Origin: Hyphomicrobiaceae bacterium
GTDB taxonomy: Bacteria; Pseudomonadota; Alphaproteobacteria; Rhizobiales; Hyphomicrobiaceae
DNA length: 64,000 nucleotides
Direction: 5' to 3'
Assembly (NCBI GenBank): GCA_030655135.1
Contig: JAURWC010000075.1
Location: 239,501 to 303,500 of the forward strand
Part shown: in pieces, positions 1 to 64,000 of the stretch
Numbering within the stretch: the stretch's first letter is position 1
How the letters are laid out: every line of letters starts with the position of its first letter
Notes under the pieces: generated by a model
The model's database searches: none
Told to the model about the DNA's origin: nothing
Seen by the model: only the letters and a program-made list of their open reading frames with translations
Made by a program: the position numbers and the translations under genes

Positions 1-1
1 C

Positions 2-694
2 GACGCACGCACCTGCCCGGACTGCAAGGCTGACCAGTGGGCCAACCAGGCCGAGCCCGAAGTCGCCGACGACCGGCCGCAGATCATCGACCCCTACACC
101 GCCTATCAGGTCACCTCGATCATGGAAGGCGTCGTTCAGCGCGGCACGGCAACGTCGCTAAAATCGCTGGGCCGCCCCATTGCCGGAAAAACCGGCACGA
201 CGAACGAGGAAAAGGACGCCTGGTTCATCGGCTACTCGCCTGATCTCGTCGTCGGCGTTTTCGTCGGCTACGACAATCCGCGTCCGATGGGCAAGGGCAA
301 CACGGGCGGCAACGTTGCCGCTCCGATCTTTGGCAGCTTCATGAAGGTGGCACTGGCCAACAAGCCGGCCGCACCGTTCCGAATTCCGCAAGGCACCAAG
401 ATGGTGCGCGTCAACCTGCAGACCGGTTTGCGCGCGGCGCCGGGCGATCCCAAGGCGATCATGGAGGCCTTCAAGCCCGACGAAGAGCCGGACGATGCGT
501 ATTCCGTCATTGGCTTCCAGCAGACGACCAGCGGCGAGGGCGCAGCACCGCCGCCTGAAGATTCAGAGAGCTCGCCAGGCTCCGGCGGCGACGCAAATTG
601 GTCGGCCGGCGACCGCCGCGCCGCAGGCGACAGTTATCGCCCGCCGCCTGGCCCCACGCCCGGCGTTCCCAGCCGCAGCCGCGACGTCTGGTAG
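2..694 (+). CDS. mrcA: Penicillin-binding protein 1A, C-terminal part (5' end outside window)
   Basis: This is the C-terminal part of a class A penicillin-binding protein, a periplasmic enzyme that polymerises and cross-links peptidoglycan. The frame is open from the left edge. It contains the transpeptidase KTGTT box (codons at 188-202) followed by DAWFIGY and the VGYDNP stretch usual after it. A CPDC insert near the left edge is typical of rhizobial PBP1A as I recall it. The glycosyltransferase domain and the active-site SxxK lie outside the window. The tail after about position 530 is Pro/Gly/Ser-rich, low complexity and probably disordered. prfB follows 112 bases downstream on the same strand. 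The family call is secure; the exact paralogue is less so. Confidence 0.88.
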   Translation, partial: DARTCPDCKADQWANQAEPEVADDRPQIIDPYTAYQVTSIMEGVVQRGTATSLKSLGRPIAGKTGTTNEEKDAWFIGYSPDLVVGVFVGYDNPRPMGKGNTGGNVAAPIFGSFMKVALANKPAAPFRIPQGTKMVRVNLQTGLRAAPGDPKAIMEAFKPDEEPDDAYSVIGFQQTTSGEGAAPPPEDSESSPGSGGDANWSAGDRRAAGDSYRPPPGPTPGVPSRSRDVW

Positions 695-806
695 CGCTTT
701 TGCGCAGCCCGATTTCGCCTAGCCAGGACGTCGCGTTTACATCGGGCGGTCTACCCCTTATATCGACAGCCGACCCCTTCAATTTTCGTCTCTTTCGGAG
801 GCCGCC

Positions 807-1938
<1,132 letters not shown>

Positions 1939-1995
1939 GGACGGACCGGTCGACCTTCGCTTGGCGAAGTGCTAAGCTAATTACAGAGGTGGTCC

Positions 1996-2238
1996 ATGAC
2001 CAAGATCGTTGTCGCAAATTTGAAACCGAAAGCCGGACGACGTGCCAAGTCGGCATCGATCACGGAAAAACGCGTTCGAGATGAGCATGGCCAGCTGAGG
2101 ACAATACGACTGCTAGATCCCAACAGCCAATCTTTCAGTGACGACCTTCTTTACGTGTTTCGGAGAAACGTTGCGAAGGCCCGCAAGAGGAACCAGTCTT
2201 TGATCGGTGCTCCAGACTTTGCAATCGCCAAGCGCTGA
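1996..2238 (+). CDS. Small basic protein upstream of zeta-like kinase, putative antitoxin
   Basis: This 80-residue basic protein has no domain I recognise. It starts at ATG 1996 behind AGAGGTGG. The C-terminal half has a charged stretch (DDLLYVFRRNVAKARKRN) of the kind seen in small partners encoded before zeta-family kinases. Its 3' end overlaps the next gene by 32 bases, so the two are almost certainly co-transcribed and translationally coupled. Base composition is lower in GC than the flanking prfB and uvrD, which suggests a mobile origin. The antitoxin role is inferred from position only. Confidence 0.55.
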   Translation: MTKIVVANLKPKAGRRAKSASITEKRVRDEHGQLRTIRLLDPNSQSFSDDLLYVFRRNVAKARKRNQSLIGAPDFAIAKR

Positions 2239-2830
2239 GCGTCCAGTTCTCCTGATTGTCGCCGGGCCGAATGGATCCGGGAAAAGTACCGCATATCTCG
2301 ATGTGGGATTGCAACCCGCAGGCCGCCCAGTCTGGATTATCAATCCCGATCTATTGGCGGCCCGAATTCGGAACGTTGAGAAGCTCTCCTTAAATTCGGC
2401 CAATATTGAAGCGGTCAGGCGGATCGAGGCATGGCTTCACACGTCCGTATCGGCGCACCAAACAGTCGGCGTTGAGACCGTACTGTCGACTGGCAAGTAT
2501 CGCAAACTGGTGCTGGCGGCAAAAAAGCTTCAGTTCGAGATTCAGTTCTACTACGTCATCCTGGACTCCCCTGACCGGAATGTTCAACGCGTTCGACTCC
2601 GCGTTAAGGCGGGCGGTCATGCGGTGCCTGAGGATAAGATCCGCGAACGATACGTTCGGTCTCTTGAGCAAATGCCGTGGTTTTTGGAACACGCCGATCA
2701 GGCGTGGCTCATTGACAACTCGGGTGCAGAACCCCGCTTAATTGGCATGAAGCAGCACGGGACAATTCGACTGGACGAAGACATCCTGCCCGTCGTGGAC
2801 AGGGCAGTAAGAACGATATCGTCGGACTAA
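2207..2830 (+). CDS. Zeta-toxin-like P-loop kinase
   Basis: This 207-residue protein has a Walker A box GPNGSGKST at residues 20-28, an NPD motif, and the RLRVKAGGHAVPEDKIRERY block followed by WFLEHAD and WLIDNSG. That pattern belongs to the zeta-toxin/AAA kinase family. Zeta toxins phosphorylate UDP-N-acetylglucosamine and block cell-wall synthesis; many chromosomal relatives are uncharacterised. The start is GTG 2207, inside the preceding small gene. The stop lies 4 bases from the uvrD stop (convergent). The sequence is more AT-rich than its neighbours. The enzyme family is clear, but the toxin function is inference. Confidence 0.75.
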   Translation: MLQTLQSPSAERPVLLIVAGPNGSGKSTAYLDVGLQPAGRPVWIINPDLLAARIRNVEKLSLNSANIEAVRRIEAWLHTSVSAHQTVGVETVLSTGKYRKLVLAAKKLQFEIQFYYVILDSPDRNVQRVRLRVKAGGHAVPEDKIRERYVRSLEQMPWFLEHADQAWLIDNSGAEPRLIGMKQHGTIRLDEDILPVVDRAVRTISSD

Positions 2831-2834
2831 ATCC

Positions 2835-5267
2835 TTACCGCCGCGCCACGAAGCTATCCACCACCCGTTTCCGCCCCGCGCGTTCGAAGTCGATCGTCAG
2901 CTTGTTGCCGTCCACGCCAGTCACGCGCCCTGCGCCGAACTTCTGGTGGAACACGCGGTCGCCCACGTCGTAGCTCGACGGCTCGGAGGATGACGCCGCC
3001 GGTGTTGCGTCGATCGTGATCGGCGCACGCGCGGCAGGAGCCCCGCTCGCCTGATGCCGCTGCGCACGTTGCCAACCCGGTGTGTCATACGTCGAGGCAA
3101 ACGCGCTTGCCGGCTTGGTGTCGAAACGGCTCTGCCCGTACGGATTGCCGAAGTTTCCGCCACCGAAATTCTTGTACGCCCCGCCGAACGGGCTCTTGAC
3201 CTCCGCGACCTCGACGTGCGCCTCCGGCAGCTCATCGACGAAGCGCGACGGCATCGCCGACTGGAACAGCCCGCGAATGCGCCGGTTCTGCGTGAAGGAA
3301 ATCTTGGCGAGCTTCTTGGCCCGCGTCACGCCGACGTAGGCAAGCCGCCGCTCTTCCTCCAGGCCTTCCTGGCCGCTCTCGTCCATCGTGCGTTGGCTGG
3401 GAAACAATCCTTCCTCCCACCCGGGCAGGAATACGGTGTCGTATTCCAATCCCTTCGCCGCATGCAGCGTCATGATCGACACGCGCTCGCCGTCGTCGCC
3501 TTGCGCGGTATCCATCACCAGCGACACGTGCTCCAGGAACCCCTGCAGCGTGTCGAACTCGTGCATGAAGCGCACGAGTTCCTTCAGGTTCTCCAGCCGC
3601 GACTGCGCCTGCGGGCTCTTGTCCGCCTGCCACGATGCCGTGTAGCCGCTCTCGTCGAGGATCAGCTCGGCCAGTTCGGTGTGCTTCATCGTGTCGATCT
3701 GCCCGCGCCAGCGGCCAAACGAGCGGAGCAGGTCGGTCAGCGCCTTGCGCGCCTTGCCGGTCAGCTCTTCCGTCTCCACCATCATCTGCGCAGCCTGGTA
3801 CATCGGCACGCCGCGCGCGCGTCCGAGTTCGTGCACGCGCTTCACGCTGGTGTCGCCGATGCCGCGCTTTGGCACGTTGATGATGCGCTCGAACTTCAGG
3901 TCGTTGGCCGGGTTCGCGGTCACTTCCAGGTAGGCGATGGCGTCCTTGATTTCCTGGCGCTCGTAGAACCGCGGACCGCCGATCACGCGGTAGGGCATGC
4001 CGAGTGTGATGAAGCGGTCTTCAAACGCGCGCATCTGGAACGAGGCCCGCACCAGGATGGCGATCTCGTTCAGCCGGTGGCCGCCCTTCTGAGCCCGCTC
4101 GATATCGTCGGCGATCGAGCGCGCCTCCTCCTCGTCGTCCCAGACGCCCGAGACGAGCACCTTTTCGCCGTCCTGGCCGTCGGTAAACAGCGTCTTGCCG
4201 AGCCGCCCCTTGTTGTGCGCGATCAGCCCGGAAGCCGTCGCCAGGATGTGCCCGGTCGAGCGGTAGTTGCGCTCCAGCCGGATCACCGTCGCACCTTTGA
4301 AATCCTCATCGAAGCGCAAGATGTTGTCGACCTCGGCGCCGCGCCAGCCATAGATCGACTGATCGTCGTCGCCGACGCAGCAAACGTTAGGGCAGCCCTG
4401 CGCGAGCAGCCGCAACCACAGGTATTGCGCGACATTGGTGTCCTGATACTCGTCGACTAGAATGTAGCGGAAGCGCCGGTGATAGTCGGCCAGCACGTCC
4501 GGGTTTTCCTGGAAAAGCCGCAGGTTCTCCAACAGCAGGTCGCCGAAGTCGCAGGCGTTGAGTTCCTTCAGCCGCGTCTGGTACGCGGTGTAGAGTTTCA
4601 CGCCCTTGCCCGCGGCAAAGCCGAACGCTTCGCCTGCCGGAACCTTGGCCGGCGTCAGCCCGCGGTTTTTCCAGCCGTCGATCAGGCTCGCCAACTGCCG
4701 CGCCGGCCAGCGATCCTTGTCGAGGCCTTCCGCCTCGATTACCTGCTTCATCAACCGGATCTGGTCGTCCGTATCCAGGATCGTGAAGCCCGATTTCAGT
4801 CCTACCAGTTCGGCATGCCGCCGCAGGATCTTCACGCCGATCGAATGGAACGTGCCGAGCCACGGCATCGCCTCGACTGACCCGCCGACGAGTGCACCGA
4901 TTCGGTGCTTCATCTCCCGCGCCGCCTTGTTCGTGAACGTAACGGCCAGGATCTGGTGTCCGGACGCGCGGCCCTGCGCCACGATGTGGGCCAGCCGCGT
5001 CGTCAGCACCCGCGTCTTGCCGGTGCCAGCGCCCGCCAACACCAGAACCGGCCCGTCGAGCGCCTCTACAGCGGCCCGCTGCTCCGGATTGAGGCCGTCG
5101 AGATACGGCTGAGATGAGCGCAGCCCCATAGCCCGCGCCGAGATGGACCCCACGCGCGGGGCCGCTGGCGCCGCCGCCCCGGTGGGCGCTGGCGGCAGGT
5201 CGAACGGCACTTCGTCCATGTCCGGGTAGACATCGGGCTCAGCTGCTTGCTTCTGATTCGATTGCAT
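2835..5267 (-). CDS. uvrD: ATP-dependent DNA helicase UvrD/PcrA
   Basis: This superfamily 1A 3'-5' DNA helicase acts in nucleotide excision and mismatch repair. The 810 residues include LNPEQRAAVEALDGPVLVLAG, then motif I AGAGTGKT (about residues 78-85), TFTNKAAREMK, motif II DEYQDTN, GDDDQSIYGWRGA, the NYRST box, and motifs V/VI (MTLHAAKGLEYDTVFLPG, EERRLAYVGVTRAK). The C-terminal tail VGDRVFHQKFGAGRVTGVDG is the PcrA/UvrD tudor-like interaction segment. I chose ATG 5267 because GAGGCG sits just before it; an ATG six codons upstream (5285) is possible. It converges on the zeta-like kinase. Confidence 0.95.
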   Translation of the reverse strand: MQSNQKQAAEPDVYPDMDEVPFDLPPAPTGAAAPAAPRVGSISARAMGLRSSQPYLDGLNPEQRAAVEALDGPVLVLAGAGTGKTRVLTTRLAHIVAQGRASGHQILAVTFTNKAAREMKHRIGALVGGSVEAMPWLGTFHSIGVKILRRHAELVGLKSGFTILDTDDQIRLMKQVIEAEGLDKDRWPARQLASLIDGWKNRGLTPAKVPAGEAFGFAAGKGVKLYTAYQTRLKELNACDFGDLLLENLRLFQENPDVLADYHRRFRYILVDEYQDTNVAQYLWLRLLAQGCPNVCCVGDDDQSIYGWRGAEVDNILRFDEDFKGATVIRLERNYRSTGHILATASGLIAHNKGRLGKTLFTDGQDGEKVLVSGVWDDEEEARSIADDIERAQKGGHRLNEIAILVRASFQMRAFEDRFITLGMPYRVIGGPRFYERQEIKDAIAYLEVTANPANDLKFERIINVPKRGIGDTSVKRVHELGRARGVPMYQAAQMMVETEELTGKARKALTDLLRSFGRWRGQIDTMKHTELAELILDESGYTASWQADKSPQAQSRLENLKELVRFMHEFDTLQGFLEHVSLVMDTAQGDDGERVSIMTLHAAKGLEYDTVFLPGWEEGLFPSQRTMDESGQEGLEEERRLAYVGVTRAKKLAKISFTQNRRIRGLFQSAMPSRFVDELPEAHVEVAEVKSPFGGAYKNFGGGNFGNPYGQSRFDTKPASAFASTYDTPGWQRAQRHQASGAPAARAPITIDATPAASSSEPSSYDVGDRVFHQKFGAGRVTGVDGNKLTIDFERAGRKRVVDSFVARR

Positions 5268-5583
5268 CGCCTCGCAGTATATCATTGGACCAACGGCAGC
5301 AATTCGGCGCCGTCAATCTTGTTCACGGAAAATACCGCGGCATGTTTTGCCCCGGCGACGCACTTGATCTGGCCAGAAAAATCGCAAAATTGGGGCGCAG
5401 GGTGGCCTGGTTTTGCAGTAGAGTGCCGCTCGACATATAGGAACGTTACGCGCCTCAGCCAACGCGGCGGGGTGCCCAAAATTTGGCGCAACACATGACG
5501 AAGTATGATCCGCATGCTGCGGGCAGCCACGTCGCTGCCAGTCGTGCCCCCTGTCGTGCTTGTTGCAACGGTGAACAGCGTAC
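5268..5583. other. Intergenic region between divergent uvrD and the AsmA gene
   Basis: About 316 bases separate the two divergent starts and should hold both promoters. I found no convincing ORF, hairpin or GGAAC-N16/17-CGTT promoter. Short open frames across it have no ribosome-binding site or recognisable protein. Confidence 0.5.
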
Positions 5584-8500
5584 ATGAGCAACTGGCTGGC
5601 TTATCTCGGCGGCGCGGTCGTGGCCCTTCTCGCTGCGCTCTTTGCCGTTCCTGCGATGATCGACTGGAACGGCTATCGCGGCATCTTTGAGGAGGAGGCG
5701 ACCCGCGTCCTTGGCCGTGACGTCCGCCTCGGCGGCAACGTCAACCTGCGCCTGTTGCCGGCTCCCTACGTCTCCTTTGAAAAGATGCGCATCTCCGACC
5801 CGGACAGCCAGACGGGTGAACCGCTGTTCCGCGCCGAAAGCTTCACGATGTGGCTGGCGTTGTCGCCGCTGCTGCAGGGTGTGCTCCAGGCCAATCAGGT
5901 TGAACTCAAGCAGCCGGTGCTCAAGCTCGCCGTCAGCGACGATGGCAGCGGCAATTGGAGTAAGCTGCAGCTGACTCCGGGTGCGCTGCCTTTCGTTCCA
6001 GCCGACGTCACCCTCAGCTCCGTCAAATTGAGCGATGGCGAAATCGGCCTGCTTGGCCCCAAGGGCAACGAACTGGCCAAGCTCGAGGCCATCAACGGCG
6101 AACTGACGGCAGATGCGCTCAGCGGGCCCGTCCGCTTTCGTGGTCAAATGAAATGGGGGGGCGAACTTCGCGACGTGCGCTTCGCGAGCGCCTCTCCTGA
6201 TCCCAACGGTGACGTGCGCTTCAAGGTGTCCGCAACCGGCACGGGCACGCACAGCTCCTACGTCCTCGACGGTCGCGCGGCCAATCTCGGCTCGAAGCTG
6301 AACCTCACCGGCGAACTGGCGGCCAAGATCGCGCCCGATCTGTCGGCTGCGACCCGCGCGCCGGATGCGCCCGCACCGCCACCCCCTGCTGCGGCCCCTG
6401 CGCCCGCGCCCGAAGTCAACGTCAGCGCGACGCCTGGCGCCGAGCCGAAGGCCCCCGCACCGCCTCCGCCGCCCGCGGTGCAGACCGGTGCTCCTCTCTA
6501 CGACATGCGCAGCAAGGTTTCCGGCGACGCAAGCGGCTTCAAGCTGTCCGAGATCGCCATTACGTCGGAAGGCGGCGGCCCGCCGCAACTCGTCACCGGC
6601 GACGCGCAGGCGACGTGGGGTGAGCGCACAAAGCTTAACTTGGCGCTGAACTCGCGCTGGATCGACCTAGACGCCATGTTTGGCACCGGCAAAACCGTGG
6701 TGCCGCTGGAAGCAGCGCGTGGCCTCTTCGACGTGCTGATGCGCCAGCTGCCCGCGTCGTCAGACACGAACATCGACCTGCAGGTTGATCAGCTCAATCT
6801 CGGCGCCGACCAGATCAGCAACGTGCATTTCGCCGCTGTGCGTGCCGGCGGCCCGTTGGAAGTGAAGGACTTCCGCGTCTCACTGCCCGGCGCCACGCAG
6901 CTGTCGTTGGCTGGCAAGCTCGCCCCCGGCGAAACGTCGCCCAAGTTCGAAGGTGCCATCGGCCTCAAGGGCCAGAGCCTGTCGCGCTTCCTCGCCTGGG
7001 GTCTGAAACGCCCCGCGCTGACCGACGGTCTCAGCGACGGCGCCTTCGCGGTCAACGGCAACCTGAAGTTCTCCGGCAAGCAGATCGAGTTGGCTGACGC
7101 CAAGGTCGGCATTGGCGATACCCCGGTCATGGCGGGTGTGCGCCTGGATCTGACGGAACGCCGCCGCCTTACCGTCAACCTGGAAGGCCAGAAGATCGAT
7201 ATCGGCCGCGTCTGGCCCGGCGGCCTGCAGATGGAGGCGCTGGCACCGCTGCTCGCGCAGGCGACCTCCGCCGCATCCGCCCCCACCGAACCCGACGCCG
7301 CGTCCTCCGAACAGCCCTGGTTCGATCCCGCCAACGCTGATCTCGTGATCGGCGTCAAAGCCGGCTCCGTCGTCGACGGCACCCGCTCGCTGCGCAACGT
7401 CGAGGCAGATCTGTCGGTCGAAGGCGGCAAGCTCGCCATGCGCCAGCTCAAATTCGCTGATGATGCCGGCCTTGAAGTCGAACTTGAAGGCGAGGCGGCG
7501 GGCCTCAAGGCGGAAGCCAAAGGCACGGTGCGCGGTCTCATCGTTGCGCCCGACGCTGCCACTGCGAAGACCTTCGTCGATCTCGCCGGGTTGGATACCT
7601 ACGCACCAGGGCTGGTCGAGCCTTTCGCCCGCCTCGCGCCCCTGCGCCTGGCCGGCACGCTGAAGCTCGGCGCCCGCGTTCCCGCCGCTGCCGATCTGAC
7701 GCTCGATGGTACCGTGCGTGGCGGCCGGCTCGTCGCCAGCGTAGGCCTGGACGGCGGATTTGCTGCCTGGCGCACAGCGCCCGCTGCGGTGACCGCGCGC
7801 ATCGAAGCCCCCGATGTCGACCAGGCTGCTGCAGCGATGATCGGCGTGTCCCTTGCCGGCGGAACGTCAGTATCCCAGCCCCGTCCCGGCCGGGTCGTTT
7901 TTCGTGCCGCCGGCACGCCGCAAGATGGCCTGCTGACGTTCGCCGCCATCCAATCAGACGCCATCAAGCTCGATTATAGCGGCCGTCTGTCGTTCCCGCC
8001 CGACGCTCCACTCGCGCTGAAAGGCGAAGCGCAGATCGTCAGCAAGGACACCCGCACGCTTCTGCAACTGGCCGGTGTCGCGCTGCCGGATGCCACGTCG
8101 TCCGTGCCGCTTGCGGGCGCCATTGCCATCGACAAGGCGGGCGACACGCTGACTCTGCAACCGGCGGGCTTGGCAATAGCCGGCACGCCGCTCGCCGGTA
8201 CGGTGACGATCAAGCAGCCGGCATCCGGCCGCACGGTTCTGAACGCCGACCTGCAGGCAGGCGAAGCCAGTGTCACCGGCCTTCTCACCGCGCTGCTGGA
8301 CAAGCAGACGTTGAGCAGCGAACCGCCGCCACCTACGCCCGCCGCCAACAAGGCTTCGCCGCCTCCGGCCGTTGCCGCTGAGGCGCCACCCGTGCTGTGG
8401 CCCGATCAGCAGTTCGATTTTCGTGCCCTCGACGCCAGTGAAGGCAAGATCACGCTGCGCCTAGCCATGCTGGCGCTACAGCCCGGTCTCAGCATCGCCA

Positions 8501-9663
8501 ACGCCAAACTCGAAATCACGCTGGAGCCAGATCGCCTGGCCGTCACCTCGCTGGAAGGCGACGCCATCGGCGGCAAGATCACATCGGCCATGACATTCGC
8601 GAAAGCTGCAGGCGGCGTCAGCTTCGACGGCGGCCTGGACCTGCGCGTGCCGCAGGGTGAGGGCAAGCCTGACATCGCCACGCTTGGCCTCAAGTATTCA
8701 GGCCGCGCCCTGAGCCCAGCCGCGCTGATCGCCGGTCTGGAAGGGAAGGGCGAACTGAAGCTGGGCGACATCAGCCTCGGCGGCATGAGCCCGTCGATTG
8801 TCGGCTCGGTATCAGAGGCAGCCTTGCAGGGCCGCGGCCCCAACAGTGGAGAGCCGCTGCTGGCCGCCTTGCGCGAGGGCCTGCGCGAAGGCCAGTTGAA
8901 AGTCGGCGAACTCGCGGTGCCTGTCACCTTGGCCGACGGCGCCCTGAAAGTCGCCAAGGTCGAACTCGACCGGCCGGAGGGCCGCACCACATTCGAGACC
9001 GTGATCGAGCTCGCCACCATGAAGCTCGACAGCGAGTGGAACGTCGAGGCGCGTCTGCCCAAGCCGATCGGCAAGGCCGGCAATAAGCTCCTGCCACCCG
9101 TCTCGGTCATCTACACCGGCACGCTGAAGGACATCGCTGCCATCGAGCCGCAGATTTCCGCCGGCGCGCTGGAACGGGAACTCACCGTGCGCAAGATGGA
9201 GCGCGACGTGGAAGAGCTGGAGCGTCTGCGCAAGGAAGACGAAACGCGTGCCAAGGAAGAACAGGCGCGCATCGCCGCTGAGAAAGAGCGCATCAAGCAA
9301 GAACGCGCCCGCGCCGAGGCCGAGCGCGCGGCCGCCGCAGCCGCTGCGGCCGTCGATGATCCGCAGCCCGCGCCGGATGCCAACGCCGGCTCTGGCGCCA
9401 CCGTTGACCAGGCACCCTTGCCGCCGGCCGGTGCAGCGCAACCACAATCTGGCAACGGTGCGCCTGGAAACGGCACCGCACCCGGCGCCGGGGCAACGGC
9501 AGGCCAGCCGGGCAGTGCGCCCGCGCAGCAGGCAGCCGGCGCCGGTGCAAACGCGCCGCCGCCAAACGCGGCGGCGGCCGCCCAAGCGGCACCACGCCCT
9601 CCCGCCGCCAGGCGCCGCCCCGTCCAGAAAGACAACTGGAACCCCTTCACCAGCCAGTTCTAG
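5584..9663 (+). CDS. AsmA family protein (large envelope-spanning protein)
   Basis: The 1359-residue protein begins with one N-terminal membrane segment (residues about 4-26) followed by DWNGYRGIFEEEATRVLGRDV, the usual AsmA N-terminus. A very long beta-rich body follows, interrupted by Pro/Ala linkers (about residues 255-300 and 910-940). Near the C-terminus are a Glu/Arg-rich coiled coil (about 1195-1255) and an Ala/Pro/Gly tail ending WNPFTSQF. AsmA-like proteins resemble bridge-type lipid-transfer proteins and affect outer-membrane assembly; the substrate here is unknown. No strong ribosome-binding site precedes ATG 5584, but the membrane-anchor start fits the family. The gene stands alone on this strand. 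Confidence 0.88.
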   Translation: MSNWLAYLGGAVVALLAALFAVPAMIDWNGYRGIFEEEATRVLGRDVRLGGNVNLRLLPAPYVSFEKMRISDPDSQTGEPLFRAESFTMWLALSPLLQGVLQANQVELKQPVLKLAVSDDGSGNWSKLQLTPGALPFVPADVTLSSVKLSDGEIGLLGPKGNELAKLEAINGELTADALSGPVRFRGQMKWGGELRDVRFASASPDPNGDVRFKVSATGTGTHSSYVLDGRAANLGSKLNLTGELAAKIAPDLSAATRAPDAPAPPPPAAAPAPAPEVNVSATPGAEPKAPAPPPPPAVQTGAPLYDMRSKVSGDASGFKLSEIAITSEGGGPPQLVTGDAQATWGERTKLNLALNSRWIDLDAMFGTGKTVVPLEAARGLFDVLMRQLPASSDTNIDLQVDQLNLGADQISNVHFAAVRAGGPLEVKDFRVSLPGATQLSLAGKLAPGETSPKFEGAIGLKGQSLSRFLAWGLKRPALTDGLSDGAFAVNGNLKFSGKQIELADAKVGIGDTPVMAGVRLDLTERRRLTVNLEGQKIDIGRVWPGGLQMEALAPLLAQATSAASAPTEPDAASSEQPWFDPANADLVIGVKAGSVVDGTRSLRNVEADLSVEGGKLAMRQLKFADDAGLEVELEGEAAGLKAEAKGTVRGLIVAPDAATAKTFVDLAGLDTYAPGLVEPFARLAPLRLAGTLKLGARVPAAADLTLDGTVRGGRLVASVGLDGGFAAWRTAPAAVTARIEAPDVDQAAAAMIGVSLAGGTSVSQPRPGRVVFRAAGTPQDGLLTFAAIQSDAIKLDYSGRLSFPPDAPLALKGEAQIVSKDTRTLLQLAGVALPDATSSVPLAGAIAIDKAGDTLTLQPAGLAIAGTPLAGTVTIKQPASGRTVLNADLQAGEASVTGLLTALLDKQTLSSEPPPPTPAANKASPPPAVAAEAPPVLWPDQQFDFRALDASEGKITLRLAMLALQPGLSIANAKLEITLEPDRLAVTSLEGDAIGGKITSAMTFAKAAGGVSFDGGLDLRVPQGEGKPDIATLGLKYSGRALSPAALIAGLEGKGELKLGDISLGGMSPSIVGSVSEAALQGRGPNSGEPLLAALREGLREGQLKVGELAVPVTLADGALKVAKVELDRPEGRTTFETVIELATMKLDSEWNVEARLPKPIGKAGNKLLPPVSVIYTGTLKDIAAIEPQISAGALERELTVRKMERDVEELERLRKEDETRAKEEQARIAAEKERIKQERARAEAERAAAAAAAAVDDPQPAPDANAGSGATVDQAPLPPAGAAQPQSGNGAPGNGTAPGAGATAGQPGSAPAQQAAGAGANAPPPNAAAAAQAAPRPPAARRRPVQKDNWNPFTSQF

Positions 9664-9817
9664 TCGCCGCTGGCGGTTTGCATCCACCGCACGCGGTATG
9701 CCGGTCCAGCGGCGCGCGGCACATTGCGGTCCGTTCTGAGGCTTAGACCTATTGGTCCGTACGCGACCATCGCGGCCGCAATGCCATTAGCCCGCCTGCC
9801 GGTGCGAGGAGCCAGCT

Positions 9818-10174
9818 ATGCCAACAGAAAGAGACGATACTTTCAACTTGCAACGCTTCGTCGACGCGCAGGCTTCCGTCTACGAAACCGTGCTGCAAGA
9901 ACTGCGCGCCGGCCGCAAGATGACGCACTGGATCTGGTTCATCTTCCCGCAGTCTGCCGGCCTCGGCCGCAGCGCGATGTCGACGCGTTACGCCATTCGT
10001 TCGCCGGATGAGGCGCGCGCGTACCTTGAGCATCCGGTACTAGGCGCCCGATTAAAAGAGTGCGTGGCCCTCGTGCGAGAGCATGAGGCTAAAGGCGCAG
10101 TGCTGGAGGAAATCTTCGGCGAGTTGGACGCCATGAAGTTCAGGTCAAGCATCGACCTGTTTGGCGTCGGCTGA
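9818..10174 (+). CDS. DUF1810 family protein, C-terminally short
   Basis: This 118-residue protein opens FNLQRFVDAQASVYETVLQE, then has RAGRKMTHWIWFIFPQ, GLGRSAMSTRYAI and FRSSIDLF, which are conserved blocks of DUF1810 (YbiA-like fold neighbours). Relatives usually continue some 25-30 residues beyond this point, as I recall. Here the frame stops right after SIDLFGVG. No continuation in another frame resembles the missing part, so a simple single frameshift does not restore it. It is probably a shortened allele; whether it functions is unknown. Confidence 0.75.
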   Translation: MPTERDDTFNLQRFVDAQASVYETVLQELRAGRKMTHWIWFIFPQSAGLGRSAMSTRYAIRSPDEARAYLEHPVLGARLKECVALVREHEAKGAVLEEIFGELDAMKFRSSIDLFGVG

Positions 10175-10202
10175 TGCGCATCGCAAGCTGCTGAGTGACG
10201 CA

Positions 10203-12101
10203 CTACATTTCTAATGCGTCGATCGCATTGATGAGATCCTGCTGGCAGAACGGCTTGGACAAGCGCGGCAGGTCGACCGAGCCGGAAGGAATTTCTGCGT
10301 AGCCCGTGGCAAGAATAACGGGCAGGCCCGGCAGCAGCCGTCGCACCTCCTCGGCAAGTTGCACGCCTGTCATTGTGGGCATGGCGTAGTCTGTTATGAC
10401 GAGATCCAGGTTCGCAGCTTGCGACAGCACCCTGACAGCCTCGCTGCCTGATGCTGCCTCGATGACATGGTGACCCAGATCGTCAAGCATGTCGCGCGTG
10501 TTGGCGAGAACCAAGCTATCGTCATCGACGACAAGAATGGATAAGCGGCTGCGTTTCCTGGCCGCGCCGCCATTGTTTGCGGCGGACGCGACAGCGTCAT
10601 CGCGTTCGGCTCCGTCCGCGTTTCTCAGCCAGAGTTCGACCGTCGTGCCCTTTCCCTTGTCGCTTGAGATCGTAAGTTTGCCGCCCAACTGCTCCATCAT
10701 GCCGTGAACCATCGAGAGGCCAAGCCCTGTCCCCTTGCCAACGCCTTTCGTCGTGAAAAACGGTTCCAGGGCGCGCCGCAGGGTCTCATCGTCCATGCCT
10801 TCCCCGTCGTCGATCAGCAGCAGCCGGACATGCTCGTCTTCCTGCCGCCCCTCCAAACGCAGCAAGCCTCCTTTGGCCATGGCGTCACGCGCGTTGACTG
10901 CCAAGTTGAGGATTGCAAGTTCAAGTTGATTGGGATCGGCGCTGACACGCCGCAGCTTTTCCGGAAAGCTCTGCTGAAACAGAATGCCCGGCCCAAGCGA
11001 ACTCTTGAGCAGACCGGACATGCTCTCGACGAGCTCTTTCAGGTCGACCGCCAATGGCTTGAGTTCCTGCCGGCGCGCGAAGGCAAGCATGCGCTGCGTC
11101 AGAACTGCGCCACGCCGTGCGCCTTGGATAGCGTTGTCGAGGTAGCGGACCAGCTTCTCGTCGTCCGGCACACGCCGCCGCGCCAGTTCCAGGCTGCCGA
11201 GAATAGCCGCGAGCAGGTTGTTGAAGTCATGCGCCACTCCGCCAGTCAGCTGGCCGATCGCGTCCATCTTCTGTGATTGGAACAGTGCCTCGCGCGCCGT
11301 CTCCAGCGATCGCTCGGCTTTCTTTTTCTCTGTGACATCACGGGTGATCTTGGCGAAGCCGACGAGGGCGCCCTCATTGGAGCGGATTGCGTCGATGATG
11401 ACGTGCGCGATAAACGGAGTGCCGTCCTTGCGCACTCTGACGCTTTCCTTTTCAAAACGCCCGTGAAGATCGGCTGCCGCAAGCGCCTTCATCGGTTCGC
11501 CAGTCTGGCGATCCTGTTCGGTATAGAAGCGCGAGAAATGTTCGCCGATGATCTCGCTTGGCGCGTAGCCTTTGATGCGTTGCGCACCCGCGTTCCAACT
11601 CGCAACCGTGCCCTCGGGACTGAGCATGTAGATCGCATAGTCGGTGACGCCCTCTACAAGCAGCCGGAACTGCTGTTCGCTTTGCCGCAGCGCCTCTTCG
11701 TTTTGCTTCCGCTCGGTCAGGTCGCGTGTGATTTTCGCGTAGCCGACAATCTGGCCGCTGGTTGATCGAATTGGATCGATGATGATGTGCGCCCAGAACC
11801 GGGTTCCGTCCTTGCGGATGCGCCAACCCTCGCCTTCGAACTTGCCGGTGTCGGTCGCTATCCTCAGGTTGCGCGCAGGCAGTCCCAAGGCGCGGTCAGC
11901 GTCGTCGTAAAACCGGGAGAAGTGCTGGCCGATGATCTCTCGCGCTTCATAGCCTTTGAAGCGCCGCGCTCCGGGATTCCAGCTCGTCACGATGCCGTCG
12001 GCGTCGAGCATGTAGATCGCATAATCGGTAACAGCTTCGACAAGAAGGCGGTAGCGGCCCTCTTCTGATTGCGATGCGGAAAATCTGTCCGAAGTCTCCA
12101 T
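10203..12101 (-). CDS. PAS-PAS hybrid sensor histidine kinase with C-terminal receiver
   Basis: This soluble 632-residue protein has two tandem PAS domains (about residues 15-130 and 145-260) that share the LLVEAVTDYAIYML / LLVEGVTDYAIYML openings. A histidine-kinase core follows with phospho-acceptor GGVAHDFNNLLA near residue 290, then an HATPase domain (NARDAMAKGG, DDGEGM, TGLGLSMVHG). The C-terminal receiver domain has ILVVDDDSLV, acceptor LVITDYAMP and SKPFCQQDL. No membrane segment was seen, so the signal is probably cytosolic (redox, light or metabolite via PAS). I chose ATG 12101 because GGAAG precedes it; ATG 12134 has no such site. No partner regulator is adjacent. Confidence 0.9.
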   Translation of the reverse strand: METSDRFSASQSEEGRYRLLVEAVTDYAIYMLDADGIVTSWNPGARRFKGYEAREIIGQHFSRFYDDADRALGLPARNLRIATDTGKFEGEGWRIRKDGTRFWAHIIIDPIRSTSGQIVGYAKITRDLTERKQNEEALRQSEQQFRLLVEGVTDYAIYMLSPEGTVASWNAGAQRIKGYAPSEIIGEHFSRFYTEQDRQTGEPMKALAAADLHGRFEKESVRVRKDGTPFIAHVIIDAIRSNEGALVGFAKITRDVTEKKKAERSLETAREALFQSQKMDAIGQLTGGVAHDFNNLLAAILGSLELARRRVPDDEKLVRYLDNAIQGARRGAVLTQRMLAFARRQELKPLAVDLKELVESMSGLLKSSLGPGILFQQSFPEKLRRVSADPNQLELAILNLAVNARDAMAKGGLLRLEGRQEDEHVRLLLIDDGEGMDDETLRRALEPFFTTKGVGKGTGLGLSMVHGMMEQLGGKLTISSDKGKGTTVELWLRNADGAERDDAVASAANNGGAARKRSRLSILVVDDDSLVLANTRDMLDDLGHHVIEAASGSEAVRVLSQAANLDLVITDYAMPTMTGVQLAEEVRRLLPGLPVILATGYAEIPSGSVDLPRLSKPFCQQDLINAIDALEM

Positions 12102-12456
12102 TCTGCTTCCGTTGCGGCGACACCTGATTGTCAACGTATGACCAGACGGGCCGCAGCCAGCCGACGCTGTAGAAAGACCAGACCGAGAGTACTGGCGGTC
12201 TTAGGAGGTAGCAGATATCCCGCTCTCACGATGTCTGCAACTCAAGTCACGCCCGTACATCGAGCTGAGAACCTAAATGCGGCGCAAACCACTCTTGTTC
12301 CATGCGGGTTCCAGCGCCCATTCACCATGCCTGTCACAATCCCTTCCTTGAACTCATCTACCTCCTGCCTTAAACCGCTTCGACGCCCTGCCGCCGCGCT
12401 CAGCGCAACGCTGGCCTGGAGCGGATCGGCTCACAAAACCCCAGGAGGAACCCAGA
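12102..12456. other. Intergenic region between histidine kinase and carboxynorspermidine dehydrogenase
   Basis: The 355-base divergent spacer must carry promoters for both genes. The only clear element is the AGGAGGA ribosome-binding site at 12443-12449, which selects the TTG start at 12457. Open frames through the region are not supported. Confidence 0.5.
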
Positions 12457-13671
12457 TTGGATAACGTATTGATCATCGGCGCGGGGGCCGCAGGCTCGGT
12501 GGTCGCGCAGAAGTGCGCGATGAACCGCGACGTCTTCAAAACCATCCATCTGGCCTCGCGCCGCCTCGAAAGCTGCGAGAAGATTGCCAAGCAGTGCAAG
12601 ACGCCGATCGAGGTGCATCAGGTGGATGCCGACGTCGTCGCCCAAGTCGTGGCACTTCTGAAAAAGACCAAGCCCGACCTCGTCATCAACATGGCGCTGC
12701 CCTACCAAGATCTGCCCATCATGGACGCCTGCCTGGAGGCCGGCGTGCACTACATGGATACGGCGAACTACGAGCCGCGCGACGAGGCCAAGTTCACCTA
12801 CAAGTGGCAGTGGCCGTATCACGACAAGTACAAAGCCAAGGGCATCATGGCCATCCTCGGCTGCGGCTTCGACCCCGGCCAGTCGAACATCTATTGCGCC
12901 TACGCGCAGGAGACGCTGTTCGACGAGATCGACGAGATCGACATCGTCGACTGCAACGACGGCAGCCATGGTAAGGCGTTCGCGACCAACTTCAACCCGG
13001 AGATCAATCTGCGCGAGGTGACGCAGCGCGGCAAATACTGGAAGAACGGGAAGTGGATCGAGATCGATCCGCTGACGATCTCCGCCATGATCGACTATCC
13101 GGAAGTCGGCCCGCGCAAGTCCTACCTGATCTATCACGAGGAGGAAGAGAGCCTGGTCGAGAACATCAAGGGTCTCAATCAAATCCGCTTCTGGATGACG
13201 TTCTCCGACAACTACATCAAGCACCTCGACGTTCTGCAGAACATCGGCATGACGCGCATCGATCCCGTCATGTACAAGGGCAATCCAGTCATCCCGATCG
13301 AGTTTCTGAAGGAACTGCTGCCGCCGCCGTCGTCGCTGGGCGAGAATTACACTGGCAAGACGTCCATCGGCTGCATCTTCCGCGGCAAGAAGGACGGCAA
13401 GAAGAAGATCGTCATGATCTACAACGTGTGCGACCACGCCGTTTGCTACAAGGAAGTGGGCGCCCAGGCCGTATCGTACACCACGGGCGTGCCGCCGGTC
13501 GTTGGCGCCATGATGCTGTTCAAGGGCCACTGGAAGGGCGACGGCGTGTTCAACGTCGAGCAGCTTCCGCCGAAGCCCTTCATGGACGAGATCGGCAAGC
13601 AGGGCCTGCCGTGGCAGCTGAAAGAGCTGCAGGAAAAGGATCAAGCCGAGCTGTTCGCGGTGAAGACCTGA
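12457..13671 (+). CDS. Carboxynorspermidine/carboxyspermidine dehydrogenase (saccharopine dehydrogenase-like)
   Basis: This enzyme reductively condenses aspartate semialdehyde with putrescine or diaminopropane using NADPH, giving carboxy(nor)spermidine. It is the first step of the alternative spermidine pathway. The 404-residue protein opens with a Rossmann fingerprint (VLIIGAGAAGSVVAQKC) and continues LASRRLESC, VINMALPYQDL, YMDTANYEP, ILGCGFDPGQSN, all typical of the family. The start is TTG 12457 with AGGAGGA 7 bases upstream; no ATG fits. The partner decarboxylase is about 3.7 kb downstream on the same strand, with three unrelated genes between. Confidence 0.9.
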   Translation: MDNVLIIGAGAAGSVVAQKCAMNRDVFKTIHLASRRLESCEKIAKQCKTPIEVHQVDADVVAQVVALLKKTKPDLVINMALPYQDLPIMDACLEAGVHYMDTANYEPRDEAKFTYKWQWPYHDKYKAKGIMAILGCGFDPGQSNIYCAYAQETLFDEIDEIDIVDCNDGSHGKAFATNFNPEINLREVTQRGKYWKNGKWIEIDPLTISAMIDYPEVGPRKSYLIYHEEEESLVENIKGLNQIRFWMTFSDNYIKHLDVLQNIGMTRIDPVMYKGNPVIPIEFLKELLPPPSSLGENYTGKTSIGCIFRGKKDGKKKIVMIYNVCDHAVCYKEVGAQAVSYTTGVPPVVGAMMLFKGHWKGDGVFNVEQLPPKPFMDEIGKQGLPWQLKELQEKDQAELFAVKT

Positions 13672-13700
13672 CCGCACGCGCAAGCGGCTGCGAGAAACGT

Positions 13701-13725
13701 GGCGGACCCTCGGGTCCGCCATTTT
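13701..13725 (+). terminator. Rho-independent terminator-like hairpin after carboxynorspermidine dehydrogenase
   Basis: An 8-bp perfect stem GGCGGACC / GGTCCGCC with a CTCG tetraloop lies 30 bases after the stop and is followed by ATTTTC. A second GC-rich hairpin (CGGGCGGT / ACCGCCCG, 13778-13802) follows between the convergent genes but lacks a T run. Confidence 0.7.
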
Positions 13726-13831
13726 CGCTTGCCGGTGGCGTATTGCACGGTAGCCGACTTCCGGGCAGGCGCGAGGACGGGCGGTTCGTTTCCGACCGCC
13801 CGTTGAAAGTGTGTCGTCTATAGCCTGACGG

Positions 13832-14119
13832 CTATTGTTTCTGCACCGGCGATGTGCCGTCGAAGTCCACCTTGTCGCCCGTCTTGAGCATGCGCGAGTA
13901 GTTCCACGGGCCAGTCACGCCGCAGCCGGCGTCGCAATCCTTGATCGTGACCGAGGCGCCTGCCGCGACTGTCTGCACCTCTTCCTTCGCCCCATAGTCG
14001 ATGCCCACCGTGTGCTCGGCCTTATCCTTGTTAGTGAGCGTAAGGGCGGAAGCGAGCGACGGCACGCTGATCGCAACGGCGGCAACGCCGGCAGCCAAAA
14101 TCCCAAGTTTGTGCGGCAT
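13832..14119 (-). CDS. Small exported protein of unknown function
   Basis: This 95-residue protein starts at ATG 14119 behind AGAGGA and has a clear signal peptide (HKLGILAAGVAAVAISVPSLASA). The mature part is about 70 residues with two Cys spaced CDAGCG that could form a disulfide or bind metal, and an ending NYSRMLKTGDKVDFDGTSP. The frame is open upstream for 54 more codons, but that part has no ribosome-binding site before it. I do not recognise the family. Periplasmic location is inferred from the signal peptide. It converges on the polyamine dehydrogenase gene. Confidence 0.72.
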   Translation of the reverse strand: MPHKLGILAAGVAAVAISVPSLASALTLTNKDKAEHTVGIDYGAKEEVQTVAAGASVTIKDCDAGCGVTGPWNYSRMLKTGDKVDFDGTSPVQKQ

Positions 14120-14366
14120 GTGAAGTTTCCTCTCCAGGATCGTGTTGCATCGCGGCCGCTTTGCATCGGCCGGCAAACGCGGTTCCCGATGGGCCGGGAA
14201 CGTCGCGTGCAAGACGTACCTGACGACGCCAGGAAACATGCGCAAGGCGGATTCACGATCGTGAAGGTAGTCTCGCAACATTTTGATTATGCTAAGAGAA
14301 AACTCAGCTGAATGGCAGGAATTTTGCTACGCCGGCGGGCAGCAGTGCCCGCGAGCGGCGGGAAAT

Positions 14367-15920
14367 TTATGCCACCAGCGACTTTGACGCGTCCTGCACC
14401 TTGCGCGCAGACGCGTTGGCCGCCCGCGATGCTCCGGCGATGTTTTCCAGATTGGTATTGACCACCTGCACGCCGTGTGACGCCGTCATCATGTTGTTGG
14501 AGATCTCCTTCGTCACCGCTCCCTGCTCCTCGATCGCCGCGGCGATGCTGGTAGAGATGGTGTTGATCGAGTGGATCACCTCGGTGATGTCGTGGATGGC
14601 GGCAACCGCGTCGGTCGTACCGGCCTGTACGGTGTCGATCTGCGCGGCGATCTCAGCGGTGGCTTTGGCAGTCTGGCTGGCCAGCGCCTTGACCTCGGTG
14701 GCAACGACGGCGAAACCCTTGCCGGCCTCACCAGCGCGCGCTGCCTCGATGGTGGCGTTGAGCGCCAGCAGGTTCGTTTGCGAGGCAATCGTGTTGATCA
14801 GCCCGACGACATGGCCAATCCTGTCTGCCGAGGTGGCGAGCCCTCCGACGATTTCGCTCGTCTTACGTCCGAGGTCTACCGCCCGCGTGGTGATCTGGGC
14901 GGCTTCGTCGACGCGGCGCGAGATTTCCTGAACCGAATAGACGAGTTCTTCGGCCGCCGAGGCCACCGCCTGAACGTTGGCCGCCGTCTGGCTTGAGGAA
15001 TGCGCTGCGGTAATGGCCTGGTCGGTCATGTCCGAAATCGAGCTTGAGACCGCGCCGAGATCGACGTCGATCGTCTGCTTGATGGCAGCCTTTAGCTGAA
15101 CCTGGCCGGAGATGTCCGTGCAGAATTTGACGACCTTGTAGGGCTTGCCCGAGGGATCAAAGATCGGATTGTACGTGGCCTGCAGCCAGATCTCGCGACC
15201 GCCCTTGGCGACGCGCCGGTATTCGCCATTCTGGAATTCGCCGCGATTGAGCGATTCCCAGAACTGGCGGTATTGCGCCGCGTTCCGGTCGGCGTCCGCA
15301 ACGAACATGCGGTGGTGCTGCCCCTTGATCTCGCCCAGCGAGTAGCCCGTGGCTCCGAGGAAGTTCTCGTTGGCGGAGATGATCGTTCCGTCCAAATTGA
15401 AATGAATGACGGCGTTTGACTTGTTGATGGCGGCGATCTGACCTTCGAGATCTGCCATCTGCATCTTCTGCTGCGTGATGTCCGTGCAGAATTTCACGAC
15501 CTTGTACGGTTTGCCGGTGGCATCGAGCATCGGATTGTACGTAGCCTGAATCCAGATCTCCCTACCGCCCTTGCCGACGCGCTTATATTGCGCGGACTGG
15601 AAGACGCCGCGGGCCAACTCGGCCCAGAACGACCTGTAGGCAGGGCTTTCCCGGTCCTGCGGGGCAACGAAGATGCTGTGGTGCTTATTCTGGATCTCGG
15701 CCAGTGAATAGCCAACGGCGCCGAGAAAATTGGCGTTAGCAGTCAGGATCGTGCCGTCGGTGCTGAACTCGATAACAGCCTGAGACTTGTCCAGGGCATC
15801 AATCTTGGCCTGAAGATCGTGGCCGCTCTTAAATTGCTTAAACATGAAATCCGTCCATTCCATAACCTGCTGAAAGGAGCGCAGGGCACCATGGAACGCA
15901 GCCAACGAATCAGTGGCCAA
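14367..15920 (-). CDS. Soluble methyl-accepting chemotaxis protein with two duplicated PAS domains
   Basis: The 517-residue receptor has two PAS-PAC domains (about residues 40-150 and 160-275), each ending in [13 protein letters not shown], then a signalling coiled coil. The tip reads [20 protein letters not shown] and continues [17 protein letters not shown], the CheA/CheW contact region. It would control chemotaxis or a chemosensory-like pathway from the cytoplasm. No transmembrane segment or HAMP domain is visible. The start is probably TTG 15920 with GAGG 9 bases upstream; no better ATG keeps the full first PAS domain. No other che genes are in the window. Confidence 0.9.
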
Positions 15921-16211
15921 TTATGCTGCCTCGGTTGAAGCAGCTTCACCCCGCACGGTTAAACCGAATTTAATTGATCCTTTAAATGTTATAGCGCGCA
16001 GACATCGCCCCGGCCTCCCGCTGATGTCAATGCATCTGAAAATCAGTTGACGAAAGTTCCGCCGGCGTGCATTTCGGGCGACGCTATGTTATGGGCCTGA
16101 ATTTGTGTAGCTTGGCGCGCGCAGAATTGATCGTTAAGGGTAGGACCGCTGCCAGAAAAGTAGTGAGCAGACGAACCTCGCTGTGATCTGATTTCTCGGA
16201 TTCGAGGAACC

Positions 16212-17222
16212 ATGAGCTATTCATTCAAAACGTCCGATGTGCCGCTGCCAGATCGCTTCGACTATTTTCAAGTAGCCGCCGCTGAGTCCTATATTCGGTG
16301 TGAGTTGTCGACGCCCGCGGGGCGAGATTTCTTCGCTGAGATCGATCTCAAGCCTATTGACGATCTAAAGCTGTCGTTCATCCAGACAAATTCGTTGCAC
16401 GCGGACATTCCCAGGCCGAAACGTGAGACATCGGTACCAGACATCGCCTTCCTGATGTTCGTGACGCACGGTTGTGCCAACATCACTCAGGACGGCCGCG
16501 AGGTTGCTACGCGAGCTGGAGAGATGTGCCTATTGGACACCGCGCGGCCGTATTCGGTGGGCCAGCCGCAAGGAGCAAAGCAGTACGTTTTGGAGATGCC
16601 GCGCTTAGAGCTGGAATCCAGAATAGGCTCGCTTCACCACGTTACAGGGCGTCGATTCTCAGCGGGATCTACCGAAGGTGTCCTGGCAGCCGGCTACCTC
16701 AGCAAGCTGTTTGCAAATCCACATCCGCTCAACGCGGACGCTGCCCCCAGTCTCGCGCGCCAAGCGCTCGATGTTGCAGCCTTGGCCCTGGGTAACGGTT
16801 CGACAGACGTGGTCAAACGCCTGTCGTCTCCTGCTGCTATCACCCGGCTTCGGTTGCACCACGCCATCGACTCCAGCCTCGGCGAAGGTCACGTTTCCTG
16901 CGAGGACGTGGCGAGCATGGCGGGAATCAGCATGCGTTACGCTAATCTGCTTCTCGCGCAGGAAGGGACATCGCTGGAGCGGTTGCTCATTCAAAAGCGA
17001 CTGGAGCGGTGCCGCGACATGCTGGCGGATCCGCAGCTGCAGCACCACCTCATCGGCGACATCGCGCTGGCTGCAGGCTTCGGCAGTGCGTCGCATTTCG
17101 CCCGTTCGTTCAAGGAAACCTTCGGCATTACCGCACGCGAATTCCGCAACGAAGCCGGACATCTCGGCGCCCTGCACGATGGATTGCCTAACTTGCGCCA
17201 GTATCTTGCCCCGGAAGCCTGA
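16212..17222 (+). CDS. AraC family transcriptional regulator
   Basis: This 336-residue regulator has an N-terminal ligand or dimerisation half of the AraC-binding-like type (about residues 20-190). A C-terminal pair of helix-turn-helix motifs follows (about 225-320), including CEDVASMAGISMRYANLL and GDIALAAGFGSASHFARSFK, then FGITAREFRNE. The start is ATG 16212 behind GAGGAACC. It is divergent from the chemoreceptor and lies 179 bases before nspC on the same strand, so control of nspC is possible but unproven. The effector is unknown. Confidence 0.9.
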   Translation: MSYSFKTSDVPLPDRFDYFQVAAAESYIRCELSTPAGRDFFAEIDLKPIDDLKLSFIQTNSLHADIPRPKRETSVPDIAFLMFVTHGCANITQDGREVATRAGEMCLLDTARPYSVGQPQGAKQYVLEMPRLELESRIGSLHHVTGRRFSAGSTEGVLAAGYLSKLFANPHPLNADAAPSLARQALDVAALALGNGSTDVVKRLSSPAAITRLRLHHAIDSSLGEGHVSCEDVASMAGISMRYANLLLAQEGTSLERLLIQKRLERCRDMLADPQLQHHLIGDIALAAGFGSASHFARSFKETFGITAREFRNEAGHLGALHDGLPNLRQYLAPEA

Positions 17223-17401
17223 GCCGGCCGGCAACCCCCTTTCCTGTGTCACATGGCGGTGCCATATAGCGGCGCTGAAGTGCTTCCGGAAATAGTGTGC
17301 AGCGGCTTTCCGATAAGAAGCACGGCAAAGCAGGAGCAAGATCATTCCGCTCGCAGCAGAGCAGGAATCTTGCGTGATTATCCGCCGCCGAAGGATCTGT
17401 A

Positions 17402-18547
17402 ATGAGCAAGTTGCCGCCTCTGCCCGACGGTATCGCCACGCCGGCCTACATTCTAGACATGGCAGCGCTGGAAAAGAACATGACGACGGCTGCGCGCCTG
17501 CGCCGGGAGGCCGGCTGCCGGGTGCTGCTTGCAACGAAGGCTTTTGCGTTCCCGGCTGCATTTCCGATCATGCGCGAGGCGTTGGACGGCACTACGGCTT
17601 CCGGTGAATATGAGGCGCGTCTAGGGCGCGAGACCTTTGGCAAGGAAGTCCACGTCTATGCCCCCGCGTACGGCCCGGGCGAGGTTGATCGGCTGCTGAC
17701 GATTGCCGACCACATCTATTTCAACTCACCCGGCCAGATCGCGCTGTATCTCCAGCAGGCGAAGGCCGCCGGCCGCGAGATCGGCATTCGCATCAATCCT
17801 GGGTTCTCCAACGCGACGCTTGGCGGCGCGCTGTACGACCCATGCGCGCCGTGCTCACGTTTTGGCACCACGATGGACCGCCTCGGCGAACTGCCTTGGG
17901 GCGAAATCGATATCTTGCACACGCACACGCTGTGCGAGTCGCTGCACAACGGCTCGGTCGGCCTGATCGAGCACGTGGCAACGAAGCTCGGCGACTATGT
18001 GCGCCGCGTGAAGGCGGTCAACTTCGGCGGCGGTCATTTCATCAACAAGCCGGGCTACGATCTTGATGCGTTGATCAGCGCCATCAAGGCGTTCAAGGCT
18101 GAATTCGGCGTCGACGTCATCCTTGAACCGGGCGCCGGTCTCATCGTCGACACCGGCTACCTGGTTTCGAGCGTGCTCGATGTGCATTGGAACGAAAAGG
18201 ACATCGCCATTCTCGATACCTCTGCGTCCACGCACATGCCTGACGTTCTGGAAGTGCCCTACAAGCCACCCGTGTTCGGGTCAGGCGAGCCCGGCGCGCT
18301 GGGTCATGACGTGATCCTGGCGGGAAAAACGTGCATGACGGGAGACGTCATCGGCGAGTACTCGTTCAAGCACAAGCTCAAGGCGGGCGACCGCGTCGTC
18401 TTCGGCGACATGATGCAGTATAGCTTCGTGAAGAACAATTCGTTCAACGGCACGCCCTTGCCCGATCTCGCCGTGCTGGAGAAAGACGGCAGCTATCGCG
18501 TCATCAAGCGGTTCGGCTATGAGGACTTCGCCGGTAAACTGGGCTAG
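17402..18547 (+). CDS. nspC: Carboxynorspermidine decarboxylase
   Basis: This PLP-dependent fold III decarboxylase removes CO2 from carboxynorspermidine or carboxyspermidine to give norspermidine or spermidine. The 381 residues start PAYILDMAALEKNM, with the PLP lysine in VLLATKAF (about residue 46). They continue GIRINPGFSNA, CSRFGTT, the HTHTLCES region, GGGHFINKPGYD, EPGAGLIVDTGYL and the substrate segment GKTCMTGDVIGEY. The start is ATG 17402 behind AAGGAT. Together with the dehydrogenase at 12457 it completes the alternative polyamine route. In many genomes the two genes are adjacent; here they are not. Confidence 0.93.
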   Translation: MSKLPPLPDGIATPAYILDMAALEKNMTTAARLRREAGCRVLLATKAFAFPAAFPIMREALDGTTASGEYEARLGRETFGKEVHVYAPAYGPGEVDRLLTIADHIYFNSPGQIALYLQQAKAAGREIGIRINPGFSNATLGGALYDPCAPCSRFGTTMDRLGELPWGEIDILHTHTLCESLHNGSVGLIEHVATKLGDYVRRVKAVNFGGGHFINKPGYDLDALISAIKAFKAEFGVDVILEPGAGLIVDTGYLVSSVLDVHWNEKDIAILDTSASTHMPDVLEVPYKPPVFGSGEPGALGHDVILAGKTCMTGDVIGEYSFKHKLKAGDRVVFGDMMQYSFVKNNSFNGTPLPDLAVLEKDGSYRVIKRFGYEDFAGKLG

Positions 18548-18570
18548 TCACGCCCCGTATCGCCACCCGC

Positions 18571-18716
18571 AACGTCATCCTCGCGAAGGCGAGGATCCAC
18601 GACGCGCCTCGGCGCGACCGGCGCATATGCCCTTGTTCTGCGAGGGAACTAAACCGCATCGTCTCACCAGATCTGATGTGTCGTGGGTGCCCGCCTGCGC
18701 GGGCATGATGTCAGGG
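18571..18716. repeat. REP-like palindromic element after nspC
   Basis: The stretch begins with CATCCTCGC-GAAG-GCGAGGATC, a short palindrome, and ends with GTGCCCGC-CTGC-GCGGGCAT. CCACGA and TCGTGG arms lie just inside these. Such paired hairpins between genes resemble dispersed alphaproteobacterial repeats. Only this copy is in the window, so its repetitive nature in the genome is inferred. Confidence 0.55.
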
Positions 18717-18745
18717 TGAAGCTTGCGGTCTGCAGCAAAGCCAGA

Positions 18746-18979
18746 TCACGACGTCTGGTCGTCGTCGTTGTCTCTCCGCCCCGGCAATTCGGAACCTTCC
18801 CCATCCGTGTCGATGGGGTTTCCGGGGATGACGTAGCCCCCGGACAGCCAGCGCGACAGGTCGATGTTGGCGCATCGCTTGGAGCAGAACGGGCGGTACG
18901 CTTCGTCTGATGGGCGGGCGCACATGGGACAGCGCGCTCCAGGCTTCTTGCCGCCGGCGTTTTGTTCCGTTCCGCTCAT
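18746..18979 (-). CDS. yacG: DNA gyrase inhibitor YacG, zinc-binding
   Basis: YacG binds GyrB and inhibits gyrase. This 77-residue form has the zinc ribbon CPMC followed by FCSKRCANIDLSRWLSG, and an acidic C-terminus ending DNDDDQTS. I chose ATG 18979 because AGGAAGG precedes it; the upstream extension (to 19060) has no support. It lies 19 bases after maf and is probably its operon partner, as in other alphaproteobacteria. Confidence 0.9.
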   Translation of the reverse strand: MSGTEQNAGGKKPGARCPMCARPSDEAYRPFCSKRCANIDLSRWLSGGYVIPGNPIDTDGEGSELPGRRDNDDDQTS

Positions 18980-18998
18980 GCCTTCCTGTCGATCACGT

Positions 18999-19631
18999 CT
19001 ACTCCGCCTCGGACTCTGCCGCGCGGATCCAGTTAAAGTGTATGGGGAAGCCTTCGCCAATCAACAACCCCACCACCTCCGTCAATGGTAGGCCGACGAC
19101 GTTCGTGTACGAGCCCGTCAGCTTCTGCACAAACGAACCCGCGAGGCCTTGGATGGCGTATCCGCCTGCCTTGCCACGCCATTCGCGCGAGGCGATGTAG
19201 GCTTCGATCTCCGGGCGGCTCAGATGTTTGAACCGCACCCGCGTGTCGACGATCTTGGTCCGCACCTTGTCCTGCGGCGTGATGAGGCACACCGCCGTCA
19301 GCACGCGATGCGCACGGCCCGAGAGCAGATTGAGCGAGGCGGCGGCCTCTTCCAGATATTCCGGCTTCATCAGGATGCGCCGGCCCACGGCGACGATCGT
19401 GTCGGCTGCCAGAACGTAGGCATCAGCGATGTCGCGATCGTTGGCGATCTGATCGCGCGCCGTCTCCGCTTTCGATCGCGCCAGCCGCGCCACGAGACCG
19501 CGTGGCATCTCGCCGGATCGCGGCTTTTCGTCGATCGAAGCAGGCCGCAGGGCGTCCGGCTCGACGCCGACCTGCGCCAGCAGCCGCAGCCGCCGCGGAC
19601 TGGCGCTGGCGAGCACCAGCTTCGGCCGCAT
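18999..19631 (-). CDS. maf: Maf family nucleotide pyrophosphatase
   Basis: Maf proteins hydrolyse non-canonical or nucleoside triphosphates and are linked to septum control. The protein (210 residues from ATG 19631) has the signature [14 protein letters not shown] at its N-terminus, then [32 protein letters not shown], and [22 protein letters not shown] 19631 has GAGGA 10 bases upstream. A longer form from 19745 would add 38 residues not typical of the family. In related genomes infA usually lies upstream; here that place is taken by a spacer and divergent crp. Confidence 0.92.
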
Positions 19632-19943
19632 CAACAGCGCATCCTCGCTGACACGCTCACGAGCCAATTCGCGCCTCAGCGTTTCCCGGCGCGGACTATC
19701 CGTGCGCGACAAGGCGGTAAGCAGGGCTTCCTTCGCAGTCGACATGCGGGATCAGGGCTCTCATTGCGCTTACAGCACCGCTATCCTTCTGGCGCGGCGC
19801 CCACTATTGGCCTATGGGGCTAACGAGCGGCAGCGGCAAAAGCAAGACGTTATGAGCGTTGCAACGCGGCCGCAATCCCGGGATAGTCCCTGGCGCGCCG
19901 GGTCTCAACAGCTTTGTCCAGCTCAGTTCGTACGAGGAACGTT

Positions 19944-20639
19944 ATGGTCGCCAAGGACACGATCGTCGCAATGTTGGCCAACACGGGCATGTTTGGCCCG
20001 CTCGGAGACGATGACAGGCGCGCCGTCGCCGCCGAATTGCGCGACAGCGCTTGGGATCAAGGCCAGGTGGTGTTCTCGCGCGGCGACCCGGGCCGCGACA
20101 TTTATCTTGTGACTGCCGGCCGCGTTCGCCTGTCGATCTTGACGTCGGAAGGGCGTGAGTTGTCGTTTGCGCACGCCGAAGCCGGCCAGGTATTCGGCGA
20201 GATCGCCGTGCTTGACGGCGGCCAGCGGACGGCAGATGCCACCGCCGTCACCAAGGTGCAGGCTCTGACCTTGTCGAAGCCGGCGCTGATGAAGTTGATG
20301 GAGACACGTCCAGCACTGCGGGAGGCGGTCGTCCGCTTCCTGTGCAAGCGCGTCCGCGAGGCGGATCAGCAACTCGAAGGCATCGCGCTGTATCCCATAG
20401 AAGCCCGCCTGGCCCGCTTCTTCCTGGCGGCCGTCCGCCAGAAGGCCGGCGCGGATGCCGACGGTGCCGTTCCGCTGGACCTGCCGATCTCGCAATCAGA
20501 ACTTGCTCTTTTGATTGGCGCCAGCCGCCCCAAGGTCAACGCGGCCCTGGCAATGTTGGAGGACCAGGGGGCGCTCGACCGGGCCGACGGCAAATTCACC
20601 TGCCACATCGAGCAGTTGGAAGACATCGCCGGCCTTTAA
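19944..20639 (+). CDS. Crp/Fnr family transcriptional regulator, probably cAMP-responsive
   Basis: This 231-residue regulator has an N-terminal cyclic-nucleotide-binding domain (about residues 10-125) with the phosphate-binding cassette FGEIAVLDGGQRTADA, in which Arg-Thr fits cAMP binding. A C-terminal winged helix follows (LPISQSELALLIGASRPKVNAAL, recognition helix about residues 185-200). No Fnr-type cysteine cluster was seen. The start is ATG 19944 with GAGGAA 7 bases upstream. A class III adenylate cyclase follows 100 bases downstream on the same strand, suggesting a paired signal maker and reader. Confidence 0.88.
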   Translation: MVAKDTIVAMLANTGMFGPLGDDDRRAVAAELRDSAWDQGQVVFSRGDPGRDIYLVTAGRVRLSILTSEGRELSFAHAEAGQVFGEIAVLDGGQRTADATAVTKVQALTLSKPALMKLMETRPALREAVVRFLCKRVREADQQLEGIALYPIEARLARFFLAAVRQKAGADADGAVPLDLPISQSELALLIGASRPKVNAALAMLEDQGALDRADGKFTCHIEQLEDIAGL

Positions 20640-20740
20640 GCCTGCCGAGGCTCTAGGCACGATCCGGAGCGAGCAGGGGTTGCCCCGATCCCGCGGCCTG
20701 GCGCAATATATAGCGCGTCAATTTCGTGATCCCTGCTCAC

Positions 20741-22051
20741 ATGAACGTCCATCGCCGCATCTGGACGAAGTTCACGGCGGCTGTTCGCAGCCTGACGGGG
20801 TCGTCGGCGTGGCATGCCGTCGGCCGGACTGTGCGTCGCGCCGCCGAAGCGGGCACGCACGCCTATCCGCCCGACACCAGGCGCCGCCTCAAGATCCTGA
20901 ACATGTTCGCCTACCTCATCGCGGCGTCGACGTTGATCTATGCGCTCCAGCATCTGTCGATGGACTACCACCGCTACGAATACGTCATCCTGATCAACAT
21001 GTGCCTCGTCGTTGCTGCGCTGGCAGTTCCGTTCGCTCACCGCATCAGCGATACCGCAGGCGGCCTGCTGATCGTCGTGTCCGAGTTCATCGCCTTGATC
21101 GCGCTCACCAGCCTGCTCGGGCGCGCTGCTGGCGTGCACATCCAGTTCTTCGTCGCGCCGGCCGCCACGTTCGTGGTTTTCGGCCTGAAGCGCCTCTACC
21201 TCATCGTGCCGATCATCCTCGGTGCGCTGGGCCTCCATCTCTACGCCTGGTTCAGCTATCCAGACGTCCAGGCCGGCATTCCTGTTGCTCACGAGGTGGT
21301 CGACCCGCTCTACGTCCAAGCGGCCATCACCACGATGGCCCTGATCGGCGCCACCGTTTATTATGCCTTCAGCCTCGCTGAAAACGCCAAGGCCGAGATA
21401 GATGCGCTCCTGCGAAACATCCTGCCGGACAGCATCGTCGAACGCCTGAAAGCCGAGCCGGGCAACGTCGTTGCCGACAGCTTCGACGACGCCTCGATCC
21501 TGTTTGCCGACATCTCCGGCTTCGTCGCGCTCGCCATTCGCCTCGGCGCGCAGCGCACCGTCGGGCTGCTCAACACCATCGTCACCGACTTCGATGCGCT
21601 GGCTGAGAAGCACGACGTGGAAAAGATCAAGACGATCGGTGACGCCTACATGGTCGCGTCCGGCCTGCCAGAGCGCTCGGCCGATCATACCGAGCGCCTG
21701 ATCAAGATGGGAGAGGACATGCTGGCGGCCATCGATCGTATCCGCCGCGACAGCGGCCTGGACATCGCCGTCCGCATCGGCATCGCCACGGGCCCCGTGA
21801 TGGCGGGCGTCATCGGCCGCAAGAAGTTCAGCTACGACATCTGGGGCGATGCCGTGAACCTTGCGTCCCGCCTCGAAAGCCAATCGCAGCCGGGCCGCAT
21901 CCTGGTCTGCGCCCGCACCCGAGCCGCCCTCGAAGACCGTTTCGCCTTTGAAAGCCGCGGTCTCGTCGACATCAAGGGGGCCGGGCAGCAGGAAGTGTTC
22001 TTCGTCGTACAGCCGCCCGACAACGCCGCACCCGCGATGGCCGCGCAATAA
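20741..22051 (+). CDS. Membrane-bound class III adenylate/guanylate cyclase
   Basis: The 436-residue protein has an N-terminal region with about six membrane helices (about residues 50-215). The catalytic domain follows, with metal-binding ILFADISGFVALA, EKIKTIGDAYMVASG, the IGIATGPVMAGVIG loop and SYDIWGDAVNLASRLES. The Lys of EKIKTIGD and the Asp of WGDAVN fit ATP over GTP, so cAMP is the likely product. I used ATG 20741; a GTG at 20726 is an alternative, and neither has a good ribosome-binding site. It follows the Crp-type gene. Confidence 0.87.
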   Translation: MNVHRRIWTKFTAAVRSLTGSSAWHAVGRTVRRAAEAGTHAYPPDTRRRLKILNMFAYLIAASTLIYALQHLSMDYHRYEYVILINMCLVVAALAVPFAHRISDTAGGLLIVVSEFIALIALTSLLGRAAGVHIQFFVAPAATFVVFGLKRLYLIVPIILGALGLHLYAWFSYPDVQAGIPVAHEVVDPLYVQAAITTMALIGATVYYAFSLAENAKAEIDALLRNILPDSIVERLKAEPGNVVADSFDDASILFADISGFVALAIRLGAQRTVGLLNTIVTDFDALAEKHDVEKIKTIGDAYMVASGLPERSADHTERLIKMGEDMLAAIDRIRRDSGLDIAVRIGIATGPVMAGVIGRKKFSYDIWGDAVNLASRLESQSQPGRILVCARTRAALEDRFAFESRGLVDIKGAGQQEVFFVVQPPDNAAPAMAAQ

Positions 22052-22061
22052 CCACGCACGC

Positions 22062-22526
22062 TTAAACTGTCGGTCCGCCGTCGAGGGCGAAGCGCGTGCG
22101 TATGCGGTGGAATAGATCGTCCCGGACGCCGCGATACGCCGCGATAATGTGCTCGCGTTTGGGCTGGGACAGCGCCAGCGAGCAATCCATCGTCGGCCAA
22201 TATTCCACTTCAGCCGCCATCGTCCGCGTCAGCTCCAGCGCGTGGTGATGCGCCTCCGGCGAAAGCGATATGATGACGTCGAACAACTCGTCGCCAATGA
22301 TGGCAAGCGATTGTGGCTCATGCTCAGACAAGTCGATGCCGATCTCGTCCATGACTGCCACGGCATAAGGATCCGGCAGCCCCGCCCGCACGCCGGCCGA
22401 CCGCACCGTGACGCGTTCGCCAGCCAGATGATCCAAGATGGCGGCGGCGATCGGCGAGCGGATGCAGTTCAGCGTACACGCGAACAGCACCGACTTGCGT
22501 TCCTCACCCGGTCCCGCGAGGGCCAC
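22062..22526 (-). CDS. Low-molecular-weight phosphotyrosine phosphatase / arsenate-reductase-like
   Basis: This 154-residue protein carries the P-loop CTLNCIRS (Cys17, Arg23) of LMW protein-tyrosine phosphatases near its N-terminus, then SAGVRAGLPDPYAV. The general-acid Asp region is probably WPTMDCS. The start is GTG 22526, with GGAAGGGA inside the end of the UPF0262 gene, so the two are translationally coupled. It is the last gene of the DUF2948-hisD-UPF0262 operon. The substrate is unknown; arsenate-reductase annotation is also common for this family. Confidence 0.85.
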   Translation of the reverse strand: MALAGPGEERKSVLFACTLNCIRSPIAAAILDHLAGERVTVRSAGVRAGLPDPYAVAVMDEIGIDLSEHEPQSLAIIGDELFDVIISLSPEAHHHALELTRTMAAEVEYWPTMDCSLALSQPKREHIIAAYRGVRDDLFHRIRTRFALDGGPTV

Positions 22527-22529
22527 GTG

Positions 22530-23018
22530 TCATCCCTTCCAGTGCAACGCGGTGATGAGCGTAAACAGCCGTCGCGCCGTATCGGTATCGACCTCGATCT
22601 TGCTCTCCAGCCGCTCGGCCAGAATGCGGCTGCCTTCGTCGTGCAAACCGCGCCGCCCGACGTCGATCGCCTGGATGCGCGACGGCTGCGCGGTCTTCAC
22701 GGCCTCGTAGTAGCTGTCGAGCACGATGAAATAGTCTTTCATCAGCCGCTTCAGCGGCGTCAGCGACAGATGGTGCGTCACGACCGGCTGGGCATGCTCG
22801 TCCGACACCTCGAACACCAGCCGCTCGTCGATCACCGACAGCTGTAGCCGGTATGGCCCCTGGTCGCGGCCCGTCAGCTTGAAGCTGTTGCCGTCGACCA
22901 GATCGAAAATCGCGACCTCGCGCTCATGCTCGATGTTTGCGTTGCCGCGCGCGATTGATTGGCCATCGAGCGTGACCTCGATCAGCCGGTCTTTGCTTGG
23001 CGTAATTGGCTCGGACAT
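22530..23018 (-). CDS. UPF0262 family protein
   Basis: This 162-residue protein is of the UPF0262 family, which is common in alphaproteobacteria and has no known function. Conserved blocks visible are ERE(V)AIFDLVDGNSFKL, YRLQLSVIDERLVFEV, LTPLKRLMKDYFIVLDSYYEAV, and a C-terminal RRLFTLITALHW. It sits between hisD (27-base gap) and the phosphatase (3-base gap) in one operon. No signal peptide or membrane segment was seen, so it is likely cytoplasmic. Confidence 0.87.
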   Translation of the reverse strand: MSEPITPSKDRLIEVTLDGQSIARGNANIEHEREVAIFDLVDGNSFKLTGRDQGPYRLQLSVIDERLVFEVSDEHAQPVVTHHLSLTPLKRLMKDYFIVLDSYYEAVKTAQPSRIQAIDVGRRGLHDEGSRILAERLESKIEVDTDTARRLFTLITALHWKG

Positions 23019-23045
23019 CGGCGGCGCACGTTCCTGGTGAAGGCG

Positions 23046-24344
23046 TTAGGATTCGGGATTGATGCGGATGGCCACGGACCGGCGGTGCGCTTCCAGGCCT
23101 TCTGCCCGCGCCAGCGTCATCGCTGCGGGTGCCAGGCTCTTAAGCGAGGCAGGCGTCAGCTTCAAGATCGACGTGCGCTTCATATAGTCCAGCACGCCGA
23201 GGCCCGATGAGAAGCGCGCGCTGCGCGCCGTCGGCAGAACGTGATTGGAGCCTGAAACGTAGTCGCCGATTACTTCCGGCGTGTGTTGGCCCAGGAAGAT
23301 CGCGCCCGCGTTGCGGATGCGCTCCGACAAAGCGTCCGCGTCGCGCGTGGCAATCTCCAGGTGCTCGGCGGCAATACGATCTGCCAGCGCCGGCGCCTCG
23401 TCCAGCGACTTGAGCAGGATCACGGCACCAAAGTCGCGCCAGCTGGCGGACGCGATGTCGACCTTCGGAAGCACCGCGAGCTGCCGCGCAACAGCCGTTT
23501 CCACTGCAGCAGCAAACTGCGCGTCGTCGGTCATCAGGATCGACTGGGCGGCAGTATCGTGCTCGGCCTGCGCCAGCAGGTCGGCCGCGATCCAGTCCGG
23601 ATTGTTGTGCTTGTCGGCAATGACCAGCACCTCGGACGGGCCAGCGATACTGTCGATGCCGACCGTGCCGTACACCTGCCGCTTGGCCGCCGCGACATAC
23701 GCATTGCCGGGCCCGACGATCTTCACGACCGGCGCGACTGTCTCGGTGCCATAGGCGAGAGCGGCAATCGCTTGCGCGCCGCCAATGCGATAGATCTCTT
23801 CGACGCCAGCGAGCCGCGCTGCGGCCAGCACTAGCGGATTGAGCACGCCCTTCGGCGCTGGCACCACCATGACGATGCGCGGCACGCCGGCAACTTGCGC
23901 GGGCACGGCATTCATCAGGACGGACGAGGGGTAGGAGGCGAGGCCGCCCGGCACGTACAGCCCGACGGACTCCACCGCCGTCCAGCGATGCCCCAGTTCG
24001 ACGCCAGCCGCGTCCGTATACCGGTCGCTCTGCGGCAGCTGCCGCTGATGGTGCTCTGCGATGCGGTGCTTGGCGAACTCCAGCGCCTCAAGCGTCTCCG
24101 CCGAACACGCAGCCACGGCCGCATCGATCTCAGCTGCCGTTATGCGCAGCCCCAGCACGGACAGATCGGCGTCATCGAAGCGGCGCGTCAGTTCGCTCAG
24201 GGCCTTGTCACCGCCTGCTCGGACGTCGGCGATGATCGACGCCACCGCGGCGCCCACGTCGGCCGACGCCTCGCGCTTCTCGGTTAGAAATGCAGCGAAT
24301 GCGGCCTCGAAGCCGGCGTCGCGGGTGGAAAGTCGTTTGGCCAT
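23046..24344 (-). CDS. hisD: Histidinol dehydrogenase
   Basis: HisD catalyses the last two steps of histidine synthesis, oxidising L-histidinol to L-histidine with two NAD+ and zinc. The 432-residue protein, the usual length, shows VESVGLYVPGG, YPSSVLMNAVPAQVAGV, YRIGGAQAIAALAYGTE, KIVGPGNAYVAAAKRQVYG, IDSIAGPSEVLVIAD and DLLAQAEHD, all core HisD signatures, and ends in the EGLEAHRRSVAIR helix. It lies between DUF2948 upstream and UPF0262 downstream, the conserved alphaproteobacterial order. Confidence 0.96.
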   Translation of the reverse strand: MAKRLSTRDAGFEAAFAAFLTEKREASADVGAAVASIIADVRAGGDKALSELTRRFDDADLSVLGLRITAAEIDAAVAACSAETLEALEFAKHRIAEHHQRQLPQSDRYTDAAGVELGHRWTAVESVGLYVPGGLASYPSSVLMNAVPAQVAGVPRIVMVVPAPKGVLNPLVLAAARLAGVEEIYRIGGAQAIAALAYGTETVAPVVKIVGPGNAYVAAAKRQVYGTVGIDSIAGPSEVLVIADKHNNPDWIAADLLAQAEHDTAAQSILMTDDAQFAAAVETAVARQLAVLPKVDIASASWRDFGAVILLKSLDEAPALADRIAAEHLEIATRDADALSERIRNAGAIFLGQHTPEVIGDYVSGSNHVLPTARSARFSSGLGVLDYMKRTSILKLTPASLKSLAPAAMTLARAEGLEAHRRSVAIRINPES

Positions 24345-24405
24345 GCCCGGTGCGGGTCCTCAGAAGTGTCTCGGTTCGTTCAAATAGCAGGGATGTGGGG
24401 AAAGC

Positions 24406-24858
24406 TCACGTTCCGGCCTTGGGGCCGTTGTCGTGTTCCGGCAGGCTCTGGGTTTGCCAGGCCGCCCCGAGATCCTTCATCTCACCTTCCACGCACTCGA
24501 CCTCGAGCCGGATCGCGGCATTGCCCGAAAACGTCAGCGTCAGTGTTCCGCCGGGCGCGGCGGTCTCATCGAAGGCGATCGAGAGCAGCGACAACACGGC
24601 ATCCGAGTTGCCGGGCTGAAACCCCGAGACTTTGGCGCCGAGCACTCGCTCGAACCGCAGGCCGCAACGGCGCCGCGTCAGTGCCTTGCCGCCGGAGGCC
24701 ACGCTCGCTTCCCAATCAAAGCGGTTGGCCACGGCCACAAAGCGCTTTTCAGCCTTCAGGTATGTCATGTCGGCGGCCCGAACCACCGCGTCCTGCAGGT
24801 TGGCAGAGAACACGGCAAGGTCTTCGGCGTCGAAGGCGATCAACTTGAGGTCGGTCAT
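24406..24858 (-). CDS. DUF2948 family protein
   Basis: This 150-residue protein opens LKLIAFDAEDLAVFSANLQDAV and continues VADMTYLKAEKRFVAVANRFDWE-type text, which marks DUF2948. Its function is unknown. It is the first gene of the operon with hisD, UPF0262 and the LMW phosphatase. In many relatives murA precedes it; here an intergenic spacer and an unrelated outer-membrane gene do. Confidence 0.83.
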   Translation of the reverse strand: MTDLKLIAFDAEDLAVFSANLQDAVVRAADMTYLKAEKRFVAVANRFDWEASVASGGKALTRRRCGLRFERVLGAKVSGFQPGNSDAVLSLLSIAFDETAAPGGTLTLTFSGNAAIRLEVECVEGEMKDLGAAWQTQSLPEHDNGPKAGT

Positions 24859-25195
24859 CTACAGCATTCCGGCTCCGCGGGAGCCCGAGTGATAGCGACG
24901 GGGCGCGCCAGGCGCAAGAAACTCAAGCTGCAGCGGCCGTTTAACGCGAGATGGCGTCGCCAATGTTTGAGTCGGCTACTCCTCAACAGGTTAACGAATA
25001 GCGCATTAGAAATCGTTGCCGAACAGGCACAGCGCACTGATTCGGCGACGCAATCAGGCAGTCAGGGGGTGACGAGAATCGCGAATCGCGGCTCCGTGGT
25101 TGAGAACCGAGCAGGATGCATCTGTTTTGCGCGTGGGCTTGGAATTCGGAATTTGCGCCGGCGCGCTGTCGGCTGATCCACAGTGAGGACAGATT
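24859..25195. other. Intergenic region between DUF2948 operon and outer-membrane barrel gene
   Basis: The 337-base divergent spacer presumably holds promoters for the hisD operon and the barrel gene. A short GGCTCC-GCG-GGAGCC palindrome near 24870 is the only structure I note. No coding sequence is supported. Confidence 0.45.
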
Positions 25196-25966
25196 ATGAA
25201 AAAGACAGTAGCTCGCCTGTTAACGGCCGGTCTGCTCGCCTGCAGCGCCGGAGTAGCCCTTGCCGACGGCATCCCCTCCGCCGCCAACATCGCGGAAGCC
25301 CCCATCGGCGGCAATGAATGGCGCGGCTTCTTCGTGTCGGCCAGCGTCGGTTATGGCTGGAGCGACTCTGAACAATACGCCGACGTAGATTTAGGCAGCG
25401 ACGGAATACTAGACGGCCAATTCAAGAAGAGCTTTGAGGCCGACGGTGTTCTGGGGGCTATCGGTTTGGGTTACGATTTCACCGTCCGTGACAATGTCGT
25501 TCTTGGCGTGTTCGGCGACTACACATTTGGCGATCTTGACGACAAATATGATACCCCTGCCGCTGGTGTGATCCTTCCTGGCTCGGTAAAAGCAAAATAC
25601 GAAGACATTTGGGCTGTCGGCGCCCGCGCTGGTGTAATCGTTCACAAAGACTTGTTGCTGTTCGGGACAGTCGGTTATACCGCCGCCGAATTCAGCGCAG
25701 TGAACGAAGGTGGCAAGGGAAAGAAAGATCTTGATGGCTACTTCGTCGGCGCCGGGCTTGAGCGCCTCCTTTGCAACAACCTGTATCTAAAGGCCGAATA
25801 TCGTTACTCGGACTACGGTAGTTTTTCTGAGACCGCAGTGAATGACCCAGGCTGCGGCGCAGCCTGCACCACGAAGGTAGAATTCGAAAACGAGATCCAC
25901 TCGGTACGCGTCGGCTTGGCCTATAAGTTCGGCGCTCGTGCGGAAGAAGCCGTACCGCTGAAATAA
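25196..25966 (+). CDS. Outer-membrane beta-barrel protein (Omp25/OmpA-like porin family)
   Basis: This 256-residue protein has a signal peptide (MKKTVARLLTAGLLACSAGVALA) and a mature 8-strand-type barrel. Strand pairs such as WRGFFVSASVGYGWS, GAIGLGYDF, LLLFGTVGYTAAEF, FVGAGLERLLCNNLYLKAEYRYSDYG and HSVRVGLAYKF are typical of rhizobial Omp25/RopB-like proteins. Two Cys (CGAAC) lie in a late extracellular loop and may form a disulfide. A strong terminator follows. It precedes the secretion locus but is separated from it by that terminator and 450 bases. Confidence 0.85.
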   Translation: MKKTVARLLTAGLLACSAGVALADGIPSAANIAEAPIGGNEWRGFFVSASVGYGWSDSEQYADVDLGSDGILDGQFKKSFEADGVLGAIGLGYDFTVRDNVVLGVFGDYTFGDLDDKYDTPAAGVILPGSVKAKYEDIWAVGARAGVIVHKDLLLFGTVGYTAAEFSAVNEGGKGKKDLDGYFVGAGLERLLCNNLYLKAEYRYSDYGSFSETAVNDPGCGAACTTKVEFENEIHSVRVGLAYKFGARAEEAVPLK

Positions 25967-25993
25967 GCCATCCGACAAACTATAGAGTTTACG

Positions 25994-26026
25994 AAAAGGG
26001 TCGCTTTCAGCGGCCCTTTTTGTTTT
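25994..26026 (+). terminator. Rho-independent terminator after the barrel gene
   Basis: AAGGGTCGCT-TTC-AGCGGCCCTT forms a 10-bp stem (one T-G pair) followed by TTTGTTTT. It starts about 30 bases after the stop codon. Confidence 0.85.
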
Positions 26027-26479
26027 GAATTCAGATTGTCCCGAAACCGGCATCAAAAATAACGTCGCCCCCGCAGGCGCCACCTGCGAAGAAGGCTAAT
26101 AAATAATTCACTGGTCTCCAAAAAAGGGAAGCCATTGAATAACCTATGAAAAATGGCATCAAGGCGGTTTGTGTTGGTTATTGAATAGTAAATGTCAGAA
26201 ACTATAGAGGTTATCAAATAAGCCAATCCAGCATGGATAAGATCCGGACACGCCGCAAAAGCTTCACGAATTGCTAGCATTGCGATGAAACATTGATGGA
26301 AACGCGCTTCGAATTAATTTCACTTTGCATTCGCCATTCAAATCTTCTCGCTCCGCTTTCTTGACTGTCGCTTCCGTCAGTATCGCAAATTGATTGATAC
26401 AGGCAGAGTTTGATCAATGCCCGGGACAGGGAAATGTCCGCCGGCATCAGCGTCACAACCTCTGTCAGGAGTTTTGAGT
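26027..26479. other. AT-rich leader region before the type I secretion locus
   Basis: This stretch of about 450 bases is clearly more AT-rich than its surroundings and contains no supported gene. An interrupted inverted repeat AATAACC (26138-26144) / GGTTATT (26176-26182) could be a regulator site. The region ends with AGGAG 8 bases before ATG 26480. It probably carries the promoter for the locus. Confidence 0.45.
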
Positions 26480-28063
26480 ATGTCCTGGAATTCATTCGCT
26501 GCCGCCTACTGCCCGCCAGAAGAGCCACCGCCACCGCCACCGCCACCGCCGTGCCCGCCGGAGCCCCCATGCCCGCCGCCGGAGCCGCCCTGTGAGCCCG
26601 AGCCCCCATGCCCGCCGCCGCCGACGGATTGCGATCCGCCCGAGCACCATTCCCATTGCGATGACGATTGCGGAGACACAACCGTGAACAACACAACGAT
26701 CTACAACACCGAAATCAACAACACGGTCATCAACAACAACACCAGCCTGGTGAATGTTGGCGACGTGAACGTCAGCTTGATCGACGTCGGCGACATCAAT
26801 GCGCTGCAGAACGTCAACGTCCTGAACGATCTGAGCCTCCTCAATGGCGACATCCTCAACAACGTCCTGCAGGATGGCATCCTGAACGGTGACATCATCG
26901 GCGGTGATGTGCTGAGCAACGTCCTCTCGGGCGACAACACCATCCTGTCGGACCTCGTCGACGGCGGCGTGTTGAACGACCTGTCCGTCGTGGAAGACGT
27001 TCTGAACGGCAACACGATCGGCGACGTTCTCAGCGGCAACGAAACCCTCAAGAACGTGCTGAGCGGCGACGTCCTGAGCAACATCGCCGTGACGGACGTT
27101 CTGAACGGCTCAGTTGAAGCTCTGACCGATGTCGTGAGTGTCGATGTACTCAACGACGCCTTGAATGGCGACAATTCAGTGCTGAGCAGCATCCTCGACA
27201 ACAACAACGTCCTGAGCGGTATCGCAGCCGTCGCCAACGTTTCCGATATCCTGTCCGGCAACGAGATCACGGGCGTTGCTGGGGATGTCGTGGACGGCAT
27301 CCTCAACGACGGCACGGCAAACATTCTGACCGAGGTCGTCAATCTCAATGGCGATTTGCTCAGCAACACCGCGATCGGCAACGTTGTTGCCGGTGTCAGC
27401 GATGTGCTCGGCGGCAACCAGATTCTCAGCGGCATCGGGAATATCGACGGCGGCGTCCTGACAGACCTCGTCGGCAACGTGGCCGCAGGCAACATTGTGG
27501 CCGACGTGCTGGGTGACGTGGTGGCAGGCAACATCGTCGCCGACGTTCTCGACAACGGAATCGGCGACATCCTGAGTGGAGACATCTCCGACGTGGTCGG
27601 TGGCGTAGCGGCCGGCAACGTCATCGCTGATGTGCTGGATGGCGGCATCAACGGCGATCTCATCGGCAGCATCGCAGGTGGCGATGTCTTCGCTGGCGTC
27701 CTTGGCGGCGACCTCATCAGCAACCTGCTGAGCGGCAACGCCGTCAGCGACGTTCTCAGCATCGAGCCGATCACGGCCACGGTCGAAAACGTCGTCGGCG
27801 ACGTGCTTGGCGGCGCAACAGGCGACCTCGACGTTGGCAACCTGCTCAACGGCCTGCTGGGCGGCAACAACCTGCTGACCGGCGACCTCGTCGGTGCCGT
27901 CGTCGGCGGCGACGATCTGCTCGGCGGCTTGCTGGGCAACGTGTCGGTTACCGACAGTCTGCACGTCGACAGCATCTTCGACCAACTGCTGCAGTCGCCG
28001 GTCCTGTCCGACATCGATGCCGTCCACGTCGCGACCGATCTGGTGGCCGATCTGATCTCTTGA
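26480..28063 (+). CDS. Pro/Cys-rich repeat protein, candidate type I secretion substrate
   Basis: The 527-residue protein starts at ATG 26480 (AGGAG 8 bases upstream) with no signal peptide. Residues about 11-67 are a Pro/Cys/Glu/His/Asp tract (CPPEPPCPPPEPPCEPEPP type) with about nine Cys, ending HCDDDCGD. An Asn/Thr block follows (NNTTIYNTEINNTVINNNTS), then about 400 residues of degenerate repeats built on DVLSGN, NVLSGD, DVLNG and IVADVL, suggesting a beta-solenoid. The C-terminus is Leu/Asp-rich (DAVHVATDLVADLIS). RTX GGxGxDxUx repeats are absent. It is the first gene of a locus with an ABC exporter and HlyD adaptor, so export by that machine is inferred. I know no named family. Confidence 0.8.
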   Translation: MSWNSFAAAYCPPEEPPPPPPPPPCPPEPPCPPPEPPCEPEPPCPPPPTDCDPPEHHSHCDDDCGDTTVNNTTIYNTEINNTVINNNTSLVNVGDVNVSLIDVGDINALQNVNVLNDLSLLNGDILNNVLQDGILNGDIIGGDVLSNVLSGDNTILSDLVDGGVLNDLSVVEDVLNGNTIGDVLSGNETLKNVLSGDVLSNIAVTDVLNGSVEALTDVVSVDVLNDALNGDNSVLSSILDNNNVLSGIAAVANVSDILSGNEITGVAGDVVDGILNDGTANILTEVVNLNGDLLSNTAIGNVVAGVSDVLGGNQILSGIGNIDGGVLTDLVGNVAAGNIVADVLGDVVAGNIVADVLDNGIGDILSGDISDVVGGVAAGNVIADVLDGGINGDLIGSIAGGDVFAGVLGGDLISNLLSGNAVSDVLSIEPITATVENVVGDVLGGATGDLDVGNLLNGLLGGNNLLTGDLVGAVVGGDDLLGGLLGNVSVTDSLHVDSIFDQLLQSPVLSDIDAVHVATDLVADLIS

Positions 28064-28073
28064 CGACGACTAG

Positions 28074-28097
28074 GGCGCGCCGCATCCGCGGCGCGCC
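28074..28097 (+). terminator. Strong hairpin between the repeat protein and the second locus gene
   Basis: A perfect 10-bp stem GGCGCGCCGC-ATCC-GCGGCGCGCC lies 10 bases after the first stop codon, without a T run. It may be a partial terminator or an RNA-stabilising 3' hairpin, which would let the first gene be expressed above the exporter genes. Confidence 0.55.
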
Positions 28098-28174
28098 ACT
28101 CTATCGCCGGTGCCGGCCTGATCAGCTGTAATCGGCAAAGGCCAACAAGGCCAAGTTAGTAAGTGGAGGCGTAC

Positions 28175-29398
28175 ATGATCCAGCAATCGATCGCGCAGTT
28201 TACGCGCAACGCGCAGAAGGCCACGTCCATTGTCGACGACGACAAGCTCCCAGACCGCCAGCGCGGTATGTGGAGCTTTTTGACATGGTCATTCTTTCTC
28301 GCGCAGGCCGTTGCCGCGCATGAAGCCTTCGCCAAGGGTCACGCCGGTGGCGATGCCGGCGCAGAGGCAGACGGCTCCGGCTCCGGCAGCGGCGATGATG
28401 CGGCCCAGAAAGGCCTCCCAACCGCTTCGATGCTCGGCGCCGCCGGTTTCGACGTCGATCCCGCCGCTGCGGCCCAGTTCGCCGCCGCGATCGCAGCTGG
28501 CCTCGTTACGCCGCAAATGCTTGCTGGATTCCAGGCCGATCCTGCACTGTTTCAGGCGTTCGTCGATCAGTTGACGGGCAACGCGTCCGGCATAGCGGCA
28601 GACCTTGCTGCAACGTCCGGCGCCGCTGAAGACGTCGCCGATGCCTCTGCCATCGACGGTGATGGCGGATCAAACGGAGGCCTGATCCCCGGTGTTGATT
28701 TGCCCGGCATCAATCTTCCCGGCGGGATCACGCTGCCGATCGACGTGGCTATCGATCTCGGCCTTGAGCTTGGCTCCGACCTCGGCCTCGGCATCCACGT
28801 CGGTGGCCTGGACGACGTCAGCCTCAATCTCAACATTGCGCCGATCCTTGGCCTCGATTTGGGCCTCGACGGCGACGGCTTGAATCTCAGCGCGCTCGGT
28901 ATCAATTTTCTCGACAGCAGCGGCGGAGGTGCGCTCGGCAGCTTGCTCGGTGGCGAGAACGGCGTGTTGAGCGGATTGCCGCTGGGTGGCCCCATCGAAG
29001 CGCTTTCCGGCATAACCGGTTTGGCTAACGACGTGCTCGGCGGCCCTCTCAGCAACGTGACGTCCAACGTCGCCAGCAGTCTCGCCCCGGTCACCGGACC
29101 CGTCACTTCGCTCCTGGGCGAGGCCCTCGACTACGGTAGTCACTCGGGTCTCCTGGCGTCAGGCGGCACGATCCTCCAGTCGGCCGGCAGCATTTTGCCA
29201 CTGCATGATCTCTTCGCCAACGGCCAGCACACCGACTACGGCATGGAACTGCAGTCGTCTCAGTCGCCGGATGCCGCGAATGGCGAAACGCTTGTCGCTT
29301 CGCTCTCGGCGAACGTCGAAACGCTCGACGTCGGCGCCCTCGCCGACGACGCCCTTAAGTCTCTGCTGCACGGCATTTCTAGCGACTATCACGGATGA
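28175..29398 (+). CDS. Gly/Asp/Leu-rich protein of unknown function, second candidate T1SS substrate
   Basis: The 407-residue protein starts at ATG 28175 with GGAGG 5 bases upstream (a GTG at 28163 is less likely). Residues about 1-50 are hydrophilic plus one hydrophobic patch (WSFLTWSFFLAQAVAA). A Gly/Asp/Ser linker follows, then a long Leu/Gly/Asp region (GLDLGLDGDGLNLSALGINF; LPGVDLPGINLPGG). The C-terminus is acidic and Leu-rich. No Cys and no RTX repeats were seen. The stop overlaps the next start (ATGA). Composition resembles the first gene's product, but they do not align simply. Exported, surface or accessory roles are all possible. Confidence 0.72.
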   Translation: MIQQSIAQFTRNAQKATSIVDDDKLPDRQRGMWSFLTWSFFLAQAVAAHEAFAKGHAGGDAGAEADGSGSGSGDDAAQKGLPTASMLGAAGFDVDPAAAAQFAAAIAAGLVTPQMLAGFQADPALFQAFVDQLTGNASGIAADLAATSGAAEDVADASAIDGDGGSNGGLIPGVDLPGINLPGGITLPIDVAIDLGLELGSDLGLGIHVGGLDDVSLNLNIAPILGLDLGLDGDGLNLSALGINFLDSSGGGALGSLLGGENGVLSGLPLGGPIEALSGITGLANDVLGGPLSNVTSNVASSLAPVTGPVTSLLGEALDYGSHSGLLASGGTILQSAGSILPLHDLFANGQHTDYGMELQSSQSPDAANGETLVASLSANVETLDVGALADDALKSLLHGISSDYHG

Positions 29399-31599
29399 CA
29401 ACTGTCGAGGGGGCCCACATGGGCGGGGAGACGCAGTCACTCAACGCAGCGCAGGTTGCGCGCGCGGCGTTACGAGCAACTCAAATTTCTGCGGCACCAA
29501 AACCGGTGCCGCAGAAACCAGCACGCGTACGGCGGTCGCGCCCTGCAAGGCCTCACGTGCCGCGCGAGCCGCTGTTCGGCGCGGCGTCGGCACAGTTGGC
29601 GCATGCTGCCGAAGCCGCCGCAACTGCCGCACGCACTCTGAAAGACCGCATCGTCGCGTCTGCCGGCGACTGGCGCCTACCGCGGAACGCGCGCCCGGAC
29701 GCGTCTCTTCCCAAACTGGCCGATATGCCCGAACAAGATCCCACATCGACGCCCGTCGAGACCACACAGGTCAAGACCCTGTCGCAAGACAATCCGGCCA
29801 AGAATGTCGCGACCCAGCCGGCAGACGGCGATATCGGCGAGGCCCCCGTCGCAGCCGACCCGATGGCGGAATGGCGCGCCGTGGCCCGCCGTAACTTCGT
29901 CACCGTCGGCGTCTTCTCAGTCGTCGTCAATCTGCTCATGTTGACGATGCCGGTTTACCTGTTTCAGATTTCAGACCGCGTGCTCACCAGCCGCAGCATC
30001 GATACGCTCGTGATGCTGTCGGTGCTCGCGTTGATGTTCATTGGCGTGCTGTCGCTGCTCGACATCTTGCGCCGCCAGGTGCTTGGCGCCTTATCCACCA
30101 AGCTGGAAACGATCCTCGGTGGGCCCATCCTCGCCAGCATCGTCACGACAGCGCGCGCTGGCGACGGCGGTAACATCACGCCGATGCGCAGCTTGCACGC
30201 CGTCAAGAGCTTCATCGCCTCCCCGGTAATGCTGCTGCTGTTCGATGCGCCGCTGGCGCCGATCTATCTCGCCGTCGTGTTCCTCATTCATCCCGATCTC
30301 GGCTGGATCACCGTCGGGGCGGCAGTCACGCTCGTCGTCATCGCGCTGATCAATCAGCGCGCGACCTCGGTGCCACTCGGCCAGGCCGGTGCCCACGCCG
30401 CAAAGGCGGATGGCCACGCTGAAGCGCTGGCACGCAACTCGCAGGTCATCAATGCAATGGGGATGCTCAACGAAAGCATTCTGCATTGGGGACGCGAACA
30501 GGCACAGGCCCTCACGACGCAATCAGGCGCGTTAGAACGCAATTTCTGGATCAGTGGCGCCTCGAAAATGGCGCGCTTGATTACCCAGATCGTCATTCTC
30601 GGCTGGGGTGCCTATCTCGCGCTTGATGGGCATTTGACCGGCGGCATGATGATCGCGGCCTCCATCATTGCCGGGCGCGGATTGCAGCCCCTGGAAGGTA
30701 TGATCGAAGGGTGGCGCAGCGTGGTCCAAACGCGCGCCGCCTACGCCCGTGTCACGCAAGCTGTCGATCTGCTCAAGAACGATCCGCCGCGTCTGCGCCT
30801 ACCGCGCCCCAAGGGCCACCTCTCCGTCGATCGCCTGCTGTACCTTCCGGCCGGCACTAAGGAGCCCGTGCTCAACGGTATCAGCTTCGAGCTGAAGCCC
30901 GGCGAGTCGCTCGCGGTTGTCGGCCCGTCCGGCTCGGGCAAGTCGACGCTTGCCCGGCTCCTGGTTGGCTGCCTGTTGCCGACGGCGGGCAAGGTTCGCC
31001 TCGACGGCACCGAGCTGCGCAACTGGGATCGCCGCCAGTTCGGCGAATATACCGGCTACCTGCCGCAGGAAGTCGAGCTGTTTCCCGGCACCATCAAGGA
31101 GAACGTCTGCCGCATGCGCAACGACCTGCCGGACGAGCAGGTCTATGAGGCAGCCCAACTGACGGACGTGCACGATATGATCGCGCACATGTCGGGCGGC
31201 TACGAAACGCAGCTGGAACGTTCCGGCTCGCCGTTGTCCGGCGGTCAGAAGCAGCGTATCGCGCTGGCTCGCGCCTTCTTCGGCTCGCCTTCGCTCGTTG
31301 TGCTGGACGAACCCAACTCAAACCTCGACGCCATCGGCGAGCAGGCACTGACCGCTACGTTGAAGCGCGCCAAGCAGAAGGGCGTCACGGTCATCGTCGT
31401 CACGTTGCGTCCGGCTCTGCTGAGCAACGTCGACAAAGTCCTCATCCTGCGCGGCGGGCGCGCCGAGGCGTTCGGCGCTCCTCATGATGTGCTGCATCGC
31501 CTCGTCAAAACCGGCGCAACCACGACGGCTCCAACGGGTTCACCTGCGGCAGCAAATACGGCATCGGCTGCACCGGCGGCCGCAACGACTTCGGCTTAG
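29395..31599 (+). CDS. Type I secretion ABC transporter permease/ATPase with long N-terminal extension
   Basis: This 734-residue PrtD-type exporter energises one-step secretion across both membranes. The membrane domain (about residues 165-460) begins WRAVARRNFVTVGVFSVVVN. The ATPase has Walker A VVGPSGSGKST (about 508-518), Q-loop LPQEVELFPGT, signature LSGGQKQRIALARA (about 613) and Walker B VVLDEPNSNLD. Residues 1-160 are an Ala/Pro/charged, probably disordered extension that standard PrtD proteins lack; it is not a C39 peptidase. ATG 29395 overlaps the previous stop; ATG 29419 behind GAGGGGG is an equally good start. The HlyD gene follows after 14 bases. Confidence 0.92.
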   Translation: MTTVEGAHMGGETQSLNAAQVARAALRATQISAAPKPVPQKPARVRRSRPARPHVPREPLFGAASAQLAHAAEAAATAARTLKDRIVASAGDWRLPRNARPDASLPKLADMPEQDPTSTPVETTQVKTLSQDNPAKNVATQPADGDIGEAPVAADPMAEWRAVARRNFVTVGVFSVVVNLLMLTMPVYLFQISDRVLTSRSIDTLVMLSVLALMFIGVLSLLDILRRQVLGALSTKLETILGGPILASIVTTARAGDGGNITPMRSLHAVKSFIASPVMLLLFDAPLAPIYLAVVFLIHPDLGWITVGAAVTLVVIALINQRATSVPLGQAGAHAAKADGHAEALARNSQVINAMGMLNESILHWGREQAQALTTQSGALERNFWISGASKMARLITQIVILGWGAYLALDGHLTGGMMIAASIIAGRGLQPLEGMIEGWRSVVQTRAAYARVTQAVDLLKNDPPRLRLPRPKGHLSVDRLLYLPAGTKEPVLNGISFELKPGESLAVVGPSGSGKSTLARLLVGCLLPTAGKVRLDGTELRNWDRRQFGEYTGYLPQEVELFPGTIKENVCRMRNDLPDEQVYEAAQLTDVHDMIAHMSGGYETQLERSGSPLSGGQKQRIALARAFFGSPSLVVLDEPNSNLDAIGEQALTATLKRAKQKGVTVIVVTLRPALLSNVDKVLILRGGRAEAFGAPHDVLHRLVKTGATTTAPTGSPAAANTASAAPAAATTSA

Positions 31600-31613
31600 G
31601 AAGGTATATCGTC

Positions 31614-32966
31614 ATGTCCGCGGGAATTCCCTCGCTCAACCAGTGGCACCGCAGTGTGCGCTCCAACGTCAAGTGGCCCACCATTTTTGGCCTCGCGACG
31701 CTTATCCTCTGGGCTGGCGGTTTTGGCGTCTGGGCCGGCATTGCGCCGCTCGACGGCGCCGTCGTCGCCCCCGGCACATTCGTCGCTACCGGCCAGAACA
31801 AGCAGATCCAGCATTTCGAAGGCGGCATCGTTTCCGAGATGCTCGTGCGCGAAGGCGACACGGTCGAGCAGAACCAGCCGCTCGTGCGCCTCGATGAAAC
31901 CGCGTCGCGCGCCAAGCTGCGCCGTCTCGTGCTGCGCCGCTATCGCCTGTTGACGATGCAGGCCCGCCTCGACGCGGAAGTCGGCAATCGCGAGACCTTC
32001 GAGATGCCCGCAGCGCTCGTTGCCGAGGCGTCCGATCCTGAAGTGCGCGTCATCTTCGATCGCCAGCAGAATGAAATGCGCACGCGACGCGCCAAGCGCG
32101 TGGCCGAAGAGCAGGTGTTGAGCAAGGAAATCGCCGGCTTGCGGGAAAGCATCACAGGTTACAACGCCCAGGCGAAGTCGATCGATACGCGCCTCGGCCT
32201 GTTTACCGAGGAACTGAAGGACAAGTCCGACCTGCTCGATCGGCAACTGGTTCGCAAAACCGAAGTTCTGGCGCTGAGGCGTTCGGAGGCCGGTCTCTCC
32301 GGCGAGTTGGGCGAAACCATGGGCCGCATCGCCGACAGCAACGAGCGTGTCGCGCGCGCCGAACAGCAGGTGACGCAGATCCGCTCTGCGGCTATCCAGA
32401 AATCCGTTGAAGAGCTGCGCGAGACGGAAGGCGAACTGGACGATATCCAGGAGCAGATCCGCGCGGCCCAGGACATCCTGAAGCGCACAGAGATCCGCTC
32501 GCCCGTGCGTGGCGTCATCGTCAAGCTGCACCAGCATACCAACGGCGGCGTAGTCGCTCCGGGCGCGGTGATTCTCGAGATCCTGCCGGTGAACGACGCA
32601 TTGTTGATCGAAGCCCGCGTCGCGCCCAACGACATCTCTCACGTCAATTCCGGCCAGGACGCCCTGGTCCGCCTAAGCGCGCTCAACCAGCGCCTGACGC
32701 CGATGATCAAAGCGAAAGTCGTCTACCTTTCTGCCGACGCAGTGGCTGAGCAGTCGGTTCAATATAAGGAACAGAAGCCTGCTCGTGACAGCTTCGTGGT
32801 TCGTGTGGCGCTGGACGAGGCGGACATTCGCACCAAGATCTCGTCTTTCCGTCCGACGCCGGGCATGCCGGCCGAGGTCTTCATCAAAACCGGAGAACGC
32901 ACGTTCTTCGAATATATGATGCGCCCGGTCATGGATAGCTTCTCCCGGGCCTTCCGCGAGCACTGA
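31614..32966 (+). CDS. HlyD family type I secretion adaptor (membrane fusion protein)
   Basis: This 450-residue periplasmic adaptor links the ABC exporter to a TolC-like outer-membrane channel. It has one N-terminal membrane segment (about residues 22-45, LATLILWAGGFGVWAGIAPL) and a lipoyl half-motif (TGQNKQIQHFEGGIVSEMLV). A long coiled coil spans about 90-290, followed by the second half-motif RSPVRGVIVKLHQHTNGGVV and a beta-barrel end. The start is ATG 31614 behind AGGAAGG. No TolC gene is in the window, so the channel must be encoded elsewhere. Confidence 0.93.
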   Translation: MSAGIPSLNQWHRSVRSNVKWPTIFGLATLILWAGGFGVWAGIAPLDGAVVAPGTFVATGQNKQIQHFEGGIVSEMLVREGDTVEQNQPLVRLDETASRAKLRRLVLRRYRLLTMQARLDAEVGNRETFEMPAALVAEASDPEVRVIFDRQQNEMRTRRAKRVAEEQVLSKEIAGLRESITGYNAQAKSIDTRLGLFTEELKDKSDLLDRQLVRKTEVLALRRSEAGLSGELGETMGRIADSNERVARAEQQVTQIRSAAIQKSVEELRETEGELDDIQEQIRAAQDILKRTEIRSPVRGVIVKLHQHTNGGVVAPGAVILEILPVNDALLIEARVAPNDISHVNSGQDALVRLSALNQRLTPMIKAKVVYLSADAVAEQSVQYKEQKPARDSFVVRVALDEADIRTKISSFRPTPGMPAEVFIKTGERTFFEYMMRPVMDSFSRAFREH

Positions 32967-32989
32967 GGTGCGGCATCGGTAGATGCAAC

Positions 32990-33020
32990 ATGCCGGCGGG
33001 AAACTGCCGGCATTATTTGT
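32990..33020 (+). terminator. Rho-independent terminator of the secretion locus
   Basis: The 8-bp stem ATGCCGGC / GCCGGCAT with an 8-base loop is followed by TATTTGTT, 24 bases after the HlyD stop. Confidence 0.8.
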
Positions 33021-33030
33021 TGCGAAACAC

Positions 33031-33072
33031 AAATAAAAAGAGACGGCAAAAGCTCTCGCTTGTGCCGTCTCT
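33031..33072 (-). terminator. Rho-independent terminator of the luxR-type gene
   Basis: Read on the minus strand, AGAGACGGCA and its complement form a 10-bp perfect stem with a 14-base loop, followed by TTTTTATTT. It lies about 25 bases after the LuxR-type stop codon. Confidence 0.85.
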
Positions 33073-33096
33073 AACCGCATTAAGCCGTGCAATAAA

Positions 33097-33807
33097 TCAG
33101 GCGGAAAGTTCAATCAATTGATGTGAAATAGCTTTTGCGACGGCCTGCGTGGTCGTCGCGCATTTGAGTTTCTCCCTGGCAACGTTCAAGTGGAAGCGAA
33201 CGGTGCGCTCGCTGATCCCCAAAATGATGCTGGCCTCCCAGGCCGTCTTCCCTGCCGCCGTCCAGCTGAGGCAATCCAGCTCGCGGGCCGACATCAGGAT
33301 TTCGTTTTCGGTATCGACGCCGTTGATGCGCAACAGCTGCCCGTGAAAATAATTCATCAGCAACCGCAGGTCGCGCACGGCGATCTCGTATTTGCCCGTT
33401 GCTTCCGCGTCGGCCGTCTCCCAAGTGCACGCTGCTAGGCTGAACTCGCCGTGCAGCGTCCGAAGCCCGAAGACGACGCCGTCTTCTCCCTCGTCAAGTT
33501 GCGCCTCGGGCAGCCAAGACTTCAGCGGTACGCCATCGGCAGACTTGAGGTCGGTCGCCGAAAGGCCGTGGATAACGGCCTGGTCGGCAGCAAGGTCGGA
33601 CATGCACTGGGCAAGCGCATCGTCTGCGTGCCGGCAGTGCATGTACTTTTTCTTCCAGCCTTTGACCGGAACATTGAGCGAAAGGTAATCCAGACGCGAA
33701 AAGCCGTACAGGTTCTTTGCAACGTTCAAAAACGCTGGCCCTTCGTTGCGCGATTGCAGAGGGGCATGCGGAGGAATAGCATTTTGAAAAATACGGTCAA
33801 AGACCAC
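33097..33807 (-). CDS. LuxR family regulator with divergent autoinducer-binding domain (orphan)
   Basis: The 236-residue protein has an N-terminal part matching the autoinducer-binding fold in layout (about residues 20-155). The C-terminal LuxR helix-turn-helix reads LSARELDCLSWTAAGKTAWE, then ILGISERTVRFHLNVAREKL (about 165-230). In the ligand part the usual pattern of Trp, Tyr and Asp-Pro residues around the acyl-homoserine-lactone pocket is not recognisable (region KGWKKKYMHCRHADDAL). No luxI-type synthase is in the window. It converges on the secretion locus, for which it is a plausible but unproven regulator. Its coding region is flanked by AT-rich DNA. Confidence 0.85.
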   Translation of the reverse strand: MVFDRIFQNAIPPHAPLQSRNEGPAFLNVAKNLYGFSRLDYLSLNVPVKGWKKKYMHCRHADDALAQCMSDLAADQAVIHGLSATDLKSADGVPLKSWLPEAQLDEGEDGVVFGLRTLHGEFSLAACTWETADAEATGKYEIAVRDLRLLMNYFHGQLLRINGVDTENEILMSARELDCLSWTAAGKTAWEASIILGISERTVRFHLNVAREKLKCATTTQAVAKAISHQLIELSA

Positions 33808-33886
33808 GCGAGCACCTATTGTTTGACGCGTTAAGTCGACCGTTAGCTTGCCTAAATAGGATCTATAAAAGGTAAAGCAGATTGAA

Positions 33887-34015
33887 ATGAATTTGCCAGC
33901 ATTAATTGCACAAACCTATAAAGTACATAATGGGTCTATTGTCTTTCAAGTGATCAAGAATAAAAAGGGGCTGAAAATCAGCGTAAAGACGAATGGCGGC
34001 GTGGAGGTGCGCTGA
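33887..34015 (+). CDS. Possible 42-residue small basic protein
   Basis: The short frame ATG 33887 to TGA 34013 encodes a basic, beta-type sequence (SIVFQVIKNKKGLKISVKTN) in an AT-rich spacer. It is divergent from the LuxR-type gene and lies before the sorbosone-dehydrogenase-like gene. The ribosome-binding site is weak (AAGG too far upstream). I know no homologue. Amphipathic, non-random-looking text is the only argument for coding. Confidence 0.35.
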   Translation: MNLPALIAQTYKVHNGSIVFQVIKNKKGLKISVKTNGGVEVR

Positions 34016-34062
34016 TGATTTTGCAACTACGCTCTACGCATGTCTCACACTCTTAAGCGGCC

Positions 34063-34087
34063 GGAACTCCCCCGCTTTGCCGACGTT
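34063..34087 (+). promoter_or_regulatory. EcfG-type general-stress promoter (GGAAC-N16-CGTT)
   Basis: The -35 GGAAC is at 34063-34067 and the -10 CGTT at 34084-34087, separated by exactly 16 bases. This is the consensus of EcfG sigma factors in alphaproteobacteria. The next gene starts at ATG 34123, so a transcript would begin around 34095. That rules out an in-frame ATG at 34090 as the start. Confidence 0.75.
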
Positions 34088-34122
34088 CGGTGTTCAGTTA
34101 TCCCTGCAACGGAGATTTCGCG

Positions 34123-35514
34123 ATGCCGCGCGCCCGCACCATGACGATCGTTTCCAGCATAGCAGTATTGGCCCTGTCGTCGGCTTCAGGTTCTGCTGCA
34201 GAAGAAAAAGCTGTTGGCTATGGCCCCTCTCCGAACCTGCCAAAGCCGCAAGAAGGCTGGATTCCGACGGTCAATATTGCTCCTGCCTCGTCGTGGAAGG
34301 ACGGGCAGACGCCCAAAGCAGCCGACGGGCTTGAGGTCAAATCTTTCGCATCCGGTCTCGACCATCCACGCTGGCTTTATGTGCTGCCGAATGGCGACGT
34401 TCTGGTGGCTGAGACCAATAAGCCCGAAACGGGTGGAGGCCGGGCTGGGATTAAAGGCTGGGTTATGGGCATGGTGATGAAGCGGGCCGGCGCAGGCGTC
34501 AAAAGTCCGGACCGCATTACCCTTTTGCGCGACACCGATGGCGACGGCGTCGCCGAAACCAAGAAAGTCTTCGCGTCGAACCTGACGTCCCCGTTCGGTA
34601 TGGTTCTGGTCGGTGAGACACTCTACATCGCCAACGCTGATGCCATCGTCAGCTTCCCCTACAAGGAAGGGCAGACGGAAGTCACGGGCGAGGCCAAGAA
34701 GGTTGCAGACCTTCCCGCCGCAATCAATCACCACTGGACCAAGAACCTCGTCGCCAGCAAAGACGGAACGAAGCTTTATGCTTCCGTCGGCTCGAACAGC
34801 AATATCGGCGAGAACGGCATGGATCAGGAAGAAAACCGTGCTGCAATTCTGGAAGTCGATCCCGCAACTGGAAGTACTCGCCTCTTCGCGTCCGGCTTGC
34901 GTAACCCTGTCGGCATGGCTTGGGAGCCACAGACCGGTGCCTTGTGGACGGCCGTAAATGAACGTGATGAGCTCGGCAACGACCTCGTACCCGACTACAT
35001 CACGACCGTAAAAGACGGCGGCTTCTACGGCTGGCCTTACAGCTATTACGGCCAGAATGTCGACACGCGCGTGCAGCCGCAGAAGCCGGAATTGGTCGAA
35101 AAGGCGATCGCGCCGGATTACGCTCTCGGCGCCCACACGGCCTCGCTGGGCTTGACCTTCGCCGAAGGCGCCAAGTTGTTGCCGGCGACGTTCGCCAACG
35201 GCGCCTTCATCGGTCAGCACGGCTCTTGGAACCGCAAGCCGATGGCCGGCTACAAAGTGATCTTCGTCCCGTTTGCCGACGGCAAGCCGAGCGGCGACCC
35301 GGTGGATGTGCTGGCCGGCTTCGTCGATGTTGGTGGCTATGCCCAAGGGCGCCCTGTCGGTGTGACGATTGATAAGACTGGCGCTCTTCTGGTCGCCGAT
35401 GATGTTGGCAACGTGGTCTGGCGAGTCGCAGGAGCAGGAGGGGGCCAACCGGCTGCCGATGCGGCAGAACCGGCAGCAGCGACCGGCTCAAGCGAAGGCA
35501 CCCCCAAACCGTAA
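34123..35514 (+). CDS. Exported PQQ-type glucose/sorbosone dehydrogenase-like protein
   Basis: This 463-residue protein has a signal peptide ([22 protein letters not shown]) and a six-bladed propeller of the L-sorbosone dehydrogenase family. Motifs include [121 protein letters not shown] and [10 protein letters not shown]. Members oxidise aldoses in the periplasm with PQQ, though many lack a tested substrate. The start is ATG 34123, behind ACGGAGA and downstream of an EcfG-type promoter. The tail is Ala/Gly/Pro-rich. The permease-like gene follows after 13 bases. Confidence 0.88.
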
Positions 35515-35527
35515 GCAGCAGGCCGAG

Positions 35528-35974
35528 ATGTCTGATCTGTTCCGCAAGTTCGCTGAACGAACCTCACACGCAGCAGGAACGCCTTGGGCGTTTCTGCTTG
35601 CTGCGTCGGCGATCGTGATATGGGCGGCCACTGGGCCGCTCTTTGCGTATTCGGACACGTGGCAACTGATCATCAACACGTCGACGACGATCGTCACGTT
35701 CTTGATGGTCTTCCTCATCCAGAACACCCAAAATCGCGATGCGCGTGTCGTTGCGCTGAAACTGGATGAGCTGTTGCGCGCCCTGCACGGCGCACGCACC
35801 GGCATGGTGAAACTTGATCACATGTCCGATGAAGAACTGGAGCACATTCAAGGCCAGTTCGAGGGTTTGGACGAGAAGTATTCGGCCCTCGTGCAGGACG
35901 ATATCGAGCACGTTCAACGCGAGCTACAGGATCGCCGCGCGAAGGCAAATCCGCCACAGCCTGCCAACAACTGA
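35528..35974 (+). CDS. Low-affinity iron permease family protein
   Basis: This 148-residue protein of the low-affinity iron permease family (PF04120-like) opens FRKFAERTSHAAGTPWAF and has two membrane helices (about residues 18-36 and 44-62). These are followed by IQNTQNRDARVVALKLDELLRA, the family hallmark, then a charged cytoplasmic tail (EELEHIQGQFEGLDEKY). Transport is not demonstrated for bacterial members. The start is ATG 35528, 13 bases after the dehydrogenase-like gene, so it likely shares its stress promoter. Confidence 0.85.
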   Translation: MSDLFRKFAERTSHAAGTPWAFLLAASAIVIWAATGPLFAYSDTWQLIINTSTTIVTFLMVFLIQNTQNRDARVVALKLDELLRALHGARTGMVKLDHMSDEELEHIQGQFEGLDEKYSALVQDDIEHVQRELQDRRAKANPPQPANN

Positions 35975-36169
35975 AGCAGTTTGACACATAAAAAGTCAGT
36001 CCGGGGCCCATTTTCGTTGCGCAACTGTCGCACCGGCACGGTCAAATCTCCGCCCTATTTTTCGTGCGCTTGACCGAACGAGAATCCGAATGCCCAATCA
36101 TTGAACACGCGCACGGCCCCAAACTTTAGGCCGTCGTTGGACCATGAGCTTTAGGGGGATGGATCCGCA

Positions 36170-37255
36170 TTGATTACGCGACCCGCTTTACAGATTCATG
36201 ACGAGCTTCGCCGGCGGCCTAAAATGTGGGCCGCTGCCGTCATCGTGCTAACGCTTCTCACCGCTGGTTTGGTTCCACAAAAAGTTTCAGCTGGTGTCGA
36301 CGCTGCAGTAGGCCCGTTCGGCCCCGAGGGGCCGCGGATGCGCGAGCAGTTCTGGATGGTTCCGAGCGGCGAGAGTGGCCGATACTTACGCGCAACTGTT
36401 TTCCGCCCCGAAGAGCCTGATGGCGCACAGGCTGGCGTAGGCCGACCCCGCCCCCTCGTAATCATCAATCACGGCACCGCTGAATCGACCCGCATGGCGG
36501 TCTCTATGCCCGTCTATTACTGGCTGTCGCGCTGGTTTGTCGACCGCGGCTATATCGTCGTGCTTCCACAGCGCCGCGGCCACGGGGCGACCGGTGGTTT
36601 GCTGTCCGAAGGTGTTGGCAACTGCGCCAACCCAGACCACTATCAGTCCGGTCAGGTGGCAGCCGACGATATTTCAGCTGTGGTCAGCTACTTCCAGACG
36701 CAGCCCTTCGTGTCTCAATCGGATATTGTGGTGGCCGGCATTTCGACGGGCGGCTGGGCGTCGCTGGCGTACTCCTCACGCAATCCAAAAGGCGTGAAGG
36801 CCGTCATCAACTTTTCAGGCGGACGCGGCGGCCATGCCGGCGGCATGCCGAACGCGGTTTGCGGTGAAAAGCGCTTGATCGAAACGGCTCGCCGCTATGG
36901 CGAAACGTCGCGCGTGCCAACGTTGTGGCTATACTCGAACAACGACAGCTATTTCGGCCCTGACCTGGCCCGGGCCATGGCGAAGGCCTGGAACACGTCG
37001 GGCGGCATGGCCGAACTGCATGTGCTGGGTGCGTATGGCGAAGAAGGCCATAACATCGCCGATGACCGCGCCGGCTGGGAATTGTGGGGCAACAATCTCA
37101 ACAGTTTCCTGTCGTCTGCAGGCGAGCCTGCTGTCGCCAGTGTTGGCGGCCAACAACCAGGGGCATCACAGGCGCAGGCCGCGCAGGAATCCACGGTCGC
37201 TTCGCAAGCAGCGTTCTCGCCTGCAAGTGATGTACACCTGATCGCACCGCGGTAG
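36170..37255 (+). CDS. Exported alpha/beta hydrolase (dienelactone hydrolase/S9-like)
   Basis: This 361-residue protein has an N-terminal hydrophobic segment (about residues 19-41; signal peptide or anchor). The hydrolase core shows LVIINHGTAEST (oxyanion region), RGYIVVLPQRRGHGATGG, nucleophile elbow VVAGISTGGWASLAYS (GxSxG, about residue 194), an acid region LWLYSNNDSYFGPDL and a likely catalytic His in GEEGHNIADD. The C-terminal tail is Ala/Gln/Ser-rich. The start is TTG 36170 with GGGGG upstream; ATG 36224 would still keep the hydrophobic segment. The substrate is unknown. Confidence 0.8.
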   Translation: MITRPALQIHDELRRRPKMWAAAVIVLTLLTAGLVPQKVSAGVDAAVGPFGPEGPRMREQFWMVPSGESGRYLRATVFRPEEPDGAQAGVGRPRPLVIINHGTAESTRMAVSMPVYYWLSRWFVDRGYIVVLPQRRGHGATGGLLSEGVGNCANPDHYQSGQVAADDISAVVSYFQTQPFVSQSDIVVAGISTGGWASLAYSSRNPKGVKAVINFSGGRGGHAGGMPNAVCGEKRLIETARRYGETSRVPTLWLYSNNDSYFGPDLARAMAKAWNTSGGMAELHVLGAYGEEGHNIADDRAGWELWGNNLNSFLSSAGEPAVASVGGQQPGASQAQAAQESTVASQAAFSPASDVHLIAPR

Positions 37256-37279
37256 ATCCCACCAAGTTCTCACCAAGAG

Positions 37280-37304
37280 ACAAAGCAATTTTGCCAATTG
37301 CTTT
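37280..37304. terminator. Perfect inverted repeat after the hydrolase gene
   Basis: CAAAGCAATT-TTGCC-AATTGCTTTG is a 10-bp perfect inverted repeat 25 bases after the stop codon. It lacks a T run, so it could be a weak terminator or a regulator site ahead of the next gene. Confidence 0.5.
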
Positions 37305-37335
37305 GTAGGCGCGGCGTTTGGCACCCTGTAAATTA

Positions 37336-37360
37336 GGAACCGGCCTGAAGCGAGCGAGTT
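37336..37360 (+). promoter_or_regulatory. Near-consensus EcfG-type promoter (GGAAC-N16-AGTT)
   Basis: GGAAC at 37336-37340 is followed after 16 bases by AGTT (one change from CGTT), 36 bases before the ATG at 37397. The spacing equals that of the perfect site at 34063. Confidence 0.5.
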
Positions 37361-37396
37361 GATCCTCCGCCCATCAAAGAAGGAGGAAAGATAATC

Positions 37397-37798
37397 ATGT
37401 TGACCAAAACAACCGCACTTTTGAGCACCGCCATCCTCGCGATCGGTGCCAGTACTGCGCTCGCCCAATCGACTGGCGGTAGCGCTGCGGATCCAAACAG
37501 CAATGCAAATCGTCAGCCGGCGCCGTCGGTTGGCAAACCCTCCGATCCTGCCGCAGGTGCTAAACCCTCCGCTCAGACCCCCACCGCTCCGGCAGGAACC
37601 AGCAGCGGAGCGTCGTCTGGCACCGGTTCTGGTGAGGTTGGCGCTGGCGGGACGCCCGCAGGTAGCGCGGCTGACCCCAACAGCGCGGAGAACCGCCAGC
37701 CAGCCCCGTCGACGCAGCCGTCTGATCCGGCAGCGGGTGCAAATCCCTCGGCCCGTCAGCCAACTTCGCCCGCGGGCACGGGTTCTTCAGCGCCTTAA
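37397..37798 (+). CDS. Small exported low-complexity protein with a two-fold internal repeat
   Basis: This 133-residue protein has a signal peptide (LLSTAILAIGASTALA) and a Pro/Ser/Gly/Ala-rich mature part. Two copies of a block of about 40 residues can be read: GSAADPNSNANRQPAPS...KPSDPAAGAKPSAQ and GSAADPNSAENRQPAPS...QPSDPAAGANPSAR. The start is ATG 37397 with AAGGAGGAA upstream, an unusually strong site, suggesting high expression. A near-consensus stress promoter precedes it and a strong terminator follows. The family is unknown; a periplasmic or surface location is inferred. Confidence 0.75.
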   Translation: MLTKTTALLSTAILAIGASTALAQSTGGSAADPNSNANRQPAPSVGKPSDPAAGAKPSAQTPTAPAGTSSGASSGTGSGEVGAGGTPAGSAADPNSAENRQPAPSTQPSDPAAGANPSARQPTSPAGTGSSAP

Positions 37799-37830
37799 TC
37801 GCGAAGTAGCGCTGAGCTGAAGATAAAGTG

Positions 37831-37857
37831 GAGGCTCGCCGCGTGGCGAGCCTCTTT
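37831..37857 (+). terminator. Rho-independent terminator after the small exported protein
   Basis: The 10-bp perfect stem GAGGCTCGCC-GCGT-GGCGAGCCTC is followed by TTTCC, 32 bases after the stop codon. Confidence 0.85.
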
Positions 37858-37918
37858 CCGTTCGTGCAACTTTTGCAGTGGTTGGCCGTTAATCAGCACG
37901 GGAATGGAGGCCCCAGCG

Positions 37919-38146
37919 ATGACGAATGACAAGCGCAAGGCGGCTGAGGAGAAGGAACTGGACGACGCGTTAGAACATACGTTTCCGGCAAGCGATCCAA
38001 TTTCTCTGAACGAAGATACCTCCGGTGAGGGTGCGCGCATCGACCGGGCACCGGCAAAGCTGGACCAGAATCTTGTTGAGCGGCTATCTCGAGAAGTGAA
38101 AGCGCGTGTCGATAAGAAGCGGGCGGACAAAACAAGTCCAGTCTGA
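37919..38146 (+). CDS. Small acidic/basic protein with FPASDP motif
   Basis: This 75-residue protein starts at ATG 37919 with GGAGG 8 bases upstream; that site lies inside the alternative five-codon extension from ATG 37904. It has the ELDDALEHTFPASDPIS motif seen in many short uncharacterised proteobacterial proteins, then a charged C-terminal helix (ERLSREVKARVDKKRADK). No membrane segment was seen. Position between stress-promoter genes suggests a stress role, but no function is known. Confidence 0.72.
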   Translation: MTNDKRKAAEEKELDDALEHTFPASDPISLNEDTSGEGARIDRAPAKLDQNLVERLSREVKARVDKKRADKTSPV

Positions 38147-38223
38147 ACGTGTTGAATGTTTCGGCTGTAGGCATGGCGGCGGCCGCAGGCTGAGTTATCT
38201 CGTGTGTGAGATGTGAGCGCGAT

Positions 38224-39336
38224 ATGCGGCGTAACGAGCTTCCGGTCGATCTTCCCCGTGCGACTGCGTCTGAAGCCCAAGCGGAAGAAGCCGGCTTGCG
38301 CTTCGTAAGCGACGCCGATCCAGGCATTACTCGCATTAAACCTAACAAGCTGTGGCGGTACACCGGGCCCGACGGCAAGACCATCCGCGATAACAAGTCT
38401 CTTGACCGCATCCGCTTGCTGGCGATCCCCCCGGCGTGGACCGACGTATGGATTTCGCCGCGTGCCAACGGGCATATTCAAGCCACCGGGCGTGATGCAC
38501 GAGGCCGCAAGCAATACATTTATCACGCGGATTGGAGGAAGACGCGCGACGAAGCCAAGTTTCATCGCATCTTGCAGTTTGCCCGAACGCTGCCTCGCGT
38601 CCGCCGCACGGTGAAGCGGCACATGGGACAGCGCGGTCTTGGGCGCGAAAAGGTGTTGGCGACGATCGTACATCTGCTTGAAACAACGCTTATCCGCGTC
38701 GGCAACCAGGAGTATGCGCGCAGCAATCAAAGCTTCGGTTTGTCGACATTGCAAGACAAGCACGTCACGTTCGCGGGCAGCCAGGTGCGCTTCAAGTTTC
38801 GCGGCAAGACGGGTAAGGAATGGCACCTGAAACTGAGCGACCGGCGCGTCTCGCGCATTGTGAAGTCATGCCAGGAGCTGCCTGGCCAGCACCTGTTTCA
38901 GTACGAAGATGCAGACGGCGTCGTACGCCAGGTCACGTCGGCGGACGTGAACAGCTATCTGCGCGACATCGCCAAGACTGAGGTTACGGCCAAGGACTTC
39001 CGCACGTGGGCGGGAACCGTCCTCGCAGCCATGGCGCTGTCAGAATTCGACAACGTCGACAGCGACACGGCCGCCAAACGCAACATCAAGAACGCGATCG
39101 TCGCAGTCGCCTCCCGCCTCGGCAATACGCCGACGATTTGCCGGAAATGCTACGTCCATCCCCAAGTCCTGGAGTGTTATCTGGAAGGCTCCCTCGTCGA
39201 CACGCTCAATCAAAAAGTTGCGCGCGAGCTGAAGGGGCTAGCGGCGCTGTCTCCCGAAGAGGCAGCGACGCTCGCTTTGCTTCATAACCGTCTATCAAGA
39301 CGAAAACGCCGTGGCGGGACGGCAAACGCGGGGTAG
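38224..39336 (+). CDS. DNA topoisomerase IB (poxvirus type)
   Basis: This 370-residue type IB topoisomerase relaxes supercoils through a 3'-phosphotyrosine intermediate. Motifs seen are the N-terminal YTGPDGKTIRD and RIRLLAIPPAWTDVWI, GRDARGRKQYIYHADWR, VGNQEYARSNQSFGLSTL, KFRGKTGKEW and FRTWAGTVLAA. The catalytic Tyr is about residue 310 in GNTPTICRKCYVHP. I chose ATG 38224; a GTG six codons earlier (38206) is possible. Its last 131 bases overlap, on the other strand, the 3' end of the NepR-like gene. Confidence 0.92.
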   Translation: MRRNELPVDLPRATASEAQAEEAGLRFVSDADPGITRIKPNKLWRYTGPDGKTIRDNKSLDRIRLLAIPPAWTDVWISPRANGHIQATGRDARGRKQYIYHADWRKTRDEAKFHRILQFARTLPRVRRTVKRHMGQRGLGREKVLATIVHLLETTLIRVGNQEYARSNQSFGLSTLQDKHVTFAGSQVRFKFRGKTGKEWHLKLSDRRVSRIVKSCQELPGQHLFQYEDADGVVRQVTSADVNSYLRDIAKTEVTAKDFRTWAGTVLAAMALSEFDNVDSDTAAKRNIKNAIVAVASRLGNTPTICRKCYVHPQVLECYLEGSLVDTLNQKVARELKGLAALSPEEAATLALLHNRLSRRKRRGGTANAG

Positions 39337-39490
39337 GGATGGCGCGATCCGCCGCTTTCGCGTTCTTTTCCGCAGCGGCGAGTTTGTCTAGTGCGCGCTG
39401 CAATCTCTCCGGCAGCGGCTGCGAGTCGACCTGAAATTCGGCCTGCAGCCGGTCCTGAAGATCTTCGATCATTGGGCTCCGCTCAGTCAT
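39206..39490 (-). CDS. NepR-like anti-sigma factor (candidate)
   Basis: This 94-residue protein starts at ATG 39490 with AAGGGAAG 8 bases upstream. Its first half, IEDLQDRLQAEFQVDSQPLPERLQRALDKLAAAE, resembles the two-helix core of NepR proteins (pattern L-x3-F/Y...P-x-P-E/D-R-x4-L-x-x-L), which sequester EcfG. A perfect EcfG-type promoter sits upstream, and nepR genes are usually EcfG-controlled. The second half is basic and lies antisense to the end of topoisomerase IB, longer than a typical NepR of about 60 residues. No ecfG or phyR gene is adjacent. The identity is an inference from motif plus promoter. Confidence 0.6.
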   Translation of the reverse strand: MTERSPMIEDLQDRLQAEFQVDSQPLPERLQRALDKLAAAEKNAKAADRAIPTPRLPSRHGVFVLIDGYEAKRASLPLRETAPLAPSARAQLFD

Positions 39491-39528
39491 CTGTGATCTT
39501 CCCTTGTAGCTTGGGCTCTCGGATATCA

Positions 39529-39555
39529 GAACGTAGCGGAGCCCAAAGACGTTCC
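39529..39555 (-). promoter_or_regulatory. EcfG-type promoter (GGAAC-N17-CGTTC) for the NepR-like gene
   Basis: On the minus strand GGAAC (39555-39551) is followed after 17 bases by CGTTC (39533-39529), 38 bases before the NepR-like ATG. Both boxes match the alphaproteobacterial general-stress consensus. Confidence 0.78.
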
Positions 39556-39652
39556 GCGCAAAGATTGTCGCGCTATGGGGAACCATTCGAAGCATGGGTT
39601 AAAGGGCCTATATCGGGTCCGGGCGAGCGCCGAGATTCTTCGTTCGGTCCGA

Positions 39653-39677
39653 GGAACTTGGACGTCATGCCCGTGTT
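39653..39677 (+). promoter_or_regulatory. Near-consensus EcfG-type promoter (GGAAC-N16-TGTT)
   Basis: GGAAC at 39653-39657 is followed after 16 bases by TGTT (one change from CGTT), 46 bases before ATG 39724. It points away from the divergent NepR-like gene's promoter. Confidence 0.5.
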
Positions 39678-39723
39678 ACAGAACGGGCGGACAGAAGTTC
39701 GCGACATCGCGACGGAGAGACCG

Positions 39724-40008
39724 ATGAAAACGTCAGGCTACACGGCTGAAGACCTGAAGACCCTCACCGAAGTCCTAGACGCTGCGATCCTCGAAGCCGC
39801 TGAGCGGGATCTGGACCTGCCCGTTTCCCTCATGACCCGTCGCCTGTTTGACGCTGCCCGTTGGGGCGAGCGCGATCCCGCCCGCCTGAAGGCAGAGGTG
39901 CTCGGCGACGCTCTCCTGCAAACACTGGCTGCTGCTGACACGTCGCGCTGGTCGTCCGCCATCATCGCGCTGGCCCCGAAGGTTTACGCCTCTCCTTACG
40001 CTGCTTAA
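39724..40008 (+). CDS. Small helical protein of unknown function
   Basis: This 94-residue protein starts at ATG 39724 with CGGAGAG just upstream. It is predicted all-helical by eye, with text such as DLKTLTEVLDAAILEAAERD and LMTRRLFDAARWGERDPARL, and no signal peptide or membrane segment. I do not recognise a family. It is preceded by a near-consensus stress promoter and is divergent from the NepR-like gene, so it may belong to the same regulon. Confidence 0.65.
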   Translation: MKTSGYTAEDLKTLTEVLDAAILEAAERDLDLPVSLMTRRLFDAARWGERDPARLKAEVLGDALLQTLAAADTSRWSSAIIALAPKVYASPYAA

Positions 40009-40138
40009 GGCCAGCGAAGGCGATCAAGCCGTAGGCGATCGAAGCGTGCGGACGAGCCGCCGGCGTTGTTCGCCAACAAACCTCAAGCAGGTTGCTCAGG
40101 CAGCGCTCTGGGTAGCCAGTGGCTGACCATTAAGGGAA

Positions 40139-40214
40139 TGGTGCCCAGGGGCAGAATTGAACTGCCGACACTGCGATTTTCAGTCGCATGCTCTACCAAC
40201 TGAGCTACCTGGGC
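40139..40214 (-). tRNA. tRNA-Phe (anticodon GAA)
   Basis: The minus strand folds as a full cloverleaf. The acceptor is GCCCAGG/CCTGGGC, the D-stem GCTC/GAGC, and the anticodon stem TGCGA/TCGCA with loop CTGAAAA (GAA). The T-arm is GGCAG-TTCAATT-CTGCC, with discriminator A and an encoded CCA. Length is 76 bases. Confidence 0.97.
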
Positions 40215-40342
40215 AAAGCTTTAGGGGGCAGGGCCACGCCGAAAGCTCGCGTCTTATAGGGTCTGAGTCCCGGCGTGTCTAGCGGCCAAACAAAGCCATC
40301 TTGAAACCTGCCATTAGTCGCCCAAAGTTGACCCAATTCGGG

Positions 40343-42199
40343 CTAGCCGCGGCTGACCGGCGCCGCATCGTCGATAATGAATTCAAGTCGCTCGCGCCCG
40401 CCCCAAGTATCGCGCTTCACGGTTCCAGCAACGTGCAGCGGCATGCCCGCCGTCGCCGCGATCAGGTCGCCTAGCGGCTGGCCAACGGCGCGGAACGCGA
40501 CAGCGTCGATGCGGCGCCCGTCCGAGCCTTCCAACGCGCAACGCAGGTGCGCCTCACCGACCACTTTGGGATATTTCACACGGACGGCTGGTAGAACGAA
40601 ACGCGGCTGCGGATTGCCTTGGCCATAGGGGCCAGCCCGCTCCAGCAACGATACCAACTCTTCGGTGACGCCGCCCGGCGTTAGGGCCCCATCGATGTCG
40701 AGGCCCGTCCGTTCGCGCGCGGCCTTCGCAGCCGCGCCCACGGCCGTCGCGAAAAACGCTTGCAACACGGGCATGCCCGCCTTGCGCACCGTCAAGCCGG
40801 CTGCCATCGCGTGGCCGCCGCCCTTGATCAAGTGACCGGCCGCCATTGCGGCGCGAACCGCCGAGCCGATGTCGACTCCCGCCACGGACCTCAGCGATCC
40901 GGTACCGACCACATCGCCACTGCTACCGTCCTTCTCCCACGCGATCACGCACGATGGCCGGCCGAACCGCTCCACCAGCCGGCTCGCGACGAGTCCTACG
41001 ACACCCTTGTGCCACGTGTCCGAGCCTACCGCGACGACAGCCAGATCCGGCGTCTCGTCGACCAGCCGGTCCGCCTCGGCCAGCGCCTCTTCGAGCATCA
41101 CCTGCTCGATCGTGCGCCGCTCCTTGTTTAATGTGTCGAGTTTCTGCGCGATGCGCTGAGCTTCAACCTCGTCTTCGCAGCACAACAGCCGCGCGCCGAG
41201 CGCCGCATCGCTGATGCGCCCGCCGGCATTGATGCGCGGGCCGAGAATGAATCCGAGATGATACGGCGTCGGCGCCTGGTTGATTCCCGCCGCGTCCGCC
41301 AACGCGCGCAGCCCGATGTTGTCACGCGAGCGCATGACGGCGAGCCCCTTGGTAACATAGGCGCGGTTGAGCCCGGTCAGCGGCACCACGTCCGCGACCG
41401 TTGCCAGTGCCACGAGATCTAGGCTCTGCAGCAGGTTCGGCTCGCGCACGTCGCCGCCGTAGAACCCCGCTTGCCGCAGCACGCGCGTTACAGCAACCAG
41501 CACGAGAAACACTACGCCCGCCGCGCACAGATGTCCCTGGCCGGACACATCGTCCTGCCGGTTTGGGTTCACGAGGCAATGCACGTCCGGCAACCGGTCG
41601 TCGGCCTGATGGTGATCCAGCACCACGACATCGCGGCCCAACGGCTTTGCCGCGGCCAGCGCATCGAAGCTCGTTGTGCCGCAGTCGACCGTGACGATCA
41701 GCTGCGCGCCGTCCTTGATGAGATGCTCGATCGCTGCCGCGTTGGGGCCGTAGCCTTCGGTTATGCGATCCGGAATATAGATGCGTGATGCCACGCCGTG
41801 GTGCGTCAGGAAGCGCGATAGTAGGGCCGACGAACAGGCCCCGTCGACGTCGTAGTCTCCGAAGATCGCCACCTTCTCCCTGGCCTGCACCGCCTTGGCG
41901 ATGCGCGCCGCCGCCTTGTCCATGTCCCGCAGCGTGCTGGGATCCGGCATCAGGGCCTTGACGGTGGGGTCGAGGAAAACCGGCACGGTGTCCATCGTCA
42001 CGCCCCGGGCCGCGAGAACACGCCCCAAAAGCTCTGGCAGGCTATGATGCTGGCAGATCGCCGCCGCGGCGTTGCGCTGGGCGCCCGGCAGCCGTTCGCG
42101 CCAGACGTTTCCCTTGATGGAACTTTCCACCCCGAGAAACGCTGAAATCTCTGCGGCCGCCAGGGGCGCCGCGAAGTCGCTTTTTCGCAATGCAACCAT
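40343..42199 (-). CDS. recJ: Single-stranded-DNA-specific exonuclease RecJ
   Basis: RecJ degrades single-stranded DNA 5'-3' in recombination and repair. The 618-residue protein has the DHH-family motifs FGDYDVDGACSS (Asp residues at about 115-119), VDCGTTS, and LDHHQADDRLPD (DHH at 195-197), then NPNRQDD, IGLRALADAAGI and GPRINAGGR. The DHHA1 region includes SRLVERFGRPSCVIAW and KGGGHAMAAGLTV, and the OB-fold C-terminus is present. The start is ATG 42199. The tRNA-Phe gene follows about 130 bases downstream on the same strand. Confidence 0.95.
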   Translation of the reverse strand: MVALRKSDFAAPLAAAEISAFLGVESSIKGNVWRERLPGAQRNAAAAICQHHSLPELLGRVLAARGVTMDTVPVFLDPTVKALMPDPSTLRDMDKAAARIAKAVQAREKVAIFGDYDVDGACSSALLSRFLTHHGVASRIYIPDRITEGYGPNAAAIEHLIKDGAQLIVTVDCGTTSFDALAAAKPLGRDVVVLDHHQADDRLPDVHCLVNPNRQDDVSGQGHLCAAGVVFLVLVAVTRVLRQAGFYGGDVREPNLLQSLDLVALATVADVVPLTGLNRAYVTKGLAVMRSRDNIGLRALADAAGINQAPTPYHLGFILGPRINAGGRISDAALGARLLCCEDEVEAQRIAQKLDTLNKERRTIEQVMLEEALAEADRLVDETPDLAVVAVGSDTWHKGVVGLVASRLVERFGRPSCVIAWEKDGSSGDVVGTGSLRSVAGVDIGSAVRAAMAAGHLIKGGGHAMAAGLTVRKAGMPVLQAFFATAVGAAAKAARERTGLDIDGALTPGGVTEELVSLLERAGPYGQGNPQPRFVLPAVRVKYPKVVGEAHLRCALEGSDGRRIDAVAFRAVGQPLGDLIAATAGMPLHVAGTVKRDTWGGRERLEFIIDDAAPVSRG

Positions 42200-42450
42200 G
42201 CTTCTGCGAGTAGCGTGATTCTTGCGGCCAAAACACGGAAGCCCGGCCGTTATCCAACGCTCTCATCAGCCGAAAGGCCTGCAAGCGGGCCCGTTGCCCG
42301 GAGAGTTGCTAACGAAATCAATAGCTTTCGACGACCATGCCAACCAGAATAAGCTCATCACTTCTTCTTCGTTCGCTAACGCCCACGGTTTGCCTAGCTT
42401 CATCTCGACAGCAGCTGCTGACAAAGTTTCACAACGAGGAGAACGTTTCG

Positions 42451-43470
42451 ATGTCCCGCAAATTGTCCCGTAAGCTGGCCCTGGCGCTCAGCGTCGGTCT
42501 TGCCGCCAGCCTCGCGACCGGCGCCCAAGCCGACAGCACCTTGCTGAACGTGTCGTATGACCCGACGCGCGAATTGTACCAGGACTACAACGCTGCTTTC
42601 GCCAAGTACTGGAAAGAGAAGAGCGGCGAGACCCTCACGGTCAAGCAGTCGCATGGCGGCTCCGGCAAGCAGGCCCGCGCCGTGATCGACGGTCTTGAAG
42701 CTGACGTCGTGACGCTGGCGCTGGCCTATGACGTGGATGCGCTCAACAAGAACGGCGCGTTGATCCCTGCCGATTGGGCAAAGCGCCTTCCCAATAACGC
42801 AGCGCCCTACACCTCGACGATCGTCTTCCTTGTCCGCAAGGGTAACCCCAAGGCTCTGAAGGATTGGAACGACCTAGCCAAGGACGGCGTCGAAGTCGTC
42901 ACGCCGAACCCGAAGACGTCAGGTGGCGCGCGCTGGAACTATCTCGCAGCCTGGGGCTATGCTCTGAAGCAGCCGGGTGGCAACGACGGCACCGCCAAGG
43001 ACCTCGTCACCAAGATCTTCAAGAACGTGAAGGTCCTCGATAGCGGCGCCCGCGGCTCTACGACCACGTTCGTCGAACGGGGCATCGGCGACGTGCTGCT
43101 GGCCTGGGAAAACGAAGCGCACCTCGCGCTGAAGGAACTCGGCCCCGACAAGTTCGAAATCGTCACGCCGTCGATCTCGATCCTTGCTGAACCGCCTGTC
43201 TCGATCGTCGACAAGAACGTCGACAAGCACGGCACCCGCAAGGTCGCAGAAGAATATTTGAAGTATCTCTACTCGCCCGAAGCCCAGGATATCGCCGGCA
43301 AGAATTACTACCGCCCGCGTGATGCCGCAGCTCTCGCCAAGTACGAGAAGAACTTCGACAAGGTCGCACTCTTCACCATCGATGACGTGTTCGGCGGTTG
43401 GGACAAGGCACAGGCCACGCACTTCTCCGACGGCGGTGTCTTCGATCAGATCTACGGAAGCAAGGGCTGA
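42451..43470 (+). CDS. sbp: Sulfate ABC transporter substrate-binding protein
   Basis: This periplasmic protein captures sulfate for an ABC importer. The 339 residues include a signal peptide ([21 protein letters not shown]) and the family blocks [86 protein letters not shown] and [13 protein letters not shown]. The start is ATG 42451 with GAGGAGAA upstream; the frame extends further up without support. The permease and ATPase genes are not in this window. A very strong terminator follows. Confidence 0.94.
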
Positions 43471-43486
43471 GCTTCTTTCGTAGCAC

Positions 43487-43531
43487 GTGGCCGCTGCACC
43501 TTTAACTCTCCGGTGCAGCGGCCACTCTCTT
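43487..43531 (+). terminator. Strong terminator hairpin after sbp
   Basis: GTGGCCGCTGCACC and GGTGCAGCGGCCAC pair in a perfect 14-bp stem with an 11-base loop, followed by TCTCTTC. It ends the sbp transcript before the Cys-rich short ORF. Confidence 0.82.
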
Positions 43532-43609
43532 CGCAGCCTGAAATATCAAATGTCATTCGCCCGATTCCGGCGAATTTGGACCCAACGTTGCAACGCCGGA
43601 AGGAGTGTC

Positions 43610-43720
43610 ATGACGCAAGACCCGCATCGCTCTTCCGCGCAGACGCTGGCCATCGGCCTTCGCAAGCTGCCCGCGTGCAGCAAGCTCTGTCGAATGTGTC
43701 TCTGTCGCCGCGGCCTCTGA
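43610..43720 (+). CDS. Cys-rich 36-residue leader-like ORF
   Basis: This short ORF starts at ATG 43610 with GGAAGGAG 5 bases upstream, a near-perfect ribosome-binding site. It ends in PACSKLCRMCLCRRGL, with four Cys within eight residues and three of them TGT codons. It lies after the sbp terminator and 60 bases before the small hydrolase gene. Poly-Cys leader peptides that sense cysteine supply are known in other bacteria. The sulfate-uptake context fits such a role, but this is inference. A short GCGGC/GCCGC hairpin overlaps the stop. Confidence 0.5.
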   Translation: MTQDPHRSSAQTLAIGLRKLPACSKLCRMCLCRRGL

Positions 43721-43780
43721 AGCCGCCCGTACGCTTCCAATTCCATCACAGACAGACGCATTTTCGCCTCGAGGTCCATC

Positions 43781-44395
43781 ATGGCTACCACGCTGATTAT
43801 CCCTGGCTTGCACAACTCTGGCCCCGACCACTGGCAGAGCTGGTTCGAAGCCCACGTCCCCGGTTCCGTCCGCGTCATCCAGCGCGACTGGAAAGATGCC
43901 AACCTTCCCGACTGGTCGAGCCGTGTCCGCCGCGAGATCAACCGCATTCCCGGCAAGCTTTTCATCGTCGCGCACAGCTTCGGCGTGCTCGCTGCCGTCC
44001 AGGCTGCGCAAGACCACGCCGAACGCATCGGCGGTGCTCTCCTGGTGGCTCCAGCCGATCCCGACCGGTTCGGTGTGAGCGATTACCTTCCGCTTGAACC
44101 CTTGGCGTTCAATTCGGTCGTCGTGGGTTCCACCAACGATCCCTGGATGCGCCATGAGCAGGCCGCCCATTGGGCAGACGTATGGGGCAGCGATTTCGTC
44201 AGCCTAGGGGCTGCCGGACACATCAATGCCGACAGCGGCTTCGGCGCTTGGCCGGAAGGTCTGGCCCTTCTGTTGCGGCTGCGCCGTCAACATGCCGCCC
44301 AACTTGACCGCGTGGCGCCGCCCGCTGTTTCGCGGCCGCTTGCCGCCCGGGCGCACGCAACGCCGCGCAGGCTTGCGATTGCTGCACGCGCTTAG
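43781..44395 (+). CDS. RBBP9/YdeN family serine hydrolase
   Basis: This 204-residue small alpha/beta hydrolase has the family start LIIPGLHNSGPDHWQSWFE, then RDWKDANLPDWSSRV, nucleophile FIVAHSFGVLAA (Ser at about residue 68), GALLVAPADPDRF, SVVVGSTNDPWM (acid) and AAGHINADSGFGAWPEG (His). The protein ends in an Ala/Arg-rich tail. It follows the Cys-rich short ORF in the same direction. The substrate is unknown. The position after a sulfate-binding protein hints at sulfur metabolism without proof. Confidence 0.85.
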   Translation: MATTLIIPGLHNSGPDHWQSWFEAHVPGSVRVIQRDWKDANLPDWSSRVRREINRIPGKLFIVAHSFGVLAAVQAAQDHAERIGGALLVAPADPDRFGVSDYLPLEPLAFNSVVVGSTNDPWMRHEQAAHWADVWGSDFVSLGAAGHINADSGFGAWPEGLALLLRLRRQHAAQLDRVAPPAVSRPLAARAHATPRRLAIAARA

Positions 44396-44629
44396 CTGTC
44401 GCGCCGCGCCGCAACGTCTTCCAGCATAATTGCAACACGTGAGCAGCCGCAGGGCTTGAGGATCCCTGCGTCATGCGGACGGCACTGTGACAATTTCATT
44501 ACGTCGCCAATTGAAACCGGATGCCTTCCGCCGACTCAGTTTGACTTCCACGCCAAAGACGCAAAAATACACAGTAAGATCAATAGCATAGCATCGCAGA
44601 CGATCGTCTGCCATGACGGAGATCAGGGG

Positions 44630-46060
44630 ATGTACGGGGACATGATTAGACAGACGTCGTGGAGGGCTTTGCTCCTCGCGGCCGGCACCGCCCTCGCGGG
44701 CTTCACGCCGGCCAACGCAGCCGACCTGGGGGGCAACTGCTGCGCCGATCTCGAAGAGCGCATCGCTGAGCTGGAGGCCACCACGGCCCGCAAAGGCAAC
44801 CGCAAGGTGTCGCTGGAGATCGGCGGCCAAGTCAATGAAGCCGTGCTGTTCTGGGACGACGGCGGCGAAAGCAATGCTTACGTTGTGACCAACGACAACG
44901 CCCGCACGCGCTTCCGCTTCAAAGGTAAGGCAAAGATCAATGCTGACTGGGAAGCCGGCTACGCGCTGGAAACGGGCGTCAGGACTGCCAATTCGAAGCG
45001 CTTCACCCAGGATAATCCGAAGGGTAACGACACGGCGACCGACGTAGGCTTCGACCTGCGCGACAGCTACTGGTTCCTGAAGAGCAAGACGTACGGTGGC
45101 GTCAGCGTCGGCTTCCAGGCAGATGCATCGGATGCCATCACCGAAATCAACCTGACGCAGACGAAAGACTTCGCCAAGCTGTCCGATATGGAAGACACAG
45201 GTCTCGGTCTCACGCTGCGGTCATCGGCCAACGGCCAGTTGACCACGACGGGCGCCGCGTCTGCTCGCTTGTCCTTCCGCCGCCTCATAGGCGACGCGGG
45301 CGATCAGCCAGGCGATGGTGACCGCCGTCACAACCTGGTGAAATACGAAACGCCGGTTTTTGCCGGCTTCACGGGCCAGGCCTCCTGGGGCGAAGACGAC
45401 GTCTGGGATCTTGGCTTGCGCTACGCGGGCGAGTTTGGCGGCTTCAAAGTCGCAGCAGGCGTGGCCTACGGCGAAACCACCGATGGCGGCGACACGAATA
45501 CGTCGTGCAACATCCGGCTGGGAACCGCAGCAGCGGGAAATCTCGATCAGCAGTGCAGCCAGTTCGGCGGCTCGGTCAGCGTTTTGCATGAGGCCACTGG
45601 TCTGTTTGCGAGTGCCGGTGCCGGCATCAAGACCGACGACCTGCTGGATGAGGCTGCGGTGTTCGCGGGTCAGAACGCCGACGACGAGCAGACGTTCTAC
45701 GCATTCCAGGCAGGCTTGGAACGCAAGTTCATTCCGCTCGGCAAGACCACGATCTTTGGCGAGTACTACAACTACGAAGGTGGCGCCAATAATCGTCGCG
45801 GGATTGCTGCCAACGATGCGTTGGATCCGTTTGGCGGAAGCGCCAGCGCGATCTGGTCGACGGGGCTGGAAGCTTATGGCTTCGGCATCGCCCAAGGCAT
45901 CGATAATGCCGCGATGGTCCTGTACCTCAACTATCGTCACGTCGAAGGCGAGCTGACGTTGAAGCAGATCGGTGGCGGCGGTGTCGCCTCTGGGCCGACG
46001 GCAGACGTGGGCTTGGAAGATCTCGACCTTGTCCAGACCGGTGCAATTATTAAATTCTGA
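44630..46060 (+). CDS. Outer-membrane porin (alphaproteobacterial Porin_2 type), copy 1
   Basis: This 476-residue trimeric-type porin has a signal peptide (SWRALLLAAGTALAGFTPANA), then ADLGGNCCADLEERIAELEA, the short coiled-coil start typical of rhizobial porins. A long beta-barrel follows (KVSLEIGGQVNEAVLFWDDG; LRDSYWFLKSKTYGGVSVGF; VLYLNYRHVEGELTL) ending in Phe (GAIIKF). It mediates diffusion of small solutes. The start may be ATG 44630 or ATG 44642. A close paralogue follows at 46280, and a terminator separates them. Confidence 0.9.
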   Translation: MYGDMIRQTSWRALLLAAGTALAGFTPANAADLGGNCCADLEERIAELEATTARKGNRKVSLEIGGQVNEAVLFWDDGGESNAYVVTNDNARTRFRFKGKAKINADWEAGYALETGVRTANSKRFTQDNPKGNDTATDVGFDLRDSYWFLKSKTYGGVSVGFQADASDAITEINLTQTKDFAKLSDMEDTGLGLTLRSSANGQLTTTGAASARLSFRRLIGDAGDQPGDGDRRHNLVKYETPVFAGFTGQASWGEDDVWDLGLRYAGEFGGFKVAAGVAYGETTDGGDTNTSCNIRLGTAAAGNLDQQCSQFGGSVSVLHEATGLFASAGAGIKTDDLLDEAAVFAGQNADDEQTFYAFQAGLERKFIPLGKTTIFGEYYNYEGGANNRRGIAANDALDPFGGSASAIWSTGLEAYGFGIAQGIDNAAMVLYLNYRHVEGELTLKQIGGGGVASGPTADVGLEDLDLVQTGAIIKF

Positions 46061-46066
46061 CGACAG

Positions 46067-46100
46067 CAGACCCCGCACTTGGTGCGGGGTCTGTCAAAGT
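46067..46100 (+). terminator. Terminator hairpin after porin copy 1
   Basis: CAGACCCCGCAC-TTG-GTGCGGGGTCTG is a 12-bp perfect stem with a 3-base loop, starting 6 bases after the stop codon. The following TCAAAGTT is not a strong T run. Confidence 0.75.
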
Positions 46101-46279
46101 TAGCCGCTGTCTTGTGTTGCACCGCAGTGTGACGCGGACGTTACAGCATGTCTAAATTGTGGCAAGATCTGCACACAGAATGCGCCACAAGCGCCCGCCT
46201 CGTGTTTATGCTGACCCTCAAGAACCGAATCGTCATGCCTTGGGGAAGGCTGACGACCTGATACTTGAGGGGCTTCGTA

Positions 46280-47641
46280 GTGATCAACACCACAACAAAA
46301 GCACTGGCCGCTGCTGTCGTTGCCGGCCTGGGACTTGCCACCGCCACATCAGCTTCGGCTGCAGATCTCGGCGGCAACTGCTGTGCCGATCTGGAAGAGC
46401 GCATTGCCGAGTTGGAGGCCACCACCGCCCGTAAAGGCAACCGCAAGGTCTCCCTTGAGATCGGCGGCCAGATCAACGAAGCCGTCATGTTCTGGGACGA
46501 CGGCGAGGAGAGCAACGCCTACGTCGTCACCAATGATAACTCCCGTTCGCGCTTTCGCTTCCGCGGCAAGGCCAAGATCAATGAAGACTGGGAAGCTGGC
46601 TACGCGCTGGAAACTGGTGTGCGCATCGCGCGCTCCAATCGCGTCACACAGTTAGACGATAACTTACAGAGCGGCCTGGATCTGCGCGACAGCTATTGGT
46701 TCCTGAAGAGCAAGACGTACGGCGGCGTAAGCGTCGGTTTCCAGGGCACGGCGACCGACCAGATCACTGAAATTAATCTGACGCAGACGAAAGACTTCGC
46801 CAAGCTGTCGGATATGGAAGATACGGGCCTCGGTCTGTTGCTTCGGTCCTCCATCAATGGTGGGCTGGCGAACGATCTCAGCTTCTTTAGGCTGCTGGGG
46901 GTATCTGGCGACCAGCCGGGTGACGGCGATCGCCGGTCCAATGTAGTGAAGTACGAAACCCCGGCATACAAGGGCTTCACGGCGTCTACCGCCTGGGGAG
47001 AAGACGATGTCTGGGACGTTGCCGTGCGCTACGCCGGCGAGTTCGGCGGCTTCAAGTTGGCCGCGGGCATCGGCTACGGCGAAAACAACGACGGCGGCTA
47101 CTCAGGCATCGACTGCAACATCACGATCGCGGGCGACAAGGACTGCAGCAACTTCGGCGGTTCTGTCAGCGTCATGCATGAGGCAACCGGCTTGTTCGTC
47201 AGCGCTGGCGCGGGCACGAAAAAAGACAAGCTGCTGAATGATTCGCCAATCTTCACCGGCACGGACGCGGACGATACCCAGGACTTCTGGTCCATGCAGG
47301 CCGGTATCGAAAAGAAGTTCTTCCCGCTCGGCAAGACGACGGTCTTCGGCGAATACTTCGACTACGAAGGCGCCGCGTCCCGGCAGCGTGTTGTCGGCAC
47401 CGATCCGATCAACCCCCTCGGCGTCGATGCACAGGTTTGGAAAACGGGTCTCGAGGCCTATGGCTTCGGTATCGCGCAAGGCATCGATGCTGCTGCGATG
47501 GTGCTGTACCTGCACTATCGTCACGTCGAAGGCGACCTGACCGTTCGCGCCCTCAATGGTATTGTGGCCAACGGCACGGAAGGCAACGCCTCCCTTGAAG
47601 ATCTCGACATCGTCATGAGCGGCGCCATCATCAAGTTCTAA
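46280..47641 (+). CDS. Outer-membrane porin (Porin_2 type), copy 2
   Basis: This 453-residue paralogue of the preceding porin has signal peptide ALAAAVVAGLGLATATSASA, an identical DLGGNCCADLEERIAELEA start to the mature protein and the same FWDDG, LKSKTYGGVSVGFQ, TKDFAKLSDMEDTGLGL and AYGFGIAQGID blocks. Differences cluster in the loops. The C-terminus is GAIIKF, with terminal Phe for BAM recognition. The start is GTG 46280, with GAGGGG 8 bases upstream. It has its own promoter region and terminator, so the two porins can be expressed independently. Confidence 0.9.
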   Translation: MINTTTKALAAAVVAGLGLATATSASAADLGGNCCADLEERIAELEATTARKGNRKVSLEIGGQINEAVMFWDDGEESNAYVVTNDNSRSRFRFRGKAKINEDWEAGYALETGVRIARSNRVTQLDDNLQSGLDLRDSYWFLKSKTYGGVSVGFQGTATDQITEINLTQTKDFAKLSDMEDTGLGLLLRSSINGGLANDLSFFRLLGVSGDQPGDGDRRSNVVKYETPAYKGFTASTAWGEDDVWDVAVRYAGEFGGFKLAAGIGYGENNDGGYSGIDCNITIAGDKDCSNFGGSVSVMHEATGLFVSAGAGTKKDKLLNDSPIFTGTDADDTQDFWSMQAGIEKKFFPLGKTTVFGEYFDYEGAASRQRVVGTDPINPLGVDAQVWKTGLEAYGFGIAQGIDAAAMVLYLHYRHVEGDLTVRALNGIVANGTEGNASLEDLDIVMSGAIIKF

Positions 47642-47663
47642 TCTGACGATCACGGCCTAGCCG

Positions 47664-47698
47664 AAAGCCCGCCTCGCAAGAGGCGGGCTTTTCATTTT
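47664..47698 (+). terminator. Rho-independent terminator after porin copy 2
   Basis: AAGCCCGCCTC-GCAA-GAGGCGGGCTT is an 11-bp stem followed by TTCATTTT, about 25 bases after the stop codon. Confidence 0.9.
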
Positions 47699-47813
47699 GT
47701 CTGCGGCGTCACGACATCCGCCGCGGACGTGAGCGAGCGTCGAGGCGAATTAAGGATGCCGCCGCCATCCAATTGCGGCACACTGCAAGTCCAGAACAAA
47801 TGGGTGGGCGCCA

Positions 47814-49013
47814 ATGCCTCGAGCTCTCCATCGCGTCGCGCAAACGAATGGCTGGACGGCTGCGTCGATCGCGACGGCCTTGCTGGCGCTGATGCTCGGG
47901 CTGTTCGCCACAGCCGCCGCAGCCACCGGCCTGCCCAACGTGGACCAAGGCACGCTCGCGCGCGCCAAGCCTGGCACCATCTTCCGCGTCTGGCCGCTAG
48001 AGGGCGGCGTCCGCCCCGGTGTCAAGGGCTATCGCATTCTCTACCGCTCCACCGGCAAGAACGGCGAGGCGGTAGCCGTCACCGGCGCCATCATCTTCCC
48101 CGCTGAGCCGAGCGGCAAGAAGCGCAACGTCGTCGCCTGGGCGCACCCCACCACGGGCGTCGTCTCCAAATGCGCGCCGACGCTCCTGCCCGATCTGTCA
48201 GGCACGATCCAAGGTATCGACCGCCTCACCGAGCAGGGCTATGTCATCGTTGCCACGGATTACATCGGCCTTGGCACCCGCGACGCCCACCCCTACCTTG
48301 TCGGTGTTTCCGCCGCGCACGCGGTGCTGGATTCCGTCCGCGCCGCGCAGAACCTGCGTGATACGCAGGCCGGCCACCGCTTCGCCGTCTGGGGCCACTC
48401 GCAAGGCGGGCACGCCGCGCTCTTCACTGGCATCCACGCCAAAGGCTATGCGCCTGAGTTGGAACTGGTCGGCGTTGCAGCCGCTGCACCCGCGACCGAC
48501 CTCGCCGCTCTTTTCAGCGCCGACCGCGACAGCGCCAGCGGCCGCAGCCTGACGTCGATGACCGTCCTGTCCTGGTCGCGCGTGTTCGACTTGCCGGTAT
48601 CGAGCATCGTCGAAGCAGCATCCGAACCCCAGTTCGAGCGGCTGGCGAGTGACTGCATCGAGTCGATCGAACAGTTCATCAAGGAAGACCAGGATGAAAA
48701 GGCACTCTCGCGCAACTTCCTCAAGGTCGATCCCGTGGCCGATCCGCGCCTGAACACGATCATGCGTGAAAATACACCCGGCGCGCTTCCATCAGGCACG
48801 CCTGTCTTCATCGCCCAGAGCAACGCAGACACGCTCGTGCTGCCGCACATCACCAAGCAGTACGTTGCCACGCTTTGTCAGGGTGGCGCGCACGTGTCCA
48901 CCCTAACGTTGCAAGGTAGCAGCCACATGGTCAGCGGCCGCGACAGCGCCTACGCAGCCGTCGAATGGATGACCCATCTGTTCAGCGGCCACGCCCCGCC
49001 CAACCACTGCTGA
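47814..49013 (+). CDS. Secreted lipase family alpha/beta hydrolase
   Basis: This 399-residue protein has a signal peptide (about residues 18-37, ATALLALMLGLFATAAAA). The secretory-lipase fold (PF03583-like) shows YRILYRSTGKNGEAVAVTG, VVAWAHPTTG, GYVIVATDYIGLGT, nucleophile elbow FAVWGHSQGGHAALF, VFIAQSNADTLVLP (acid) and QGSSHMVSGRDSA (His). It probably hydrolyses esters or lipids in the periplasm or outside. The DUF4166 gene follows after 17 bases, likely co-transcribed. Confidence 0.85.
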   Translation: MPRALHRVAQTNGWTAASIATALLALMLGLFATAAAATGLPNVDQGTLARAKPGTIFRVWPLEGGVRPGVKGYRILYRSTGKNGEAVAVTGAIIFPAEPSGKKRNVVAWAHPTTGVVSKCAPTLLPDLSGTIQGIDRLTEQGYVIVATDYIGLGTRDAHPYLVGVSAAHAVLDSVRAAQNLRDTQAGHRFAVWGHSQGGHAALFTGIHAKGYAPELELVGVAAAAPATDLAALFSADRDSASGRSLTSMTVLSWSRVFDLPVSSIVEAASEPQFERLASDCIESIEQFIKEDQDEKALSRNFLKVDPVADPRLNTIMRENTPGALPSGTPVFIAQSNADTLVLPHITKQYVATLCQGGAHVSTLTLQGSSHMVSGRDSAYAAVEWMTHLFSGHAPPNHC

Positions 49014-49030
49014 GCCCGATCGCCGCTGAG

Positions 49031-49585
49031 ATGACCCAAGCTCGCCGACCACCTCTTTATGCTCGCGTGCTGGGCGACACATGGCACGCTCTGCCGCAAG
49101 CACTTCGCCGCATGCATGACGTGGACGGCGAAGGCCGCGCCGAAGGTTTGGCCGAGATCGATCGCGGCCATGGCGTGATGGCGCGCTTGATCGCCGCAAT
49201 CGCCGGCTTTCCGCGCGCAGGGCAGGGCGTGCGCGTGCAGGTCTTGTTCAAAGCCGACGCCAAGGGCGAACTCTGGCAGCGCACGTTCGCCGGTAAGCGC
49301 TTTGCTAGCTACCAGTTTGCCGGCATCGAGCCCCGCGAGTCGATCGTCTTCGAGCGTTTCGGTCTGATCACGATCGCGCTGCACCTTGTTCTGCAGAACC
49401 AGCGCCTCGACGTCATTCCCGTGCGCTGGTCGGTGCTAGGCATCCCGTTGCCGAAAGCGCTGATGCCGGTTGGCGAGACCTACGAATGGGTCGACGGCCA
49501 GAACCGCTTCAACTTCCACGTTGAGATCAGCCACCCTTGGTTCGGCTTGGTCGTGCGTTACCGCGGTTTCCTCGTCCCGGTCTGA
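49031..49585 (+). CDS. DUF4166 domain protein
   Basis: This 184-residue protein has LYARVLGDTWHALPQALRRMHD, the DUF4166 start, then GEGRAEGLAEIDRGHG, AIAGFPRAGQGVRVQV, WQRTFAGKRFASYQF and HVEISHPWFGLVVRYRGFL at the C-terminus. Such domains often occur fused to, or near, saccharopine-dehydrogenase-like proteins; their function is not known. ATG 49031 fits better than an in-frame ATG at 48965, which would overlap the lipase gene. It is likely in an operon with the lipase. Confidence 0.78.
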   Translation: MTQARRPPLYARVLGDTWHALPQALRRMHDVDGEGRAEGLAEIDRGHGVMARLIAAIAGFPRAGQGVRVQVLFKADAKGELWQRTFAGKRFASYQFAGIEPRESIVFERFGLITIALHLVLQNQRLDVIPVRWSVLGIPLPKALMPVGETYEWVDGQNRFNFHVEISHPWFGLVVRYRGFLVPV

Positions 49586-49702
49586 ATGCGGCACGTCGGC
49601 GAGATGGACAAGATTTCATCCAGAGCCGGCGCGATTGCCTGTAATTTTCGCTGAGACGCCTCCGGGGGGGCTCGCGTCGCGGATAAGAAACCTGGAGGAA
49701 GC

Positions 49703-50959
49703 ATGCGCGCCACTTGGGCTCGTCCATTCGCCGCCATCCTTGCGGCCGTCATCTTTGCAACTGGTTTAGCGCACTTCCCCACGGCCGCCTTCGCCGATGC
49801 TGAGCGCGTCATCGATCGCGGCGCCGTCTTCGACGAGGCCTGGAACACCGTACGCGACAACTTCTACGACCGCACCATGCGCGGTCTCGACTGGGACAAG
49901 GTCAAGGAGCGCCACCGGCCCCAATACACCGCCGCCAAAACCGACAAGGATCGCTCCGCCGCCATCAACGCCATGCTCGCCGAACTCCACGCCTCGCACA
50001 TGTTCCACTTCACGCGCGACGAGCCGGCCTACTATCAGCTGCTTGGCATCTTTCAGTACGGCGTGCGCGAGGGCATCAAGAAGCACCTTGACGGCGACAT
50101 CAAGTATCCCGGCATCGGTGTCTTCACCCGCGATATCGACGGCCAGACATTCGTGTCCGGCATCGTCGCCGGCCTGCCGGGCGACAAGGCCGGCCTCAAG
50201 ACGGGTGATGAAATCGTCTCCGTCTCCGGCCAGCCGTTCGCGCCCGTCGCGAGCTTCCGCGGCAAGGTCGGCGAGAAGCTCGTCATGAAGGTTCGTCGCG
50301 ATCGCGACGGTCCCGAAATCGATGTCGAAATCCAACCCACCTGGATCGACGCGCCAGATGCGTTCGAAGCGGCCATTGCAGACGGTGCGCGCGTCATTGA
50401 AGCCGGTGGCAAGCGCCTGGGCTACGTCCGAATCTGGTCGTATGCCGGACAGCGCTACCAGAATGCGCTGGCCAACATACTTGCGACGGGCAAGCTCAAG
50501 GATGTCGACGCCCTCATCTGGGACCTGCGCGACGGCTGGGGCGGCGCGCAGCCGGAATACCTCGACATCTTCAACGCCCGCGCTCCCGACATGACTTTCA
50601 CCGATCGTAAGGGCGATCCCGAATTCGCCAGCTTCAAATGGCGCAAGCCCGCGGTCATCCTTGCCAACGGCGGCACGCGCAGCGGCAAGGAAGTGCTGAC
50701 CTACGGCTTCAAGAAATACGGCTACGGCGAAGTCGTTGGCGAGAGGACCGCCGGCGCTCTGCTGGCAGGCCGCGGCTATATGCTCTCCGACGCAACGTTT
50801 CTGATGGTCGCCGTCGCCGACGTTGCCGTCGACGGCGAACGCCTGGAACAGAAGGGCGTCGAACCGACGATCCCCGTCCCGTTCGACATCCGCTACGCCG
50901 CCGGCCGCGACCCCCAACTCGACAAGGCCATCGAAGTCCTCTCGACACCGCGCGGTTAG
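49703..50959 (+). CDS. Exported S41 family peptidase (PDZ-containing)
   Basis: This 418-residue protein has a signal peptide (FAAILAAVIFATGLAHFPTAAFA). An N-terminal helical domain (DEAWNTVRDNFYDRTMRGLDW) follows, then a PDZ domain (about residues 140-215, FVSGIVAGLPGDKAGLKTGDEI) and the S41 core (LGYVRIWSYAG, ALIWDLRDGWGG, AVILANGGTRSGKEVLTYGF). The nucleophile is probably Ser in TRSGKE. The position after GEVVGE is Arg-Thr-Ala-Gly, as in many non-CtpA S41 proteins. It is a C-terminal-processing-type periplasmic protease with unknown substrate. GGAGGAAGC precedes ATG 49703. Confidence 0.85.
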   Translation: MRATWARPFAAILAAVIFATGLAHFPTAAFADAERVIDRGAVFDEAWNTVRDNFYDRTMRGLDWDKVKERHRPQYTAAKTDKDRSAAINAMLAELHASHMFHFTRDEPAYYQLLGIFQYGVREGIKKHLDGDIKYPGIGVFTRDIDGQTFVSGIVAGLPGDKAGLKTGDEIVSVSGQPFAPVASFRGKVGEKLVMKVRRDRDGPEIDVEIQPTWIDAPDAFEAAIADGARVIEAGGKRLGYVRIWSYAGQRYQNALANILATGKLKDVDALIWDLRDGWGGAQPEYLDIFNARAPDMTFTDRKGDPEFASFKWRKPAVILANGGTRSGKEVLTYGFKKYGYGEVVGERTAGALLAGRGYMLSDATFLMVAVADVAVDGERLEQKGVEPTIPVPFDIRYAAGRDPQLDKAIEVLSTPRG

Positions 50960-50968
50960 CCGGTCCTA

Positions 50969-50996
50969 GGGTCAGACCTCGGTCTGACCCATCATT
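50969..50996 (+). terminator. Terminator hairpin after the S41 peptidase gene
   Basis: GGGTCAGACC-TC-GGTCTGACCC is a nearly loop-less 8-10 bp palindrome followed by ATCATTTCC, 10 bases after the stop codon. Confidence 0.7.
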
Positions 50997-51353
50997 TCCG
51001 GCCGCTGCTCTTGATCGTCATCGGCCAACCTTGGAACTGCGGGCCGACTAGTCCATCCCGTCTGCCGGGCGACGCGGCAGTGATCTTTTGCTTCCCGTGC
51101 TCGTATACAGCCGCGAGCCAGACGCCCACTCTCCACATCAGGCCGCGCGCCGGCTAACCCGATGCGTGCACCAAACGCCAAGAAAAATTCACACGACACG
51201 TCCTATTTATTCAATTCTGATATGGGTTTGCGCAACTTGCGTAGGTCCAGTTCGTTCACGCTCATTGACTGCGGCTTGTGCAACTCACCAAACACTCGTG
51301 GTGCCTGTGCGGCCGGGCGCCTATAAATCGGGCTGCCACTCCAAGGATTTCCC
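50997..51353. other. Leader region of the leucine-degradation operon
   Basis: About 357 bases without a supported gene precede the isovaleryl-CoA dehydrogenase start. An 8-bp palindrome TTGCGCAA lies near 51230, and AAGGA precedes the GTG start. The operon promoter should be here; no specific regulator site is recognised. Confidence 0.45.
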
Positions 51354-52517
51354 GTGTTCGACAAAGCCATGAATTTCGCCCTGGGCGATGACATAGATGC
51401 GCTGCGCAACACGGTGCAGCGTTGGGCTGCGGCGAACCTCGCGCCGCGCGCCGCCGAGATCGACGCAACCAACACGTTCGCCGCTGATCTGTGGCCCCAA
51501 CTCGGCGAACTCGGCCTGCTCGGAATCACGGCAGACCCCGAGTACGGCGGCAGTGGCATGGGTTTCCTCGCTCACGTCGTGGCGATGGAGGAACTGAGCC
51601 GCGCCTCGGCCTCTATCGGCCTCAGCTACGGCGCCCACTCCAATCTCTGCGTCAACCAGATCAACCGCCACGGCACGTCCGCACAAAAGGCGAAATACCT
51701 GCCGCAGCTCTGCTCCGGCGAACACATCGGCGCGCTTGCGATGTCGGAACCCGGTGCCGGCTCCGACGTCATGTCGATGAAGCTGAAGGCCGAGAAGCGC
51801 AACGACCGCTTCATCCTCAACGGCAACAAGATGTGGATCACCAACGGCCCCGACGCCTCGACGCTCGTCGTCTACGCCAAGACCGATCCGCAAGGCGGGG
51901 CCAAAAGCATCACGGCCTTTATCATCGAAAGCGCCATGCCCGGCTTCTCCACGGCACAGAAGCTTGACAAGCTCGGCATGCGCGGCTCCAACACCTGCGA
52001 ACTCGTGTTCCAGGACGTCGAAGTGCCTTACGGCAACGTGCTGGGCGAGGAGGGCGGCGGCGCCCGCGTACTGATGTCGGGTCTGGACTACGAACGCGTC
52101 GTGCTTTCCGGCGGTCCGCTCGGCATCATGGCCGCCTGTCTCGACGCCGTCATGCCCTACGTGCACGAGCGTCGCCAGTTCGGCCAGGCCATCGGCGAGT
52201 TTCAGCTGATCCAAGCCAAGCTGGCCGACATGTACGTCACCACCAATGCCTGCCGCGCCTACGTCTATGCCGTGGCCGCCGCCTGCGATCGCGGCGAGGT
52301 CACTCGCAAGGACGCTGCCGGCTGCATCCTCTATTCGGCCGAGAAGGCCACGTGGTGCGCGCTCGAAGCCATCCAGACGCTCGGCGGCAACGGTTACATC
52401 AACGACTATCCCACCGGCCGCCTGCTGCGTGACGCCAAGCTCTACGAGATCGGCGCCGGCACGTCCGAAATCCGCCGCATGCTCATCGGCCGCGAGTTGT
52501 TCAAGGAAACGGCGTGA
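51354..52517 (+). CDS. ivd: Isovaleryl-CoA dehydrogenase
   Basis: This FAD-dependent enzyme oxidises isovaleryl-CoA to 3-methylcrotonyl-CoA in leucine breakdown. The 387 residues show [41 protein letters not shown] and [18 protein letters not shown]. The catalytic Glu is at about residue 247 in [16 protein letters not shown], the position specific for isovaleryl-CoA dehydrogenases. [21 protein letters not shown] and [17 protein letters not shown] follow. The start is GTG 51354 behind AGGA; ATG 51369 is an alternative. It is the first gene of the five-gene liu operon. Confidence 0.94.
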
Positions 52518-52518
52518 C

Positions 52519-54126
52519 ATGTCCGTCCTGAAACCCTCCATCCCCACCCGCGGCGAAACATTCGACGCCAACAAGGCCGCGCACGAGAAAGCGCTCGCTG
52601 AAGTCCGCGCCGCGGCAGATGCGGCCTTCGACGGCGGCGGCAAGGTCGCGCAGGAGCGCCATGTCGGCCGCAACAAGCTTCTGCCGCGCGAGCGCGTCGC
52701 CCGCCTGCTCGATCCCGGCTCGCCGTTTCTCGAAGTCGGCACCTTCGCCGCGCACGGCATGTACGGCGGCGACTGCCCGTGCGCCGGTCTCATCACGGGC
52801 GTGGGCCGCGTCTCCGGCCACGAGGTCATGGTCGTGTGCAACGACGCCACCGTGAAGGGCGGCACGTACTACCCCATGACGGCTAAAAAGCACCTGCGCG
52901 CCCAGGAGATCGCCGAGCAGAACCGGCTGCCCTGCGTGTACCTGGTCGACAGCGGTGGCGCCAACCTGCCCAACCAGGACGAGGTGTTCGCCGATCGCGA
53001 TCACTTCGGCCGCGTGTTCTTCAACCAGGCCAACATGTCGGCGAAGGGCATCGCCCAGATCGCTGTCGTCATGGGCGCTTGCACGGCCGGCGGCGCCTAC
53101 GTGCCGGCGATGTCGGACGAGGCGATCATCGTCAAGAACCAGGGCACGATCTATCTCGCGGGCCCACCCCTCGTGAAGGCCGCCACCGGAGAGATCGTCA
53201 CCGCCGAAGACCTTGGCGGCGGCGACGTGCACACGCGCCTGTCCGGCGTCGCCGATCATCTCGCGCGCGACGACGCGCACGCCCTGGCCCTGGCCCGCCG
53301 CGCCATCGCCAACCTCAATCGCGTCAAGCGCGTCGACATCCAGATGCAGCCGGTTGAAGAGCCGCTGTACGACCCGGAAGAACTGCTCGGCATCGTCCCC
53401 GCCGGTCTCAAGACGCCCTACGATATCCGCGAAGTCATCGCCCGCATCGTCGACGGCTCGCGCTTCGACGAGTTCAAGGCGCGCTATGCCACCACGCTCG
53501 TCTGCGGCTTCGCCCACATCCACGGCGTGCCCGTCGGCATCATCGCCAACAACGGCGTGCTGTTTTCCGAAAGCGCGCTGAAGGGCGCCCACTTCGTCGA
53601 GCTGTGCAGCCAGCGTTCCATCCCGCTCGTGTTCCTGCAGAACATCACCGGCTTCATGGTCGGCCGTCAGTATGAAGCCGGCGGCATCGCCAAGGACGGC
53701 GCCAAGCTCGTCACCGCCGTCGCCACCAGCCAGGTTCCGAAGATCACCGTCATCGTCGGCGGCTCATTCGGAGCGGGCAACTACGGCATGTGCGGCCGCG
53801 CCTACTCGCCGCGCTTCCTGTGGACATGGCCGAACAGCCGCATCGCCGTCATGGGCGGTGAGCAGGCCGCCGGCGTGCTCGCCTCGGTGAAGCGCGCCGG
53901 CATCGAACGCGGCGGCAAGACTTGGAGCCCGAACGACGAGGCCGCATTCAAGCAAGGCGTCGTCGATCAGTTCGAAACACAGGGCCACCCGCTCTACGCT
54001 TCCGCGCGGCTGTGGGACGACGGCATCATCGACCCGCGCAAGACGCGCGACGTCATCGGCCTGTCACTGTCGGCGAGCCTGAACGCGCCCATTCCCGAGA
54101 CGCGCTTCGGCGTGTTCCGGATGTAG
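52519..54126 (+). CDS. mccB: Methylcrotonyl-CoA carboxylase beta (carboxyltransferase) subunit
   Basis: This subunit transfers CO2 from carboxybiotin to 3-methylcrotonyl-CoA, forming 3-methylglutaconyl-CoA. The 535-residue protein has the N-terminal [80 protein letters not shown] and [20 protein letters not shown]. The oxyanion region is [20 protein letters not shown], and [19 protein letters not shown] follows. ATG 52519 lies one base after the ivd stop. It pairs with the biotin subunit 7 bases downstream. Confidence 0.95.
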
Positions 54127-54133
54127 CCCGCCC

Positions 54134-56155
<2,022 letters not shown>

Positions 56156-56156
56156 A

Positions 56157-57017
56157 ATGGCAGAGCCTGTCACCATCTTCGAAGTGGCCCCGCGCGACGG
56201 CCTGCAGAACGAACGCGCCATCGTCGACACCGCCGAGAAAATCCGCCTGGTTGATCTGCTGACGGACTGCGGCTTCGCCAAGATCGAGGTGACGAGCTTC
56301 GTCTCGCCCAAGTGGGTGCCGCAGATGGCAGATGCCTCCGCTGTCATGTCTGGCATCGTGCGCCGCCCGGGCGTGCGCTATTCGGCGCTGGTGCCGAATT
56401 TCCACGGCTATGAAGCGGCCAAGGCAGCGGGCATCAGCGAGATTGCCGTCTTCGCCTCTGCCTCCGAGGGCTTCAGTGAAAAGAACATCAACTGCTCAAT
56501 CATGGAGAGCATGGCGCGCTACGCCATGGTGCTTGGTGCCGCGCACGCTGACGGCATTCCGGCCCGCGGCTATGTCAGCTGCGCGATCGCCTGTCCCTAT
56601 GACGGCGCGACCGATCCCGCCGTCGTGCTCGAAGTGGCCGGCCAGCTTCTGGAGCACGGCTGCTACGAAGTCTCGCTCGCCGACACGATCGGCGCCGGCA
56701 CGCCGCAAACGGTGGATGCCATGCTGCGCGAGGTGATGACCCACTTCCCCCCCGGCAAGTTTGCCGGTCATTTCCATGACACCGGCGGCCGCGCCCTCGA
56801 CAACATCGCCGTCTGCCTCGATCACGGCTTGCGTACGTTCGACGCCGCTGTCGGCGGCCTCGGCGGCTGTCCCTTCGCACCCGGCGCGCCCGGCAATGTA
56901 TCGACCGAAGCCGTCGTTGCGATGCTGGAGAGCCGCGGATTTTCGACCGGCATCAATCGCGCGAAGCTCAAAGGCGCGGCGGCCTTCGCGACCGGCCTGC
57001 GGGCTCAGGCCGCATGA
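56157..57017 (+). CDS. mvaB: Hydroxymethylglutaryl-CoA lyase
   Basis: This enzyme cleaves 3-hydroxy-3-methylglutaryl-CoA to acetyl-CoA and acetoacetate, the last step of leucine catabolism. The 286-residue TIM-barrel protein shows EVAPRDGLQNERAIVDTAEK, KIEVTSFVSPKWVPQMADA, FASASEGFSEKNINCS, ISCAIACPYDG-type text, SLADTIGAGTPQTV, FAGHFHDTGG (metal His) and the signature loop GGLGGCPFAPGAPGN with the active Cys. Its stop overlaps the next gene's ATG by 4 bases (ATGA), indicating coupling. Confidence 0.95.
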   Translation: MAEPVTIFEVAPRDGLQNERAIVDTAEKIRLVDLLTDCGFAKIEVTSFVSPKWVPQMADASAVMSGIVRRPGVRYSALVPNFHGYEAAKAAGISEIAVFASASEGFSEKNINCSIMESMARYAMVLGAAHADGIPARGYVSCAIACPYDGATDPAVVLEVAGQLLEHGCYEVSLADTIGAGTPQTVDAMLREVMTHFPPGKFAGHFHDTGGRALDNIAVCLDHGLRTFDAAVGGLGGCPFAPGAPGNVSTEAVVAMLESRGFSTGINRAKLKGAAAFATGLRAQAA

Positions 57018-57823
57018 GCTACGCCTCGATCCGCACCTCTGTCGACGATCGCGGCGTCGCGACGCTCGAACTGGCGCGACCGGAAAAGCACAACGCCCTC
57101 AACCCGGAGATGATTGCGGAACTGACGACAGCGGCGGCGCGGCTCGGCGCCGACGAAAGCGTGCGCGTTGTCGTTCTGCGCGGCCTCGGGAGTAACCAGG
57201 GAAGCAACGCGGGCGGCAGCTTCTGCGCGGGCGGCGATCTCGCTTGGATGCAGGCGCAGTTCACCGCCACGCGCCAGCAACGTCTGCGCGAAGCCCGTGC
57301 CCTCGCCGAAATGTTGCGCGCCTTGAACGAGCTGCCGAAGCCGCTGATTGGCGCCGTCCACGGCCCGGCCTACGGCGGCGGCGTCGGCTTGATGTCCGTC
57401 TGCGACGCCGTCATCGCCGTCGACACCGCGAAGTTCGGCCTCACCGAAACGCGCCTCGGCCTGATCCCGGCGACCATCGCCCCCTACGTCATCGCCCGCC
57501 TGGGCGAGGGCAGGGCGCGGCGCTTGGTCTTCTCGCCGCGCATCTGGACTGCCGCCGAAGCTCGTGATTTCGGCCTCGTCAGTGTGTTGACCGACGACGC
57601 CGGCTTCGAAGCAGCCCTGGCCGCCGAAGTGACGCCCTACCTCTCCGCGGCGCCCCAAGCCGTCGCCTCGGCAAAAGCGTTGGCGCGTGCGCTGGGCCCC
57701 ATCATCGATGACACAGTGATCTCCGCCACGATCGAACGTCTCGCCGACATGTGGGAAGGGGCGGAAGCGCAGGAAGGCGTCTCAGCCTTCCTCGAAAAAC
57801 GCAAACCGTGGTGGGTGGGATAA
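57014..57823 (+). CDS. liuC: Methylglutaconyl-CoA hydratase (enoyl-CoA hydratase family)
   Basis: This 269-residue crotonase-fold protein has LELARPEKHNALNPEMIAEL, an oxyanion loop SFCAGGDLAWMQ, AVHGPAYGGGVGLMSVCDAV and KFGLTETRLGLIPATIAPYV, then RRLVFSPRIWTAAEARDFGL. The text around it is typical of 3-methylglutaconyl-CoA hydratases in liu operons, which convert methylglutaconyl-CoA to HMG-CoA. The sequence alone would only give enoyl-CoA hydratase; context sets the substrate. It is the last gene of the operon, overlapping mvaB by 4 bases. Confidence 0.87.
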   Translation: MSYASIRTSVDDRGVATLELARPEKHNALNPEMIAELTTAAARLGADESVRVVVLRGLGSNQGSNAGGSFCAGGDLAWMQAQFTATRQQRLREARALAEMLRALNELPKPLIGAVHGPAYGGGVGLMSVCDAVIAVDTAKFGLTETRLGLIPATIAPYVIARLGEGRARRLVFSPRIWTAAEARDFGLVSVLTDDAGFEAALAAEVTPYLSAAPQAVASAKALARALGPIIDDTVISATIERLADMWEGAEAQEGVSAFLEKRKPWWVG

Positions 57824-57870
57824 ATCGTCGGAGCCGCCGACGTCAATTGTCGGCGTGGCCACTCCCGCAT

Positions 57871-57965
57871 TCTCCATGGCCGCCCTTGAGGCGGCCATCC
57901 AGGGGTTCTTGATGAACCGTCTCACGCGGGCCCCTGGATGGCAGGGTCAAGCCCTGCCATGGAGA
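57871..57965. repeat. Cloverleaf-like palindromic repeat element
   Basis: Outer arms TCTCCATGGC / GCCATGGAGA (10 bp, perfect) enclose three hairpins. These are GGCCGCC-CTTGA-GGCGGCC, CCATCCAGGGG (57895-57905) with CCCCTGGATGG (57931-57941), and GGCAGGG-TCAA-GCCCTGCC. Neighbouring stems share bases, so not all can form at once. The compact design suggests a dispersed structured repeat, but only one copy is in the window. Confidence 0.65.
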
Positions 57966-57985
57966 TGAGGGGGCATTCCAAAATG

Positions 57986-58013
57986 GCAAAACCCCCGCTC
58001 TTGCGAGCGAGGG
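57986..58013 (-). terminator. Rho-independent terminator of the SRPBCC-like gene
   Basis: On the minus strand CCCTCGCTC-GCAA-GAGCGGGGG forms a 9-bp stem (one mismatch/wobble) followed by TTTTG, 30 bases after the stop codon at 58043. Confidence 0.8.
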
Positions 58014-58042
58014 CCTGCGTATCGTCATATCGAAGGTGAAAC

Positions 58043-58555
58043 TTACTTCTTCACCTTGTCCTTCAGCGAGTCGATGCCGGCCTTGAAGATGCCGTCGATG
58101 ACGCTGCGGGCTTCCTTGGCATCCTTGCCGTCGGCGGCATCGTAGGTCGCAGCCCACACGAGGTTCACTTCGTCCTCGTCGTCATCATCGGGCGTCAGTG
58201 AGAACTGCGCTTCGTAGTTCTTCACCGGCAACGGGCTTTCGATGATCTGATATTTGTAGCTGCGGTCGGTCTTCGAGACGAGCTTCTCCTTGATCACCCC
58301 ACCATCCTTCAGGGTGAGCGTGCGGAACTCGTCGGCGCCGTCCTTGCTCTCTTCACACTTGGCAATCGCAGGGTGCCACTCGCTGATGGCGCACCAGCCG
58401 CCGACTTTGGCCCAGATGGCGGCGCCTTCTTCGGCAATCTTCTTGGCATCGACTTCGATTTCCAGCTTCTTACCGCTGGTAATGCCGGCGGCGCTTGCCG
58501 CCGATGCGACGGCCAAGACCGCTGCCGCGCTGATGATCGCAGTGATGAACTTCAT
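58043..58555 (-). CDS. Exported SRPBCC (START/polyketide-cyclase-like) protein
   Basis: This 170-residue protein has a signal peptide (FITAIISAAAVLAVASAASA). The mature domain begins KLEIEVDAKKIAEEGAAIWAKVG, then GWCAISEWHPAIAKCE, TLTLKDGGVIKEKLVSKTDR, YKYQIIESPLPVKNYEAQFS and LVWAATYDA, matching the SRPBCC hydrophobic-pocket fold. The C-terminus is a long helix ending DSLKDKVKK. The start is ATG 58555, with AGGGAG 7 bases upstream. Ligand and role are unknown. It follows the DAHP synthase gene on the same strand after 41 bases. Confidence 0.83.
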   Translation of the reverse strand: MKFITAIISAAAVLAVASAASAAGITSGKKLEIEVDAKKIAEEGAAIWAKVGGWCAISEWHPAIAKCEESKDGADEFRTLTLKDGGVIKEKLVSKTDRSYKYQIIESPLPVKNYEAQFSLTPDDDDEDEVNLVWAATYDAADGKDAKEARSVIDGIFKAGIDSLKDKVKK

Positions 58556-58596
58556 CTTGAACTCCCTAGACTGGCCGTCTGATGCGGCCAATGTTG

Positions 58597-59985
58597 TTAT
58601 GCCGAAACTGCTGCAGCAGGCGTTGGCAGGCCGCGCGCCTCGCGTTCCAGCTTCATGCGCTCGGCCACCAGGAACGCGAGTTCCAGCGATTGGTCGGCGT
58701 TGAGGCGTGGGTCGCAATGCGTGTGGTAGCGGTCCATCAGATCGGTCTCGCTGATGGCGGTGGCACCTCCTGTGCATTCCGTCACGTTCTGTCCGGTCAT
58801 CTCGACGTGGATGCCGCCGGCATGCGTGCCTTCGGCACGGTGCACGTCGAAGAACGTCTCGACTTCCTTCAGGATACGATCGAACGGCCGCGTCTTGTAG
58901 CCGTTTGTGGCCGAGATCGTGTTGCCGTGCATCGGGTCGCACGACCATACGACATGGCGACCCGCTTTCTTAACAGCGCGGATCAGCTTCGGCAGATGCT
59001 TGTCCGCCTTGTCGAAGCCGAAACGGCAGATCAGCGTCATACGGCCCGGTTCGTTCTTCGGATCGAGCGCATCGAGCAGCTTCAGCAGGCCATCCGGCTC
59101 CAGCGACGGGCCGCACTTCAGCCCCAGCGGGTTCTTGATGCCGCGCGCGTATTCGATGTGCGCATGATCGGGCTGGCGTGTGCGATCGCCGATCCAGATC
59201 ATGTGGCCGGACGTGGCGTAATGATCGCCGCTGGTCGAGTCACGGCGCGTCAGCGCTTCCTCGTAGCCCAGCAACAGAGCCTCGTGGCTCGTGTAGAAGC
59301 TCGTGGTGCGCAGCTGCGGGGTGTTGTCCGAGGTGATGCCGCACGCGCGCATGAAGCCCATCGTCTCGGTGATGCGGTCGGCAAGCTCCTGGTAGCGATG
59401 GCCCTGCGGGCTGTCCTTGACGAAGCCCATGTTCCACTGGTGCACGCGCTCCAGGTCGGCATAGCCGCCCGTCGCGAAGGCGCGGATCAGGTTCAGCGTC
59501 GCGGCTGACTGGCGGTACGCCTCGATTTGCCGGTGCGGATCGGGAATGCGCGCTTCCGGCGTGAACTCCGAACCGTTGATGATGTCGCCCCGATAGCTCG
59601 GCAGCTCCACGTCGCCCTTCTTCTCGTTGGGCGAGGAGCGCGGCTTGGCGAACTGCCCGGCGATGCGGCCGACCTTCACGACAGGCGAACCGCCCGCGTA
59701 CGTCAGGACGACGGCCATCTGCAGGAACACGCGGAAGAAGTCGCGGATATTGTCGGCGCGATGCTCCAGGAAGCTTTCGGCGCAATCGCCGCCCTGCAGC
59801 AGGAAGCCCTCGCCCTTGGCGACGGCGGCCAGCGTCTTCTTCAACTCACGCGCTTCGCCCGCGAACACGAGCGGCGGGAACGTCGCAAGCTTGGTTTCGA
59901 CGTCGGCGAGTGCCTTGGCGCTCGGATAATCCGGCACCTGGACGATGGGCTTTGATCGCCAGCTTTCAGGTGTCCACGCTGCCAT
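58597..59985 (-). CDS. 3-Deoxy-7-phosphoheptulonate (DAHP) synthase, class II
   Basis: This enzyme condenses phosphoenolpyruvate with erythrose 4-phosphate, the first step of aromatic amino acid synthesis. The 462-residue class II (plant/actinobacterial type) protein has the N-terminal [38 protein letters not shown] (metal Cys), [73 protein letters not shown] and [13 protein letters not shown], and ends in [19 protein letters not shown]. The start is ATG 59985. It stands between folA and the SRPBCC-like gene on the minus strand. Confidence 0.95.
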
Positions 59986-60126
59986 GACTTGCTACTCCGT
60001 AGATAAACGGGCGGGCCGCAGCCCGCCGGAATGGGCCAGTTTTCCGGGCTTATAGGCCATTCGCCGCAGCAGTACCAGCCAATGCGTGCGGCCCTGCTGA
60101 GGTGAAGAATGTGGGGTTCAAAAGCG

Positions 60127-60696
60127 TTAACCGTTAGCCCTGTCGAGGATCCGCAGGGTCGCGGCAAACTCATCCTTTTCACCTCGCGGAAGGGCCTCAC
60201 GCGAGACCTCCCGCCACGCCCCGGTCTCGAAGGGCGGAAAATAGACGTCGCCCGGCACGCTGGCCTCCACGTCCGTCCAGTAAATGCGATCCGCCCGGTC
60301 TAGCAGTTCAGCGAAGATCCGCGCGCCGCCGATCACCATGATTTCATCCACGCCGCGCCGGTGGGCACAGTCCTGCGCGAGCGCAAGGGCCGCCGCGAGA
60401 TCGCGCGCCGGTAGAGCCCCCTCCGGCGCGAACGCGGCGTCGCGCGTCACCACAATATTATCACGCCCGTCGAGAGCCTTGGGTAGGGAGTCCCAAGTCT
60501 TGCGGCCCATGATCAGCGGCTTACCCATCGTGAGCCTACGGAACATCTTTAGATCGGAGCTGAGCCGCCAGGGCAGGCCGCCGTCGCGGCCAATCACGCC
60601 ATTTTGGGCTACGGCGACAACGAATGACAGGCGTATCGGCAAGGTGCTACGAACCCTCTTGTTAACGTGATCACAACCGCGCTGCGCACGTAACAT
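60127..60696 (-). CDS. folA: Dihydrofolate reductase
   Basis: This enzyme reduces dihydrofolate to tetrahydrofolate with NADPH. It carries LSFVVAVAQNGVIGRDGGLPW, then RLSSDLKMFRRLTMGKPLIMG, RKTWDSLPKALDGRDNIVVT, IMVIGGARIFAELLDRADRI and DVYFPPFETGAWREV. From ATG 60696 it has 189 residues, somewhat long. A TTG at 60642 behind AGAGGG would give 171, the usual length, and could be the true start. It is divergent from the receiver gene at 60756. Confidence 0.93.
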   Translation of the reverse strand: MLRAQRGCDHVNKRVRSTLPIRLSFVVAVAQNGVIGRDGGLPWRLSSDLKMFRRLTMGKPLIMGRKTWDSLPKALDGRDNIVVTRDAAFAPEGALPARDLAAALALAQDCAHRRGVDEIMVIGGARIFAELLDRADRIYWTDVEASVPGDVYFPPFETGAWREVSREALPRGEKDEFAATLRILDRANG

Positions 60697-60755
60697 AGTC
60701 GGCGGCTCGCCTTTGGACTACATGTTCCCGATCTCGTCGAATGGAGAGCTGAACC

Positions 60756-61118
60756 GTGGCAGGCAAGCGCATTTTCGTGGCGGAGGATGAAACGCTTATC
60801 GCCATGGTGCTGGAAGACATGATTGCGGAACTCGGCTTTGAACTCGCGGCCAGCGCGCCCTCGTTGTCGAAGGCAATGAACTTCGTCGCTTCGTCACATC
60901 CGATAGACGCTGCAATCCTGGATATTGAGCTGAATGATGAAAAGAGCTGGCCCATAGCCGACGCGCTCATGAGGCGGCAGGTGCCGTTCGCTTTTTCAAC
61001 CGGTCATGGGCGAGATGCCGACGTCGATCCCCGCTTTGCCAATGCTCCGATATTAGATAAGCCGTTCGACACGGCGGCCCTCGGCGATGTGCTGGCGCAA
61101 TTGCTCGACCGGCGTTGA
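60756..61118 (+). CDS. Single-domain response regulator receiver protein
   Basis: This 120-residue stand-alone CheY-like receiver has acidic pocket AEDETLIA, phospho-acceptor DAAILDIELND (Asp about residue 56), Thr/Ser switch FAFSTGHG and the conserved Lys in LDKPFDTAAL. No output domain is present. The start is GTG 60756 with GGAGAG 8 bases upstream. The cognate kinase is not adjacent. Lone receivers of this type in alphaproteobacteria often take part in HWE-kinase or stress phosphorelays, which here is only a suggestion. Confidence 0.85.
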   Translation: MAGKRIFVAEDETLIAMVLEDMIAELGFELAASAPSLSKAMNFVASSHPIDAAILDIELNDEKSWPIADALMRRQVPFAFSTGHGRDADVDPRFANAPILDKPFDTAALGDVLAQLLDRR

Positions 61119-61266
61119 GGAAGGCCTTTGCAAGACGTAATGAGGTCACACAAGCGCGGCCGCGCTGCCACAGCCGCAATTCGCTAAGATTTTGATTACC
61201 GACATTTTTCTGCCCTTTTAACCATGCCGTATGGCCCTCGTACTGGGGTATGTTCGAGGGAGAGAC

Positions 61267-62328
61267 ATGGGGCAGGTATTTGGTCGTGGCGTCGAGACGC
61301 CACTGCGCACGCGTTTGTTAATCGCAACCGCTGTCGCCGCTGTTGCCGGGTTGCCGCTCTCCGCGAACGCCGCCCCGCCCAGCTGCAAGTCCATCACCAA
61401 GGGCACGCTTGACGTTGAGCTGCCGGCCGGCCAGCGGTCCTCGCGCATGGTGCGTCTGGCTCAGGGTGAAACGGTCAACTTCTCGATCCACAGCGGCGCC
61501 TCGGGTGCAACCGTCACGCTCGTCAGCGGCAGCGGCGCGCCACAGACACTGCTCGCAGCAAACTCCGGCGGCATGGCCACCTACTGCGCTCCCGCCACTG
61601 CAACTTACGTCTTCGTCATCGAAGCCGGCCGCGACAACCTGACGTCGGTTAGCGCCAACTGCACGTCGGCTGGCGGCTCGGCCCGGCCGGAATCGGCTAC
61701 GGCACGGTCGGAAGTCGACTTGGCGCAGATCGAAGCCGATGCAGAAGGCCTGTCCCGCCGCTCTGCCTTCTCGCTTGGCTTGTCCGAGTTCGTGGCCTCG
61801 ACCAAGACGGCCGACACGCCAATCCACCAGTGGACCGGTGACAACGCTATCCTGACATCCACGGTCGATACCGCCGGGTCGGATGATGATACCGCCAGCG
61901 CTGCCGCCCTGAGCTTCAGCACCAACGCCGAGATCGGGCCCGACGATCTGGCTGATGTTTTAACCCGCATGAGCCGGGTCTCCGGCGCTGAAGGCGCAGC
62001 CGACACCGAAACCCAAACGGCTATGGCATGGTCGGCGATCCTGGCTCCGGGCTTGTCGTTTGCACCTGCGCCCCAGCAGACGGCGTCGGCAACCAAGCGC
62101 TCCGCTCGCAAGGAGACGCAGGTGGCTTCGATGGACGCCACGCCCGCCGTCGAGGAATGGTGGGTCACGCATCTCCACGACGACCGCGAAGCTGAGGCGC
62201 CGGCAACGGAGACCGCCGTGCTACGCCGCGACGCGGTGGCCTCGAACACGTTCTCGACGCCGCCGATGGCGCTGGGCGGGTTCATCCCGCCGGCCGACGT
62301 GCTTCCCGCCACGCAGCCCGCCCGCTAG
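61267..62328 (+). CDS. Exported protein of unknown function
   Basis: This 353-residue protein has a signal peptide (about residues 16-36, LLIATAVAAVAGLPLSANA). A domain of about 100 residues with two Cys follows (SCKSITKGTLDVELPAGQ... TYCAPATATYVFVIEAGRD), like a small beta-sandwich. The rest is low-complexity Ala/Thr/Ser/Glu-rich sequence ending in Pro-rich text (SNTFSTPPMALGGFIPPADV). ATG 61267 has GAGGGAGAG immediately upstream; an upstream in-frame ATG at 61231 is less likely. The family is not recognised; a periplasmic or surface location is inferred. Confidence 0.72.
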   Translation: MGQVFGRGVETPLRTRLLIATAVAAVAGLPLSANAAPPSCKSITKGTLDVELPAGQRSSRMVRLAQGETVNFSIHSGASGATVTLVSGSGAPQTLLAANSGGMATYCAPATATYVFVIEAGRDNLTSVSANCTSAGGSARPESATARSEVDLAQIEADAEGLSRRSAFSLGLSEFVASTKTADTPIHQWTGDNAILTSTVDTAGSDDDTASAAALSFSTNAEIGPDDLADVLTRMSRVSGAEGAADTETQTAMAWSAILAPGLSFAPAPQQTASATKRSARKETQVASMDATPAVEEWWVTHLHDDREAEAPATETAVLRRDAVASNTFSTPPMALGGFIPPADVLPATQPAR

Positions 62329-62377
62329 AGCGCTCGGGCTAGGCAAGCCGGGGCGCGCAGCGCGGCGCCCAAACGCC

Positions 62378-63172
62378 TTACGCGATACCGCGCAGAATGC
62401 CGCCTTCTACGCGCAGGGCGGCACCGTTCGTGGCCGAAGCCTCCTTCGAGGCCACGTAGACCACCATATTGGCGACTTCCTCGACGCTGGCAAAACGCTG
62501 GATCAGCGACGAACCGCGGTGCTCCTTCACGAAGCTGTCTGCCATGGCCTCCGCGGAACCGCCGGCTTGCGTCGCCATCGCGCCAAGAAAGTCCGACACG
62601 CCGTCGGACAGCGTCGGCCCGGGCAGCACGGAGTTGACCGTGACGGCCGTGCCGGAGGTCAGCTCCGCCAGTCCGCGTGAAACGGCCAGCTGCGCCGTCT
62701 TGGTGAAGCCGTAATGGATCATCTCCTTCGGGATATTGATCGCCGACTCCGACGAGATGAAAACGATGCGGCCCCAATTCCGCTTCAGCATGCCGGGCAT
62801 CAGCGCCCGCGACAGACGTACGCCCGATAGGACATTCGTTTCGAACATGCGCGTCCAATCGGCGTCAGGAATGTCGAAGAAATCTTTCGGCTCGAAGATG
62901 CCGGCGTTGTTGATCAGGATATCCACATCCGCAACGGCTGCGGCCAGCGCATCGCAGCCCGCTGCCGTCGACACGTCGGCCGCAACGCCTCGCACGTCCG
63001 CGCCGCTCACGGCCGCTTTCACCTCGGCGATCGCCTTGTCCACCGTCGCTTGCTTACGACCATTGACGATGACGCTGGCGCCGCTGCCGGCCAGGCCTTT
63101 GGCGATCGCAAGGCCAATGCCCGCGGTCGAGCCGGTGACGAGAGCTGTCTTGCCGGTCAGGTCGATCTTCAT
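62378..63172 (-). CDS. Short-chain dehydrogenase/reductase (SDR) family oxidoreductase
   Basis: This 264-residue classical SDR has the cofactor motif ALVTGSTAGIGLAIAKGLA (TGxxxGIG), with an Asn-Gly-Arg at the second strand end favouring NADP(H). It has INNAGIF, the active-site Ser in IVFISSESAI and a YGFTK (YxxxK) catalytic pair, and ends in TNGAALRVEGGI. The start is ATG 63172 with AAGGAG 8 bases upstream. The substrate cannot be told from sequence. It is divergent from the aminoglycoside-phosphotransferase-like gene. Confidence 0.9.
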   Translation of the reverse strand: MKIDLTGKTALVTGSTAGIGLAIAKGLAGSGASVIVNGRKQATVDKAIAEVKAAVSGADVRGVAADVSTAAGCDALAAAVADVDILINNAGIFEPKDFFDIPDADWTRMFETNVLSGVRLSRALMPGMLKRNWGRIVFISSESAINIPKEMIHYGFTKTAQLAVSRGLAELTSGTAVTVNSVLPGPTLSDGVSDFLGAMATQAGGSAEAMADSFVKEHRGSSLIQRFASVEEVANMVVYVASKEASATNGAALRVEGGILRGIA

Positions 63173-63262
63173 CGTGACACTCCTTGGACGTTGGCGAATG
63201 GTCGCCATATAGGGTCGCAATAGTCTGCCCTCCAAGGCGCCTGCGGCAAACAGAAGAGAGCT

Positions 63263-64000
63263 ATGCAGCAACGGCCCCTGATAGACTTCGCACCCTACCT
63301 GCGCCGGTGGGCGTTGCAAGCCGATGGCGCGCCCTTTGCGTCGTTGGCGGGCACCCTCATGCCGGTCTTGCACGCCGGCGCGCCCGCGATGCTGAAGATC
63401 TCGCACGAGCCCGATGAAATCTTTGGCGCCGGCGCGATGCAGTGGTGGGACGGCGAGGGCGCGGCCCGCGTGTTGGCGCACGACGGCGAGGCGCTTTTGA
63501 TGGAGCGCGCGACGGGCTCGCGCTCGCTCGTCACAATGGTGCGCGATGGCCAAGACGACGACGCCTCGCGCATCATCTGCGGGGTCGCAGCGCAGCTGCA
63601 CGCTCCCCGGCCGAAACCGCTGCCGCCATTGAAGCCGATGGTTCATTGGTTTGCCGCGCTTCCACTCGGCGCGCCGCAATACGGCGGCATCGTTGCGCGG
63701 GCCGCGGCGACACTGGAACAGCTCCTCGCATTTCCGCGCGACGTGACGCAGCTTCACGGCGACCTGCATCACGAGAACGTTCTAGATGGCGGCCAGCACC
63801 GCGGCTGGCTCGCCATCGACCCCAAGGGACTGCTCGGCGATCGCGGCTATGACTTCGCCAACATCGTCTGCAATCCGGAACGCGATCTCGATATCGTCAC
63901 TTCGCCGGGTCGTCTGCTTCGCCAAGCCGGTGTCATCGCGGAGGCGGCTGGCTACGAACGGCGCCGGCTGCTGCAATGGATCCTCGCCTACGCCGGCCTC
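63263..64000 (+). CDS. Aminoglycoside phosphotransferase (APH(6)/streptomycin kinase-like), 3' end outside window
   Basis: This is an open frame from ATG 63263 (AGAGAG upstream) to the right edge, 246 residues seen. Kinase motifs are MLKISHEPDE (ATP-binding Lys), the catalytic loop TQLHGDLHHENVL and the metal site GWLAIDPKGLLGDRGYDFAN, characteristic of the APH(6)/hydroxyurea-resistance kinase family. Such enzymes phosphorylate streptomycin, though many chromosomal members have other or unknown substrates. The C-terminus is cut by the window. Confidence 0.85.
   Translation, partial: MQQRPLIDFAPYLRRWALQADGAPFASLAGTLMPVLHAGAPAMLKISHEPDEIFGAGAMQWWDGEGAARVLAHDGEALLMERATGSRSLVTMVRDGQDDDASRIICGVAAQLHAPRPKPLPPLKPMVHWFAALPLGAPQYGGIVARAAATLEQLLAFPRDVTQLHGDLHHENVLDGGQHRGWLAIDPKGLLGDRGYDFANIVCNPERDLDIVTSPGRLLRQAGVIAEAAGYERRRLLQWILAYAGL

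Follow-up and report, generated by a model that had tools for sequence, protein, structure and literature searches.

EcfG-type promoter sites at gene starts in a Hyphomicrobiaceae bacterium: a probable general stress response cluster that includes topoisomerase IB

The region between 33.9 and 40.1 kb of the window, by which we mean the whole stretch of 64,000 nucleotides analyzed, very probably holds a cluster of genes from the general stress response regulon of alphaproteobacteria, the assignment to the sigma factor EcfG being deduced from sequence. It is established in other species that, under stress, PhyR takes NepR off EcfG. The assignment is based on (i) the promoter motif, (ii) its placement at gene starts, (iii) the presence of the three regulators in the same genome, and (iv) for four promoters, the recurrence of such sites upstream of related genes.

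Promoter motif and its placement at gene starts

The genome encodes nepR, ecfG, and phyR together (contig C17, 167-169 kb), with two divergent exact sites adjoining, and the NepR protein at this locus matches the Pfam family NepR (PF18557) with 51.9 bits. At 30 nepR loci of the family, taken from 49 matches, GGAAC-N16-CGTT was found 47 times (1.35 expected) and its N17 form 18 times (0.68 expected); 27 of these loci were used to build a family NepR profile. Among single-base variants, AGTT in the -10 box was found 6 times versus 0.68 expected, and GCAAC in the -35 box (6 versus 3.15) and TGTT in the -10 box (2 versus 1.13) were hardly enriched. The host locus and its motif bear out the proposal of a first-pass annotation that these promoters are of the EcfG type, as do the sites that precede orthologous genes in the case of four of the region's five promoters.

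Exact matches with N16 or N17 occur only twice in the window, namely, GGAAC-N16-CGTT upstream of a dehydrogenase-iron permease gene pair (34063..34087, + strand) and GGAAC-N17-CGTT(C) upstream of a NepR-like open reading frame (ORF) (39530..39555, - strand; 39555-). The latter has the highest position weight matrix (PWM) score of the window (18.7) and the former the second highest (16.9). Three further sites, all on the + strand, have one mismatch: GGAAC-N16-AGTT (37336..37360) before a small secreted-type protein, GCAAC-N16-CGTT (37866..37890) at the head of the topoisomerase operon, and GGAAC-N16-TGTT (39653..39677) before the gene at 39724. Our motif scan located the four sites reported initially, two perfect and two with one mismatch, and their -10 boxes end 35 (34063), 39 (39555-), 36 (37336), and 46 nt (39653) ahead of a start codon, in agreement with the 35 to 50 bases claimed; the fifth site, at 37866, had been overlooked. 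A third exact match, at 36276 on the - strand, has an N18 spacing and lies antisense within the frame of a hydrolase gene. It was rejected as a promoter because nepR loci show scarcely more N18 matches than expected (2 versus 0.9).

The motif alone carries little information. In the 4.06 Mb of the genome, we counted 110 exact matches (one per 37 kb) versus 104 for the reversed control, and the window, with 2 in 64 kb, has just the average density of the genome. The first-pass annotation had proposed a genome-wide motif scan with a background and had named an equal density throughout the genome as speaking against its claim; equal density is what the bare counts gave. The PWM score by itself was equally uninformative for the one-mismatch sites, which fall within a background of 54 sites scoring at least 11 in 400 kb of the genome. 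Both results favor the possibility that the matches arose by chance, exact matches occurring every 37 kb and one-mismatch sites being common. Since bare counts held no signal, placement relative to genes had to be used.

For this purpose, genes were called with a home-made caller based on codon usage. Fifty of the 100 exact sites classified (listed out of 110) were promoter placed, compared with 5 of 67 control motifs drawn from 464 kb that included the window (Fisher P = 2e-9); the other sites were intergenic (18), within frames (26), or both inside a frame and ahead of a gene (6). Between 33.9 and 40.1 kb, the start of 5 of 8 genes is preceded at 15 to 120 nt by a site with no more than one mismatch, compared with 1 of 42 genes in the rest of the window and 14 of 356 genes in 400 kb of the genome. 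These eight include the genes at 35528 and 37397 and the NepR-like ORF, which were added by hand because the caller did not give them with these starts, and the iron permease gene, listed twice, was counted once; the caller's genes alone give 3 of 6. The local excess of sites at gene starts is thus real. It is also not confined to this region: on ten large contigs, 49 promoter-placed sites formed 12 neighboring pairs at most 5.5 kb apart, with 3.96 expected, a count that includes 39555-, added by hand here and in the gene-start count. This site is missing from the 50 because its ORF was not called, and without it there are 11 pairs, a number also reached by the highest of 2,000 simulations. 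The proposed "stress regulon island" therefore stands as a local excess at gene starts but not as an exceptional feature, given that promoter-placed sites also cluster elsewhere and that the bare density is average; it is a genuine island, one among several and of an ordinary type.

Genes behind the promoters and sites before their relatives

The first gene (34123..35514, + strand) encodes a glucose/sorbosone-dehydrogenase-like (GSDH-like) protein of 463 amino acids (aa) that matches Pfam GSDH (PF07995) with 51.3 bits (cutoff, 25) and no NCBIfam model above cutoff, and it resembles dehydrogenases of solved structure, PQQ dependent and related, only weakly (E values of 3e-6 to 1e-4). It is followed after 13 nt by a gene for a low-affinity iron permease family protein (35528..35974, + strand; Pfam Iron_permease, 166.4 bits), which is probably on the same transcript. 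Both Pfam matches agree with the gene content first proposed for this pair. The family sample contains 15 GSDH orthologues of 54 to 67% identity, and 9 of these have a site upstream (2 exact and 7 with one mismatch), whereas 6 do not. This count covers loci L065 to L080 (16 including our own) out of 41 matches, leaving aside more distant ones and L094, which is 70% identical but whose match begins at residue 175. The sister genome, 83% complete, yielded no GSDH gene, and no iron permease gene was detected in flanks of 1.5 kb around 28 other GSDH-like loci (L066 to L093). For the next gene, which encodes an alpha/beta hydrolase (36170..37255, + strand, with a start at 36170 or 36338; Pfam Hydrolase_4, 41.4 bits), no EcfG-type site was found, the best sequence upstream of the called start at 36338 having three mismatches.

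Two small proteins have sites of their own. The first (37397..37798, + strand), an apparently secreted protein of 133 aa with a repeated segment and no Pfam or NCBIfam family, is matched in 12 of 60 genomes of the family, its own included. Eight of its 13 relatives are preceded by a site with no more than one mismatch, and 5 are not; with our own locus, these are 14 of the 16 loci found, L101 and L103 being partial matches that do not reach the start. In three orthologues with differing spacers, all of a single genus (g21), the AGTT variant with N16 recurs 43 to 53 nt ahead of the matching segment. The second (39724..40008, + strand), a protein of 94 aa with a GERDxxRLKA motif and no Pfam family, occurs in 6 of 60 family genomes, its own included, and in 3 of 297 genomes of the order, all three belonging to the same family. 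All nine relatives have an exact or one-mismatch site, which makes ten of ten with our own locus, and GGAAC-N16-TGTT itself is kept in the sister contig. This protein was rejected as a NepR-like candidate (NepR profile, 0.3 bits).

The site at 37866 heads an operon of a small protein of 75 aa with an HTFPASDP motif (37919..38146, + strand), which has no Pfam family but an aligned counterpart in the sister contig, and DNA topoisomerase IB (TopoIB) (38206..39336, + strand, with a start at 38206 or 38224). The latter exceeds the cutoffs of both Topoisom_I (PF01028; 134.8 bits) and Top1B_N_bact (PF21338; 87.3 bits). TopoIB is the most telling gene of the region, and both it and its promoter were missing from the gene content first described. 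In the sister contig (L147), the one sequence on which this footprint is based, both boxes and the N16 spacing are identical and the spacer sequence differs. More broadly, 33 of 42 alphaproteobacterial TopoIB loci, 14 of which are from Paracoccus, have an upstream site that departs from the motif by one base at most, compared with 52 of 1,178 control windows; 9 of the 42 have none, and outside the alphaproteobacteria such a site was seen at 1 of 8 loci. These figures cover 50 of 51 loci, L168 having too little upstream sequence, and the sister TopoIB was scored as a miss because its site precedes the upstream small gene.

Sites of the same spacing but with differing spacer sequences are thus kept before orthologues for four of the five promoters, with the misses given above; the exception is 39555-, whose sequence gave no orthologous counterpart. 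Together with the gene-start placement, this makes an origin of the matches by chance very improbable, although 39555- may still be such a match.

The NepR-like ORF

The ORF behind 39555- (39206..39490, - strand; 94 aa) matches the family NepR profile with 13.9 bits (E = 0.0042) in a single stretch, ranking second of 6,693 ORFs behind the true NepR, and 2,000 shuffled sequences gave at most 6.3 bits. The alignment covers the second helix only. There was no match to Pfam NepR at E values up to 1, and searches of Pfam, NCBIfam, and PDB gave nothing usable, so that the NepR-like gene proposed initially has weak support: the profile score and rank speak for it and the lack of a Pfam NepR match against it.

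It is quite plausible, if somewhat short of probable, that this ORF is not a gene and that 39555- drives an antisense or noncoding transcript over the 3' end of the TopoIB gene, or nothing. The last 131 nt of the ORF lie antisense over that end, and its codon score, about +18 over the first 50 or so codons, falls to -7 over the remainder, that is, from coding to noncoding. In addition, the remaining 59 genomes of the family yielded no homologue at an E value of 0.001, and the segment with 39555- is missing from the sister contig. None of the 51 TopoIB loci has a convincing NepR-like gene as a neighbor; the best score, 14.2 bits among 8,519 ORFs, belonged to a frame of 576 aa, indicating that chance alone can yield such scores when a frame is long. 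Against this reading, the first codons do score as coding, and the 13.9 bits come from a single stretch, whereas the best stretch of the 576-aa frame is much weaker (E = 0.86). Moreover, two related ORFs of the same genome also lie behind sites: one at C42:178 kb (E = 0.0017), with GGAAC-N16-GGTT upstream but at best -1.0 bits with the NepR profile, and another, less similar, at C17:327 kb (E = 0.3), after an exact site. Tentatively, and with a rather low likelihood, the ORFs at 39209-39490, C42:178 kb, and perhaps C17:327 kb may form an EcfG-driven, fast-evolving set of mini-NepR proteins that act as brakes by competing for PhyR.

Proposed regulation and comparison with known systems

We infer that the sites are used by EcfG and induced by stress. 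PhyR would strip NepR from EcfG, genes for all three being present, and the EcfG holoenzyme would then transcribe from up to five sites. On the + strand, the targets would be the GSDH-iron permease pair, the secreted repeat protein, the small protein with TopoIB, and the GERDxxRLKA protein, and on the - strand, the NepR-like ORF, whose product may bind PhyR or EcfG and so damp the response. An unlikely variant is that the sites are real and that some are read by a second ECF sigma factor of the same specificity, for example, the EcfG-like ECF-type protein of 195 aa at C94:98276. The PhyR_sigma2 model is matched above its cutoff (27) both by this protein, with 28.8 bits, and by a second PhyR-like protein, at C65:23079, with 45.8 bits, and EcfG paralogues of Methylobacterium extorquens are described as recognizing similar promoters (PMC4814048). 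On the other side, the motif learned at the nepR loci is the one found in the region, and no result here separates the two sigma factors.

EcfG itself remains our preferred reading, which extends a well-studied stress regulon, a known and not a new system, to a Hyphomicrobiaceae bacterium. It makes the variant promoters (GCAAC in the -35 box; AGTT and TGTT in the -10 box) testable, points to TopoIB as a recurrent general stress gene across the alphaproteobacterial loci examined, and adds a small protein family, that of 39724, without a Pfam model, whose ten loci examined all have a stress-type promoter. Among the articles searched, PMC6599016 was the only one to combine TopoIB, the general stress response, and alphaproteobacteria, and a looser search also listed PMC8877191.

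The closest parallel is the EcfG/NepR/PhyR regulon of Sphingomonas melonis Fr1 (PMC6599016), where the genes listed under EcfG control include those for TopoIB (#1831, preceded by GGAAC) and for a small protein predicted to be secreted, the EcfG table also includes GCAAC sites, and the EcfG-controlled paralogue NepR2 gives negative feedback. The terms "sorbosone," "quinoprotein," and "iron permease" do not appear in the main text of that article. The two systems, as far as described there, share the GGAAC -35 box, a GTT-containing -10 box, TopoIB, a small protein predicted to be secreted, and, putatively, a NepR-type gene (NepR2 there, the NepR-like ORF here); they differ in that regulation of the Hyphomicrobiaceae region is read from its DNA and in its spacing of N16 or N17 to CGTT. 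A putative NepR-like protein behind an EcfG-type promoter is likewise shared with META2_0735 of M. extorquens, described as an EcfG-dependent NepR paralogue proposed to limit the response through PhyR (PMC4814048), but our ORF is far more diverged, lacks the Pfam NepR match, and was found in one genome only. Compared with bacterial TopoIB in general, the protein is unremarkable, with both domains present; what recurs is the EcfG-type site upstream, at 33 of 42 alphaproteobacterial loci.

Motif usage and regulators

The 4.06-Mb genome encodes NepR, EcfG, and PhyR side by side (contig C17, 167 to 169 kb), and exact divergent sites adjoin this locus. A second PhyR-like protein (C65:23079) and a second EcfG-like sigma factor (C94:98276) are encoded elsewhere (loci L063 and L064, respectively). 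Thirty nepR loci of the family Hyphomicrobiaceae, selected by NepR score and not by motif, were scanned, and expected counts were derived from 400 kb of the organism's own sequence. GGAAC-N16-CGTT was observed 47 times (1.35 expected) and GGAAC-N17-CGTT 18 times (0.68 expected), and each of the other spacings (N12-15 and N18-22) 0 to 4 times. According to these counts, the EcfG consensus given in the first-pass annotation is correct for the family. One-mismatch forms were much rarer than exact ones: AGTT, 6 versus 0.68 expected; GGTT, 5 versus 0.9; TGTT, 2 versus 1.13; and GCAAC, 6 versus 3.15. This test lends little support to the TGTT and GCAAC variants. Either EcfG or the paralogue encoded at C94:98 kb may read the sites in the window.

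Candidate promoters in the window

A motif search found the four sites of the first-pass annotation where it had placed them, namely, 34063+ and 39555-, the only exact GGAAC-N16/17-CGTT matches in the 64 kb, and 37336+ and 39653+, with the -10 boxes AGTT and TGTT, respectively. The -10 box ends 35 (34063), 39 (39555-), 36 (37336), and 46 nt (39653) before a start codon, within the 35 to 50 bases that had been proposed. An additional exact match with N18 spacing (36276-) is antisense within the alpha/beta hydrolase frame.

Three of these sites have counterparts before related genes. (i) Among 15 upstream regions of orthologues of the GSDH-like gene behind 34063, 2 carried an exact site, 7 a one-mismatch site, and 6 none (P = 6e-7 versus the background rate). 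(ii) Relatives of the secreted protein behind 37336 had a site in 8 of 13 cases and none in 5, and GGAAC-N16-AGTT, the form of 37336, is common to three orthologues from one genus (g21); comparison with the sister contig L147, the topoisomerase IB (TopoIB) locus of the sister genome, is impossible here because that contig ends inside the gene. (iii) For the 39724 family, behind 39653, all 9 relatives had a site (exact in 5), and the L147 counterpart is GGAAC-N16-TGTT, as in the window, with a partly different spacer. Sites 34063, 37336, and 39653 are thus well-supported predicted EcfG promoters, and for 39555-, the support for this prediction comes from motif and placement. The 39724-40008 family (L113 to L120 and L277) comprises small proteins with a GERDxxRLKA motif and without a Pfam model; it has four copies in this genome, is confined to Hyphomicrobiaceae in the samples searched, and has an exact or one-mismatch site upstream at 10/10 loci examined.

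A further candidate, 37866+, precedes the TopoIB operon. The L147 TopoIB is 80% identical to that of the window, and its site is the same GCAAC-N16-CGTT, with a spacer that differs fully enough. Of 42 alphaproteobacterial TopoIB loci, 33 carried an exact (5) or one-mismatch site within 270 nt, versus 1/8 loci of other bacteria and 52/1178 control windows. Paracoccus contributes 14 of the 42 loci, with the -35 form GCAAC, as at 37866, in 7 and CGAAC in 4. In Sphingomonas melonis, PMC6599016 tabulates TopoIB as EcfG dependent with a GGAAC site, and the same table includes GCAAC sites. The sister contig and the wider TopoIB pattern support 37866 as a predicted EcfG promoter, and the operon should be added to the cluster's EcfG-type genes. 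Its first gene (37919-38146), probably cotranscribed with TopoIB, encodes a 75-amino-acid protein with an HTFPASDPIS motif.

In L147, ABC/HlyD-like export genes come after the 3' end of the 39724 gene, in reverse orientation. The window has these genes (29857-32966) at the opposite end of the cluster, and 39724 is followed there by tRNA-Phe (40139-40214-). Between window positions 29857-40008 and L147, seen only up to the secreted-protein gene, an inversion or transposition is likely.

Clustering of sites in the genome

Exact sites taken by themselves are not in excess across the genome (110 versus 104 of the reversed pattern), and the window's 2 compare with a genome mean of 1.74 per 64 kb. 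Placement is distinctive. Half of the listed exact sites (50/100) lie outside called coding frames and no more than 250 nt ahead of a gene on the same strand, versus 5/67 control motifs in 464 kb (wrong spacing, 5/53; reversed, 0/14; Fisher P = 2e-9). From their translations, we take the genes behind such sites to include those for CsbD-like, DUF1328-like, PRC-barrel, trehalose synthesis, and YciF-like proteins. An exact or one-mismatch site 15 to 120 nt before the start was found for 5 of 8 cluster genes, versus 1/42 elsewhere in the window and 14/356 in a 400-kb background. Three of the 8 genes were hand-added, two of these with sites; the gene caller alone gives 3/6. Promoter-placed sites cluster generally, with 12 neighboring pairs within 5.5 kb versus 3.96 expected (49 sites, ten large contigs; maximum of 11 in 2000 simulations), or 11 pairs without the hand-added 39555-. 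The proposed "stress regulon island" is thus fair as a local excess at gene starts, but it is one of several and not unique. At C17:298-330 kb (L198 and L199), eight exact matches occur in 27 kb, alongside a GSDH relative (29 to 35% identity) and two 39724-family members.

The NepR-like ORF

Downstream of the window's best-scoring site, 39555-, is an ORF (39209-39490, minus strand) previously described as NepR-like. Scored against a profile of 27 NepRs of the family, it reached 13.9 bits, versus at most 6.3 for 2000 shuffles, and ranked second, behind the true NepR, among 6,693 six-frame ORFs, with only the second helix aligned; in a second set (8,519 ORFs), a 576-amino-acid frame reached 14.2 bits, its best stretch being weak (E = 0.86). 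By eye, the ORF keeps a PLPERL segment and, at the L-R-x-x-Y/F of NepR, an L-x-x-x-F pair; these positions are reported as important in S. melonis NepR2 (PMC6599016). The ORF had no Pfam NepR match, no counterpart in L147, and no homologue at E = 0.001 in the other 59 family genomes. A related ORF (E = 0.0017) at C42:178 kb, downstream of GGAAC-N16-GGTT, did not match the NepR profile, and a weaker relative (E = 0.3) at C17:327 kb lies 7 nt after an exact site. The NepR-like assignment is tentative. That the ORF acts as an EcfG-driven brake on the stress response is a possibility we put somewhat below even. S. melonis and M. extorquens have EcfG-driven NepR paralogues that are thought to brake the response, and feedback by this ORF would therefore be of a known type.
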